A DNA stretch of 64,000 nucleotides, taken from positions 372,001 to 436,000 of the forward strand of contig JABSSW010000024.1 in NCBI GenBank assembly GCA_018902385.1. The letters are read 5' to 3'. The stretch comes from Physcia stellaris. Its lineage: Eukaryota; Ascomycota; Lecanoromycetes; Caliciales; Physciaceae. The notes below the pieces were generated by a model. It made no database searches, was not told where the DNA came from, and worked only from the letters and a program-made list of their open reading frames with translations. Numbering within the stretch: the first letter of the stretch is position 1; each line of letters opens with the position of its first letter. The translations under genes and the position numbers were made by a program. Below, piece by piece: positions 1 through 64,000 of the stretch.

Positions 1-1457
1 TATCCATGTCTCGCAGAATGTTTTCTTGGATTCGCATCCTGCCTGCCCAACTCCATTCTAAGTTGTGCAGAGAATGTACGCAAGTAAACGCCGTGAAAGG
101 TTCTTCGTGAGATTGCATTACGTTGCTAATGCATCGACGCAAATCCACTTCCTTCTTGCTATCTACATCAAAGCCAAAGTAAAAATCCATCCGCTGCCAA
201 CTGTAACTGTAGAGATTCTACTTCTTAGCCCGTTAGGAAATGGAGTGCAGTCGCCGCCAGCATGCAGAATTCGTCCTTCCATTCTCCGGAACTCCCCTCT
301 CATAAAAATGTATTCCTTCAACACCCGTCGCCACTCGAATCTCCACGTAGCATAGTTCTATCCAAGTCTCAAATCTCAAGCCTCCAGGCCAAATCTCAAG
401 ACTCTCTATTCTCACTCGGGATCCAGAAGACCTATCGCTCCCTCTCCTTCTCCTTCTCCTTCCTCTTCTCCTTCCCCTCCTCCTCCTCCATTCCTTCTCC
501 CCATTCTCGCCTTCGACTCCATCCCCTATCCACTCACCATCTCCATATCTCCGAAAAGAAACCAAAGGCCCAAAAAGGTACGTAAATCAAAAGAAGCAGT
601 AGCCCCATCAACACAATTTCACAAAGACAAAACCATAAACATCCGCCCTTTCTTCCGCTCTGGTTTCCGGATATCCCCATCCCCATCCCCATCCCCATCC
701 CCATCCCCATCCCCATCCCCATCCCCATCCCCATCCCCATCCCCACCCTCGCCACTCCCCACACTACACCATAACTTCAACCACCCCCTCCCCTGAAGCA
801 TCGTGCTCGTATGCTTAGAATACGTTCCCTCCCCTCCCCTCCCCCTACCCCTAGCCCTAGTCTATATCTCACATCGCATGTTCCACTTGCTCGGAAAGCG
901 CGGGGGTCGGCGCTGGGATTGGTGCTTGGTTCTACGATAGGGGGAGAGGAGAGGGGAGGAGAGGGGATGATGGGGGGATGTAGAGAGAGGTAGGGAATGA
1001 AGGGGAAGAGGGGGATGGGGAGCGGGAGAGGCAGGGCAGGGAAGGGAAAGGTGGGGAGAGGAAATATATCTGGGGCTAAAACTGAGAGCCTATCTAGTCT
1101 TGGGATCGATTGCATATCTAATACGCTAGAGATTCATAAAAAGATAAGGTAATATCCCTTTTTTTGTTTCGCTGGGGGCGGGGAGATGGGGGATTGATTG
1201 GATCTGTAGTTGGGTTCGGAGAGGGAGCTTGAGTGATGACAAGTACATTGCTGAACGTGAAGGGGCTTCGAACATGTGGAATGGGTAAGAGTATTCTCCC
1301 AAGGGCGGAGGAATCTCCTGGGGGTCCGGGGAAGTAGAAACCGTCTGAGAAATGCGCAAGAAGAGAAGAGAAGAGAAGAGATAAAAGCTCGGACACACGT
1401 ACTCATCCGCCAATCATCAGGTATCAATTCCCAAGAGGTAAGCCTCTATAATGGATG
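1..1457. other. Gene-free low-complexity flank
   Basis: I see no convincing gene here. Open frames in this stretch are low-complexity translations of polypyrimidine, polypurine and hexanucleotide tracts. It holds the (CCCCAT) array at 673-744, CT-rich DNA around 430-520, G/A-rich DNA around 900-1080 and a short GAGAA-type repeat near 1358-1381. It lies downstream of the 3' end of the minus-strand NDC1 gene, so it probably contains that gene's 3' UTR and part of an intergenic region continuing to the left. Confidence 0.6.
673..744. repeat. (ATCCCC)12 hexanucleotide microsatellite
   Basis: Twelve uninterrupted copies of ATCCCC run from 673 to 744. Read in either orientation the array gives artefactual dipeptide open frames (Gly-Met or Gly-Asp). 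No gene covers it. The length is likely to vary between strains. Confidence 0.95.
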
Positions 1458-3545
1458 CTATGCCTCCTTCCCACCAGCCACCATCCTCGCAGTCCTAATA
1501 ATCCCCTCCTCAATCCGAAAATCACCCGCATACGGCTCAAACGCATCCACCATTCTCCCCAACCCCTCTCGAAGCTTAATGCACACCAGATCCACATCTT
1601 CGCTGCCCCTCGCGCCTTCTGCATCCGTCCAATGCGGCTGCATCCCCTCCACGAACCTTTGCAGGGCATCGAGCACGAGGATATAAGTCTTCATGATCCC
1701 CCCAACATCATACGCAACCTTGCCGTAGGGATCCTCCTTCAAACTCGCCACAGCGAGCACGCTCAGCGCTTCAATCGCATTGACAATGACGAAGACATCG
1801 CTGTATCCACTGTCAGTACCAAAAGCAACGGCGTTGACGCGATCGGCGAAGCGTTGCCGGAACGGGTAGCCGAAAGGGGAGCGGATGAAGGCGAGAAGGT
1901 AGGTATTGGCTTTTTCTTTCAGGCTTGCAGGACTGAGGTTTTGTTGCGAGCCGGGAGCTTGGGTGAGTAGTTTCTGGCCTGCTGCGTTGCTGAGCTGTTT
2001 TGCGCGGGGGGAGAGATAGGCTATAGGTGTGTTGTTGTGGGAGGGTGGGGATTGGCCGATTGACTTGGCGATGCTACCGAGTGTGGATTCGAATTTCTGG
2101 AGAGTGGTGGATGGGGCGGATGGAGAGAGGAAGATTTGCCCTTGTCGGAGATTGGGGGCAAGGCGCGGAATGGATTCGATGGAAGGTTGGGACTGGCTTT
2201 GGGTGGATGTAGATGGCGGCTTTTGATATTCGTTGATGCGGGTTTGGATTGCTTGGATGGTAGAAAGGGATTGCTGCACTATCCTTGACCAAGTTGTCAG
2301 CTCTGGACGACCGATCTCCGTGAATATGCTTTTCCGGCGGTCTTCGAAGTAGTTGCTGATGTACAGAAGTTCCCAGAATGCGAAACTCTGCCGAAGAAGT
2401 TAGCATTCATCCGTATTGAAAGCATTAGACCCGTACTCTGTTGACTTCAACTGTGGATTTGAGACCGTCCAAAAGGGCTTCGTTTGGAGCCCCTGATTCG
2501 GCAGTCAATGGCTGCCCCCTTCTCATCGGTTCTTGGGAGAAGAAAGCGCTGAATATCGTATTCGAAGATTGCCAAAGAAAGACGAGCAGAAATCCAGAGG
2601 TCATAGATCGCCAGATCAGTGAGATATGATATGGCGGTATATAAGACAGCTCTGCGAGAGGAGCAACATCCCGGAATAGCTTCGTGATAAACATTGTCAT
2701 ATCCCATGCTCGTCTTCGAATGAACAGAGCGTAAATGATAGGGCCGACAGTAGCAATTGATGCGGTCTGAAGACCGATAGCTCTGAGCAATGAAGGCATC
2801 CTAGACCTCAATTCGTCCAATGGTCTAATTATGGTGGGCAGCTTCTGAGGTAGAGCGGGACCCTGTTTCACGGCGGCATCCTCGTCTTTTCGCCTGCCAA
2901 CAGGAAGGGCAACTTTGTCATAATCCAGGCAAAGATGGACAGCGGTTTGAGCAACGGTCAGCATGAAGAAAATGCTCCTTAAATAAATTGGTCTCTCGTT
3001 GAGTCGATTTCGCTCCCAAGGCCTACCATCTTATCAGCTTCTGTATCGAAGGGTTTTTCATTGTTTGTCTCTCACTTCCCGTCCGATATCCATCCCAGGT
3101 TCGCGTCCTTTGAGGCAGACCATAGATATATTTCACTGAATAGCCATGCTGAAAACGCATACCATGCAAACGTCTGAAAGACTTTCACACCCAGGGCTTC
3201 CCGTCTGAATGTCTGAAATGGGGAGACAGCTGTTCTCGCGCCCAAATGCAGCTGTGCAACGCGTAGGGTAAAGACCGTAAGAGCAGCCAGGAAGAGAAGT
3301 AAGGTTCGAATGCCCGTGAGCCCGAGAGGAAACCATGACCACAGCCCTAGGCATTTTCATCAGCACTGGCGACTCTAGTGAGTGATCTACTTACATGAGG
3401 ATTTATCACCAATCAATATAGCTTCAAGGTAGCAAACCGCAAGGACTAGCCCAGCAGCCCGATTGAACCTCTTGTGGAGAGCTGGTGTCAAGCATTGCTT
3501 GTAACGCCGCATACGAACAGCAGGCGCCGATGTGGGCGTCGCCAT
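1458..3545 (-). CDS. NDC1: Nucleoporin NDC1 (transmembrane nuclear pore / SPB anchor)
   Basis: NDC1 is an integral nuclear-envelope protein that anchors nuclear pore complexes and, in fungi, spindle pole bodies. I read four exons: 3545-3395, 3346-3076, 3022-2437 and 2387-1458. Together they give 646 codons including the stop, with GT-AG introns whose phases all match. The start is MATPTSAPAVRMRRYK. Hydrophobic helices follow (GIRTLLLFLAALTVFTL; FAWYAFSAWLFSEIYLWS) with the family-like block AELSYIPPYHISLIWRS. The C-terminal cytosolic region contains SPFGYPFRQRFADRVNAV, which resembles the conserved Ndc1 tail. The assignment rests on remembered family resemblance. No disruption is seen. It lies divergently from PEP12, about 290 bases away. 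Confidence 0.85.
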
Positions 3546-3835
3546 TGCTGAGATACTCCGTCCAGTATCAGATCATGATTGATTCAAGACATCATTTGCC
3601 TTTGAGCCAACGCTGCCAATCAACAAACAGTGACATCGCGACTGTAAGATATCGTAATTTATTCTGTTAGCCTGCGGTTACCGGGCCGATTTCGGCTTAG
3701 AGGGCTGCGTCAGTCACATGATGCTGCATCGACAGAACCATGGTTCATCATTTCTCCTAAGAAGTGACCTTTGATCAAAGTACCGTACTAACACCGAGTG
3801 TCCTACCCTGCCACACATCCAGATTTGTACCCACA

Positions 3836-4715
3836 ATGTCGTTCAACCAACTGGGCCAGCTAGAAGCACAACCCCCCGAGTACCGAGACGACCCCGAAAC
3901 CCGCGATGACCAGGAATTCAACAGCTTCGCAGAAAACCTCTCAGTCCAACTCTTCAGTCTCACCTCCGCGATCTCGCGACTATCGCAGCAAATCAACCTC
4001 CTCGGCACGAAACGAGACACCGAACGAGTCCGAGAGCGAGTATCAGACCTTTTAGAAGAGACAAGAGACGGCTTCAAGGATGTCGGCGACAAGATGCGGA
4101 GACTGGCGGCGTGGGAAGACGTGAACGTAGGACGATCTACCCCTCATGGCAGGACCGATACTGACCGAACGCTCAAAGCCATCCCAAAAATACACCCAGC
4201 AAAAGCTCTCCCGCGAGTTCCAAGCATCAGGCAGCGAATTCCAAAGCATCCAACGCCAAGCCCTGGAAAAGCAACGAGCCTCAGCCTCAGCCGCTCGAAC
4301 GGCCATCGACGCCAGCGATCCTTCCTCTCTCCCTCAATACTCCGACGAACCCCAGCAGCAGCAGCTCCAGCAACAACAGGACCAAGAACAGCTTCGACTA
4401 GCGTCACAGGATGAGGTTGACTTTCAAGAATCGTTGATCGTGGAGCGAGAGGCCGAGATCCGGAACATCGAGACCAGTGTCGGGGAGCTGAATGAGCTGT
4501 TCCGGGACGTGGCGCATATCGTGCATGAGCAGGGCGCTCAGCTGGACACGATCGACGGTAATGTACAGAATGTGGCGGGGGATACGAGGCAAGCAGATAT
4601 CGAGCTTCGCAGCGCGAATCGATACCAGAAGAGTGCGAGGGGAAAAGCTTGCTGTCTGCTGATAATCCTTGCCGTGGTGCTGGTGATTATCATACTGGCC
4701 GCTGTGTTGGGATGA
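3836..4715 (+). CDS. PEP12: Endosomal/vacuolar syntaxin Pep12-like SNARE
   Basis: This is a Qa-SNARE of the syntaxin-7/Pep12 type, acting in Golgi-to-endosome/vacuole fusion. There are two exons, 3836-4126 and 4179-4715, with a 52-base intron carrying a TACTGACC branch site. Splicing gives the reading VNPSQKYTQQKL, which is characteristic of this family. The N-terminal helical region (FSLTSAISRLSQQINLLGT) is followed by a Gln-rich linker. The SNARE motif is EIRNIETSVGELNELFRDVA with the central Q. A single C-terminal membrane anchor follows (CCLLIILAVVLVIIILAAVLG, given only as a block at about residues 255-275). The start at 3836 was preferred over the upstream in-frame ATG because the family begins at about MSFNQLGQLE. 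About 275 residues, which is normal. Confidence 0.9.
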
Positions 4716-4908
4716 CGAGGAATTGAATTGGCGTTTTTATTGCGTTGGAGCTTTGCATGGTGGGCGCCACTGGAGTTATAGTATTAGAGCGGACATCTAT
4801 GTATCGTACAGCAACCATATATTGTACAACACCCTTTTACCTCAACATCTACAATAACATCCCCAAGCCTGACTCTCCTCCACCCCCATCACAGCTCTCC
4901 ACTCCCCC

Positions 4909-5670
4909 TCAACCCAACCCCAAAAACCGCCCAACCCTCAACCTCCACCCCTCCCACGAATTCAACTTCGGCCTCACATCCAAATAAAAATTCCCCATCC
5001 CCCTCCCCCTATAAAAATCAATCACATACTCCACCTCCTCTCCCTTCCCCCTTCCCCCTCCGCACACCTCTCAACAACCCAATCATGCCGATCAAAAGGC
5101 CTCTCATACCCCAACAACGCATACCACCTCGCCCTCGGCGTCAACCGCCCACTCTCGCCCCGAAAGCTCCTCAACCTAGGTCCCCCACACCTCCCATTGC
5201 CCCTCCTCCCCAGCTCCCAACCTTTTATCTCAGCCCAAGCGCGCTCGTTGACGGCGTTGTGGATGGGTACGACGAGCGCCATGTCCTCCGCGCGGGGCGA
5301 GTGCGCTTTGCGGCTCAGCGCGTCGAAGAACATGCGTTCGGAGGGGTAGATCCAGTTTCCCGTCGCGGAGGTGAGGGGCGTGGGCGTTTGCGCGTTTGGG
5401 GAGGGGGGGGAGGAGGGGTTGGGGGTTGTGGTGCTGGGGGAGGAGGCGGCGCGGGGGATGGAGGAGATGGTGCGGTCTGAGGCGAGGGGGCGGTGGGTGA
5501 GGAGGCGGGGTGGTGGTGTGGGTGTGGTTGTCGGGGGATGGTTTGGAGGGAGAGTGGGTTGGGGGTTGGAGTTCGAGTTGGAGTTGGAGGAGGCTTCGAG
5601 CCAGGCTGCGCGGGCGGCGGGGTCGACTGGGCAAGCGGAGGGGGGGAGCTGGTTCAGTGGTAGGCGCCAT
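4909..5670 (-). CDS. CYC3: Cytochrome c haem lyase (holocytochrome c synthase), reading frame broken at two homopolymers
   Basis: This mitochondrial intermembrane-space enzyme attaches haem covalently to apocytochrome c. Visible family blocks are the CPVD haem-regulatory motif near the N-terminus, NWIYPSERMFFDAL, VVPIHNAVNERAWAEIKGWE (containing the conserved His), CGGPRLRSF, and LGYERPFDRHDW. As given, the frame runs out early at 5022. In another frame the expected tail continues (EVEYVIDFYRG, FYLDVRPKLNSWEGWR) to a stop at 4909-4911. One added base in the C runs at 5047-5058 restores it. At the N-terminus, ATG at 5670 (MAPTTEPAPP) joins the CPVD frame only if the G run at 5640-5646 is one shorter or two longer. 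The alternative start at 5882 is in frame but leaves only 28 bases to MVD1. I take it as a functional gene with consensus errors. Confidence 0.8.
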
Positions 5671-5910
5671 AGCTGCTGGGCTTTGGTAGTAGCTGTATGA
5701 TATGATGGTTTGGATGATGCAGGTCCACCGAAAAAGGGTGCATCTGCGGCCAATGGCTCGATTGGTGAAAGCTCCGGATTTCCCCCACCGGACCCCGAGT
5801 GAAATGCCAGCAGCTTCAAATGATGGGGAACCGTAAGTACATCCTCGGTCGGAGTGGTCAAGTTTGAATGCAAGAGACTCACAAAAAGTCAACTTCGAGA
5901 CCTAAACACA

Positions 5911-7156
5911 ATGAGTCACACAAGTTCAGATGAGAAGATTTACCGTGCTAGCACCACGGCGCCGGTCAACATTGCCGTCATTAAGTTCGCTATAGAACTT
6001 CTCCTCCCTAGACCACTTGCTGACAGTTTCTAGATACTGGGGAAAGCGTGACGCAAAGCTTAATCTACCTACCAATTCCTCTCTCTCCGTCACGCTCGCT
6101 CAATCCGATTTACGAACACACACCACCGCCTCCTGCTCCTCGTCCTATTCCTCTCCAGATACGCTGACCCTGAACTCGAAGCCCGAGTCCCTCGAAGCGG
6201 CTCGACCTCAAGCATGCCTTTCGTCCCTACGCGCTCTGCGTTCGGAGCTCGAAGAGAAAGACTCCTCCTTGCCTAAGCTGTCCAAGCTTGCTCTCCGAAT
6301 TGTATCATCTAATAACTTCCCCACCGCCGCCGGTCTCGCCTCTTCCGCCGCGGGTTTTGCTGCTCTGATTCGCGCAATTGCAGACCTATACGATCTTCCT
6401 CAGGACCCAACTACTCTCTCGCTCATTGCGAGGCAAGGCTCCGGGTCCGCGTGTCGCAGTCTGCTCGGCGGTTATGTAGCGTGGGATCACGGCACCGAGG
6501 CAGATGGATCCGACAGCAAGGCCCGTCTGGTTGCTCCCAAGAGCCATTGGCCGTCCATGCGCGCACTAATTCTCGTTGTGAGCCATGAGAAAAAAGACGT
6601 GAGCAGTACCGCGGGCATGCAGACTACTGTTCAGACTTCGCAGCTCTTCAAAACTCGAGCAGAAGTTGTTGTACCGGCGGCGATGAAGGAAATGGAAAAA
6701 GCAATTGCAGACAAGGACTTTGAGACTTTTGCAAAGGTGACCATGAGGGACAGTAATTCGTTCCATGCGACCTGTTTGGACACAACTCCGCCGATCTTCT
6801 ATATGAATGATATCAGTAGAGCAGCCATCCGAGCAGTAGATAATCTGAATGCAAGGGTCGGAAGAAACATCGCAGCGTACACCTTCGATGCAGGTCCGAA
6901 TGCTGTAATATATTACCTACACGAAGATCGCGAAGCGGTTGTTGGGCCTTTCAAGCGAGCATTGGGCGAGAAGGAAGGGTGGCTGGGACCTCAGGGAACA
7001 GCTATTGGATATTCTGAGATTGCTCAGGAGGATGAGGTCGTCATGTCCAAGCTGAAGTCTGGAGTTAGTCGGGTTATCCTTACGAGTGTCGGCGAAGGAC
7101 CGATTAGTGTTCAGGAGCACCTGGTCGATGAGCTTGGAAATCCGACAAAATCGTAG
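5911..7156 (+). CDS. MVD1: Diphosphomevalonate decarboxylase
   Basis: This is the last enzyme of the mevalonate pathway proper: it decarboxylates mevalonate diphosphate with ATP to isopentenyl diphosphate, feeding sterol synthesis. Exon 1 is 5911-5984 and exon 2 is 6034-7156. The 49-base intron sits inside the Lys codon of IAVIKYWGKRD, a conserved MVD block. Other motifs are NFPTAAGLASSAAGFAAL (GHMP ATP-binding loop), GSGSACRSLLGGYVAW, HATCLDTTPPIFYMND and YTFDAGPNAV, which holds the catalytic Asp. The length of about 398 residues matches the family. It is divergent from the haem lyase gene and convergent with ELP1, whose stop lies about 60 bases away. Confidence 0.96.
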
Positions 7157-7215
7157 TGATAATTTCGATGAAGAGGTCATCAACCCCATCATGTTACCTC
7201 CTTCATTCTTTCATT

Positions 7216-10200
7216 TCATCCGCCGAGCAAAGATAGCCTGGCAAAGTCCTGCACCTTGGGCAGCTCTTGTATATGCCCCCTTCAATGCTGTCGAATAGCA
7301 CCCCGTCTCCGCCTGTAGGTCGTCTGATGGCCTCTTCGACATCCTGCTTGCTACCTTGGTCCTCTTTACTTGGCGGCATAATCTGACTGGAGGCATTTTT
7401 GCATAGCTTGACGACTTCAACCATGGTGGCTTCCACGGCCACAGCTCTTTCTCTCATCCCTCTTCTCATCAAACCCAAGAGTAGTTTACTGACATCTTCA
7501 CCAACAGAGTTGACTCGTTCCACCAGTCTCCCTACGCTATTGACAAGGTATTCTTCTTCGTAAACACTACCTTTCTTCCCTCTAGCTCGCTTTCTTTCTT
7601 CTCGTCTTCTATTTTTTGATGTCTGCCGTGTAACGTTCGTGCCTACTGTCCCAGTATGATTGGTATACCTGGTGAAGAGAGATACTCCAGCTGTTGAAGC
7701 ATCAGTGGGAGCAAGCGAGACATTGTCGGGAATATCAGCTCCTCCTGCGACGTCGCCTTCGAAAAATGCAAGAGGGTCCTCCGCTTTCTTTTCCCGTAAT
7801 TCGTGAATCCGTGGCACTTGAGCGTTCAATTGATTTTTACAGTCAGCCAATAGCTCTGTGATTACCGCCATACCATCCGCCAAGCCAACATCTATAACGG
7901 AATTGAGCAAATCTGTGCGATTATTGAGGCTTACTACACGCATTGCTTCTGCGAAATCGTATGCTTTACAGTAGAATCGAGCAGCAGCAGCGACATCTGA
8001 TAGATAATCAAGCTGGATATTGGCAGCAGACGAGAAGTCTTTTGCCTCAACTCGATCTTCTGCGAGTTTTCTGGCCAGGTTCTGGATCTGGAAAGGATCG
8101 AGTTCAGCCAGACGAGCGCAGGATAAAGACTCTTTCCAGGAGTGGGCCAAGCGGTAAGATTCGCTAGCGAGATTATAATCCTTGACATACTCAAATGCAA
8201 TACCTGCCTCCTTGTAACTTGCATTCTTCTGCAAGTACTCAGCGTTCCGACGCATAATCACGTTGAACTGTTCTGGTTCGTATCGATATAGCTCCAAGGC
8301 CTGAGCGTACAGCTTGTATCTGTCTGTGTAGGCCTCTACGTCGTCTATGGCTTTGAGTTCGTACAAATGTTGCAGTGCTTTGTCGTACCTTCCAAGATAG
8401 TTGTCGATGAAATGTTGGCGTCTAAGCACTGACATCTCCTCGAGGTTCTGTAAGAATGGCAAATACTCTCGTGGGTCCTTCTGAGTCTGTTGAGCAACTA
8501 GTAACGCCAGTTCAAGATCATACAGTCCGAGTGCATTGTCGTAAAGTCGATTTGGATCCGCCAAAAAGCAAATATGTTCCGTCGCTGCTTCTGCTTGGTC
8601 TCCGTTTTCCAAGCGCAATCGAGCGATTTCTTTCAAGCCTGCGTCAAGATCTGGTGGAACTTTGCACACGTGTGCAGTGATTATGTTTTGCAAACTTGTC
8701 GAGGGTCTTTGCTTTAAAACATCAAGAAAAGCATCACATATTCGATTGACTTTGCTTGTGCTGTGTGCAACAGATCTAGGTGAAGGAGGATCATGTGTCT
8801 TTTGACCTAGATTAAGAGTTTGTTTGTACATCGTATTAGTAACGTCTTCTTCCCTGGATAATAATCAGTTGGGTCTCGGATAAAGCTGACTTGCAAGCGT
8901 ACCTGAGCTGCGAAAGGAAAAGATCAATGTATTCGACTTTTTGGACCTTATTAATGAACAATGCAACATCTAATGTGAATGTGTCTGGCGAATAATCGTG
9001 GATGATATTTAAGTCAACCCTCTGATTTCTACAAGCAAGGAAGGCCCTCTTATATCTCTTCGCGTTGATGCTTTCTCTTATGCCTGCAAGTACCAAAGCG
9101 CGTGGGTAGATTGTCTCCAGATTTCCTCTCGGCATTTGCAGGATCAGAGCAAAGATCGATGGTATCACAGTGACGAGCTTAGCACCGCGCTCAATACTGC
9201 GGCACCTCTCATCCACTTCAGGGGTATCCGGAGGAACCTCAAGGTCACCGACGTCGGCCATGTGTACAAATTTTAAAAGATGCTGGCTAGTTGTGAATAT
9301 AAGGTGCGCTGGGGTGACCAAGAATGACGTGCAGTTTTGAGCCAGCAGACGCTTGTCGGCCAACAAATGACCACTTGGAGACAGAGAAAATTTAGTTTTG
9401 GGTGTAGAGAATTTTTGTCCACTTTGTATAAGACCATCATGAACCCGCATCTCAATTGCACAATTCGTAGACTCTTTGCTCTCCTGAGATCGCCAATCCG
9501 TAACTTGCTGCATCTTTCCATCACTCTCCAGGACTAAGACTTTGGATCCTTCTTCATTGTTTTGTAGTATCAATAATTTCCCACTTTGGTCAAAAGAGAT
9601 ATGCTGGTTCAACGCAGACCTTCGAATGGACGACGACCTTGGATTCGAAGAGATACCTGCCACCCATATCAATTCGGGTACCTTCAGAGACTTTCCAGTC
9701 ATGCCCATTTGGTACATCGAGACCTCAGACTGGTGCAGTGTTGCGATGAGAGTCACGCCATCCTTGACACTGATGGCTACATCGAGAGCGTTGTTAGACA
9801 GGTTAAGTTCATACAAAGCCATAGGCGGGGGGACGTTGGCAAAGCGCATGGGTGTAATTTTCAGTGTCTTGCCATCAATGACTGCTACCAGACCGAAGTC
9901 GTCTGGCGGAGAAGTGGGACCGATCGCAGTGACAAATTGATATTCAAGCTTCTGTACTCCACCTGTGGGAAACAGTGTTTTAGCTGCATGACTTGCCTTT
10001 CAAACTCATCTTGAACTCACCAGTAGTGCCCATTGCGAAGCTTAGAGGCGTTTCGGGATTCCAAATTAATGGTGTAGACGACATCCAAGCGCTGCCCTCA
10101 ACATGCAAGATTTCTTGTTTGAGATAGTAATGATAATTTCCCATCGTCCACAGCTGGACTCGGTCCAGGAAGCAGACGGCAAGAATAGAGGAATCTAAAT

Positions 10201-11164
10201 TCCATGCCAACGATATATCAGCAGCCCAATCGCCCCAACTTTCTGTAGGTAGTCGCAATGAAAACTCGCCATGGCGTAGACCATTCCTTTCGAAGAATAC
10301 CACATCCACACGCTCTGCAAGGCGCCGGACAGAAGCTATCAGGCTTCCTGAAGGTTTCCAACTTAAGGCACCCGTCAGACCATCTACAGGCTCGCTGACA
10401 GAATCAAGATTACCATCACGAGAGTACACTCGGATGACTCGGCGCTTCTCGGAGACGATACTGTTCACAGCAACGTAAGCACCATCTCCACGCCAGCTTA
10501 TTGTGATTGTTCTCGTATCATAATCACTGAGTACGCCCTCATCGACCGTCTCAGGAACTGTGGGATCTTTCAGGGCTTTCGCACCTTTCCCTTTAAACTG
10601 TGTCTCCGATTTTCCCCAGCCGACCGAGACATGCTTTGAGATGTGAAGGTCGTCAGGCGTGAAGGTCACATCAGCAATGTTCTCGAAGTCTCTCGTCATG
10701 TACAGTAGCGTGTCAGCTTTTGTGACAATGGCAAGAAGCTCTTCATCTGGAGACCATGAGGCGGCAGATATGCCGACATCGACGGAGCCAACGATCTCGA
10801 TCTTCTCCTCTCCGTTATTCGGTTCCTCCCGAACAACAATCAAGTCGCCTCCTGCAAGTACTACACATGTAATGAAAGCATCTGGGAAATAATGTAGATC
10901 TAATACTTCATCGCATTGTAAATCTGGAAGAGGACATGGCGCATCCCATGTAGCTATGGCGATAAAAGGAGACTTGCAATCTTGGTCACCGTTCTCCCAC
11001 TTTGACGTATTTTTCCATCGCTTGAGACATAAGGAAACATTATCCTTGGTAGGTCCGAAGGCGCAGATAATGTCATTAGTAGTAACATCCCAGGCGAATG
11101 CGGTCAGTTGCAAGCCTATCTCTGGTTCAGCAAGTGACCGATGGACATTTCGAAGGTTTCGCAT
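7216..11164 (-). CDS. ELP1: Elongator complex subunit 1 (IKI3)
   Basis: This is the scaffold subunit of Elongator, which modifies wobble uridines of tRNAs. I read three exons: start at 11164 (MRNLRNVHRSLAEPEI, the usual ELP1 start) into an intron of roughly 70 bases near 10.0 kb, a middle exon to 8903, and a last exon from 8853. The 49-base intron at 8854-8902 restores the family block LREEDVTNTMYKQT. The N-terminal half is WD40-propeller-like and the C-terminal half is TPR-like, with a basic segment (SKNRRREERKRARGKKG) where ELP1 binds tRNA. As given, the frame runs to 7203 with an atypical end. Adding one base to the C5 run at 7276-7280 yields the typical ending ELPKVQDFARLSLLGG with its stop at 7216. 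That is probably a consensus error. About 1,300 residues. Confidence 0.93.
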
Positions 11165-11487
11165 CTTTTCCTCGTTGCTAAAAGCTGGGCTCACCGGGAA
11201 ACGCAAAATTCGAGACCCGGCGAGTCGGCCTCAACCGCAAGTTTCTCGGTTCAACCCTACTTTAACCCTAGAGTGTGTGCTCTTTTATAAAAAAAATAAA
11301 AAAATTGTTGAAAATAAGCAAGATGGCATCAATGACAGCAGCAAACAATAAAACCACAAGTTTTCTAGATATGTGTCCTAGTAGAGGATTCCCTGACTGC
11401 TTTGTACACCGATCCTTGGAGCAAATATGCCTTGACGCCTTAAAGTCGATCCCCAACCATGCAATACACTCTCCACCCGGCACTCGC

Positions 11488-11825
11488 TCACTTATTCTTC
11501 TTCGTTTGCCAGACTGTGATGCTACATTAGCCTTCGCATACCCATCGCGAGCATCCTGAACATACCGGCAATCATGAATGGCAGACCGAAAAAGAAAGCT
11601 GCTTTGCTGTTAACCATAGACCCTAGCGCTGCTAGATTCGAACATACCCATTGTGCTCCAATATCTGACGGCAAAGTACTTGGTCCGCGGATTGAATGGT
11701 ATATTTGAGTAAGGACCTTCGGGGTAATGGTAAGGGCTAGATAAGCGTGCTCGAGTGGTGTGAAAGCCTCGACGGGCGACTAGTGATGAGTATGCTGAAG
11801 CTCGGAGGGCGGTTCGTGACAGCAT
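11488..11825 (-). CDS. COX8: Cytochrome c oxidase subunit 8 (VIIc type)
   Basis: A small nuclear-encoded inner-membrane subunit of respiratory complex IV. There are three exons: 11825-11648, 11601-11566 and 11513-11488, 240 bases in all (79 residues). Phases match across both introns. The mitochondrial presequence is MLSRTALRASAYSSLVARRG followed by FHTTRA. The mature protein starts LSSPYHYPEGPYSNIPFNP, a block I recognise from fungal Cox8. A single membrane segment is built from the exon junctions (AAFFFGLPFMIAV) and the tail is WQTKKNK. An unspliced reading misses the membrane segment. It is divergent from ILV6. Confidence 0.88.
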
Positions 11826-12176
11826 CTGCGTCTGTGATTAGCACTGACGACCCTGACACTCAACAGGAACAGCTCACTTTGACGAAATACGAGCTGCGCT
11901 GTAGGTTACTTGGTCGAAGAGGCTCAAGTGCCAATTGATGTGGACGAACGGTGACGATTGAGGTTGAAGCTCAGAAACGCTAGCACACTCTGAGCGTAGC
12001 GTCTTCCCCAGCATCGGCTAAAGTTTTTGGCTCGTGAATGAGACAGTACAGACACAAGAAGACAAAATTCTGAACAAATATGAGTAGACGAACCCGACGA
12101 CTTTAGAGGAGCTGATTCGGGGAGGATTGGACTCTTCTACATTGCATGAAAAAATTGACCTCCTTAACAGCCCGCA
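11826..12176. promoter_or_regulatory. Divergent COX8/ILV6 intergenic region
   Basis: About 350 bases separate the divergent starts of COX8 and ILV6. I see no coding signal. It must contain both promoters and 5' leaders. No specific factor site could be called with confidence. Confidence 0.5.
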
Positions 12177-13206
12177 ATGGCCGCCCGACGCGCCCTCTGC
12201 TCTCTTCCTCCAAAACTCACACGTAAACCAAACCCATCCCAATCAATTGTTTCTTTCACCCACCACCAATCGCGAAAACAGCATACCACCTCTTCCACTT
12301 CCGCCCTCGCATACAAAGCCCTCCACCGGAAAATATCGCCATTACCAGCCGCCGACAGTCTCCCCTCCTGGTCCGCCCCGGCAGCCGTCTCCTCAATCCT
12401 CTACGAAACGCCCCTCCCCTCCTCCCTCCCACCAAAGCGGCACATCCTCAATTGCCTCGTGCAGAATGAGCCCGGGGTCCTATCGCGCGTGTCCGGTATC
12501 CTCGCCGCACGAGGCTTCAACATCGACTCGCTCGTCGTCTGCAACACCGAAGTCGAGGACCTCTCGCGCATGACCATCGTGCTGTCAGGCCAAGACGGCG
12601 TCGTCGAGCAAGCGCGGCGGCAGCTCGAGGACTTGGTGCCTGTATGGGCGGTGCTGGATTATACCGCTGCGCCGCTTGTCCAGCGCGAGCTGTTGCTGGC
12701 GAAAGTCTCCTTGCTGGGGCCTGAGTATTTCGAGGAGGTCCTCGCGCATCATAGGGAGATTACGGAGGCGGATGCTTCTCTGCTGGAGAACCAGGACGAG
12801 CAGACGGAGAGACGGGCGGAGGGTGCGAAGGAGGATTACCATCCGAGTCGGATGGCTGCGAGTCAGGCTTTAAGGCATAAACATGAGCATTTGGATGCCG
12901 TGACGCATTTGACGCATCAATTCGGAGGGAAGGTGCTGGATATAAGTACGAACAATTGTATCGTCGAGGTGTAAGTTCTCTCTGTTCGCTATGCGGTCAT
13001 TGGATTGCTAAAGCATTGCGGGATCCAGGTCAGCGAAACCGACCAGGATAGATGCCTTCATGAAGTTGGTTTCGCCGTTCGGAATCCTGGAGTCGACTCG
13101 GACGGGTCTCACGGCGTTGCCGAGGTCGCCGCTCTATAGCGCTGCCGAAGAGGAGCAGAAAGAAGCTGATGAGGTGGTCGATGCGAGTTCGTTACCTCCG
13201 GGATAG
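12177..13206 (+). CDS. ILV6: Acetolactate synthase small (regulatory) subunit
   Basis: This is the regulatory subunit of acetohydroxyacid synthase, conferring valine feedback on the first common step of branched-chain amino-acid synthesis in mitochondria. Exon 1 is 12177-12970 and exon 2 is 13029-13206, giving 323 residues with a 58-base phase-2 intron. The N-terminus is rich in Arg, Ser and Thr, as in a mitochondrial presequence. The ACT domain is clear: HILNCLVQNEPGVLSRVSG, LAARGFNIDSLVV and DLSRMTIVLSGQDGV. The C-terminal regulatory domain includes LLGPEYFEEVLAHH and FGGKVLDISTNNCIVEV. Exon 2 continues with SAKPTRIDAFMKLVSPFG, as expected. Intact. Confidence 0.95.
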
Positions 13207-13521
13207 GTGATACCCGATGTAAACCGAAATCAGTGGATATAGTAAGACGCAATACAGTCTACATTTCAAGGACTATCATATCTCATTGCCGTCGAGCCTG
13301 AATTTCAATCCCTGAAATGCCTTATTTCTTCGTCTATACACCTTTATCGCCACATATAATTCATAAACACGCACTCCGTACTGATTGGCCTCCCAATCCT
13401 TCTTCCAACCGCAAACACAAATATAAAATCCTATGTACGAACCCTCAAACTCCGGCCCCAAACCCTCCAAACCCTTCCACAACCATCCCAACCCCACCCA
13501 CCCCCTCACACATCCCCCACT

Positions 13522-16500
13522 TCAAAGCCTAACAGTAGCCCCAACCCCCGTCCCCGGAACCAAATCCTCTCCTCCCAAGCCCCGACCCTAATCCCCACCT
13601 CCGCCTCAGCATCGAGTTTCAAATCGCCACCCAGCGCCTTCTTAACCGCCTCGAAACCGACGCCATCAAGCGTCCAATCAACAGGAAGGTAAGGGCTCGT
13701 GGACGCGCCGGGGGGACTTTGAAGGGGAGGTCGTAGACGACGCGACCGATGGGGAGGGTGTGGTTGTAGTAGGCTGTTGCGTCGATGGAGGTGATGTAGA
13801 GGGCGGTGTGCGGGAGGGGGAGAGGAGGGTGAGGGTTGCGGTGGAGGTGACGAGGTGGAACTGTGGGGGGGGAGAGATGGGGTTAGCGTGAGAGGGTTTT
13901 GGGGGGGAGGAAGAGGGGAGGGGAGGGAAAGCATGGTTGCTGGTGTGATTGCGGATGTCTGTTTCCCAGATCCGGGAATCGCCTTCTCTACCGGCTCATG
14001 TTTGTGACTTGGAGTATCGCTTCATGTTGCTGTGCTTGGAAGGGTTTACATGAAAGCTGGACTTACGGTAGCATCGTCGATGAAATGCGGTGCATCATCG
14101 CCTGGGTCTTCTGTCGGATCGTCCGGATGATTAGGATTCTTCGGTGGTGTTAATCGAGGAGTGGGCATTTCGATCGACAGCGACGAGAGTGCCTCGCCTA
14201 GTCTAGGCTGTGATGGGATTGTTTCGTTGGTCGTGCGGAGAGTTATAGTCGTGTTGTAGCCTAGAGAATGATGGTCAGTCATGCGGACTTTGCTCGCTTT
14301 GGCGGTCAGCCTACCAGAAACGTATTGGGACAACAACTCTCTTCCGACTGCCCTTCCATTCTTGCCATCTGGTTCCCATAGCGCCTTGACCAGAATGTTA
14401 TGGTTTGGACCGGGGACTACCGAGACATTTTGCGCTGTACCATGCCCAAGCACAGAGCCATTGTTGAGCATTTGGATATTCACATAGGGGACCGTAGCGG
14501 AGTACTCTGTTGGGTTCGTAATATTGATCTTTGCTTGCAATAGGATACTCGATACAGTAGTCTCCAAGATCTCAAGAGATCCAACCTGGGGTGAGAAGCC
14601 TGTCAGGTTGCCTCCAGAAATTGCTACACCGTTGAACGCCTAATCAGCATCTATATGCCAATGCTACCGTACATGCAAGAGTGAAAAACTAACATGAAAG
14701 TGGATGACTAACGCTTTACAAATACCTTGCCCTCTGCTGGTATGTCCCTAATCACGAATTTCCCAAGCGCCACTTCGGTTTCGACATCAACTTTTGCTTT
14801 GACACCTAATACTAGATGTCTACCGCCGAAGATCAGGGCTTCAACAAGATCTGCAAAGACGTCGTCGTCGGTGATCTGTAGAGGAGCGTCTTCAACAACG
14901 GATTGGACTGCCAGTCCATTTGGCACCTCTCCATGAGCCTCGACAAGCGTCGAGTTTGCTGCCTGCCACTTTGACAGGTCGAGGTCACCTAATTTCCTCT
15001 TCTTGTAGAAAACATCCGCATTTGCGCGTACTCGACCAACGCCGATAGGAAAGTTCATCTCCTTTGGCAGGCCCACTAAAGCCTTGACAACGGCGGAAAT
15101 TCTCGGTTGGGCCTCAGGCGAGTCTGGCTCAGCAAATGGAGACGGTAGACCAAAATGCACGTCGGCAAGAAAAAAATTGCGAATGAGATCATCAAACGTA
15201 TGCCCCGGAAAGGGCGGTGGGACGACGACGCCCTCCATGAGCTTTGGAGTCTAAGCCGTTACATTAGGCGAAGGATGCTTAGATCCACGGACATACACAG
15301 TAGTTTCTTCGCTACTCGTGTAATTACCAAGAAGCAGATCCATTGGTGATTTTGGGAAATCTGGGCAGATCTGTACCAATGCGTCTGGCAGCTGCTGAAC
15401 TATACCGCCAGCATCCACTCCAGAGTTTTCCATGAGAAACATCTAGATTTTTGCAGTTGTCGCGTTTGCTAGCATGACGAATGGCCTGTCGGGAGACTAC
15501 GTTTGGACAAGAACGTCGAAGCCCAACGGAGGGATAGTAAGAGGCACTGGTAAGTAATTATTAAGCAGCGTCAAAGAGACGTCTGCCTCCATTGCTTTCT
15601 TGGCCTCTGGCAAAAGAATCTCGTGAAAATCCAGCTTCGAAATATCGTACTTTGGGAAGTCAGAAACATCTTGACCTAGCAGACTGTCAGCTACACCGCA
15701 TTTCCGTTCTTTTGGGCAATAAAATGTACCTCGGAATACTATGTTTTCGATGAATGTCTGAGTACCAAGACGAAAGATGCCAGACTTGAGCTCCACATCG
15801 GCAGTACCCTTGACACTCAATCGGTCCAATCTGCCGTGAAGTCAGTCGGTTGCGATTCGGCGAATGCCATCGAAATCTCCGGCATTTAGATCGGTCAGGA
15901 AATCCAGGTGGTTGATGTGGCCATCCCGAACATTGATAACGATTGACGGTACGTCCGCGGTCCCAATTAAGACGTCCCCATACTCCGGCAGAACTACCTT
16001 AACCTTCGATGGTTTACTCTCCACAGCTCTTGCGATCCAAGTACCAGCTCTACCCAGATCCCGAACCGATTTTTTGTGCACTCTTGAAGCGTCTAATGTA
16101 AAGTCACCTTGTATTCTTGCCCGAACGCCTGTTGATGTAAAGGAATCGATCGATAAATTTGTTGGTTCAAAGACCACGGCCTCCTTAGCATACTCCTCGA
16201 CTATTGCCGGCGCCGCAAAACCCAGACCTAGAATGACAATGACTATCATGAGAAGTAATGTGACGGCGAAAATAGTCATCCATCTTGTGGCCTTTTTGCC
16301 TTTCCCACCAAAGATACCACCCTGGAGAGATCTTAGCGATGAGGCAGCAGGCGAGTGCCGCTCTTCGTCTCTGTCAGTGTTGCCATAGCCTGCATGGTCG
16401 ATGTCTCGCGATAGCAAAGGAGTAGATTCATCGGAATGTCGTGAGCGCTCTGAGCGTTGGGATTTCCCCGATTTTATGGAGGGATTCGAATGATGAGAGG

Positions 16501-16567
16501 TAGGTCTTCCTTTTGGATCTTCTGTAGGTTCCTCCCCAAGAAGGGGAGACTTAGGGTTGTCCGACAT
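13522..16567 (-). pseudogene. DUF3712/Tag1-like vacuolar membrane protein gene, with in-frame stops and frameshifts
   Basis: The product begins MSDNPKSPLLGEEPTEDPKG, is Ser-rich, and has one transmembrane segment at about residues 97-117 (MTIFAVTLLLMIVIVILGLG). A long lumenal part made of LEA2/DUF3712-like repeats follows (DGHINHLDFLTDLNAGDFDG; PPFPGHTFDDLIRNFFLADV; NPTEYSATVPYVNIQML). The layout resembles the ascomycete family of yeast Tag1, a vacuolar protein linked to autophagy termination. One long minus-strand frame from 15844 to 14708 is interrupted by TGA at 15842-15844 and TAG at 15497-15499, 15443-15445 and 15251-15253, with coding-like sequence on both sides of each. The first fits a lost Trp (ATD-stop-LHGRLDRLSVKG). 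The last exon also needs one base at each of three homopolymers (13816-13820, 13710-13715, 13552-13555) to reach an expected end (RGTGVGATVRL). Weak alternative introns could hide some stops. Confidence 0.6.
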
Positions 16568-16912
16568 TGTAAGCAGTAATTAGTAAGACCCAACCCCGTA
16601 GATACGTATTTGTTCATTCATGGTTGAGCTCATGGAGGAGCAGTTGCTGTTGTCGTGATGCGCATCTGAAACTCGATGGTACCTTCAGCGCTTGAGGGGT
16701 GGTGACGACGATTCCAACATATGCATAAAAGTTATGAAACTCGCACAAGTGGCATGGATGGCTGCACAAAACGTACAGTACGATTTCAAAAGAGCAACCC
16801 GCCAATCGAATTCAATTGAGACCTCGGGATCAAATTATCATAGTCGAAGACAGCCGTTCCAGAGCCTCTGTCCTGACTGGATACTTATTGCATGAACGAC
16901 TGATCCGTCAGG
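16568..16912. promoter_or_regulatory. Divergent intergenic region before ornithine carbamoyltransferase
   Basis: Some 345 bases lie between the start of the minus-strand DUF3712-like gene and the start of the plus-strand ornithine carbamoyltransferase gene. I see no coding signal or clear named site. Confidence 0.45.
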
Positions 16913-18255
16913 ATGTCTCTTGGGCGGCCTACACTACAGGCCCTCCGAAGGTGCTCTCGAAAGACTTACTCGACGAACACACCACAAACTTCTCCTTTCT
17001 CGCCACGACATCTCCTCTCTATCAATGACCTTACGCCCCCCGAGTTGACAGCTCTTGTCCGCAATGCATACCAACATAAGACCACCATCAAATCGGGTAC
17101 CACACCAAGTTCGCTGGTCGGTGCACTGGCAGGCAGGACTGTAGCTATGCCATTTAGCAAGGTACACACAGACAGACATTCAATGCCAATATATCGCTAA
17201 TTGCGCAGCGAAGCACTAGAACTAGAGTCTCCACAGAAAGCGCTGTAGCTACAATGGGCGGTCATCCAATGTACCTTGGTGCAGATCAGATTCAACTAGG
17301 GGTGTAAGCAACAATTACTGCAGCACCACTCGGCCTGGGTTTGACTAGCATTAGCAACGAGTCTCTCTACGACACCTCGGTCGTCATTTCGTATGCATAT
17401 CAAGAGGCAGAATCCTCTGTACCCAGCTTACCAAGTGCCACAGCTCAATGGTGTCAGCCATCGTTGCAAGAGTCGGTCCCCATTCCGATGTTGCAGGTCT
17501 GGCCAAAAACTCCACAGTTCCCGTCATCAATGCTCTGTCAGAGGATGCGCACCCGCTGCAAACGGTCGCAGACTTTCTTGCCATCCATGAGGCATTTCAG
17601 TCTAGTCGAGAAAAGGAGATAACGGATTCCCCTGGGCTTGGGCTTGAAGGACTGAACATTGCGTGGATAGGAGATAGCAACAATGTGCTGTTCGATCTGG
17701 CATGCGGCGCAGCCAAGCTCGGTGTCCACATTGCTGTTGCAACCCCAAAAGGCTACGGACTCCCTGACAGAATGAGGCAGATGATACAGCAAGCCGGGGC
17801 GGAAGCAAAAAGCGGAAGCAAGCTTATTGAAACCCACGTGCCGGAAGAAGCAGTCCAGAATGCAGACGTCCTCGTGACTGATACATGGATTAGCATGGGC
17901 CAAGAAGAGGAAAAGACAAAGCGGCTGAAGGCTTTTGAGGGTTTTCAGATTACGGAAGAATTGGCGCGAAGAGGCGGAGCAAAGCCGGGATGGAAGGTGT
18001 GTTAAGAAGCAATCCCGTCGAAAAGGCTTTCTAACAGCCCACAGTTTATGCACTGCCTGCCACGACATGCTGAAGAAGTCAGCGATGAGGTGTTCTACAG
18101 TCCTAGGTCGCTGGTTTTTCCCGAAGCCGAAAATAGGTCCGAGCCCCCTCTTGATAATCAATTTTCGTTCGCATGACACTGACTGGCTTTCCAGACTTTA
18201 TGCAGCGCTATCAGTGCTGGAAGCGTTCGTTGTAAACAGAGGCAACATCAAATAA
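16913..18255 (+). CDS. argB: Ornithine carbamoyltransferase, mitochondrial
   Basis: It condenses ornithine and carbamoyl phosphate to citrulline in arginine synthesis. I read five exons, with introns at about 17162-17209, 17305-17371, 17390-17437, 18000-18043 and a last one ending near 18194. The start at 16913 gives an Arg-rich presequence ([20 protein letters not shown]). Family blocks are [16 protein letters not shown] (carbamoyl-phosphate STRTR loop, restored by intron 1), [31 protein letters not shown], the Asp/Asn substrate site [10 protein letters not shown], and [15 protein letters not shown] with the catalytic Cys. The end is [19 protein letters not shown]. Intact and of normal length. 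Named after Aspergillus argB (yeast ARG3). Confidence 0.95.
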
Positions 18256-18674
18256 AATCCACAGCCTGAGTAGTATATTTCCGAAGACTGCAACTATAAT
18301 TTTGTAGTTCGTGGTCCGATTGTGCCCTATGACTTACAACAATGAACGTTGTAGTCGAAAGATGGCGAGCTTCACATCGCAGAAGCACATGGGTGACTGC
18401 TAGCTCGGCTTGAAATCACACCCAGGAAACTATTCCAACAGTGAGTCTCGGGGCCGGACAAGAGGCATCGCCTGTCCGAAACCTCTGTGAGAACACATCT
18501 TGGTACCCAAAATGAGTTGAAGGGCCGACCTTCGCAGCAGCCCATCAATACGTAGGATTTACATGATACATAGACTAGATGAGCACGGAGTAAATGACAA
18601 TGATCACAGAGCTTATTCTATCTTCTTCTCCAAGGCTTCAGACGAGCTGAAGGCAATGATGAAAAAATGAACGT
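18256..18674. other. Intergenic region between argB and U2 snRNA
   Basis: I see no coding signal in these roughly 420 bases. They hold the argB 3' region and sequence downstream of the U2 3' end. Confidence 0.45.
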
Positions 18675-18827
18675 GTGTTCGCGTCAACTCGCGGCAGTGT
18701 AAGGCAAGTGACACAGTGCCTGCAAACATGAGCAAGCCCAGAGGTCTGCAGACTAAGACCAAAAATAAATTTAATCATTGATTGTCACCGTAGTGACATT
18801 TCAGAGATTAAACTGAAAAGAACAGAT

Positions 18828-18880
18828 CTGTAGCGGGGTCAGCATTGCTTTAGTTGAGAGTGGAGCGGGTCGCGTCTTAC
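18828..18880 (-). other. Intron-like unit 2 in U2, identical to unit 1
   Basis: An exact base-for-base copy of the unit at 18881-18933, placed head to tail with no spacer. Its acceptor abuts ATCTGTTC of U2. Joining U2 across both units recreates GUGUAGUAUCUGUUC, the conserved branch-site recognition segment. No exonic sequence lies between the two units, so they could leave as one 106-base intron or in two steps. Confidence 0.8.
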
Positions 18881-18933
18881 CTGTAGCGGGGTCAGCATTG
18901 CTTTAGTTGAGAGTGGAGCGGGTCGCGTCTTAC
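18881..18933 (-). other. Intron-like unit 1 in U2 (first in transcript order)
   Basis: Fifty-three bases on the minus strand begin GTAAGACGCGACC and end GACCCCGCTACAG. It has a consensus-like 5' splice site GTAAGA. A branch-site candidate GCTGAC has its A 11 bases before the terminal G, and the acceptor is TACAG. It follows directly after AAGTGTAGT of U2. Its size and signals match the protein-gene introns of this window. Confidence 0.8.
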
Positions 18934-19229
18934 ACTACACTTGATCTAAGCCAAAAGGCAAAGAGAGCTGGGGAAGGAAGAGGGTGTGGGTGCGTGGGCT
19001 TTCAAGTAGTTGAGGGCGAGTGCCGGGTAAGCAATCGGTGGCATGAGCATCACGCTAAGGGACTTATCGTTTCGGCTTCGAATTCGCATGTGAAGGCCCG
19101 ACGTCTCATCTACTAACCCATATCATATCATCCATGATTTGAACAGGTCCTGAACCCCGACTACGCGGGTTACTTATGCGTATACCGTTAATAGATCCCT
19201 AATAATTCACACAAACACGACCATCAGCC

Positions 19230-20333
19230 ATGGAGCAGCCTCCTCGTCGTTCCCACGCCTCTCTTAAGCACCTTACGCTTTCTCCTCTTACCCCCTCCTT
19301 CCCTCTGCCGTCTACCTCGCCCTCACCACCACTGCACACCTCGACATCACACAGCTACCTTGCTTCCCCAACCTACCCATCAACCCCAACAATCCTCTCA
19401 CGGTCCTCGTCACGCACACGTCTCCGCCCCAACAATGCCGGTCCTCAACCACTCACAACATCAAAATCCTCACCCGCCTTCCCAAAAGCCTCCCCCCGAC
19501 CACCTCACCACAAAGGCGCTTCCACAACCCAAATCCCCACCTCAGCCACCCTCCCAATGAGCCCGACCCCAAAACCAGACGACGAAGAAAGCAGCTGGCT
19601 CCTCCGCACCGCCTCAACGCTCCAATCCCAACGCATGGAAGAAAAAGGCCAAGCCTGGCTCGCGACCCGGAACTCATCTACCTCACTCACCAACATACCC
19701 GGTGGCGCGGAGGACCTGGCCGATGACGAATTCTCGCCCTTCTCGGCCGCTTATTCGCGCCCGCAGTCGCCCGACTGGCCCCGGACTCCGAGGACCGCGC
19801 GCTCGAGGGCGCAGAGTCGGCGTGCGAGTAGGATGCAGTCGCGCGCGGGTAGCGGGGTGGATTTGAGAGATGACGGGCTGCGGGCGCTGACTGCGGCTGA
19901 TCGTGGGGGGCTTGAAGGGGGAAGGGAGGGAGATGAGGATATCGCGGGACCGGATTTTGTGGATCCGGGTGTTTATGATGATGAGGAGATGGAAGGGGAG
20001 GAAGAGGTTGATGAGAATGAGATGAGGAGGGTGGTTATGGGGAGAGCTAAGGGGTGGATTGACTGGGCGGTCGGATGGATGGATTTGAGGAATGAGGAGG
20101 AGATTTGGGAGGGCGATAGGGAGGATGTGCAAGACGGTGAAAAGAGGAACGTTGGTGAGGGAAGAGATATCGACGGGACAAGTCGAGGGAAGGGGAGGAC
20201 GTCCAGCAGTGGCGGTCATTGCAACGACTCAAAAGAAGCCTTGATATCAGAGCCGCCTCCACGAGATCAAGATGCGGGAGTTCTGGCGGATACGAAGTGG
20301 CTGCTCAACATTGCTAGCAAGCTCATCGTTTGA
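19230..20333 (+). CDS. DUF3984-like fungal protein of unknown function
   Basis: A single-exon 367-residue protein. The N-terminus (RRSHASLKHLTLSPLTP) resembles the start of fungal proteins annotated with DUF3984. It then runs through Ser/Pro/Thr-rich disordered sequence, a block DDEESSWLLRTASTLQSQRM, Arg/Ser repeats (RTARSRAQSRRASRMQSRAG) and an acidic stretch (YDDEEMEGEEEVDENEM). It ends in WLLNIASKLIV. No catalytic motif or membrane segment is seen, so function is unknown. The start lies about 260 bases upstream of the U2 5' end in a divergent arrangement, so a shared promoter region is possible. Confidence 0.7.
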   Translation: MEQPPRRSHASLKHLTLSPLTPSFPLPSTSPSPPLHTSTSHSYLASPTYPSTPTILSRSSSRTRLRPNNAGPQPLTTSKSSPAFPKASPRPPHHKGASTTQIPTSATLPMSPTPKPDDEESSWLLRTASTLQSQRMEEKGQAWLATRNSSTSLTNIPGGAEDLADDEFSPFSAAYSRPQSPDWPRTPRTARSRAQSRRASRMQSRAGSGVDLRDDGLRALTAADRGGLEGGREGDEDIAGPDFVDPGVYDDEEMEGEEEVDENEMRRVVMGRAKGWIDWAVGWMDLRNEEEIWEGDREDVQDGEKRNVGEGRDIDGTSRGKGRTSSSGGHCNDSKEALISEPPPRDQDAGVLADTKWLLNIASKLIV

Positions 20334-20591
20334 ACGCATTCAGAATGGTCACATCATGAGTATCATCTGGTTGTATGATACAGCAGCTCGTGCCAAGTAA
20401 AATAACGGGAATATGAGCAAGGTTTGATATCTTGTTAGGTCTAAACAAATTGGCACACTATGCTCAATCTCATGCTCGATATATACATGTTCATACGTCC
20501 GAAGACCTCATTGCTCCCTCTTCACATACAAAACATGACATATGTCCCAATCCCTCGCTATGCATCACTGGTACTCTCCTCTCTCAAAAAG

Positions 20592-23322
20592 TCAACCAAA
20601 TTTAACCCCTTTCCCAGCCTCCCACTGCCCGCCCTTTACCTGCCTCTGATTCTGCGCCCCGGCACCATTAACCGGCACTCCTCCCCCTCCAAACTTGATC
20701 CCAATCTCCGGATTCCACACCCCAACACTCGGCTGCTTCGCCGTGACCGGCATCGGCGCAGTCAACGGCTCTCCCGCCGGCGCGGGCGCACTATACTCGC
20801 CCCTCTCCCTCTCCCTAACCTTCTGCTCCTTAAGCTCCAGCTGCGTCTGCTGGATTTGAAGCCCCTGCATCGGATTCGCGAGGTCCATTTCCCACTGACT
20901 GGACTCCACCCGCCTCTGGTACGCGAACTGCTTCGCCTCGTCCCTGAAGCGGGTGACGATGTTGGCGAGATCGTTGTAGAACTTGCGGCCCGTGGACAGG
21001 TTCTGGACGATTTCCTTGTATTTCAGGAACGCGGTTTCGAGGCGCTGGAGGGCTTGTTCGCGCTCCCGCGTCGAGGTGTCGCCTTTGCGCGAGTGCAGGA
21101 AGTCGGTGTTCTTTTGGCGGAGCTGTTGCACGAGGTCGGCTTGCTCGGTGGCTTCGTCGCGCACCATTTGTCGGGCGGCGTTGTAGCGTTCGAGGCGTCT
21201 TTCGAAGAGGGATTCGAATTGGGCGGGCTCGATCTTTTGCATGGGGTAGTCGCGCTCTAGGCGGGCTGCTTCGGCGAGGATGACCGAGTCTGGTTGCTAT
21301 GATGAGTACTGCTTCTCTTTGGAGGATGGGGAGGGAAATTACTGATATCATCTAGCTTGGCCTCATGTCGTAAGCTGTCCGCTTTTCGCTTCCTTACGCT
21401 CTGGATGCGATTGACATCACTCAGTACACTGCTTAGCTCGCTCGCCGCTCGCTGCACATTCGGTGACATCTGGACTCGTCGACTGCTGGGGAGATACTCT
21501 TCTAGGTCCCGATCTGTGCCTGAGAGGACCTGGATTACGCCCTCATGATCTCTTAGCTTCGTTTGAACGAGTTCATCACTGCTGCTCGCAGATTTGAGAT
21601 AGCCAGCAATCTCAGTGGCTTGTGAGTACAGTTTATCCGCAGCTTGTCGCGATACTGGACGAGTCCAGCGCTCTGTGCCATACTTCAACCTTGCTCGGTC
21701 ATCTTCAGCTGCCTCCGATCGAAGTAGCTCGTTACCTTCTTGATAGATGGTCTCATCATTAGCTTTTAGCTTTGCGGTCTCGTGGACTGTACGGCGTAAT
21801 CTGTGGAGACCTTCCTGCTGCCTGATCTCTTCTGCATGGGATATCAGGCTAGGAGGCAGGCCGAGGGGTTTCTCAAGCGCTTGGAGTGAGCCAGGAAGGT
21901 TGAGAGATTGCATGAGACTGTTCGTATTAGTATGCAATCGAATCTACGACCAGTGGGCCATCACAGCTTACTCTCGAAGTTCCGATGAAAGTTTTTCAAG
22001 CTCATCAATAACTGAATTATTGACCAGTCTGTTCTTCCGTTCTTCATAGATACTTGCAGCGATGTGCACAGCGTACGGAACGAGCCTGGCAAAAAGAGGT
22101 TGCCCGAACAAGCCTTCGTCTCCCAAGGTTGAGGCTGGATCGGAAACTTCCTGAGGTATTCTCGGAGTAGCCATACCGGCACGATCAAGCGTCTTGAGCT
22201 CTGATTTCGGAGGCACACTCATCAAATAAATTATATCATTATCCTTCTCAGCCCGTTTGAGATCCTCAGAAACCTTGGCTTTAAGGCCATTCAGGTCGCC
22301 TAGTACCATCTTGTTGATCCATCGGGACTCTTTCAAGGCTTCGTTCGCGCATGCTAAGCTGTCTCTAAGTCTTGCCACCTCCTCACCAAACTTCTGCTTT
22401 TCCAAGCATTCCCTTGACGCTCTATATTGAGCGGCAGCAGCGAAATGGTGGTGCTTGGCGGTCATATGATGGATCCATTCCGTACTGATCGTGTCCGACT
22501 TCGTTCCGAACTCTGCAGCTTGGTCGTAAAAGTCCGAAACCTTAGCAGCCAGCTTTGCAATCAGACCGTCCTTCAAGCCATCCTTGACCGCCTTGGACCA
22601 AAAACACTCTTGCGCCTGTGCGAGCATAAGTTGCTGTAGACTCTCCAGGGTCATTGTATCCATGTCTTCGGGGGGTAAAGACCGCATGTCAGGTATGATC
22701 TCGGTCCTGAGATGCGAGAGGACTCCAGCAGCCTGACAAAAATAGTTGCACGCTGCTTTGAGACCATCACTTGTACTTCTGTTGAGCGATACTGCGAGCT
22801 GAGAGTAGAGAGCGGCAAGATTGTAGAGCACGTTGGCTAGTTCGAACCGAAGGTTGTTCTCGGATACTGAATCTGTTAGTCGTGTATCCTATTATTCCAG
22901 AGAAACGCATCCATACCTGGTCGCTGCGTATTATAGCCTAGAGCAGGATACCAGGCAAAATCCACACCAATCTATGACGCCACTTCAACTTTTCTGCTAC
23001 CTGTGACCTTTTAAAGACTTGCTCACATCAATCGGAAACTTGCCGCCAATCCATACGAGTTGCGCTGCATATGCGGTGAGCTTCTTGATTCCGCTAACAT
23101 GCGTATCAAGCGAGTTGACTGCCTCCGTCCGTAGCTTGTCCACAGCTTGAAGATCCTTCGTGAACATATCCGGATGCTGATCATACTTGGTTGATATGTA
23201 CTGTTTGATGGCTGCAGCCATGGAGACAGCATGGGTGCGCCGAAACGGAAGGAAAAGGATGTTGCTGCGTTCTCGGCTCAGCCTGCGGCACCTCCATCAT
23301 GCTTGATTACTTACGAAGCCAT
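20592..23322 (-). CDS. palA: pH-response regulator palA/Rim20 (BRO1 domain)
   Basis: PalA/Rim20 is an ALIX-like scaffold of the ambient-pH Pal/Rim pathway that brings the transcription factor PacC/Rim101 to ESCRT-III for processing. I read six exons. The first encodes only MA plus part of Ser (23322-23315) and joins SNILFLPFRRTHAVS at 23264. The BRO1 domain is evident: YISTKYDQHPDMF, WIGGKFPID, ELANVLYNLAALYSQLAV, CNYFCQAAGVLSHLR, AQAQECFWSKAV, WIHHMTAKHHHFAAAAQYR and VPPKSELKTLDRA. The V domain follows (SLNLPGSLQALEKPLGLP). The tail is short and Gln/Gly-rich, ending WEAGKGVKFG. Bro1/Vps31 is the alternative, but the sequence fits PalA better. Large plus-strand open frames here are antisense shadows. 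Confidence 0.88.
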
Positions 23323-24182
23323 GGTTGCTTGGAGTTCCTCAGGGTAGGAAAGCTGCTTGAAGTGATTCGTACCGAGCTAGACTGACGTCCATACTCCGAG
23401 GCCAAGAAAATCACGGGCTTGCGTTCAGCTCGTCCAGGATATAGGGTGAGGGGTTTTGGAAGAACACGCAACGTGCTTGATGGGTAGGGGACTTTGAATG
23501 ACTCTACCTGAGCCAGCAAAGAATATTCTCCTGCATAACGGAATTATGATAGTGGTAGAAATTAGGGTTAGGGTAGTACCTACCAGACGTCACAGGCGAT
23601 GCTTGCTCGGCTTTATCCCGGCAATAATTCTGATCCGAGGGTTTTGACGTCTCTAAGGGCCACTGGGTCACTTTAGCTAGAAGTCTCTCCGAACACTGTG
23701 TGAAGGCTTTGATCTTGGCGAGGCGAGAGATGAAACAGTCGTCCCCGGATGAAGATGCGTACAGTGAGTTCGTACTTCGTGGTCCGGTCATTGAATTAAA
23801 GCATACCCTCTGCTGACCTAGATTCGCGGCAGTATTTTAGAACAAGAGATCAAGTTGAGCGGTAAGTTAGAAGGTAAGATAAGCATGTTAGAGCTCAAGA
23901 TTCAACTGTGTGCTCATGTTGTTATTCAATTCATTACCCCGCCTCGAACTATTCGGTTTGTTGACTTGAAGATGCAAATCTGAGATCGACGACCAGAAAT
24001 TAATTATGCTAGCTGCCATGCAAGCCCATTGTTTCAATTACTCTACAAGAGTATGTTTTAAGAATCTAGCAATGGCTGCCACAGCCTTTCAACCCTTCAA
24101 CTCATACATTCTCATGCACATAGGTTGTCCCTTCTATTCTTGGAGCTCAATGACCAAACACTCTACAAAAGCTTCATACGTC
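23323..24182. other. Intergenic region palA to P450
   Basis: No supported gene is seen. A 95-codon minus-strand frame at 23504-23791 has no recognisable motif. Two telomere-like units (TTAGGGTTAGGG) lie near 23565, upstream of palA. Confidence 0.4.
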
Positions 24183-25826
24183 TCAGCCTTGACATTTGGT
24201 CAGATACATCTTTAACGGTTTCTTCTTCCAGAGCATATAGCTATCCTGCTCCATCCAATCATCATCTTCTCGGCAGACCATATCAAAATGCCAGAGCATT
24301 TTTGCCAGTATCAATCGCGTTTCGGCCAGTGCTAGGCTTTGAAAAACGATCAGCCTTTGCTCGATACGTTTAGATGCTTTAGAATAGCTTGCCTTTGACC
24401 CAGACAATTTCTTGGACCTCTTGAGAATGGCTGAAGAACCGCTTTCTTGTCAGAGGCAAAACGAGGGTCATTGCCTAGCCAGCGATCAGGGATGAATGAT
24501 TTCGGTTCGGCAAAGTTATTGGAGGACAGGTTTGCCGCGTAAGGACTGATCTGGACAAAAGTCTGTGCGGTGGTCAGCGGAGCGTTCACAAGATCCGGGT
24601 TGATACTAACACCTCCTGGAATCCAATGACCACAGATGAACTGCCCTTCCGAAGGTGCCACACGAGGGAGACCTTCAGGCACCGGAGGAAAGAGTCGCAG
24701 TGCTTCATCGATGACTGCCGACAGAAATTTCAGCTCGCTGACGCCTTGTATATCGATAGAAGATCCATCTTTGAAGGTTTCTCGGACCTCCTCAGTCGCT
24801 TTTGCCATGATTTCTGGGTGCTTGGCCAGTAGATAGGTCACGGCAGGAAGCAATGTCGCCACCGTTTCCGTCCCAGCAGCTATCAGAAGGCTCGCGTTTG
24901 AGACCAGCTCGGTGCTCGTCATGCCGTTCTCGCTGTTATGTTTCACCATGTGGGTAATGAAGTCGGGTCGAGTTCTCTTGGTTTGGGTGCGTTCGCGGAC
25001 CCTATGAAGTATGATGTTGAAATTATCGAGTTGTTTTCGGATTAGAGAGGTCGGAATAATGAAACGGATTAAAGGTCCAGAGGGAGCTATGCTTTTCAAT
25101 GCACTGACGAAGGTGAAGACTTTCCACGCTTTGGAAAGAATTTTGACCCAGGGACGGTACTCTGGGTCGCTCAAGGTGTTAAAGGGCTCGCCAAAAGAGA
25201 GATCCGCTACAATATCAAAGGCCACAAAATTGAACCAATCAACAAGATCGACGGTCTGAGCGCCACTATCAATCTGGCAATGCAGATTTCTGATGAGTGA
25301 GTCGACATGCTTTTGGATAATGGGCTCTTGCTCGCGCAGTGCCCGTTCTGAAAAAGCATGAGTAAGAACTCTCCTCATCCGTAGATGATCAGCATCGCCC
25401 GCAATAAATAGTGAGTGAGCAAGGTCATTCTGGTTCTGGTGAAAAGTGTCGTAATTTTTTTTGAATTTTGCGAATCTGTTTTGACGCTGGTCATAGATCG
25501 TTTTCCATGCCGCTGGCTCCGTGAATGAAACCTCATTGGGAGCGGTCCGTACTACGGGACCATACTTTTCGTGGAGTGCTCTGAAATCAGTGGCAAGATG
25601 GCCACTGAGGGCAGAGTAGACGTAAGGAACTCTGGATGCTGCGAAGATCTTTGGCCCGGGTATCTTCTGAAGAGGGTGAAACCAAAGATTCAGAATGACC
25701 TTGTAGAGGATGTACGATACCTGAAGACTTTGGTCAATGGTATGTCCCTAATTTGTTTGCATACGAACTGACAATTGAAACCACACCAGCGGTGAGTATA
25801 CTCCCGGATATAACTCTGTTACTCAT
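24183..25826 (-). CDS. Cytochrome P450 monooxygenase
   Basis: A microsomal haem-thiolate monooxygenase with unknown substrate. I read three exons. A short first exon from ATG 25826 encodes part of the membrane anchor (SGSILTAGVVSIVS). The large second exon runs to 24393, and the last from 24336 to 24183. Features in order: the proline hinge HPLQKIPGPK, the C helix, the I-helix block LLIAAGTETVATLL (AGTET in place of AGxDT), the ExxR motif DEALRLFPP, PDRWLG, and the haem loop PFSRGPRNCLGQ with the Cys ligand. The last intron (24337-24392) begins GC rather than GT. Removing it gives LGQSLALAETRLILAKMLW, the expected L helix. About 500 residues. It faces away from the thioesterase gene. Confidence 0.88.
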
Positions 25827-27032
25827 GGTACTGTGGTAGCCAACTCTGAATTTTTAGAGACACCAAATAAGCATCAAACTTCCTTGGCGACGGAATTATT
25901 ACAAGAATAGAGGCCGTATTAGACTAGAAGCAAAAGAATGATGTCCCGCCTACGGAACAGATCTCGAGCTACGCCACTGTAAACTAAAGGGCGAGGTTCC
26001 TGACATGCCTACCCGTCATGTACGTCTCGCACGTCATAAGATCTGCGGACACGCGGTATTCAAAGCTCGAGAAAGCATTTGGAATAATGTCGGCATCGTT
26101 TGCGGCAGCGGCGCAGTGGCGAGTCGTAAGCAATGGCTGATCGAAGGCTATGGAACAGATGGCGAGCGGACGAGCCATTACGAGAGGAGTGCCACTTCCT
26201 TTGCATGCTCCACAGTTGTATGGTCGCCTTTCAGCGGTAGGATGAGTCTCGCCCACGTCCTCATCGATGCATCACGCTGGGTCAGAATATGCCTATTCGT
26301 GTGCCACCAGAATCAAGTTGTCTGCCTAATACGGAGAAGGTAAGCAAAGATGAAACAGACTTGGGTTGGGGCAAGCTGCTTTTGGGCCAGATATTGGATA
26401 TAAACCTTGCCGCACGTTTTCTCCTTCGAATGCAGTCAACTGTCAGCTCCGAGACGCGGGTGTTTATTAGGCCACCTTTTCAGCCTCGTCTAGAACTTCC
26501 ACCGAGCTTCTAGAAGCAAGGAAGCACATCCTGCCCGTCGTTAATTCGTCATGCCAAACATGGAATGGAACATACATACTTCGTTTAATTGATAGGTAAA
26601 TTTCAAATTTTGAGGTATCGGCATCGTTGGTCCGCGCTCCGACCTCTGCTGTACATACGTCATCTCGTCAACGTGTACTCCGTACCTGGGATCTTTTCCA
26701 AAACCACTGGCTAATTCATTTGCATGAGGGCTGCAACGCTGCATTAGTGCCACTTCCAGACTCAGATCTCACCTCAGCACTCGAGATTGACCACATGTGG
26801 ACACGAGGTTGTGCTCAAGACTCGGTATCTTCCTTTTTTTTTAGTCTTCTAGTGTTTCACCAAGTCTCCTCCAATAGCCAAGGAATCAGGAATGTTCTGG
26901 GATACTGACTGGCCGTACAATATTCCGCTTAATTATACGGCACTAGTGCACTTCTAAGGCATTCCGCATCAGGACAACATCCAAACCACATATATCACAG
27001 GATTGGGGTCCGCTGCGATTCTTGTCCTCATT
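25827..27032. other. 1.2-kb intergenic region upstream of P450 and thioesterase genes
   Basis: It separates the divergent P450 and thioesterase-like genes. Several short open frames (for example 26005-26343 plus and 26541-26753 minus) show no recognisable domain or splice-supported continuation. It probably contains both promoters. Confidence 0.4.
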
Positions 27033-28141
27033 ATGATTGACAGCGAGGCCCGCCGTATACCGCTCAGCCGGGCACTGCAAGTCCGGTCGGTGGCGCCCCA
27101 TGAATACAAAGTTAGCTTATTAAGCGACTATTGCTATGGAGATGGTAAGTGCAAGAGGACCCCAGCAAGAAGCAGATAGGGTTATGCTCATTGCAATGAT
27201 CCTGCAGCCATACACGGAGGATATCTAGCTTCTGTGGTACTTTGTACCATCTCTGAGCACTTCCAACAAACCCTGAAGCACCTCGATCAACCCGACACCC
27301 TAACCATCCACTTAGAATATCTACGTACCGCCACGGTGGGAAGTGCAGATGTTATCGTCAAAGACGTCAAATTAGGATCGCACACTTCCACAGTCCATAT
27401 TAGTTTGAGCCAAGGTGGCAAAGAGAAGGTAGTAGGTTATGCAACGTAAATCTCTCATACCCTTACTACGAGCGGCAATCTCACTCAGGCTCTAGCAACA
27501 CAAATTTTCAAAGTGCCAATGGAGTTTCTTACCCGACTAATTACACCCTGTCTCCGCCTCCTGTTCAGGCCGATGTATCTGAACTCGCTCATGACACGGA
27601 CGATCGTTGGGTATCTTATACGAATCCTTACCATCCAAAAAGCTTCACGAAAGTCCAAACTCACCTAAAATACGTGATGCCATCTTCAGGATCACCACAT
27701 CCTAGCATCATGGACGAGTGGATTACTCCTACCTCCTCAGAAGATAGATTCACCAACGTCAACCTTGGGTTCGTCGCTGATCAATGGCCGCAAATGTGCG
27801 AGAACTACCGGCCAGAGAGCCCACACAGTAGTCAGGGGATAGTAGCGCGTGCTATCCGATCAAAGGAAGGAAGACCTGCCAAAAGCGACTTCGGCTGGCA
27901 ATCGCCTTTCTGGTACCCTACATTGCTGATGAGTATCGAATTCAAGAAGCTTCTGCCTCCCCAAGGTGTCAAGTGGCTCTTTGTGAGGGCCAGGGCCAAA
28001 CAGATCAGGGACGGCAGGATGGACGTTGAGGTCACTATATTAGACGAAGACTCGGAACTAGTCGCTTTGAGCAATCACGTTTGCTTTATTGTCAACATTG
28101 CGCCAAAGCCACAAACTGACGGCCAAGGCAGCAAATTATGA
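27033..28141 (+). CDS. Thioesterase-like (hot-dog fold) protein
   Basis: I read three exons: 27033-27144, 27208 to about 27447, and from about 27498 to 28141. Splicing restores YGDAIHGGYLASVVLCTISE, which resembles the HGGY block of fungal thioesterase-like (4HBT_3) proteins. Then come HLEYLRTATVGSADVIVKDV and, in the third exon, a second hot-dog half (SPFWYPTLLMSIEFKKLLPP; RAKQIRDGRMDVEVTILDED). Such proteins probably hydrolyse acyl thioesters, but the substrate cannot be read here. Acceptor choice before exon 3 (GCTCTAG) was decided by the reading frame. The stop lies 3 bases from the stop of the convergent methyltransferase gene. Confidence 0.75.
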
Positions 28142-28144
28142 GTA

Positions 28145-29295
28145 CTAGCTATTGGATAAATTTGCACGCCGTGCACCCATCCAATCTTCAGTTTGTGGCA
28201 CCACAACTGCTCGCCTTGCGACGATCCATGTAGCATCAGCATCCCACTTGGCAATCTTATCGTCTGTGGCCTTCTTGATTGCTGCTGCCAGCTCTTCGTA
28301 CCTTTTAGCGGCTGCAATTAGCCCATCTCTCTCTTCTTCCTCTACTCTCTGAGACTGTTCTCTCATGCGAGCTGCACCCGACGAAAGCAATTGGCAGTTG
28401 ATCGCTAAGCCTACAGCATCCTTTTCGGCCTGAATTTTAGGCGAGGGGTGATGGTAGGTAGAGAGTGTCTCTAGGCTTGAGATTCGGAAGAGGTCGTGAC
28501 TGAACGATATGGCATTGAGGCTCGCGTGAGGATTTGTGGACTTGAAATGGTTGTCGACCGAAGCGTCCTGGATTCGAGGGTTGAGTATCGTCTTGACCAT
28601 TTGCGTAGGCATGCTGCAGCGCTGGTGAACACCATCCTCTTGTATCGGGCTATAGGGATGTTCTTACGATACGTTTAGCGCACGGGCAACTTTCTCCTGG
28701 ACGATGCACCTGACTGCATCCCTAGCGGCTTTGATTGCTGGTGTGGCCCAGACATCAATAATATCAATTTCCTGCCACTGAATATAGCCCCCTGGTCCTG
28801 CAAGTGTACAAGGTCATTGTTGGTTTTGCATGAATTAGACAAGGGAAAGAGAGGGAAATTACGCAGAGTTTCGGCAACATTGTCAAACGCCTGCTGTAGA
28901 TGCGCCTCGCTCAACGCATAAACCAGGAATCTGAGGTTTACCACATCGAATCTACTGTGGTATTGCTCTGGAAAGGGTTTTGTGATATCATGGACCACGA
29001 AAGCGACTCCGAAGGCTTTGTCATGATTTTCAAGAAACTGTTTAGCTGAGATGTCAAAGCCTACCAGGTCCAATGTTGCACCAGTACCGTTGTGGCGTCG
29101 CAGTTCCTCTGCCACATCGCTCAGCCAGATGCCGGTTCCAGTTCCCATATCTGCAACAGCACGGATACTGTGGCGGGGGATGGAGGGATGAAGGGTGTTC
29201 CCATGACATAATGCACGCATGAACTCATGCTGGAAATCCAGGCGCTTGGACTCCGCTTCGTCCCTCTTCAACATATATGCTGTCGTGGATGCCAT
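28145..29295 (-). CDS. SAM-dependent methyltransferase (fungal secondary-metabolism type)
   Basis: A class I methyltransferase. Three exons: 29295 to about 28865, about 28802-28672, and about 28613-28145. The first has motif I as VADMGTGTGIWLSDVAEEL (Asp/Gly-rich SAM loop), then DLVGFDISAKQF and DVVNLRFLVYALSE. The second gives RPGGYIQWQEIDIIDVWA, the post-motif block of this family. The third has SSLETLSTYHHPSPKIQAEK, a charged helical stretch and the closing KWDADATWIVARRA, which I recognise as the usual C-terminus of such fungal proteins. Joins have GTAAGA/GTAATT donors. The substrate is unknown. Neighbouring P450 and thioesterase genes make a metabolic role plausible but no synthase is in the window. 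Confidence 0.78.
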
Positions 29296-30239
29296 CCCTA
29301 CTCAATACCCTATTCAGTTGAATAAAGGTCGAACGGATTGATGGGCTCAGCCTGGCTGCTCGCACGTTTAATGATACCATGCTGGTAATTTTACAGTGTT
29401 AAGTGACATGGTCGAGTATGGTATGACAGACTCTGCAAAGCACACCCAGCTAATTCTACATTAGCCTTGTCATACATTCACTTCGTCACTTCACTGCTGA
29501 CTGCAGGACCACGCTGATGATCGGTAACCAATCAACTGCGCGCGCTTCGCCTTAATCCTGCAACACCCCAATCGGAGTCGATCCTATCTCCCCAGGGCGT
29601 CTTAACTTTTAAGCCCTCCTTCCGACCCCAAACCCCGACCCCGTACTCGTACTCTTCATTGCGTATGACAGAGCAGGGTCGGGAGCGCGGATTACCTGTC
29701 GTCAAACCCTGATGCTGTCATGGTCCAGGTAAGGAGCCTGCGGCGGCGCTCAATTACCGTTTCAAGATTATTCCCGACCCCATCATGGCTGATGTGGCCT
29801 CGGGAAATAATCTCGACGGGAATCACCGTCCGGACGATATTCCAAATCATCATCTCCAATTCCAGGCACTCACACCCCAATGACGAATATCATATCCCTC
29901 GAACTACACTAGGGGACTAGGTCCGACAACTGGAAGATACTGCTCCGGTTGGTAATGCAGGTACAGTACTTAGACGTGGCCAGGATGGTTCACTCCATGG
30001 AGACTGTCATATGTTCCGGCAGTTGAGCGAAACATCTGTGATCTCGTCCTCGCACTGCAGCGCTCGCAACATGAGCCTGCCCGTCTCACCATCTGTATGC
30101 TTCTCTAGCTCAGCGGCGTTGTCTCGATCAACACCAAGCTCCACCGACCCTTGGATCTTGTCTTCATCTCTTCGTCTTTATCATCTGTAATGCCTTCTGC
30201 AATTAACCACTCGCCCTCACCATTCGATTTCTTGCAAGT
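29296..30239. other. Intergenic region methyltransferase to rhodopsin-like gene
   Basis: About 940 bases with no supported gene. Open frames at 29692-29920 on the two strands are mutual shadows without motifs. It contains the divergent promoters of the flanking genes. Confidence 0.4.
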
Positions 30240-31594
30240 ATGGCGACAGCTGCGTCTGATACAGCGTCTCAGGACAACTCCTATCAAACGGTGATTGCTA
30301 TAGTCGTTGCCATGGTACTCGTCAACGTCGCAGTATTTCTAAGGCTTCTGGCGAGAAAGCTGATGAAGCTGCCGTTGATGGCTGACGACTATATGATCAT
30401 GGTTGCTGCTGTACGTTCAGCTTGCAAACTGCCATGTGCTGAAGCGGGCTGACCCGCGCTAGCTGTTTGTCAATGCCGATGCCATCCTCTATCCTTTCTG
30501 TGAGTATAGCGCTGTTAGAGCCTTGATATATCCCCATCCCGGAAGCTCACAGACGCTTAGCCATACGTTACGGTGATGGAAGGCATATCGAAACGCTCAG
30601 TCCTCACGACATCACAAGCTATCTCAAGGTTCGTGCTCCTTATCAGACAGCTTCGCGTGTCATCTAGCTCACCAAAGATCCGACAGACGATATACATCTC
30701 AGCGCAGCTGTACGGCGTCTCAATCACGGCCGTGAAGCTATCAGTCCTTCTCTTCTACCGTCGCGTCTTCTCGACAGCCCCTTTCCGACGCCGGATCATC
30801 GTCCTAGCGATCCTCGTTCTCGCCTGGTTCGTCGTGAATAATCTGCTCGGTGCCTTCCAGTGCATACCAGTTCGAAAAGCGTGGGAACCGGAGATTCCGG
30901 GGCGATGCATCAATTTCTTGGACTTCTTCATCGGCATCCAAGTGCCCAACATCATTCTCGATGCACTCATCCTAGCGCTGCCGGTGAGGGCCGTTCTCCA
31001 GCTCCAGATGTCGAAGAAAAAGAAGATCAGCGTGCTCGCGGTGTTTCTCCTGGGTGGCTTGTAAGTTCTCCTCCGACTGGACGAGCTGCGTGGTCTGACT
31101 CCGGGGTGATAACTCCAGCTCAATAATCATCGCCATCGTCCGCCTAGCAGTCCTCATCACGCGCATCGGCAAGCAAGACCTCACCTGTAAGTCCGCGCCC
31201 CATTTCTCCACCTTCACTGTACACTGACACACAAAAAACGATTCCAGACTCCACCGCCATAGGCGACTGGTCCCTCATCGAGCCCGCCGTCGAAGTCCTC
31301 TCCGCCAGTCTCCCCACCATGACCGTCTTCTACAACGTCCGCCAGCACTTCGCCACTCTCCTGTCCGTGCTGCGGTCCTCCACCAGGGGCGCGAAAGGAT
31401 CTAAGGACGGCAGCCGCGGCTTCCACGAGATCCAGAGTCCGGGCATGCAGCACCTGCCGAGTGGACCGGTCACGGCGATTGCAGGGTTGGACGGGAGGAC
31501 CGAGAGGGAAAGGGATGTTCCGATGCATGCCATTGCTGTACGGCAGGAGGTGCAGTGGGACGAGCGGAGTCGGAAGGGGGACGATGTAGTTTAA
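30240..31594 (+). CDS. Rhodopsin-domain integral membrane protein (fungal, PTH11-related fold)
   Basis: A seven-helix membrane protein of the fungal rhodopsin-domain family. The function of most members is unknown. The N-terminal helix is TVIAIVVAMVLVNVAVFLRL followed by LPLMADDYMIMVA, matching the conserved W/ADDY element after TM1. Four or five short introns interrupt the helices. Later segments include SAQLYGVSITAVKLSVLLFY, IIVLAILVLAWFVVNNLLGAF, FIGIQVPNIILDALILALPV and, after two introns, GDWSLIEPAVEVLSASLPTM, all typical blocks. CINFLDFF contributes a conserved extracellular Cys. The tail from about residue 290 is hydrophilic. It does not bind retinal in the bacteriorhodopsin sense, as no HVxD-type Lys helix is seen. 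Confidence 0.82.
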
Positions 31595-32316
31595 TGCCAC
31601 ATAGATCAAATTTCTGAAAAGCTTCTTCCCATGCTCTGTAGTCAGTAGGCTCAGTCCCGTACCTTCCATCAAGTTCCGAGTAAAATCTCCCTTCGTCCAT
31701 CCAGATAAACATAAAGTCTTCGACCACCACTCGAGAAATGTCGCGGCGTGGGTTGCTGGCTTCTTGTAGATGCCCAGGAGTCGGAATGGATGGTACCCAA
31801 AATCTCACGCATAGGTAGCTCCATCACCCTATCGAACAGCTGGCTCCTGAAACGCAGACCAAACCAAGGTCTCTAGGCTGAAAATCTGCAATCTCACCGT
31901 CTACCTCTTCCTTCCTTGGGGGTGAGATGCGTGATAGACCTTGATTAGTAGTGAGAGATGCCTCGTTCTGAGAGGGTAACCCCAAAACTAGAGTATTCCA
32001 CAACCATGGCAATCCAGCATCGTCCGATGGAATATTCCATACATAAACCATCTGTGTCGTGACACAAAAAAACAGAGACATGGGGAACGAAGTTGTAGCG
32101 GATGTGGCATGTAGAGCAATCTAGCATCGTCCCAAAGGATGTGTGATGCAGAACCCCTTTCCTGAAATCCTGCTGGTATCACTTTCTCGTTCTGACGAGA
32201 GGAGCCAAAAAGAAGAATCAAAAGCCCGACTATGCGTGCATTGTATTCTACAAGAACACTACTCATACAAGGAGAAACGACGACGAAAAGGTTGACTTTT
32301 CGTCATATAAGTGTTA
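31595..32316. other. Unresolved stretch, possible gene remnant on minus strand
   Basis: Minus-strand frames around 31620-31810 (VEDFMFIWMDEGRFYSELDG) and 31800-31860 (RSQLFDRVMELPMREILG) look protein-like but lie in different frames. No start, splice pattern or family could be assigned. It may be a decayed gene or the far end of an unrecognised one. Confidence 0.25.
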
Positions 32317-34108
32317 CTAGATCAGCTTCTCCATCTGCACAACCCAAGAACTTGCAAACGCCTCCTCGGTGAAGCGCCGCGCCGACTGTCTCGCTCTGAG
32401 ACGCATAGCGAGCGTTTCCTGCGCGGACATGGTGAGGGCCTGCTGGAAGGCTGCTGCGAATTCTGTTTCGGTGGTGGCGTGGAAGCCTGGAGATTTAAAT
32501 CAGCCTGATCGTGATGCTCCTGACGATACCACGTACCTGTAGGCCCCCCATTATACTCAACAACAATATCAAACTTCGGCCCCCACTATCATTAACCACG
32601 CTGACAAGTCCCGCGGCTTGGTACTCGACGACGCCGATGCCGAAATGCTCATTCCACATCCCATTGACCCCGACCCAGCTTTTGCGCAGCCACTGCAGGA
32701 TATCGTCCCACGGCGCGTCGGTCAGGAACTCGACCTGGTCCTTAATCTTGAGCTCGTGCGCCAGCAGCCGCAGGTTGTAGACCCGGGTCGCGTCTTCGCT
32801 GTCCCGGACGCTGCCGACGAGCACCAGTTTCGCGGTTTGGAGGATGCTTGCTCCGGGGTCGTGACTGTGTTCTAGCATGCGCGCGAATGCACGGAGGATG
32901 AGGACGTGGTTTTTCTCGGGCCGGAATTGGGCTACGTAGAGCAATGCTGGTTCTCTCCTCGTCTCGCTGGATGGGCTGATGTCGATTGCCTGCTCCAACT
33001 CCTTGACCGCGACGGGAGGGAAGACGACCTCTATCTCGGACGTCTTGCGCCGCTTCTTCCGGTTCGGGCCCCATAGAGTCCGAATATGGCCTTGTGTCCA
33101 GGAGGAATTCGTCATGACGACATCCACATCGCCTCCAACCCAGCTGTACATCCACGCAAACACGTGCCAATACCTCCGTTTCAGCACCCCCTTGATGCCC
33201 TTCCCGCTCCCTGCATTCAGCCCCTTGCCCTCCACTGCGTCCAGGGAGTCGAGCATGTCGGTCGAAATAGTCGGATAGTGTACATACGCGCCAGTGGGTA
33301 TCGTCGGAAACAAGAACTTGCAAAACGCCAGTGTAAATGCGTAGCCCATGGTATCAACCAAAACGTCCGGAACCAGTAATGAAAATGCATCGTAAGCGAG
33401 GACTAAGGAGCCGAGACTCTGGCCCAGGAGGGTGAAATGGGGATAGGTGGTGCTGAGGACGAAGCGGCGGGTGGAGAGATAAATGAAAACGACGGTGGGA
33501 GGGTGCAGACGGATGTTGAAGCGGTTCTACACAGTAATGAGTACTAAGATTTTTGCCAGATCCCTGTTGGTTTCGGCCATATACTGGCTTACCTGGACGC
33601 GTTCGAGAATGGCAGGCTTGGTGGAGTCGTGGTCGCCGGTATAGACCACGCATATCGCCTTGGGCCAACGCTTCTGTGTCGCCCTAATGGCTGCCCATAG
33701 TACTCTTTCGCCTCCACCGCCAGCATTACTTGCCAAACATCAGTACTGATGCCCATGCACATTCGATCAGACCAACCAGAATGGGTGGAAAAATCCTATA
33801 ATCCCTTCCCAACCGTCGTCCGCCTGACCGCCATTGACGGCCGAGCCGGCGCCGTAGCTTTCTATTTTCTCCCAGTCGTCGTCCTCCTCTTGTCTTCGAG
33901 AGCGCCTACTGAACGACTGAAAGGCCTCTTCCTCGATTTTCACGCGGCGGAGAATGGCCTTCTTGCGCGGTGAAGCGTGACGTTTCAAGTACCAGCCTGC
34001 AACTCGCCCTGCGCTGCGGACCAGCCATTTGGCTACAGACAAGGAGATGCAGATGACCAGGAGGGTTTTCAGCGCGCGAGGCCACGATTCTCGCCATGAA
34101 GCGGCCAT
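32317..34108 (-). CDS. ALG11: ALG11 alpha-1,2-mannosyltransferase
   Basis: It adds the fourth and fifth mannoses to the dolichol-linked oligosaccharide on the cytosolic ER face. Four exons. An N-terminal anchor ([16 protein letters not shown]) leads to [20 protein letters not shown], restored by the first intron (donor after 33777). The next block is [19 protein letters not shown]. The third exon has [60 protein letters not shown] and [17 protein letters not shown] (GT-B family 4 donor site). As given, the frame then derails. Adding one base to the C5 run at 32580-32584 gives [20 protein letters not shown] and joins the last exon ([17 protein letters not shown]) to the stop at 32317. Probably intact in the organism. 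Confidence 0.92.
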
Positions 34109-34357
34109 TAGGACTGAGTGGTTAACATCGTTGCATGCTGACGTACTTGTCGGACAGCTTGCAGTGACAAGACATGTCTCAGGGGTGGGGTTACTAAACA
34201 GCTTCCTCTAGTCGGGCAACAGGACTGTCGTCATAACAATATTGGAACATTGCTCGACCCTAAGTCAAGCCGATCAATCACTGTGCTCTTCACCAGATTA
34301 TCCAAACGACTCTCGCTGAATATTTCAACAGTGATTTGGTCTCAATGGCCAATCGTC

Positions 34358-35365
34358 ATGCCATTAGCTGAAAGAGCACTTTCAAGAGTCATTTACCGGC
34401 CTACAGTCATCTCCTCATATCGGGTCTACAGGTATTCAACACTTGAAGCAGGCCTTCAATCGCATCGAAGGTCTTTTCACGCCTCGCCACGTCGTCTCAT
34501 TGTAGAAGAATGCCTCAGTACAACCCACACGCTCATTACTGGCATCCATAATGTCACGGGCTTGCCATGGGTAGCCAGCATACCTCTCACAGCAGCCTTA
34601 ATCAGGCTCACCATCACCGGTCCCATCGCAACCTACGGTAAAATAATCTCGCAGCGCCGCATCAAGATATTTCCTCTCCTGTACGCATGGCGAGCCGCCA
34701 TCGGCCGGAATGTGTCTCGAACCTACAAGACGGAGGGACCAGTAGCCTGCGAGAAGATCATCGCAAAGGCAGCCTGGAAAAAGGGCGCGGAGGTGCGGAA
34801 GAATATGGGCGTGCAGTATTGGAAATCTTCCTTGACGTGGATACAACTTCCGATTTTCCTGGTCGTTATTGATACTATTCGGGCGATGTGTGGTTACGAG
34901 AAAGGGCTGCTAGGACTACTCACAAGGGGTGCAGAGGGAGAAGATGTGGTTCCCGCAGAAAACCTTGACCAAACTCTCGACGACCCTTATTTTGAGCCGA
35001 CTCTGGCGCTGGAAGGGGCGCTGTGGTTTCCTGATCTCCTGGTCCCGGATCCTATGTTGATATTACCGTTTACGTTATCCGCCTCGTTGTTTGCCATTAT
35101 ATACGGCGTCGAGAGAAGATCGAAATCGCTCGGCATTCCCATCCAGAAATGGCAGCTACGCATTCAGCAAGCCATGAAAATCTTCGCACTGATGATAGGG
35201 CCTGCGACGATTGGTGTACCGAGTGGGATACTGGTCTACTGGATCTGCAGCACGTGGTTCGGGATATGTCAGAATGCGCTTCTCGATCGGTATTTCCCAA
35301 CGAAGCCCGCCGTGGAACCTTTGAAGCTAAAGAGGCTCGCAAAAACAACTACCAACAATAGGTAG
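34358..35365 (+). CDS. COX18: COX18/Oxa2-type mitochondrial insertase
   Basis: An Oxa1/YidC-family inner-membrane insertase that exports the C-terminal domain of Cox2. Single exon. ATG at 34358 (MPLAERALSRVIYRPTVISS) gives an Arg/Ser-rich presequence ending RRSFHASPRR. An in-frame ATG exists at 34250. Family features are CLSTTHTLITGIHNVTGLPW, helices through TAALIRLTITGPIATYG, YWKSSLTWIQLPIFLVVIDT, and the last pair LLVPDPMLILPFTLSASLFA and KIFALMIGPATIGVPSGILV. The length of 335 (or 371) fits Cox18. It is divergent from ALG11 with about 140-250 bases between starts. Confidence 0.87.
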   Translation: MPLAERALSRVIYRPTVISSYRVYRYSTLEAGLQSHRRSFHASPRRLIVEECLSTTHTLITGIHNVTGLPWVASIPLTAALIRLTITGPIATYGKIISQRRIKIFPLLYAWRAAIGRNVSRTYKTEGPVACEKIIAKAAWKKGAEVRKNMGVQYWKSSLTWIQLPIFLVVIDTIRAMCGYEKGLLGLLTRGAEGEDVVPAENLDQTLDDPYFEPTLALEGALWFPDLLVPDPMLILPFTLSASLFAIIYGVERRSKSLGIPIQKWQLRIQQAMKIFALMIGPATIGVPSGILVYWICSTWFGICQNALLDRYFPTKPAVEPLKLKRLAKTTTNNR

Positions 35366-35774
35366 CCGTGAACACTTGGAGTTTATTCGCCAAAGTCATG
35401 CCGCATATAATGCCGTCAATATAACCGAATCTTCATTTCTAAGGTCTTTGTGCCCAAGTGCCAATGTAGCTGCTTATTATTGGTGCCAACCATATCACTG
35501 GCCCAGTTACTGACAAACTGGAGTGGACCCATATCGCAATTCCACTTCGAGTCCCCGGCTTTTAGGAAGCCTTGGTTTAGAACCGAGGTACGTCCTCTAC
35601 AACTCGTTCTTTGAAGGCTCGACATCGCGGTTTTAAATGAAGTACTTGTGAAAACCGTTCGGCTTACCTCATTGAAGATCACCGATGAGGTAATTCAAGC
35701 TACATGACATATCGCTTATAAGAGCCCAACTCCTCGATGCTCCTAGCCATGCAGTAGCTCTCCGATGGCAATGC
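35366..35774. other. Intergenic region COX18 to PTC5-like (convergent)
   Basis: It lies between two convergent 3' ends. A minus-strand frame at 35416-35682 has no recognisable motif and is not called as a gene. Confidence 0.4.
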
Positions 35775-37693
35775 TCACAGCTTCGCCTTCAGCCCGTCTC
35801 CGGCGCTCGCACTCGCCTCTCGGTTTTGCACCACCTCACCGTTTCCCTGCGCATCGCCAAAGAAGATAACTTCTACGGTCAGATCGTCTCTATATCTTCT
35901 ACTATATGGGCTCGGCAGCGTCAGTAATGCACAAACCATATCCCTATCTCTGCCACCAAGCGCGTTCCTGACTAAATGCGTCGCCGCATTCTTGTCCTCT
36001 ACCACAAACCGCTCGTTGCTATTCCTTACAGTGGAATACTGCCGTATTGGACCTCGTTGACCTAGCCCAGCCTTGTCGCCATCCGGGTTTTCGACTGGCA
36101 AAGCGTTCGAAGCACCGGTACTGAACCAGCTCATGGGCCACGAAGGGCCAGAAGTGCTAGGCGATGAGGTTTTAGGCTGCGACTCAAGCCATTGGCCGAC
36201 AAGACCAACGACTTCTTCGTTGGAGAGGAACTCCCATAGGCCATCTGTGGCCATGACCACGAAATCTCCCTTTTCTGGCTCGATCTTCGTAGTTGTGACA
36301 ATTGGTTCCGCGGTCACGTAGGGTGGGGTTCGTAAAAGAGCCGAGGGAGTACGACCGAAGAAATGTTTTTTATACGCTCCTGCGTTTCCCTGCTCCATTT
36401 GTACGAGGCGTCACCAAAGGCCCGAGAAGGTTCAAGGTTGCCCAGGATGCGCCCATTGCGCACGACGTATTGTTCGCCGGGATGCTCAGCTTGTAGACGA
36501 GCTATTTCCGAAGGCGTCCCGCCTGTCTGATCTTCCGACAGAGCGGTCGCTGTCCATTTGCCATTGGAGCCTCTACGACCGAGAACGGCTCGTGAGTCGC
36601 CTGTACAAGCTACGCGGAAGAGTTTCGATCTGCTGTCATAGAAGGAGAGGAGGGCGCAAGAACCCGAGAGAGCGGGGGCAAGAAACTCGGCAGCGGCGCG
36701 CTTGGTGTTGCTTGTTGTGACCTTTTCGACGCTATCATGGACAATTTCTTTGTCCAGGAGTACGAAGCCTTTCTTGATTGCGGCGTCTATGGCGGCTGGA
36801 GTAGGGAAGGTGGTAACAGGGTCTGTGAGGGCGGACTTATAGGTCTGATTGAGTTCGCGCGCGACGAAGGAGATGAGAACTTGACGGAGCTTTGCTGAAG
36901 TTGGCCAGCCACTACCTCGTTTGTCAGTTGGCAATGGCTATTGCTGTCTGTGGAGAACTCGCCTATGTCCATCAAATACTCCCCAGAACATCCAGTCGCT
37001 GCTTGGTGAGCCGCTTTCTGGTGGTGTGACCGTCTGAGGAACCTCGACAATCTTCTCTGCGTGATCATCTTCGATTGGATTGTTGCTAGGAATTTGAACC
37101 ACATCATATCTAACCACCCCTCTTCCTCTGCCCACAAGCCATGATTCCTCGGTCTTTCGTAATTTCTCTGTAGCTTGTTCCGGAGTCAGCATTTCCAATT
37201 GCTGTTGACCTTGGGCGCCGGTCTCTTTAGACAAAGGGGCATCGTCTACAATGTCATGCGTGTAGAACTGATCGTCCTCTACGACAAGTGCTTTCCGCGG
37301 AGACTGAGGCGCTTCCTCCGAGCCTGTACTAATAGATGCTGTTTGAGAGATGGATTTAGCATCGGTAGGAATAAAGGTTCCAGACGGCTTGCTGAGACCA
37401 GAGAAGCTTGATCCGCTTGTACTGTTTATCAAGGAAGCCTTTTCTGAACTTGGGTCCGCTGCGTAGTACCAAACGCCAGAAGCGAACGCTACCAGTGCCG
37501 CGAAGGAGACACCGCGAGAGTACATTGATGAGGATAGAACTTGAGACAGACCATGATTTCTTGCTTGGAATGAAGCTGACCGTAGGCCTATCGGACTGTT
37601 TGACGAAGTTTTGGAAATCGAATGTGGGCTCAGGATCCTGCGAACCGGCGCGCGTCGAGCAGTACGGAATGCTTGTACTGCCGCTCGACGCAT
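35775..37693 (-). CDS. PTC5: Mitochondrial PP2C phosphatase (PTC5-like)
   Basis: A metal-dependent PP2C Ser/Thr phosphatase. Yeast Ptc5 acts on the pyruvate dehydrogenase complex in mitochondria. The N-terminus is Arg-rich (MRRAAVQAFRTARRAPVRR), then a hydrophobic stretch (GVSFAALVAFASGVWYYA). Catalytic motifs are WMFWGVFDGHSGW (built across a GC-AG intron at 36912-36962), GSCALLSFY, VACTGDSRAVLG, LSEDQTGGTP, EPSRAFGDASYKW, FVVMATDGLWEFLSNEEVV and YRDDLTVEVIFFG with the metal-binding Asp. As given, the frame breaks after QERIK. One more base in the T6 run at 36366-36371 restores RIKKHFFGRTPSALLRTPPY. About 620 residues. PTC6 is a less likely alternative. Confidence 0.88.
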
Positions 37694-38095
37694 TGAAGAA
37701 GCTTAATGCGCCAGCAAGGAGAGCCTGTTGGGTTGACAGCGACAGTCTAAGATCAAGGTGGTCGTCAAGAGGTAAGATCTTATAGTGCACGTGAGATGGT
37801 GAAGACCCTGACCGTTGCGACGCGCTAGTGGCCCGCTTCGCCGTCGGCCAAGGCAGAAAACTCTTAGTGCGGCTCAGCTGTGGGGCTGAGAAGTTGACGT
37901 CATGGCTTGGCATCGACTCATCACTTTTGCCTTTGGCTAGTGTGATACTTGTGACAAAGCCATACAACTCACTCACATCTTGAGCAGGTCTATTATTCAA
38001 TTCAGCTCTCTCTTTTCAAAGCTTCACAAACAGACTCACGAAGCGGAACAGCAGCCCAAACCTAAGACCCACCACCGCCCAAATTCTGACGAACG
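37694..38095. promoter_or_regulatory. Divergent PTC5/RQC1 intergenic region
   Basis: About 400 bases between divergent start codons with no credible gene. Promoters of both flanking genes must lie here. Confidence 0.45.
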
Positions 38096-40432
38096 ATGTC
38101 ATCAAGAGTGTTGCGTAAGCTGCAGAGGGAGCAAGAACAGAAGAAGCAATTTGAACATCAAGCAGAGAAGTCATCTGAAGATGAAAGCGAGGAAGACGCC
38201 GTGGAGCCGAAATCTCCGGAAAAGAAGCCCCTCAATGCCTTTGATATGTTAGCGGAAGGCGACGATGAAGGCGCAAGCGTCGACGAGATAGACCCTAGCG
38301 ACGAGGAAGTCTCTTCGCAAGAAAAGGGGAGCCTGTCAGCAGCAAAACCCTCAAATGACTCAGGGACACCCAAGTCAAGAGGCAAGGCGAAAAAGAAAAA
38401 GAAAAATAAGAAAGCGAAAGCTGCAAGGGCTGAACGTGGGGACGATGCAGCGAAAGCAAGCGGCGTTACTCAGGGTAAGGAGCAGAAAGATGAGATTGAT
38501 AAAGCGCTGGAGTCACTAGCCGTCAAGACGCAGGATGGCTCCTATACAATATCAGGCAAGAAACCCGACGAGTCCTATACTCAGCTCTGTCGACTTCTCG
38601 AGGTGGAGTCGAAGCATCTCAATGCGCTCAACGAGATGAAGAGACTGTTTGGTAATATAATGACCGAAGATGAGACTCCGCAGCCCGCGCAACGGAGAGG
38701 TAGAGGCCCAACTCATCTCGATCTTGGCGGAGCTTTAGCTGCGCGACACAGTCCAGTATCAAGGGGCCAAGGCTTGAGTGGGCTGGCACTTCGAAGAAAT
38801 GTCTTCATGATGGGCAAGGAAGAGTGGCCAAAAGCGACCAGTGGAGGACTCGGAATGGAGCTTGAACGAACAGACAGCGACGGCACCAAGCATTATCGAT
38901 TCGTTCATAACACAGCCTATCAAGACGTGCAACGGCAATTCCAGTCTTGTGTAGAATCTATGGACCCACAACGCATGATACAGATGCTTCAGTTTAACCC
39001 GTACCACATATCCACAATCCTCCAGGTCTCCGAAATAGCAAAGCAGCAGGGTGATCACTCTGTATCAGGAGACCTTCTCGAGCGAGCGCTTTTCTCGTTT
39101 GGCCGATCGGTCCACTCATCATTTACTACGGCACTCGCGGAGGGTAAAGCAAGACTGGATTTTCGACGTCCGGAGAATCGAGAATTCTGGCTTGCAGCAT
39201 GGCGGTACATTGGAAACTTAGGCCAAAGGGGCACCTGGCGCACGAACTACGAATGGGCAAAGCTGCTTTTGGCGATGGATCCTGAAAGCGACCCTTACGG
39301 CGTGACAATGGTCATAGATCAACTAGCACTTCGTGGCGGCCAAGCTGATCATCTCTTGAGACTAAGTTCATGTCCTTTGATCATCGAGGATGGATGGATC
39401 TCTATGCCCAATATACGTATATCAGCCGCGCTTGCAGAATACAGGCTCAAACGAGCAGACGAGTCTCGTGCTTCCCTGGGTGGAGCGGTGCAAGACTTCC
39501 CTTGGATATTCGCCCACCTTTTCAAAGAACTAAACATCGAGCACATTCCCAAGTCCATATGGGGTAAAGAACCGCGTACAGACCGAGAGAAGCTAGAAAG
39601 CGCAAGCTACGTCCACCGCGCCAAAGACCTCTGGAACACGCCCGACACAATCTCCTTCCTCGTCGAGGTCGTGGACACGACCAAAGCTTTACCCAATCCT
39701 CCCCTCTCCGATCAACCGGTCACCCTCAGCGAAGCCCGCCACATCCTCCTCTCCGGCATCCCGCAACTCATCGCCCTCATCCCACGCTCCTACACCACCA
39801 TGTCCTCCTCATCCTCCGACCCCCTCCCTCCACCCAACAACCTAGAATCCTACACCACAACTCTCCCCAACGCTCCCCAAATGCCCGTATCCGCCTACCA
39901 CGGCCCCTTCGACTCAGACAACGACTCCACAGACGCAGAAGAACTCGCCCCTCCCATCCGACCTCCTCAAACGGCCAACCCCGCCGCTCCAACCGACGAA
40001 GAAGAACCCGACCCCGCCACCGAGCGCGGCATCCGCGGCTTCTTCTCGCGCTTCCTCGCCTGGCCGAACCCCAACTCCGGCCGTCCGCCCCAGCAGCAGC
40101 CAGCCGCCTCCCCTTCCGACGACGACGACGGCAACGACGATATCCATCGCAGAATCGATGAGCACGAGGAAGAAGCCTACGACGAGGACGCGAACAAACG
40201 CTGGCTTGCGGGGAGGGGAATGCTGCAGCTCAAGGACTTCGTCGAGCGGCACGGCGCTGATGACGGAGCTTGGAGCGGGGGAGAGGTTGAGCGGGAGGGC
40301 AGAGCTTTGGTGGGGGAGTATGTGCGTCGGGTGAAGCTGCTGGGGGAGGTGGATAGGAGGTTTATTCTTGAGTATGCGCTTCGGCAGGGGGCTGGGGAGG
40401 GGGTGAGGGGGTTGGTGGGACGGTTTTTGTAG
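38096..40432 (+). CDS. RQC1: Ribosome quality control subunit RQC1/TCF25
   Basis: A component of the complex that handles nascent chains on stalled 60S subunits, working with the Ltn1 ligase. Single exon of 778 residues. The N-terminus MSSRVLRKLQREQEQKKQ is followed by acidic sequence and a strongly basic patch (KAKKKKKNKKAKAAR), typical of Tcf25. The conserved core includes NVFMMGKEEWPKATSGGLGM, HNTAYQDVQRQFQSCVESMD, LQFNPYHISTILQVSEIAKQ, ENREFWLAAWRYIGNLGQRG and MDPESDPYGVTMVIDQLALR. The C-terminus is Pro/Asp-rich and then helical. Intact. Confidence 0.92.
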   Translation: MSSRVLRKLQREQEQKKQFEHQAEKSSEDESEEDAVEPKSPEKKPLNAFDMLAEGDDEGASVDEIDPSDEEVSSQEKGSLSAAKPSNDSGTPKSRGKAKKKKKNKKAKAARAERGDDAAKASGVTQGKEQKDEIDKALESLAVKTQDGSYTISGKKPDESYTQLCRLLEVESKHLNALNEMKRLFGNIMTEDETPQPAQRRGRGPTHLDLGGALAARHSPVSRGQGLSGLALRRNVFMMGKEEWPKATSGGLGMELERTDSDGTKHYRFVHNTAYQDVQRQFQSCVESMDPQRMIQMLQFNPYHISTILQVSEIAKQQGDHSVSGDLLERALFSFGRSVHSSFTTALAEGKARLDFRRPENREFWLAAWRYIGNLGQRGTWRTNYEWAKLLLAMDPESDPYGVTMVIDQLALRGGQADHLLRLSSCPLIIEDGWISMPNIRISAALAEYRLKRADESRASLGGAVQDFPWIFAHLFKELNIEHIPKSIWGKEPRTDREKLESASYVHRAKDLWNTPDTISFLVEVVDTTKALPNPPLSDQPVTLSEARHILLSGIPQLIALIPRSYTTMSSSSSDPLPPPNNLESYTTTLPNAPQMPVSAYHGPFDSDNDSTDAEELAPPIRPPQTANPAAPTDEEEPDPATERGIRGFFSRFLAWPNPNSGRPPQQQPAASPSDDDDGNDDIHRRIDEHEEEAYDEDANKRWLAGRGMLQLKDFVERHGADDGAWSGGEVEREGRALVGEYVRRVKLLGEVDRRFILEYALRQGAGEGVRGLVGRFL

Positions 40433-40651
40433 TGGTTTGGGTATACGTCGCTGGAAGAGAATAGAGGGAGATCTTGTCTTTAACGCTGATGTTGAGAGCA
40501 TTCGTGAATTTCATCGTAAGATAATTGAGCCAAGTGTACGAACCATGCCACGCCCAACTAACAAACCCCCATTATCCTCACCAAGAGGGCTGTATACACT
40601 CAAGAACCAACGCCAACAGCAATGCACACAATCTACCCCCAAACCGCTGAA

Positions 40652-42634
40652 TTATACCCAAACCATCCGCACCCCAACCGCAACACCCACCACAGCAAGC
40701 ATGACAGGAACACTCCACACCACCAACGCCCCCCTCCCCATCCCTCCCTCTCCCTCAGCCTCATCCCGAGCCCCCCCATCCAGCCGCCTCTCCGCCCGCT
40801 GGTCCGCATCACCAAGGGTAGTAGCCTTCGCAAAAAGATCCTCAATCCCCGTATCCATGCCATAAACATTCCCGGGGAAGAATTTCTGCGCGCCGAACTT
40901 CACAGGGCTGAGCTCATCCTCTCCCCTTTCTCCGAACCGCGTTGAAGCCGGGCTTGCGGTCTCGCTCTCGGCGTCGTCGTGCAGCCTCGCGTTCTTGAAC
41001 ATCTGCGACGGCTTGGGTTTGTTCCTGCTGAAGAAGTTGTGCTGTTGGGCTGAGGCGCGCTCCATTGGGCCTGGGCGGTAGGGGGGGTTGCGGAGGGCGT
41101 GGGCTTGGGAGACGGGGTTTGGGGGAGGTGGCCGTAGAAGGGGTTGGGGGTTCGGGTTGCTGTCTTGCTTTTGGCTGAGATTGGGACTGGGGGCGGGAGT
41201 CGCGGTAAGAGACCGATGGACGCAGAGAGAATTGTTCTTGGGGCCGGGAGGCCTCCCAATCCATGGCGTCTTCGTCTTCCGGGGTGGAGTGGGGGGGTTG
41301 TATTGTGGGATGAATGGCTGCTGCGGGCGACGAGGGGGAGCGAGTTGATTGATTGGAAAGCGATCGGCAGAGCGATTGGAGCGATTGCTGCCGAAGTTTT
41401 GTTGTGCTTGGGAGGTGAAGTCGGGTTGGTCTGGTCGGGATGTTGCTCGTGGTTTTCGCGGCTCTTGGGCTAGTAACGAACCAGGGCTGTAGTTGCGTAG
41501 GATTCGCGGAGTGGAGTCCCAGCGTATGGTTCTATAAGGGAGAAAGGCGGACTGCGATTGATTAGTGAATACACCGAGTAATACAAGACTGATACTTACA
41601 AGTAGAGTCACCGCCAGCATGAACGCATGCAGCCCCTTCCATTGTTGAGCATCGAGTTCGACTGCTCCGGGGTTTGCAATGAAGTTCCACCCAGCCCACC
41701 TTAAAGCAAGAAACATCGCCTGAAGTTGATAGAACTCCTTCCGACCAGCTGGGCGGCCGTAGACGAGCTTCATTTTCATCACCCACATTGGGTTCCACCA
41801 TATTGAGAGCACGCCGAGGACTAGACTCCATCCAACGAGCGATGCGAAAAGCTCGTCGCAGAATTTTTGCAGAGGCGTCATGCGAAAGACCTGTGAGGCG
41901 CAGCTGGAGACCGATGGCGAATCGGAATCATCCCAGAGGTATTCGAGCTCATCCACGAGGCCTTCCAGCTGCTCCTTCGGTTTAATAAGATTAATCACAT
42001 GCCATAGTGATTGCCCAATCCAGCTCATGAACCACATGAGCTTGCCCAAGGTCAGAAGCAGAGAAGCAAGATCGTACTGCCAGCCCCGGCGATCAACCCA
42101 CGATTCATTCGGCTTCTTCAGCGCTCGTCCCAGGTTATCCGCGTCAACGAAATAATCGCTATGCTTCATCTTCTCCCGAATGTTGGTCTCGCATCCTTCG
42201 CAAACGGGCGGATACGTCTCTTGCAGATCTTGGACATATGTTTTGTAGCTTTTTTCCCAGTCGGCAGTCGAGGGAGGGGTGTATTCGGCCAGGATATCCT
42301 TGACGATGATCTGATTCTGAAGACATCTCTGGCAGAAGGGCGACTCTTCGCGAGTAACTAAGCCAGGCGGAGACTCGGAACGGGGTCGAGCTTTGGCAAA
42401 GCGAGTCCCTGGCTGCGACGCCGTGACTGGAGGGTCGGTGATCTCTCCATTCTGCACGAGGACTCAGTCGAGCCCGGAGCATCTAGTATGGAGAGATAAA
42501 TTTTTACATACCTTGTCAAGATGGTTCACGGCCTCGCATTTCTTACACTCCCATCGACGGGTATCTGCAGGTAAAGAAGTGGCTGACCGGCAGCCGCAAT
42601 AGAAGCAAGTAAACCGCTTCTGCCAACGTGGCAT
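40652..42634 (-). CDS. IMA1: Inner nuclear membrane protein Ima1-like
   Basis: An Ima1/Samp1-type inner nuclear membrane protein involved in nuclear envelope and microtubule links. Exon 1 is 42634-42512 and exon 2 is 42451-40652. The zinc-binding N-terminus is FTCFYCGCRS...RWECKKCEAVNHLDKNGEI, the Ima1_N signature spanning the intron. More Cys pairs follow (CQRCLQNQ, CEGCETN). A membrane region includes LLLTLGKLMWFMSWIGQSLW, FASLVGWSLVLGVLSIWW and FMLAVTLLVSISLVLLGVF. A long Pro/Ser/Asn-rich tail follows. The stop at 40652 is in low-complexity sequence, so the true C-terminus may differ. Confidence 0.86.
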
Positions 42635-43251
42635 GGTAGCCGAGAAAGTCGTCTGTTGACAGTTGAGAGTCGCAAAATATTGACAAAACCGGAGTTAAGA
42701 GGTGGTTTCGGGATTAGCGCTTCGACGAAGCAGTAGTAATCGGACAAGATGAGATTCAACAGGTTCTGATCCTTCAAAAGATGTACACATAGTAACTATA
42801 TGATGAAGACATATAAAAATATCAGAAGAAGAACGGAAGAAAGGTAAGTGATCTGAAGTCTTCTCAATCTCTTGAAGGTAGTGACGAAAGATTTCTACAA
42901 CACTCCATCTTTCATTTCTTTGTCACGGCTATTGTCATTGCTGTATTTAGAATTTGTAGAGTGAATCCGACGAGAACAATAGGCATATGTCCTATGTGTT
43001 GAGTCCAAGGTTCTTAGCGTTCCTCAATTCAGTGAAGCAGGACGACATGGCGCTCCTGTAAAGCTTCACACGCAGCCATATGGAAGCGGACGGGACGCTT
43101 CATAACACAAATCTACGCTATGATAGAGATGGCTGACCTTTAGGTCATCTGTAATGTAGTACATCCAGTCCTACAATTGGTAAAGCTCAGCCAAGCTGAT
43201 TGCCAAAGTTTGAAATTCGATATCTCAATCAGCGAGCCTTGAAAGCACAAC
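42635..43251. other. Intergenic region IMA1 to ALG14
   Basis: Around 600 bases separating divergent genes. I see AT-rich sequence and no supported feature. Confidence 0.45.
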
Positions 43252-44142
43252 ATGGGCTTCCAAACAACCCTCCTCATCACCGCTCTCATCCTATCCCTAA
43301 TCTCCTTCTACGTACGTGATCCTCCGCCCTCATCTCTCCCTCCCAAACCCCCTAGCCTTCTATCATCCTCCCCCTTCCCCCTTTCCACAACCTCATCCAC
43401 CCCAACTAACGCCCACCCCTCACCAGCTCCGCCTGCTCCACACCCTCCCAGGCCTCAACCCCCACCCCACCCCCTTCCCCCGCCACCGCGGCACCCCAAC
43501 TCACCTCCTCATCGTCCTCGGCTCAGGGGGCCACACAGCGGAGATGTTCTCCCTCCTCCACTCACTAGACCCATACTCCTACAGTCACCGCTCCTACCTC
43601 ATCAGCTCAGACGACGACTTCAGCGCTCTCAAAGCCGTGGAATTCGAAACGGGGCTCGCCGAACGGTCGGGCAAAGGGGAGGCAGCGATCGGGACGTATT
43701 CACTACACACCGTCCCCCGCGCGCGCCGCATCCACCAATCCCTCCTCAGCACCCCGCTCTCCGCCCTCCACTGCCTCGTCTCCTGCCTGCGATTACTACG
43801 CACACCGCCAACCGCGGCGCCGGACCTGATTTTGCTGAACGGGCCTGGGACGGCTGTGATAGTCGTTTTTGCTTCTCTTCTTTTGCGGTTTTTTGGGCTT
43901 GGGGGCGGGCGGCGGGCGGGTGGGGGTAGGGGCGTGGAAGGGGAGGGGGCGTGGATGGGGGAGGGGGTCAGGGGAGCAAGGGGCGCACGAGAACGATCTA
44001 CATCGAGTCCTGGGCTCGTGTCCAGAGACTCAGTCTCAGCGGACGGATACTGGCGGCGTGCGGTGCGGTGGATAGGTTGCTTGTGCAGTGGGAGCCGCTG
44101 AGGGGGAAGGGGGCGGAGTGGATGGGGTGGATGGTTAGGTAG
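43252..44142 (+). CDS. ALG14: ALG14 UDP-GlcNAc transferase membrane subunit
   Basis: It anchors Alg13 to the ER to add the second GlcNAc to dolichol-PP-GlcNAc. Exon 1, 43252-43311, encodes the membrane anchor (LLITALILSLISFY). Exon 2 starts at 43427 (LRLLHTLPGL). Signature blocks are THLLIVLGSGGHTAEMFSLL, YLISSDDDFSALKAVEFE, HTVPRARRIHQSLLSTPL and DLILLNGPGTAVIVVFASLL. The family tail RTIYIESWARVQRLSLSGRI...VQWEPLRG lies in a different frame ending at 44142. The frames are separated by an extremely G-rich stretch (about 43900-43990) holding either a short GT-AG intron or a homopolymer error. Confidence 0.87.
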
Positions 44143-45273
44143 TTTTTGGAGGCTTGTTTGGTTGGGTGGGTGAACGGGGGTGAAGGGGTGAAGGGGAGGG
44201 GGGAAGGGAGATGGGTGGGTTGTGCTGTAGGGATGAAGGGAGGGAGGGAAGGGAGGCAGGAGGGAAAGAAATCGGGGAATTCCATACAGAAGTCATTTGT
44301 CAGACCATCTGCTAAGACGCGTTGATCGTGCAAGCTCAATCCGGAAATAACACTCTACTGGGTCATTGTCTGCTACCCTATCTTGCACACGGGAGATCCT
44401 AAAAATTATGCAGTCCGCCAAACAACCGATCAACGCCCGTCCATCTGCTACTCTATCTTGCGAGCCGGGTATCTCAATCTACCTTGCACTCATGTAGCCA
44501 GCCAACGGCCCCATCGAGTGAGCATAAAGTATTGGCTCGGAACGGGGGAATCGAGATTCGTACGAGAATGGATACAACAGGATACAGTTCCAAAGTCTTC
44601 TAGATGTATTAGGTTTTGTGGGGTGCGGCTCGCTCAACAAGAATACTTGTGGGCTACATAATTATTATGTCGTTTTGTGTGGTACTCGAAACATCCCCCA
44701 TATTAATTTTGATATTCCACCACAGTTATTCCACCGCAGCACTCAGCCACCTCGTTGTCTTGGATTTCGCATGCGTTCCCTCACAAGCCGTCGCATGATA
44801 TGCCCATTGGCTATGCTCCACACACGGGCCCAGTGACCAAGGTCTAGATCACGAGATGGAGCCCTGTTCTCCAAATAAACCATGCATCGACACCAATACA
44901 TCCATATGACAAGACGCGTACCCGTGTTTGGCGAAACGCATATGAAGACCGCATGAAAACAGCATGGAGACGATGTGAAGAAGACAACATCTTTTAATCC
45001 CGTCCTAAGTCGAGCAATCGTAGATCTGTCGGGGTAAGCTGTCGGCGTGCAGGCCCCCCCCCGGGCACGCGGAAAAGCCAGGTTAGGCCGGCGGTGGATT
45101 TGTGGGGGGCGGCCAAGGATCATTCGCGAGGATCCCTGTAGATGTGGATGACATTTCTTCCTCCCCACGTAGTGGGTAGTAAGATATTGGTGTAAGCAAA
45201 TTTGCGACTAGCGCGACACAGTAAGCTTTCCTGAAAACCGTAGATGTGTCGCTGATCCTGTGAATCATCCCGC
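44143..45273. other. 1.1-kb intergenic region ALG14 to RTT106 (convergent)
   Basis: No supported gene or RNA. It starts with G-rich sequence (44150-44280), contains a C10 run near 45054, and has several short open frames without motifs. Confidence 0.45.
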
Positions 45274-46729
45274 TCAGAGTACATCGTCCTCCTCCACGTG
45301 ATTCTCTTCGCCAGCTGGCCCGTTGCCACCATCTTCTTCTTCTTCATCGCTAGTGCCACTTCCCTCGCTCTCCCCTTCACTGCCAGGGTCGAAGTTTTCA
45401 TCGTCTTCTTCCTCATCGTCATCTTCCAGATCACCGGCTTCTTGTGCTGCTTTTTCCAGCTCGCCAGGACCATCAGCCTCATCCGGACCGTCTCTCTCGC
45501 CTTTAACGCCGTTGACATTGTGTCTCTTTGCTCGTCTCTGCTCAGCCATGCTGGCATCTTGAAGTTGATGGCGCTTGACGTATGCATCGATATTGGTAAA
45601 TTCAGCCTGATCTATCATTGAGAATTCATACTCCTGTGGTTCACTCTTGCTTGAGGAGCCCCGTGCATTTATGTTGAGATTGAATGTTCGCTGTAACACT
45701 GACGTGTAGGAAACAGAGTCAATTGAATCGAATGAGAAGAAAATGAGAGGCTTCTTGAAACCCCAGAGTATACCAGTAGGAAGGAAGAATAGGAATCCAT
45801 CTTTACTGCCGCGGAAAGCCTTCACATGAACAGCTTTGTCGCCCTTTTTGTAAGGCTGAGCAGTCTCACTCACAAATTCAGCCGGATCAGGCTCGATTAC
45901 TTGACTGCTGTGGCCAGCCCTGCGTCGCAGACGCTCATTAAGTATCGCGATAGTGATGCTTTTGTATGTCTCCTCTGATCCGACGACGTCACTACACAGG
46001 CCCAGTTTGGGCGTTGTATTCGGTACAGTCCAAAGTATCTGTTCAGGTATAGAGACTCCTTCCGAGGTGTCGGTTATACCATCTCCATTGACGGGAATAA
46101 CACAAAAATTGTATTGCGCTTGAGCTTTCTCCGGCGTAGGTAAGCAGACAATTTGTGCGACATCGTGCCATTGGACGCCGAATTCGACGTCTTCAGTGGT
46201 AGGGTTCCTCGCCCGCAAGCCTGTTGTCTTGTCCCCGATCTCTAAATTCAACTTCTTCCGCTGAGGAACCGTGAAGGAGAGTTCCTTGATAATGCTATAG
46301 GTTCCAGCTTTCCAAAGGCCATTCGTATGTTCCCTGCCATTAACGCCAGTGTCTAGCTTTCTTTTCTTCGACGGCTGGTCTTCATTTGACAGTGAGTCGC
46401 CGCGCAAGGTAATAACGTATTGGGAGACGTCTCGAAAAAGCTGGTCGAGCTCTGGGTGCGTTGCTGTAAACTGATTAGTATTGATGGAATCGATAGCGCA
46501 CTCAAACTAAAAGCAAGACTTGTGGGTCAATCAACATTTGTGGTGTTCTAAAAACATAGGATAGGCTTGAACAGCAGCTGTTCAGTGGGCAGATGTGTAA
46601 ATGCGAAGAATACCTTAAGACACGGTGAAGGGCAGTATGTTGCAGCTTACCAACAGCTTCGTGACCTCTCTTGCCAAGGTCTTTCTGTCCTTCAAATGCT
46701 TGGTCAATAAGGCTTCGAGTAGAGCTCAT
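45274..46729 (-). CDS. RTT106: Histone chaperone RTT106
   Basis: A histone H3-H4 chaperone in replication-coupled nucleosome assembly and silencing. Exon 1 from ATG 46729 (MSSTRSLIDQAFEGQKDLGK) ends in an intron whose acceptor TTTACAG gives HEAVATHPELDQLFRDV. The tandem PH-like region includes WKAGTYSIIKELSFTVPQRK, FLPTGILWGFKKPLIFFSFD and SVSYTSVLQRTFNLNI. The linker VNGREHTNGLW precedes it. The C-terminus is strongly acidic (DDDEEEDDENFDPGSEGESE), as in Rtt106. Intact. Confidence 0.92.
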
Positions 46730-47158
46730 ATTGAAAAAGCTCTCTAGAGATGTTGAAAGTGTAGCTATGGCGATGATACTGTAGGAAAGGTAGTAAAAGT
46801 TGCCAATCGAGCCATTGAAACCGATATTGAGCTAGTACAAAACTAGCTAGATCATCACCCGGACTACCCACCTACTATCAAAAAGCACCACAATACGGTA
46901 CCACGGTCTTAGGTGTAATCGAGGGTCAATTTCCGGAAACCACGCATCGGTCACCATTTCTCTCATGCATTAGAATGTGCTTCACGGTGTTTGCTTGTAC
47001 AGTCTATGCACTACACTTCTTACCTGATTCGAGTTCTGCAATATCAATTGATAGTACCAAACACCATCAGGGCGCATTCTCAAAGTCAAGTTCTGATATA
47101 CAAGCTTACAATAGACTAAGACACACAAGTCGAGCACCCATTAAGTAGGTCAGAACCT
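46730..47158. other. Intergenic region RTT106 to Hsp70-like gene
   Basis: About 430 bases without a supported gene. It includes the RTT106 promoter and the 3' end of the Hsp70-like gene. Confidence 0.45.
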
Positions 47159-48463
47159 TCAAAGCTCGTCATGGTATGTGAACGCTCCTCGAACATTCGT
47201 GTGACGATCATCCACCACAAACCCAGGCACAATAAGTGCGTGACGGCCACGCTGACCGGCCCCCAGAGCCTCAACGTAATGTGGATCAAGATCATTTCTG
47301 ATTTTGCTCTTGTGGCTACCTAGGGCCGCAGATGTAGCAACTCGAAGAGACTTGAAGCCGGACTCTGATGCATCACCGCTAAAGACGACAGAGCGAAGGC
47401 AGTCCAAGCGATCAAAATCATCGGCTGAGAGACGCTGTTTCTCTATGAACGCGTGGAGTTTTTCTTCGATGTCAATGTAGTGGTTTGCTATGCGCTGTGA
47501 GAGAGTTTCGTCCCTGGGTACTTGGAGTAGCCAATTTAACCAGCTATAGGATGCAGGCTCTTCGATTACACTCTCGCCGAGATCGAAAAACCGTAGGTGA
47601 TCAACGACGTTTACTGTTGCTGCATCTACACTGATTATGGCCACTTCGAGGTACCTGGAATGATACTGAATTGTCATGATGTCGTGCAGATTCTCTTCGA
47701 TGTCGCAATCGATGGTGGATAGTCCAAAGGCTGCGCATGAGGTGAAGTTGTAGGCAAGCCAAACAGCTGTGCTAGATTTTATCAGCTGCATTGGTTGGAA
47801 ACTAGGCTCCACTTCGATTGCAGCGTGGGCCAGGATTTCCGAAGTAGAGTCATTGAAATGGCGTGGCTGACGGATAGCAGAAAGCGTAACAGTGCGCCCA
47901 AGACTCCGCGACGCAGCATTCGTTATTTCTGACAGTGTGGCTATGAAAACGCGTCTTGCATCCTGCCGATTGTGTGTATCTGGAGGCGCCAATACGTGAC
48001 GACCATTCTCTTGTATGTACTCTTCTCGAAATTTGCGTCTGGAAATAATGCCACTTAGTACGACAGTACTCTCTACGAATCCTTCATTTTGATCTGCTAA
48101 TTGAGATACAGACGTACATGCGCTTGCCTTCGCATTTCAGGGCATCCGCATAATACACCTGATAGTCTTGACTGCCCAGAACTCGAATGGAAGAGACAGG
48201 TATTTTATCAAATGCAAAGATAGATGCACTACTGGTAGATCTTAGCATTCTAATACATCAGCAGTGGATCGGTAATTCCCTTACATAAACTTCGGGCCAA
48301 GATCAACGCCTAAACCTACGTAAATTCAGCATCCGGACAATGATATCCCCTTGCGAGATTTGACAGGATGCGATATACCTAATATCTCGTTCGCCAAATT
48401 TAGCGAGCAGAGCAAGACAAGAGAGAGCAGGCAAAGGACAAGTGAAACGGCCGAAGGTAACAT
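47159..48463 (-). CDS. Secreted or lumenal Hsp70-like (actin-like ATPase fold) protein
   Basis: I read four exons. ATG at 48463 opens with a signal-peptide-like stretch (MLPSAVSLVLCLLSLVLLCS). After intron 1 comes LGLGVDLGPKF, matching the phosphate-1 loop GIDLGT of Hsp70/actin folds (T replaced by P). After further introns come KIPVSSIRVLGSQDYQVYYA, IRKFREEYIQENGRHVL, a central block with PRHFNDSTSEILAHAAIEVE (compare Hsp70 VPAxFNDxQRxA), and FSGDASESGFKSLRVATSAA with a phosphate-2-like FSGDAS. The end is YVEALGAGQRGRHALIVPGF. About 375 residues: ATPase-like only, without a substrate-binding domain. Distant to canonical Hsp70; could be Lhs1-like. It lies 1.5 kb from a STAND receptor gene. 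Confidence 0.55.
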
Positions 48464-49947
48464 CTTGCGAGTAGATGGTCATAAAGCTCTGCTGTTTTCT
48501 GCAGTTGATTGAAATTGCAGCGAGCCACGAACGTTGCCTTGCGGGGTAAACGAATCCTAGTACACTAGGTACAGAAATGACTCTTTCATATTCTGATATG
48601 ACATTGTCACGACCTATAACGAGACTGTGTATAGAGAAGTTTCTCTAGATTAGCGTTGAAAAACTCTCCTGAGTGCGGGAGAGCGTTTCCTGGATCAAAG
48701 ATTTCCTCTCGAGCTGCAGGTTGCGTTAATGGACGTGCCAACAGAATATGTTTATCCCGCGCGTGAATTTTGCCGATGTGATACTTAGCATAAGGATGAG
48801 GCTATGGTTTCCCATTCCTCCAGCTCGCGTGGGAAAGGTAATATTGCGGCTATGCACGTGAGCTGGAGATTGAATTTCTGCTAACGTACTCCTGGGATAA
48901 ATCTGGAACTGGTGGCTCTAGCCCCGGCTTTAGTTCTATTAAATGCCCAGTCAGGATAGACCCCCAACGTGAAGAGTGGTTCATTTCTCAGCTGGCACAT
49001 CCGTGAAGCCAGAGCCATCGTTTTGCGCGAAGTGTGCGGTTCGGCTTCCCTTACTCTACAGTGAATGTAGGCTGCATGGGCTTCATCTGAATTGAGCTGA
49101 AACCCTAGAAAGGATTGCCGCACGGGTGAGAAATGGAAGATGGAATAGCAGTATCAGGCAACACCATCGCTTAGCTTCAGCAACAAAATTCAAGAATCTC
49201 TTCGTGGGGCTCCGCGACTTGCGGAGAAGTGTCCGTGGCAGTAAGACTGGCATCCTCTCCGAATTGCCCTGATATTTGGACGATTTCAAGAAGAAGTACA
49301 ATATAAGGAGAAAACGGACATAGACGGACCGAGATATATTGCTTGGCCAGTATCGCGTGGTCTTACACCGATTTGAAGACAGCGGCTAGAAGGGATTTGA
49401 GCAGTACACCCGCATGCAGCCAGGCTTCTTGGTCGTCTTCTCAACTCTTCATCCCATCCTCCTGAGCAAGTCGGCTCGCTTGGCGTTGAGGCTATGTAGA
49501 TATTGAAGCGAAGTCCGAACATGACATCTGCGATTCCGTTATAAGCGTTGAAGGAGAAACCAGGAATCATAGAACTATGAAGAAAAAGCTAGGTCGCTTC
49601 CAGCTTCGCTTGCCGACTCGACAGCCCCGAGTTACTAGGCGCAGAGCTTCCAGCTTTGCACAAACCCGTGTCGTCCTGTGACAGAATCAAGTCGTTCGAG
49701 GGAAACTTTACTCGATGCTTAGGTCCCCTCGTTCATTGTAGGATAGAGCGCCGTTTGAGCAGATTCAGCCGATTGCGTTTTCATCAAAAGAAGATGAGTA
49801 TAAGGCAGGGGTTCAATATGGTCCCATAGCCAAGGCGTGATATAGAATTTCCCAAACGGCGCTCGTTTTCTGCCGGGGCGAGTGTCCTCATCTTTATGAT
49901 AGGCCTTCAAAGATGACTCGAATCTGTTTGTATCCTTCACAAGAGCA
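48464..49947. other. 1.5-kb region between Hsp70-like and STAND genes
   Basis: Minus-strand frames at 48881-49123, 49083-49301, 49286-49570 and 49719-49940 are open. None shows a known motif or an obvious splice join. They could be pieces of an unrecognised or decayed gene, but I do not call one. Confidence 0.3.
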
Positions 49948-52900
49948 TCACGCGTCCCAGATCTTCTTCAGGCCATCCAGCCACTCTCGCTGTACTTCAA
50001 ATCGTCTATCAATCAGTGCATCGGTCATACGGTTCGCCTCGTCGGTCACTGGGAACATCCTCGTGTGAGGGTGATCACTTGCACAGCGTCTGAACGGCAT
50101 CCGGTTGGTCCTTACTAATTCCAGGCACTTATCGCAAAAGCATACATCATTGCAGATACGGCAGAAGTACAGCTCGGTGTACGATTCTCGTGAAGACATG
50201 CATGGGCCATCACAGGTGTATAACAGCTCGAACCCAGCGTACTTTGGGTTGACCGCCTGTTCCTGACTTACGTCAGTTGCGGCGCCATGTTCAGCAATAT
50301 CCGGAGATTGTGGTTCCCCATGGTCTGAGCCTGGTAAACCTTGAGTAGTTGACGGAGAATTGATGGGAATATCCGTGACTGGTGCTGGTTCCTCGTTGGA
50401 CGGAACGCTTTCTTCTTGCGGCGAGCCAGGAGCTAAGACTGGCTGCTTTGGTGGCTTGTACTGCTCTTCCAACGGTCTCATGGTGATTCCAATCGAAATG
50501 GATGCATTGGGAATATCCCCAGCAAATAAAAGCGCTGCTCCAAGCTGAGAATATGCGTCTTGGTCGTTCCAGGGATCCTCATCAGTCAAAAGGTAGAATG
50601 CCTGTCTGATAGAGGGTCTAATACATGCTCTCCAGACATCATCCTCGACCTTCGCGTACTCGTGCAACCACATACCAAGGGCTAGAGCAGGATATGAAGC
50701 ACGGTAGTAGCGCTTGCTTCCTTGCGTGTGTTGGGCCAGTTCTTCCAGCTTTGTAACATGGGCCGAAGCGTCTATTCCGGACTTAAACGCACTTCTTGCT
50801 GCATCAAAGTGAATGAGGCCTAAGAAAGCAGCAGCTTTCGTTCGATGCCAAGCTTGGGATTGCTGATAAACTTCATTGCTTTCATCAATAAATTTGACAA
50901 TTCGCTGCCACAACGCTGCTGACTCTTCCGGCTGCGGCGCATAATGATATTGCCATTCTGCAGATTGACCTACGTAAATGCTTGCGTTAGTGTTATTCGA
51001 TTAAGAGTGCTGTATGATGTCTCCAGTATGTCTCTGGACCTTCAACATGCTTGAGTCCCGTCATGGGATATAGGTAGGATCGAACATGGTCTGGGATGCC
51101 CAGACGGGAAAGAGACGCCCAGGAACATACTGACCGGCTAACCATACAGGCTTTTCGCCCTCAGCGACGTCATTGGGAGTGAGAGACACCAATCTAGTGA
51201 ATGAGGAAGCCATGAAGTCAAAGACGACAGCGTCGCCAGATTCTTGGACGATTTTTCCGACCTTGTCAAAGACCAACACATTGTAAATTGACCAATGTTG
51301 GGCGCGTAAAAAGACAATCCAAAGTGACCGATTGTCTTCTAGAGTCTCCGTTCTGTCAAGCTCATAGAGTAATGCTGTGATTCGATTATACGCACTTTTC
51401 TGCAGTAGAAATTTGCGTCAGTACTTTCACTCTCGGGCAAGCGTTGAAAATAAAGACATTTCACGGGAAAAAACAAACCTCGAACCCTTGAAACAAACAA
51501 AACGAGCAAGAAAAGGGCGAAAGAACCTACCCTAAATAGTGCCTCTATATAGCTTTTGATACTACCAAGAATGCTGCTGTCACTTGCCAGTCCTGTTCCG
51601 TACGCAAACCCACGGCTAGCTTCGTATGCTTGCTGTGCGATTTCAATAGATCTTTGCTCGTCCCCAATCCTGATATTCCAGTCCGCAATTCTCTCTAGCA
51701 AATAGAAGCTAATTCCATTAAAGGCTTCGGTTGATGGAATGTTTTGTATAGCCTCTTGCATTTGATGAATAGCATTTTCATATTGCTCAAGGTTTCCATA
51801 ACACTTGGCAAGGCCCTCCATCGCAACCCATGAGCCAGACTTCTGGAGCTCGATAGCTGTCCTGAAATAGTCAATGGCGCGGGAAGTGCAATCGTCCTTA
51901 TTAGCTTCCATCATGATCCAGGCCACACCAGTATACCAGTGTTCGGACTTTGGCACCAGCTCATTAGTTGCGATGAGCTCGATGTCCTCCAGAGGGATGT
52001 CCCACAGTGCATAGTCGACGTCTCCAAATGTGCCTTCATCGGTCTGTCGCGGTCAGCGATATCTCCCGTACAACTTAAAACTACTCACCAATTTACTATA
52101 AGCATACATGATCGAAACCTGTCGTTCGGACTTGTCAAGGTATCCTTGGTCATCCCATCCTGTCTTCGTGAGCCACTTCATAGCACAAGCTACGTTCAAT
52201 GGCTGGAATAGCGCCCGTGCAGACGCCTTCACCGACAATACCCAGTCACGCTGCCCCTTGTCAAGCTCATCGATGTGCTCACTTATGATTTTCCGCACAA
52301 GACTTGAGAATCTACTTGTGCTGAGCCATGTCCTGATGAACTCGTCCTCGACTTCATAAGAGCATTGCAGCAACTTTTGCCCATCGCCAAACAGGGACGC
52401 CAGGGACCTAGCCAATTGAACCGCGACCGGACGGTTAATGCTTCCGAAGTCAACTTCCACAAGGTGTTTGATCCAGTTGAGTTTCGCGTAGATCTTCAAA
52501 GAACTGACCGAATAATCGTCAGTATTTTCGCTTTTCAGAATTGTCAAGCAAGACATAACAATATCAAGGCGCTTCAGATTGAGGTTCTTTGGTATAACTG
52601 AGCAGTCATCCCAACGTCTTGTCAGCGGGTCTCCCTCCTCAGTCAAGTAGTCACGAATACGTGCGTGGCTGAAGGACACAGTGGCGTTATTCCAATGCAA
52701 GGGAAAAGTGAATCTGTCTTCACCAGACTCCTGTTTGCCTGAATCCACAGCTTGTACCCACGGTTTTGCAGCTCCTGTGTCATCGTCTGATTTCTCGGAG
52801 TCGTTCCAATTCTTTTCATCCTCATCGCTACTATCAGGGATTTCGAGGAAATCAAAGTCGTCTCTGTCCGAGCCACTATCGATTGCAGCTATGTCAGCCC

Positions 52901-54821
52901 CCGTCTCTAATTCCTCCATTTCTACTGAGGACCCAGTCACATCAAAAAGACTAGAATAACGGGCTCGAAGGTCATCCTCGATCATGAAGCATTGTTGACC
53001 GGCACTGATATGGAGCAGTACGAACAACTCTGAAATGGTCAAAGGACGGTAGGCGCAGAAGACCCAAGAGAGAAGGTCGCATAGGTACGATCGATGCATG
53101 TTTTCGTCGACTTCGAGACGTTTGAAAACATGATAAAGCATGTCATCCAGTCCTTGGGGTGCACCTTGCAAGGATTCCTTGATAGCTTCAGGGGATGGAA
53201 GACCTCGAATCTGGTCAAAGACCAATCTCGCCCAAAGAAACATTCCCTGCGATCTAGTTTGAACGCTGTTGTATATATGCTTTGCCAATGCTTGGAATTC
53301 TTTGATACCCCTTTGCCTCTTCAACACTTTCAGCACGGATACATCACCGAGTCGTTGTCGAATATAAGCCTCAATGTCAACAAGGTTCCTCTCTGGTGTA
53401 ATCTCAATGATCTTTTCGTGAGTACGGAAGTTGACCTTTTCGAACCCTGGATCTGCGCGCACATCGGGCCTTGCAAACACAGCGACCTGTATACGACACT
53501 TGCGGCCATTAGTGTTGCAGGCCAAAAGATCAGCTAAGCAGGATAAAAACTTGACTCTTTCCGCCTCTGGACCTTCATCTAGGCCATCAACGATGATGAA
53601 AGCGAGGCTTGTGAGCGATCGAGCTGACGTGTCTTCTGTGAAAAACTCCAGAAAAAGCTGCTGCCAGATGCGCCTCGCAGACGCGAACGTGTCGTGCTTC
53701 GTGGTAATCGTCGCAATTACATGCTTCTTGAACCGATCGTTGGCATTCGCAATCTGTAAAGCAGCCGCCTTCAAGAACTGAGCACAATCTTGAAGTGCAG
53801 GGTTGTTGTCCTTGAAACTCCAATAACTGACCGAAGTCAAGGAAGGTATATCCGAGTGTTGTGGGTATTTGTTCTGCAACATCTCAATCGTCCTTGCTGC
53901 AAGCATAGTCTTTCCGACACCGGGCTTGCCAAAGACCCATAGTATCGGAGCCTGTTCTTGCTCCCATGCCTTGAACATGGCATCGTCGCGAATCCAATGA
54001 CCAGTATTGGTGGTAAGTTTCTCTACGTTGGTAGCATGCTGACTGGCAATCTCATCGGTAGTCTTTGTTTTCAGTGCCTCGGAAAGCCTTTTCTCCTCTG
54101 CCTCACTGAAGGCTCTCTGCCGATCGCTCCTTTGATTCATTAATACTTCATCGACACCACTCAAAGTATCCCTCGCAGTTGTGCGATTCTCTTTTACCGC
54201 TCTGTATGTTAGAGCGATGACTAGGCCTAGTTCCGCTTCAACGTATCTTCGGAGCTTGGTCAAAATCTTGCTGATGGTATCTTTCTGCGTAAAGACTGAT
54301 CTAGCCCACTCCTTGAACCTTCTCCGCTTGATACAAGCTTCGGCCTCGCCGATTATTTCGAGGAAGTAAGCCAGAATGTCCGTCATCTTTTTCTGCAGGG
54401 ACATCTCCATACCCCCGTGTTCATACTCTCGTAGCCTTATAGTGATTTCGCTCATTTGCTCGAACAGCTCCTCAACGCCGTCGTAGGCTTTGCTAACAGC
54501 TGTGCATGCTTTCATTAGGTACGACGCAGCGCCGAACACAACACAAGCCGGCGCGTATGGGCTGCTCCCAATACCTTTTTGAATGATTTGCAACAGAGGC
54601 TCCATGGGAGCTATGGACTTTGCCATAGCAGAGTATAATTTACGGTTCTCATTGCGGAAGGCACCGAATCGTTCGATTTCTTTCTCAACGACGGTCTCCA
54701 AGTCATCGAGGCGCCGTATATCACGGAATGTATTGTCCTTGTCTATTTTCCGCTCCGTTCGCTTCTCGTACTCACTGACGGCATCGGTCCAGAGAGTATT
54801 GAAGATATCTTGGTCGGCCAT
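49948..54821 (-). CDS. STAND/NLR-type receptor: Goodbye-NACHT-TPR with Cys-rich C-terminus
   Basis: A large signal-transducing NTPase of the fungal NLR type, implicated in non-self recognition in other fungi. The first exon (54821 to about 52086) has a Goodbye-like N-terminal helical domain (FNTLWTDAVSEYEKRTERKI; FGAASYLMKACTAVSKAYDG), then NACHT with Walker A WVFGKPGVGKTML and Walker B FIIVDGLDEGPEAE, then a helical region with an acidic insert. After an intron come TPR-like helices (AIDYFRTAIELQKSGSWVAM; CYGNLEQYENAIHQMQEAIQ). Further exons join as TGLKHVEGQSAEWQYHYAPQ. The last exon has a Cys/His cluster resembling a ZZ finger (CDGPCMSS...FCRICNDVCFCDKCLE...CASDHPHTRMF). About 1,500 residues, intact. 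The ligand is unknown. Confidence 0.85.
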
Positions 54822-55049
54822 GGTTAAGCAGGTGCTTTATTCGCTGAGGGCCAAGTCAGAGAGTATCCATGTACTGGTATGGTGTATGCTACGGATTCTC
54901 TCTGATTCTTCTTTAAAGGACGTCTTACAATACTTTCTAGCAGTACCTTCACACGTCCTGAAAAGGAACAGCTTGGAGATAAGAAGTAGGTAGGTTTTCC
55001 CACAAGGAGAGGGTGATCGTGAATAGATTGGACCCGTGCTGCCGAGGGG
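54822..55049. promoter_or_regulatory. Upstream region of the STAND gene, up to the LINE insertion
   Basis: Some 230 bases separate the receptor's start codon from the target-site duplication of the LINE. The element therefore sits just upstream of the gene, in the same transcriptional orientation, and may limit or supply promoter sequence. Confidence 0.4.
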
Positions 55050-55063
55050 TCCGACGGTCTATA
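55050..55063. repeat. Target-site duplication, copy at LINE 3' end
   Basis: The 14 bases TCCGACGGTCTATA at 55050-55063 recur exactly at 60951-60964, on the other side of the element. Confidence 0.93.
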
Positions 55064-55083
55064 TTGATTGATTGATTGATTGA
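55064..55083 (-). repeat. LINE 3' tail, (TCAA)5
   Basis: Five exact TTGA units on the plus strand, i.e. TCAA in element orientation, directly next to the target-site duplication. Short tandem tails in place of poly(A) are common in fungal LINEs. Confidence 0.88.
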
Positions 55084-55455
55084 TTCATTAAGCACTCGAA
55101 ACCGACCTTAAGGGTCCGTTATGCGGTTAAAAACAACCGAGCCAATCATCTTTTAGAAAATTCTTGACTCTATACAGAATTATTTGCTCTTGATGTTTTG
55201 TTTTTTTATTCGAGCAAATCACTTCAGGCATTTTTATCTTCATGACTTTCTCTCACCTCCACTTTGTACGAAAGTTTCCAATTCAATGCATTTCTTTTGC
55301 AGCCTCTATTCCTCGTCGTCCGTAATTGAAGCTCGTAAATAGCCAATGAGTTCGAATTTTTCGATAAGTTTTGCCGTCTTTGTCAAACTGATCGGATTGA
55401 TCAATACGTTCACCAGTTTTATCTCTTCTCATTTCGCTTTTCTAATCTCGTCAGT

Positions 55456-55656
55456 TCATAGGTCTTTGCGAAGCCTTTTCAGCTTCTTGCATTCGAAGAG
55501 CACGTGCTTGACCGTCTGTTTGTTACACATGCATGAGCACATGAAATTTTCGATCTGCTTTTTGTTGTATAGAAACGCTCGTAGGTCTATTTTGGTCGTG
55601 CGAAGTTGTATTGCTATGACGTTGAGTTTCTTTGTGAGCTTTTCGTGTAATCGCAA
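55456..55656 (-). pseudogene. LINE ORF2 C-terminal Cys/His motif remnant
   Basis: The fragment contains CMCNKQTVKHVLFECKKLKR, matching the CCHC-like motif (Cx2Cx5Hx4C) that ends the ORF2 of Tad-like elements. Confidence 0.7.
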
Positions 55657-55980
55657 TATTGCCTTATTGAATCTCGATGTAATCTTGTACAGGTTTTTTT
55701 CTTTATTGCAGTTTTTTCACTCTTGACTTCATTGTTGTTTTATCGATTTATTCATCACGATCTTGACGGCGCTTTTCAGCATTTGCACGCTCGCTTGTTG
55801 TGTTTTGTGATCGATGTCCATTTCTTTCTTTTTTTTATCTCGTCCCTTCAGCCTTCATTCCGTGGCCTGTTTGGCCGCAACGTCTGCCTGTTCGTTGCCC
55901 TCGATATCGATGTGAATCGGAATTCAGTGCAGTTCCACCTCAATATATCTGTTCCGCAGTTCGTTGATCAACCAGACTAT

Positions 55981-56325
55981 TCATCTCATCAAATACTGGT
56001 CGGAGCTGACTTTTGAGTTGAGCATCGCTTGAATTGCTGTTTGATTGTCGATGCATATGACGAGCTTCGATTTTTTTGCAAACTTCAAGAACGAATGCAA
56101 TCGCATACTCATTGCTAGAACGATGCCGTATAACTCAGCAGAGTAGATCGTGTATGACGTAATGAGTCTCAAATACGCTCTCGTTGTAGTAGGTTTCGTT
56201 TCTGAGAATATCGCTGTTGCATTCATCTTGTCGTTAATGCCGCTCCCATCTGTGTATATGTAATTGATCGAATTCGTTGCTAGTTGTATCTTGTGATACT
56301 TTTCGACTTTCTTCTTGTCCTTCAT
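55981..56325 (-). pseudogene. LINE ORF2 RNase H domain remnant
   Basis: RNase H motifs are visible: IYTDGSGIND (first catalytic Asp), AELYGIVLAMSMRL (catalytic Glu) and VICIDNQTAIQAM (second Asp). The frame is closed on both sides. Confidence 0.85.
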
Positions 56326-56778
56326 GATACGTGCAGTTGGCGATGTCCATCATGACGATGCGACAAAAAGTAAAATTCTCTTCATATCGTGTGTCTTGAT
56401 GTTCGTCTTTCTTTCGAATCTATTCATTAGTTTTTTCAATGGGCTGACGCTTCTCGATTTTCTGATGAAGCGACCGCGTATAATCGTGTCGTATGCTGAG
56501 CTTGTTATCAGTCTCATTGCGAATGCACTGATGAGTCTGTTCAGACGTAGATGCATGAACATTGAGTTGACTTCGATGTTGAGCGTCTTCTTCGAAATCG
56601 CTCTGTATGTTCTCGTTATGACCCTTTCGATCTGATACTGAACGCTCGCTAACCCCTTCGCTACTTCTTTGCTGTGATCTTTTTTTCTCGTCGACGTGTA
56701 TCACATCGAGCATGCGTATGTGAGTTGTGAAACGAAAACCGCCTGCATCATTTGTCTCATTCTCGGGAGCTTAGCATT

Positions 56779-57723
56779 TCATGCAGTGTCGTCAAGGCTG
56801 CGTAATGTTTCTATTGACTTCAATGTTTTCGTTTTGTTTTGACTGACCTGTGCTTTCCAGTTGAGCTTCTCGTCCATTATGACGTTCAGATATTTCATCT
56901 TCTTGCTTGTTTTGACTCTTTGATTAGATTCAGAGAATAATATCGATCCGATGACGTCTGTTTTTTTTCTTCGATTGAAATAAATGAGCTGATACTTGGG
57001 GGGTGCAAACTTCACTTCATGCTTTAGTGCCCACGATACGCAAATCTCTTCGTGTGCTTTGACTATGATATCGTTGCATTTTTCGGGAATGTGATTTTTC
57101 GTCAGCATTTCTACATCGTCGACGAATTCGCTCGCTGAAATATCTCTTTTCTTCAGAGCTTTCAGTAGAAATGCGTTGTAAAAGAGAAAAAGAATCGATG
57201 ACATCGATGAGCCTTGTGGAATTTTTATGAATATTTCGAGCCATTCGGTATCGTACTCGTCCGTCTTCAATATCGTCATTCTGTTGAACAAAAAGAAGTC
57301 AATATATCGTATCAGCTTTTCGTCTAAACGTTTCATTTTGAGATTGTGTAGCAATTTTAAACGTGCTATATTGTCGAAAACGCCCATCACGTCGAGAAGC
57401 ATGATCACGATTATCAACTTTTTGCTCCATGTCGAGTGTATTCGCTTCATCATGTAATGTAGTGCGTGTTTCGTAGACACGACTTTTCTGATTCCGAAAT
57501 GTGTGCGTGGCAGCAGATCGTGCTTCTTCGCCAAAAAGTTGATTCGTTTGATCAATATGAATTCCATGAGCTTGCTTATAGTATTGAGTAGGACTATTGG
57601 TCTGTACGAGATCGCCATTGAGTAAATATTTTTGTCTGACTTACGTAGTGCGATCGTGATCGATTTTCGAAAATGCTTCGGGCAATAGCTCTCGTTCAGG
57701 CTGACGTTGTATATACGTTGCAA
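56779..57723 (-). pseudogene. LINE ORF2 reverse transcriptase domain remnant
   Basis: A 314-residue open stretch with RT motifs: SYRPIVLLNTISKLMEFIL, LLPRTHFGIRK, LDVMGVFDNIARLKLLHNL (motif A, Asp), KIPQGSSMSSILFLFYNAFL (motif B) and SEFVDDVEML (motif C, DD pair), then KYQLIYFNRRKK. Apparent substitutions such as Pro to Ser in motif B, where Tad-type RTs read SPLSP, suggest mutational decay. Confidence 0.92.
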
Positions 57724-58719
57724 ATGTGATGCGATTATATCATTTATTCATTTTCATATTTTATTGATTATGCCGTCGTCGTCTGAAGCCTTGCTCGAGT
57801 TTTGCTTGGCTATGATTTTCGTCATCTCGTGAAGTTGTATGTCTTTCAGCTTCAGATTTTGATTGTATGTGACTCTCTGTATGTCGGTTAGAACAACCGT
57901 AAGCGGCGAAGAAAAGAACTTTTTCAGCAATATGAGTGCTTTTTTGATTGAGTCAATTTCGAGCAACATGAATGAGTGATCGTGTAAAGTCGACAAACAA
58001 ATCTCTCTTGAAATACGATTTCTTGCTCATTTGCATGCCTTTCACATGCTGTTTGATGTATCACATCTTTCTTCGGTTTTTTTTCTGTATTGTGCTTTCA
58101 TGACTTTAGAGACTACGTGGCTCAAACGATTTCTCACTTTCTTGTACGACTTTCACAGATTCTCGATTTTGCCGTTGCTTTGATATCTTCTTTTGGTCGA
58201 TTTGATCGTTCTCGATGTCTGCTTGCATTCTTCGGTGAATTTTGATTTCGCGTAAACACTCGGTTTGCTGATCGAAATGACTGTTTCGATGATTGCTTGA
58301 ATGATTTTTATCAATTTCTTGACTTGGCCGTCGATTTTCTCTGCCTGATTGTTGTACGTGTCGCTGCTGAGAATGAGCGTTTCGCTATTCGTGATTCTCG
58401 CCTGCAACTTCTCGCGTAATATATCGATATCTGCTTTCGTTCAGGTTTTTGTGATTTTCGGCTCGATCGTTCTCGTTCGCAAATTGAATATCGTCTTAAT
58501 TGGGCGATGATTCGAGTGATTGTTCATGCTCTCGTCGATGTCGATTTCGATCATGCTGTCTCGAAGCAACGATGTTGCGTATGTGAAATCGATTGTGCTC
58601 TCGCTCGTGTGTCTACTTCATGTAATTAACTCGATTGGTGTGACTCTCTTCAGCTTATATTTCTTTATCGTGACTATGAGTTCGTATGCGTTCGCGTTTG
58701 CTCTCACATGTGATTTTTC

Positions 58720-59175
58720 TCAATTGAAGTGATGTAGATTAAAATTCCTCACGACGACGTGTTCTTCGTTGACTCCTTCTTGCATCGCGTTCTTAAGGCT
58801 GAATATCGCGCTGAGGTTTTCGCTGCTTTTGCATGAATTATACATGTTGTGAATGTTGATAACTCTGTCGTCCGCGATTTGCATTTTTAACGAGATCAGA
58901 TTTCTGTTGTGAAACGTGTGAAAGTACTCGATTTTCGCTATTCTCTTGTTGACGAACATGCACACTCTCGTGATTGCATCGGACATGTACAATAGCTCGA
59001 ACTGTTGCGAGAGCCTGTTGTTTGTCGTGAGCTGAAATGAGTTCTTCCATGATTTCTGCATGACCAATATATCGAATTTCTCTATGCCTTCTGTCTCGAA
59101 CAGCGGTATCATGACCTGAGTTTTCGAGTTGTTGACGTTGTACTGTAATATCGATAGTGTGTCGTTTTCTAACAT
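58720..59175 (-). pseudogene. LINE ORF2 endonuclease domain remnant
   Basis: The start LSILQYNVNNSKTQVMIPLF and the segments FDILVMQKSW and VINIHNMYNS resemble the N-terminal apurinic-type endonuclease of LINE ORF2 (QxNxxxS and ILxxQE blocks). It is separated from the RT part by broken frames. Confidence 0.82.
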
Positions 59176-60800
59176 TCTTTCACTGTTTTGAATCTCGTAT
59201 TTCGATTCGTGACGTCAGCTAGAGATGTTCTGATGATCGTGAACGAGAAACTTTCTCCTTTTTCAGACTTCTCATATCTCTTTCTGATCACTGATGTTTT
59301 CTTATTCTTAATCGATGACGTCGATTTATCATTTCTTTTGTTTCGAGATTTCTGTGAGCTTGAAAATAGTTGCGATGACATCATTGTTTCGATCGACAAA
59401 ATCATTTTCACGTGAAATTCATGCGCGTTCGTCTTTCTGCGTTTGCTGATCTCGTCTAAATAAATCTTTTTTCTTTGTGATTTTTCGATGTCTCGTCGTT
59501 GTAATTCTCTTAGTTGACTGAATTTCTTCGCAGCGATTGCCGTTTCTGAGTCTCCGTGAGTTGTATTCATCGATTCCGGAATCGTTATCATCTTGTTGAC
59601 GACGATGTATTGCTGTCTTTGAACCTCGAATCTCGCTGACGTAATCGAGCGTTGATACATGATTCTCTCGATCTTCTTTTGCTTTTTTCTGCATTCTTTT
59701 CTTCATGAGTTATGTGCTTCTTCACATACACAGCATTTGATTTTGTAATCTTTTGCACACTTCTTCTCTTTTGTAGCATGCGCATTTGCGCAGTAATCGC
59801 ACCGTTCTTTTTTTGTGCATTGAATTGTATTGTGCTCGTGATGATGACATTTATAACATTGAATAGTTCTGCATGTCTTGTTGAACACTGAGCAAGCTCT
59901 CAGCTTCCCTCCGATCATGATGCTGTTGTTCAGCATACTGTTACCCATTTCTGAAATAGTGATTTCAATAACCAAAAAATGATATTGCTGCATTGCCGTG
60001 AGCTTGTTCCTCCAAAACACGTACAGAATTTCCATTTCTCTTAACTTCTCCACGTTCTCGTTCTTTTCTCTGATTTTACGCATCGCCGTTTCTCTACCTT
60101 CTGCCGTTGTTAAGTCGAATTTCTTGACCTCTATTCCGCTGATCATGACCGCGTAAATCGAAACGATCGCTCTCGCTCTCCTATCGAGTATCGCCGTTCA
60201 TGCACTGTTGTCTCGCAATTTTTCTGCTTTCTTTGCGTTTATCGCGTGTATCGCGAAATCATCACTCGAAAGCTTCTTGATCGCTCGAATATTCTTGATC
60301 TGTATGTTCTTTTTCGTAATGCACGTGTTGATCTCATTGACGATACGTTTGATCTCGTATTGACTCAACTGTTGCTTCTTCTCGCTGTCGTTGAGACGTA
60401 CTATGATTTCGATGTTCTTGTTTGCGGTGATTCTGAGCGCTGAAAAAGCCGCAACGACGACTGCCCAATTGCGTGAATTCGCCTTGATCGTGAAAAAAAA
60501 AAAAAATTTGAAAGAAATGATTATTTCTGTAATTCCATGACGAATCATGACATTGCTTTCCTTCATTTTCGCGTGCCTTTTGCTGAACTGAGCAGTCATT
60601 TTGTCCATTGCGTCCATCATATCTCTTTGAATGAATGCAAATTGCGTGTCTTCAAGATATGTCACGACGACTGTAAGCCAACCCTCAATGACCTCTGATG
60701 ATGATTTTTCTTTTGCTCGAACGAGCTCTCGGCATTTTTTGATGTTCTTCAGCAACATTGTTTCTTGCTCGTGAACGTTTTCGTTCGTTTGATTTAACAA
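59169..60800 (-). pseudogene. LINE ORF1 (gag-like) remnant with CCHC knuckles
   Basis: Three open pieces (60198-60800, 59703-60146, 59169-59660) form a charged, helical protein. In the middle piece there are three zinc-knuckle-like motifs: CYKCHHHEHNTIQC (Cx2Cx4Hx4C), CDYCANAHATKEKKC and CCVCEEAHN. This is the usual RNA-binding ORF1 of Tad-like elements. Confidence 0.82.
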
Positions 60801-60950
60801 CGATCATGTTACTCTCCTCATCATCATCAATTGCTCACTGATCGGTGCGCAAAGGTTCGGCGATTCGAATGACGCGTTAATCAGGTCAATATCACGTTTC
60901 GTTGTTGAGTTATTTCAAAAATTGGGTTTGTAGCATAAATTGTGTTTTTC

Positions 60951-60964
60951 TCCGACGGTCTATA
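60951..60964. repeat. Target-site duplication, copy at LINE 5' end
   Basis: TCCGACGGTCTATA, identical over 14 bases to 55050-55063. Confidence 0.93.
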
Positions 60965-61806
60965 AGAAGGCGGAAGTAGGCAATAAGCTCAGGGTTAGGA
61001 GCCGTATCACGGCATTGCATGAGCTGCAAATAAACCGGGAGTGCCAGTGCATGAGACATCTTAGATCCACTCGCTGAGTCCATCTGGCTTTCATTGCTTC
61101 TCCACATCATTGACATTCCGTCTTGGACCGGGTGCTGCGAGTTATGGGTGCGGACTGAAGAGTCACATCGCCATGGTCACGGCATGCATGGCATTTCCCG
61201 GCCTGCCAAGCCGTAATTCCGACAGAAATTAAGGTTACATGTAGTAGTATGCCCGTCTTCGGTATTCGGAACGCACAATGATATGAATAGGTAATGTACA
61301 TACATGTAGGATTCTAGACTTGGCGTATATCGGTTCGCTCGATTTTGGGTGGATGATTGTGGGATGAGATCCGCACTCCATTTTGCCAGAGTTGGCATCC
61401 AAATCGAGGATATCCCCGTTACATACTCTCTATGGTATGGTGTTCCTCCATCTGATCAAGAGGCTAACTGAGCGAATATTCTGCGGTTGAGGCAAGCATC
61501 GCTGCTCCGTCACCTATCTGCCCTGCAATGTTGAGCACCAGCAAGCAGATCTAGATACATGTATTTTTTCCTTTTTATCCATCATCAGCTTCGCTGAATC
61601 AACGCCACCGGTGATCGTTGAGATCCTCTTTTTCCAATAAACATCCCCCTAAAGCGAAAGCGCATTGAGTCATGTTGTTGAACATAGACATCATGGTATC
61701 ATCTCGTCTCTCGTCATCCCATTCAATCCCACACACGCCAACTTTTCCCCACCCAACAACGACAACAACAGCTCCCTTCCTCCCTCACATTGCTTACGGC
61801 TCGGCT
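60965..61806. other. Intergenic region LINE to MET6
   Basis: No supported gene. Short minus-strand frames at 60910-61398 lack motifs. The part near 61700-61806 is likely the MET6 3' UTR. Confidence 0.45.
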
Positions 61807-64000
61807 TTAATTGGCCTTAGCATACTTCTCTCGGTAAAACTTGGCCGCATTGACCATATTTATCAAGCTCGTCTTCGTCTCCTTCCACTGCCTGGTCTTG
61901 AGCCCACAGTCCGGATCAATCCACAGCTGCTCAGGGCTCAAATACTGCAACATCTCCTGAATGCGATCCTTGATCTCGTCCTCGCTCGGAACACGCGGTG
62001 AGTGGATATCGTACACACCGGGGCCGATATGTCTCGGGTAAGCCTCATCGACGAACACCTTGAGGAGCTTGGCATCGCTCTTGCTGTTTTCGATCGACAG
62101 CACGTCAGCGTCGAGGGCCGCGATAGCGGAGAAGAAGTCCTGGAACTCAGAGTAGCAGAAGTGGCTGTGGATTTGGGTGGAGTCTTTGACGCCGCAAACG
62201 GAGAGGCGGAAGGATTTCACGGCCCAGGAGAGGTAATTCTCACGCTCGAGGCCTTGACGGAGGGGGAGACCTTCGCGTAGGGCGGGCTCGTCAACTTGGA
62301 TAACGTAAACGCCGGCGGCTTCAAGGTCGACGACTTCATCACGCAGGGCGAGGGCGAGCTGCTCGGCTTGGACGGATTGGTGGATGTCGTCACGCGGATA
62401 GGACCAGCGGAGGCAGGTGATGGGACCGGTAAGCATGCCTTTCATGGGTTTATTGGAGATTGAGGCGGCATATTTTGATTCTTTGACCGTCATGGGCTTG
62501 GGGCGCGAGATATCTCCCACAATAATGGGAGGACGCACGCAACGTGAGCCATAGCTTTGTACCCAGGCGTGAGTGGTGAAGACGTAACCGGTGAGGCGCT
62601 CGCCGAAGTACTGTACCATGTCGTTACGCTCGGGTTCGCCGTGAACGTACACGTCAAGGCCGAGCTCCTCTTGGATTTTGACAACATCCTGAATTTCTTT
62701 CTCAATGAACTTCTCATACTCTTCTTCGGTGATCTCGCCTTTGGTGAACTTGTTGCGCTGAATTCGAATTTCTTTGGTTTGTGGAAACGAGCCAATGGTA
62801 GTAGTTGGGAACAGAGGGAGATTCAGCAGCTTCTGCTGTTGTGAGATTCTTGTTGGGAATGGAGATTGACGGTTGAACATCTCCTCGGTGATTTTTGACT
62901 GGCGCTCTTTGACTTTGGGATCATTCGTTCGCACGGATGTCGAACGAGCTTCAATTGATTTTGCATTGGCTTCTAGCTGATCCCGAACGCTGGATGGGCC
63001 ATCTGTTACTGCCTTGGCGATAGTGGTTAATTCGCTAGCTTTTTGAACTGCAAAACTGAACCAGTCCTTGACATCGTCTTCAAGTTTCTTCTCGCTTTCA
63101 AGAGTGTGAGGAGTGTGGAGTAGGGAGCTGGAGCTAGCGATGATCACTCGGTCCTTGTCGAGTTTCTGGACGGCGGTCTCGGCTTTCTCAATCGCCTTCT
63201 TAAAGTTGGTTTTCCAGATATTTCGACCATCTACGACACCGACTGATAGTATTTGTTTGGGGCCCAGTGCTCCAATGACGGTCTCAAGCTGCTCTGGATT
63301 GCGGACAAGGTCAATGTGGATACCGTACACATTGGAAAGTGCGGGAAGAACATCAAGATTGTGTGTGATGTCACCGAAGTAGGTCGCAAGGACAAGGTTT
63401 GGTATTTTGTCTCCCAGACTGGTGAGCTTCTCATACGCTGGTTTGAAGGCATTCTTGACTCTCGGAGGTAGGTCGAAGACTAGGCTAGGCTCGTCAATTT
63501 GGACCGTGTCTACTCCGGCTTCTTTCAGCTTGGTCAACAGCTCTTCGTAAACCGGCAGCAGCTCTTCAAGCAGGCTGATGGGCTCCACCTTTTGGCCACG
63601 ATCCGCTTTACCAAGTGCGAGGAACGTTACTGGACCCACAAGGACTGGACGCGTGTGAATTCCGGCTTCTTTAGCCTCCAAAAACTCGGCGACAGGCTTT
63701 GGGTTCGACTTGAGCTTGAATTTCTGCCCGTCCTGTAGCGTGGGCTTGACGTAGTGATAGTTGCAGTCAAACCATTTCACCATTTCCTATTTACGTCAGG
63801 ACATGAGCTTACCATAAAGGCGACGACGAGATACGTACTAGACTCGGAACATCGACTGCAGACTCCTTGTCGGTCTGAGGTTTTTGGAGGCCTCTGCCCA
63901 TGGCAAAGAACTCATCGATTGGATCAAGGTTATATTTGGTGTATTTGTCAGGTATACACTAGGGTCAGGGTCAGTGTGTGATCTGAGCATGCAATCTGGA
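61807..64000 (-). CDS. MET6: Cobalamin-independent methionine synthase (5' end outside window)
   Basis: It transfers a methyl group from 5-methyltetrahydrofolate polyglutamate to homocysteine. The main exon runs from about 63789 to 61807. A 48-base intron precedes it, and an upstream exon at about 63841-63959 reads IPDKYTKYNLDPIDEFFAMG to SAVDVPSL, joining EMVKWFDCNYHYVKPTLQDG. The remaining N-terminus (roughly 90 residues by comparison with the family) lies beyond 64000, after an intron with CTGACCCTAG. Motifs include VQIDEPSLVFDLP, FPTTTIGSFPQTKEIR, HGEPERNDMVQYFGE, VYVIQVDEPALREG, and zinc ligands in QIHSHFCYSEF (His, Cys) and LWIDPDCGLKTR (Cys). Intact within the window. Confidence 0.95.

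What the first reader, a model, noticed from the sequence alone, without database searches (positions are those of the whole stretch)
18675..18969. Spliceosomal-type introns inside the U2 snRNA gene, at the branch-site recognition element
The minus strand carries a clear U2 (5' domain, IIb stem with UACG loop, Sm site), but GUGUAGU and AUCUGUUC are separated by 106 bases that look exactly like short fungal introns (GTAAGA, CTGAC, TACAG). The split falls within GUAGUA, the element that pairs with branch sites. Precise removal recreates the conserved sequence. The spliceosome would then depend on splicing its own U2 precursor. Introns in snRNA genes are known (U6 of Schizosaccharomyces pombe; snRNA genes of a Rhodotorula yeast, from memory) and have been explained by reverse splicing near the catalytic core. 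This position fits that idea well.
Basis: partly seen in the sequence, partly recalled or inferred. Interest (0 to 1): 0.92.

Follow-up and report, generated by a model that had tools for sequence, protein, structure and literature searches.

The report
Doubled intron inside fungal U2 gene
In a fungus (probably a filamentous ascomycete), the gene for U2, an RNA the splicing machine needs to remove introns, is itself cut by an intron at the element that recognises introns, and in this copy the intron sits there twice in perfect tandem; an intron in U2 was known from one yeast, but the exact doubling is unusual and bears on how introns copy themselves.

Summary
A U2 snRNA gene (Rfam E 4.6e-17) lies on the minus strand at 18675-18969. 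Its GUAGUA element is split GUAGU|A by 106 nt, which are an exact tandem of one 53-nt unit (GTAAGA...GCTGAC...CTACAG) whose ends are fixed at the splice sites. Three U2 loci were found in the genome: this one (C24); C45, with a single 60-nt intron at the same nucleotide; and C3, uninterrupted but divergent. Between C24 and C45, 184 of 190 exon columns are identical, against 40 of 60 for the intron, so the split genes look selected. Both carry the two upstream elements shared with U1 and U4; C3 lacks one. A pseudogene is therefore unlikely. Dependence of the spliceosome on splicing its own U2 is plausible but unproven, since C3 could bypass it. An intron in U2 is a known kind (Rhodotorula hasegawae, 1993). 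New here: the base-exact doubling (a zero-length exon, CAG|GTAAG), the probable ascomycete host, and a probable intron in loop I of the only U5 found. Reverse splicing of the intron at its own junction fits the doubling; a chance DNA duplication is not excluded. No RNA data were available.

The parts
19051..19065 (-). upstream element AAGTCCCTTAGCGTG at about -96, shared with U1, U4 and the C45 U2 gene
19018..19029 (-). proximal element TACCCGGCACTC at about -60, shared with U1 and all three U2 loci (first nine bases in U4)
18934..18969 (-). U2 exon 1 (36 nt), ends GTGTAGT; the 5' end is inferred from homology
18881..18933 (-). intron copy 1 (53 nt), GTAAGA...GCTGAC...CTACAG, predicted branch A at 18892
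18828..18880 (-). intron copy 2 (53 nt), identical to copy 1, predicted branch A at 18839; junction CAG|GTAAG with copy 1 (zero-length exon)
18675..18827 (-). U2 exon 2 (153 nt), starts ATCTGTTC; stems IIa, IIb, Sm site, stems III and IV; the 3' end is inferred from homology
18621..18667 (-). 3' flank TTTTTTCATCAT...hairpin-like...GGAGAAGAAGA, similar (by eye) downstream of the other U2 and the U1 genes; possible 3'-end signal
   Evidence: by eye only

Best explanation
This is a working U2 snRNA gene whose primary transcript carries a spliceosomal intron inside the GUAGUA element, present as two perfect head-to-tail copies. The transcript cannot act as U2 until the insert is removed. Removal can go as one 106-nt excision or as two 53-nt excisions in either order; every route ends in the same junction, so the doubling is harmless. 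The intron is older than the C24/C45 gene duplication; the doubling is recent and specific to C24. U2 made from C24 and C45 thus needs pre-existing spliceosomes, with the divergent uninterrupted C3 copy as a possible bypass. Shown: anatomy, paralogue, conservation pattern, promoter elements. Inferred: transcription, splicing, share of the U2 pool, history.
For: Rfam U2 match; insert flush between two halves of the conserved sequence; intron at the same nucleotide in the C45 paralogue, same donor and branch, branch-to-AG 11 nt in both, intron sequence diverged; C24 vs C45 exons 184/190 columns identical, intron 40/60, 150 nt upstream 92/160, downstream 88/167 (Fisher exons vs intron p 1.9e-9); lower stem III: 8 of 8 pairs form in each of three copies, one both-side change C24 vs C45 and five C24 vs C3 (stem read by hand, counted); snRNA upstream elements complete in C24 and C45; splice signals agree with published fungal ones except the last donor base; all three removal routes give the same product.
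Against: No RNA evidence. An uninterrupted U2 exists (C3, 112.4 bits as it stands; the split copies score 92.2 and 90.0 because the model does not see through the intron). A scan for intron-like signals in 264 kb gave no excess over shuffles (130 vs 124.8 +/- 9.8), so the signals alone prove little. RNAalifold on the three sequences found only 2 of 56 pairs with both-side changes, with stem III misaligned. Exon identity could in part be gene conversion.
Confidence: 0.85

Rival explanations
1. Disrupted pseudogene: the insert kills this copy, and the uninterrupted C3 gene makes the cell's U2.
For: C3 holds the one exact uninterrupted GTGTAGTATCTGTTC in the genome and has the proximal promoter element.
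Against: Exons of C24 and C45 conserved while introns and flanks diverged; C3 lacks the distal promoter element (9/15) and has an extra A in the conserved GATCAAG stretch and changes next to the Sm site.
Confidence: 0.07
2. On the origin of the doubling: an ordinary DNA-level tandem duplication (for example repair of a staggered break) that happened to fall on the intron borders; splicing then removes 106 nt as one longer intron.
For: Tandem duplications of this size occur in the genome: 2 others in 264 kb, both in open reading frames. Short tandem duplications are a published route to complex introns (PMC7138796, passages).
Against: No microhomology and exact coincidence with both splice sites; 1 of 1431 sub-segments of a 53-nt intron if all were equally likely, which is an assumption.
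Confidence: 0.5
3. The second copy is an assembly error and the gene has one 53-nt intron.
For: The copies are 100% identical; reads could not be inspected.
Against: 106 nt is shorter than ordinary reads, and an assembler has no reason to break at splice sites (inference).
Confidence: 0.06

Closest known systems
mRNA-type intron of the Rhodotorula hasegawae U2 snRNA gene (Takahashi et al. 1993, Mol Cell Biol 13:5613; title seen in the reference list of PMC2586383; paper not held; details recalled)
   Same: a short spliceosomal intron in U2 at or next to the branch-recognition element (position recalled)
   Different: there a basidiomycete yeast and one intron copy (recalled); here probably an ascomycete, an exact tandem of two, two intron-bearing paralogues and one uninterrupted
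intron of the fission yeast U6 snRNA gene (PMC10484740, passages)
   Same: mRNA-type intron near catalytic nucleotides of an snRNA, attributed to reverse splicing
   Different: another snRNA, single intron; U6 is uninterrupted here
introns of fungal U3 snoRNA genes (PMC5832005, section 3.2 read)
   Same: normal spliceosomal introns in structured RNA genes; paralogues with and without introns occur
   Different: U3 is not part of the spliceosome; in the four U3 genes with two introns these are unrelated and lie at separate places
spliceosomal twin introns and zero-exon recursive splicing in fungi (PMC7138796 and PMC5033589, passages)
   Same: abutting introns removable in one or two steps; internal exon of size zero
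   Different: those are in protein or snoRNA-cluster transcripts; none of the passages seen shows two identical introns flush in an snRNA gene
introner-like elements / intron transposition (PMC3443670 and PMC8469720, passages)
   Same: an intron copy inserted seamlessly; the review argues reverse splicing may favour positions already spliced
   Different: here the copy lies beside its parent; a search with the insert found no other copy (it also missed the 67% similar C45 intron, so only near-identical copies are excluded)

Membership tests
U2 snRNA | Rfam U2 covariance model above its cut-off | tested here: met
   92.2 bits, cut-off 46
U2 snRNA | 5' domain with GAUCAAGUGUAGUAUCUGUUC | tested here: met
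   only after removal of the insert
U2 snRNA | Sm site and stems III and IV | tested here: met
   aligned; lower stem III 8 of 8 pairs
U2 snRNA | expressed and part of the spliceosome | not testable with these tools
   no RNA or protein data
spliceosomal (U2-type) intron | donor GTRWGT, branch RCTRAC, acceptor YAG, branch-to-acceptor 6-36 nt (PMC5832005) | tested here: met
   GTAAGA (one base off), GCTGAC, CAG, 11 nt in both copies; C45 GTAAGA, GCTGAC, TAG, 11 nt; a signal scan had no power over shuffles
spliceosomal (U2-type) intron | removed from the transcript by the spliceosome | not testable with these tools
   no RNA data
recursive splicing at a zero-length exon | AG|GT junction between abutting introns | tested here: met
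   CAG|GTAAG at 18881/18880
recursive splicing at a zero-length exon | consecutive reactions actually use that junction | not testable with these tools
   needs RNA; one 106-nt excision is equally possible
introner-like element | several near-identical copies at different places of the genome | tested here: not met
   search with the 106 nt found only itself; limited sensitivity

The most novel reading that the evidence does not exclude
The excised U2 intron was reverse-spliced, by a spliceosome still holding it, into a U2 precursor (or its R-loop DNA) exactly at the existing splice junction, and the doubled form was copied back into the gene. The gene would be a fresh footprint of spliceosomal reverse splicing inside the RNA that recognises branch sites, matured by zero-exon recursive splicing, in a fungus whose U2 (two of three loci found) and only detected U5 both need splicing to mature.
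Probability: 0.35. Interest if true: 0.86.

Novelty: new variant of a known kind. Interest (0 to 1): 0.62.

Why it matters
How introns spread is unsettled: reverse splicing is a favoured route, yet direct traces are few (PMC3443670, passages). An intron copied flush against itself, base-exact at both ends and 100% identical, in the gene of a core spliceosomal RNA, is a trace one would expect if reverse splicing prefers already-spliced positions. It also offers a natural circular dependence (spliceosome RNAs that need the spliceosome to mature), with an uninterrupted paralogue as a possible starter, testable by ordinary RNA sequencing.

Tried and rejected
Introner family: the genome was searched with the 106-nt insert and only the insert itself was found; the search also missed the 67% similar C45 intron, so it excludes near-identical copies only. 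Signal scan: 130 intron-like stretches in 264 kb against 124.8 +/- 9.8 in 10 shuffles, not informative; introns modelled by eye in neighbouring protein genes and a published consensus were used instead. RNAalifold on three sequences misaligned stem III and found 2 both-side changes; I replaced it by a hand reading of the Rfam alignments (counted), which is open to choice. Split and intact U2 patterns in viral and prokaryotic collections: 0 matches in each of three scans, expected for a eukaryotic gene, so no comparison with other species was possible. Species: not obtained; a filamentous ascomycete is inferred from MetE (best solved structure 4ztx, recalled as Neurospora crassa, 1129.4 bits against 863.6 for the next) and from DUF3984 and Goodbye/NACHT proteins (the taxonomic meaning is recalled). 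Mevalonate decarboxylase was not informative for this. Pseudogene and assembly error were considered and judged unlikely.

Full report
What is there. The minus strand of 18675-18969 encodes U2 snRNA. Rfam's U2 model matches 18865-18673 with 92.2 bits (cut-off 46, E 4.6e-17), the one Rfam match in the window at E<=0.01. The 5' domain lies further upstream because 106 nt interrupt it: exon 1 (18969-18934) ends GATCAAGTGTAGT, exon 2 (18827-18675) starts ATCTGTTC. Joined, they give the conserved GATCAAGTGTAGTATCTGTTC; the cut falls between the fifth and sixth base of GUAGUA.

The insert is a perfect tandem of two identical 53-nt units. Comparing flanks with unit ends gives a slide of 0 in both directions, so the unit begins at the donor GT and ends at the acceptor AG with no freedom. 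Each unit has GTAAGA, GCTGAC and CTACAG with 11 nt from the branch A to the end. The published fungal pattern is GTRWGT, RCTRAC, YAG and 6-36 nt (PMC5832005, section 3.2 read); only the last donor base departs. Introns modelled by eye in neighbouring protein genes look alike, for example GTACGT...CCTGAC...AAATAG in MetE. A scan for such signals in 264 kb gave no excess over shuffles (130 vs 124.8 +/- 9.8), so the signals alone are weak evidence.

Other copies. In the genome (44 Mb, 147 contigs) the U2 model found three loci over the cut-off (46 of 1000 first-look candidates were scored, so this is a lower bound). C45 has one 60-nt intron at the same nucleotide, with the same donor GTAAGA and branch GCTGAC, 11 nt from branch to end, acceptor TAG, and 40 of 60 columns identical to the C24 unit. 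C3 is uninterrupted and divergent: 156 of 200 columns identical to C24, an extra A in the GATCAAG stretch. The exact string GTGTAGTATCTGTTC occurs once in the genome, in C3.

Why the split genes are probably alive. Between C24 and C45, 184 of 190 exon columns are identical, against 40 of 60 in the intron, 92 of 160 upstream and 88 of 167 downstream (Fisher, exons vs intron, p 1.9e-9). Gene conversion would have had to skip the intron in the middle, so purifying selection on a spliced product is the simpler reading. In the lower part of stem III, read by hand from the Rfam alignments, 8 of 8 pairs form in each copy, with one both-side change between C24 and C45 and five between C24 and C3. The automatic alignment misplaced this stem and counted 2 both-side changes among 56 pairs. 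C3 keeps its stem too, so it may also be functional.

Promoters. Two elements stand before the genes: AAGTCCCTTAGCGCG near -100 and TACCCGGCACTC near -65. At 14/15 or better the first is before 6 of 6 U1, 1 of 1 U4 and 2 of 3 U2 genes (C24, C45), not before C3 (9/15), U5 (9/15) or U6 (7/15). The second at 11/12 or better is before 6 of 6 U1 and 3 of 3 U2; U4 has 9/12; U5 and U6 have 7/12. TACCCGGCA alone is not rare (5 in 264 kb). The combined pattern TTAGCGN{12,40}TACCCGGCA occurs 12 times in the genome against 1 for the reversed control: before 5 U1, 2 U2, 1 U4 and 1 U3 snoRNA gene, and at 3 unassigned places. So the two intron-bearing U2 genes have both elements and the uninterrupted one has only one, the opposite of what the pseudogene reading predicts.

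How it works (inferred). The transcript cannot pair with branch sites until the insert is out. Enumeration gives three routes (both copies at once, first copy first, second copy first), all ending in exon 1 joined to exon 2. The two-step routes pass through a single-intron form like that of C45. The doubling thus costs nothing, and CAG|GTAAG is a zero-length exon. Splicing with an internal exon of size zero has been seen in Candida snoRNA clusters (PMC5033589, passages), and a Lipomyces complex intron can be removed in one or two steps (PMC7138796, passages).

Origin of the doubling. In 264 kb (window plus 20 stretches of 10 kb) a scan for tandem duplications with units of 30-200 nt at 95% identity or more gave 13 hits, 10 of them set aside as low-complexity; of the 3 left one is this insert and the other two lie in open reading frames. 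One of those two also has a register beginning GT and ending AG, inside an uninterrupted frame, so it is no intron. A duplication inside a 53-nt intron could use any of 1431 sub-segments; only one is the intron itself. That argues for a process that knows splice sites, and reverse splicing at an existing junction is the obvious candidate: a review argues it may occur mainly at positions already spliced (PMC3443670, passages). The uniform choice is an assumption and this is one event seen after the fact, so I give a chance DNA duplication somewhat better odds (0.5) than reverse splicing (0.35). These two odds concern the origin only, not whether the gene works.

U5. The one U5 found (C3:186993-187158, 48.8 bits, cut-off 40) has 49 nt between GCCTTTTAC and the 3' side of loop I: GTGAGT...ACTAAC...TAAAG|CAG, again 11 nt from branch to end. 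The first AG after the branch restores an 11-nt loop between AUCU and AGAU; the next AG (52 nt) does not, although both joined forms have the same predicted energy, -28.9. A blast of the gene and two patterns found no other copy, but a divergent U5 could be missed, and this gene lacks the promoter elements above. U6 (1 locus) is uninterrupted. U1 (6 loci, all below the Rfam cut-off) and U4 (1) show no obvious intron (alignments viewed for 2 of 6 U1 and for U4).

Against what is known. An intron in U2 is not new: Takahashi et al. 1993 reported an mRNA-type intron in U2 of Rhodotorula hasegawae (title seen in the reference list of PMC2586383; paper not held; its details, and introns in U1 and U5 of that yeast, are recalled). 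The fission yeast U6 intron is attributed to reverse splicing near the catalytic nucleotides (PMC10484740, passage). A 2017 survey calls U3 and U6 the only small structured RNAs known to be often interrupted (PMC5832005), and in its four U3 genes with two introns these are unrelated. My ten paper searches, in an open-licence library and judged from titles and abstract starts, listed no report of a tandem-doubled intron in an snRNA gene or of a U2 intron in a filamentous ascomycete; that is a weak negative.

Verdict. A real, very probably functional intron-split U2 gene of a known kind, with a new feature: base-exact doubling of the intron. The self-dependence claim is plausible but limited by C3. 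Transcription, splicing and mechanism remain untested.

Noticed in passing
L006 1501-1666 (own genome C3:186993-187158, +): The one U5 snRNA gene found has a probable 49-nt spliceosomal intron in loop I, directly after GCCUUUUAC; if it is the only U5, all U5 needs splicing to mature.
   Followed up: partly
L039, about 1593-2028 (own genome C22 near 449907, +): Both snRNA promoter elements precede an unnamed RNA of roughly 435 nt that ends with an Sm-like site AATTTTTGG, a short hairpin and a T-rich 3' flank like those of U1 and U2; no Rfam match at E<=1. Candidate new Sm-class RNA; ends by eye.
   Followed up: partly
L036 1531-1934 (own genome C1 near 792206, +): U3 snoRNA gene (149.7 bits) with the same promoter elements; by eye a GTAAGC...CAACAG intron near its 5' end, as is usual in Pezizomycotina (PMC5832005).
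   Followed up: partly
L001 1501-1702 (own genome C3:769218-769419, -): Divergent uninterrupted U2 with an extra A before the branch-recognition element and changed bases beside the Sm site, stem III kept by paired changes: a variant U2 or a decaying copy.
   Followed up: partly
L044 (own genome C34 near 464694, -) and L042 (C27 near 528208, -): Two further places with the combined promoter pattern and no Rfam match at E<=1; L042 has a poor distal element and may be chance.
   Followed up: no
window 54000-62000: G+C falls to about 0.40 around a reverse-transcriptase ORF (56779-57723 minus, RVT_1) next to a Goodbye/NACHT protein gene (52053-54821 minus): looks like a decayed retroelement in AT-rich DNA.
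   Followed up: no
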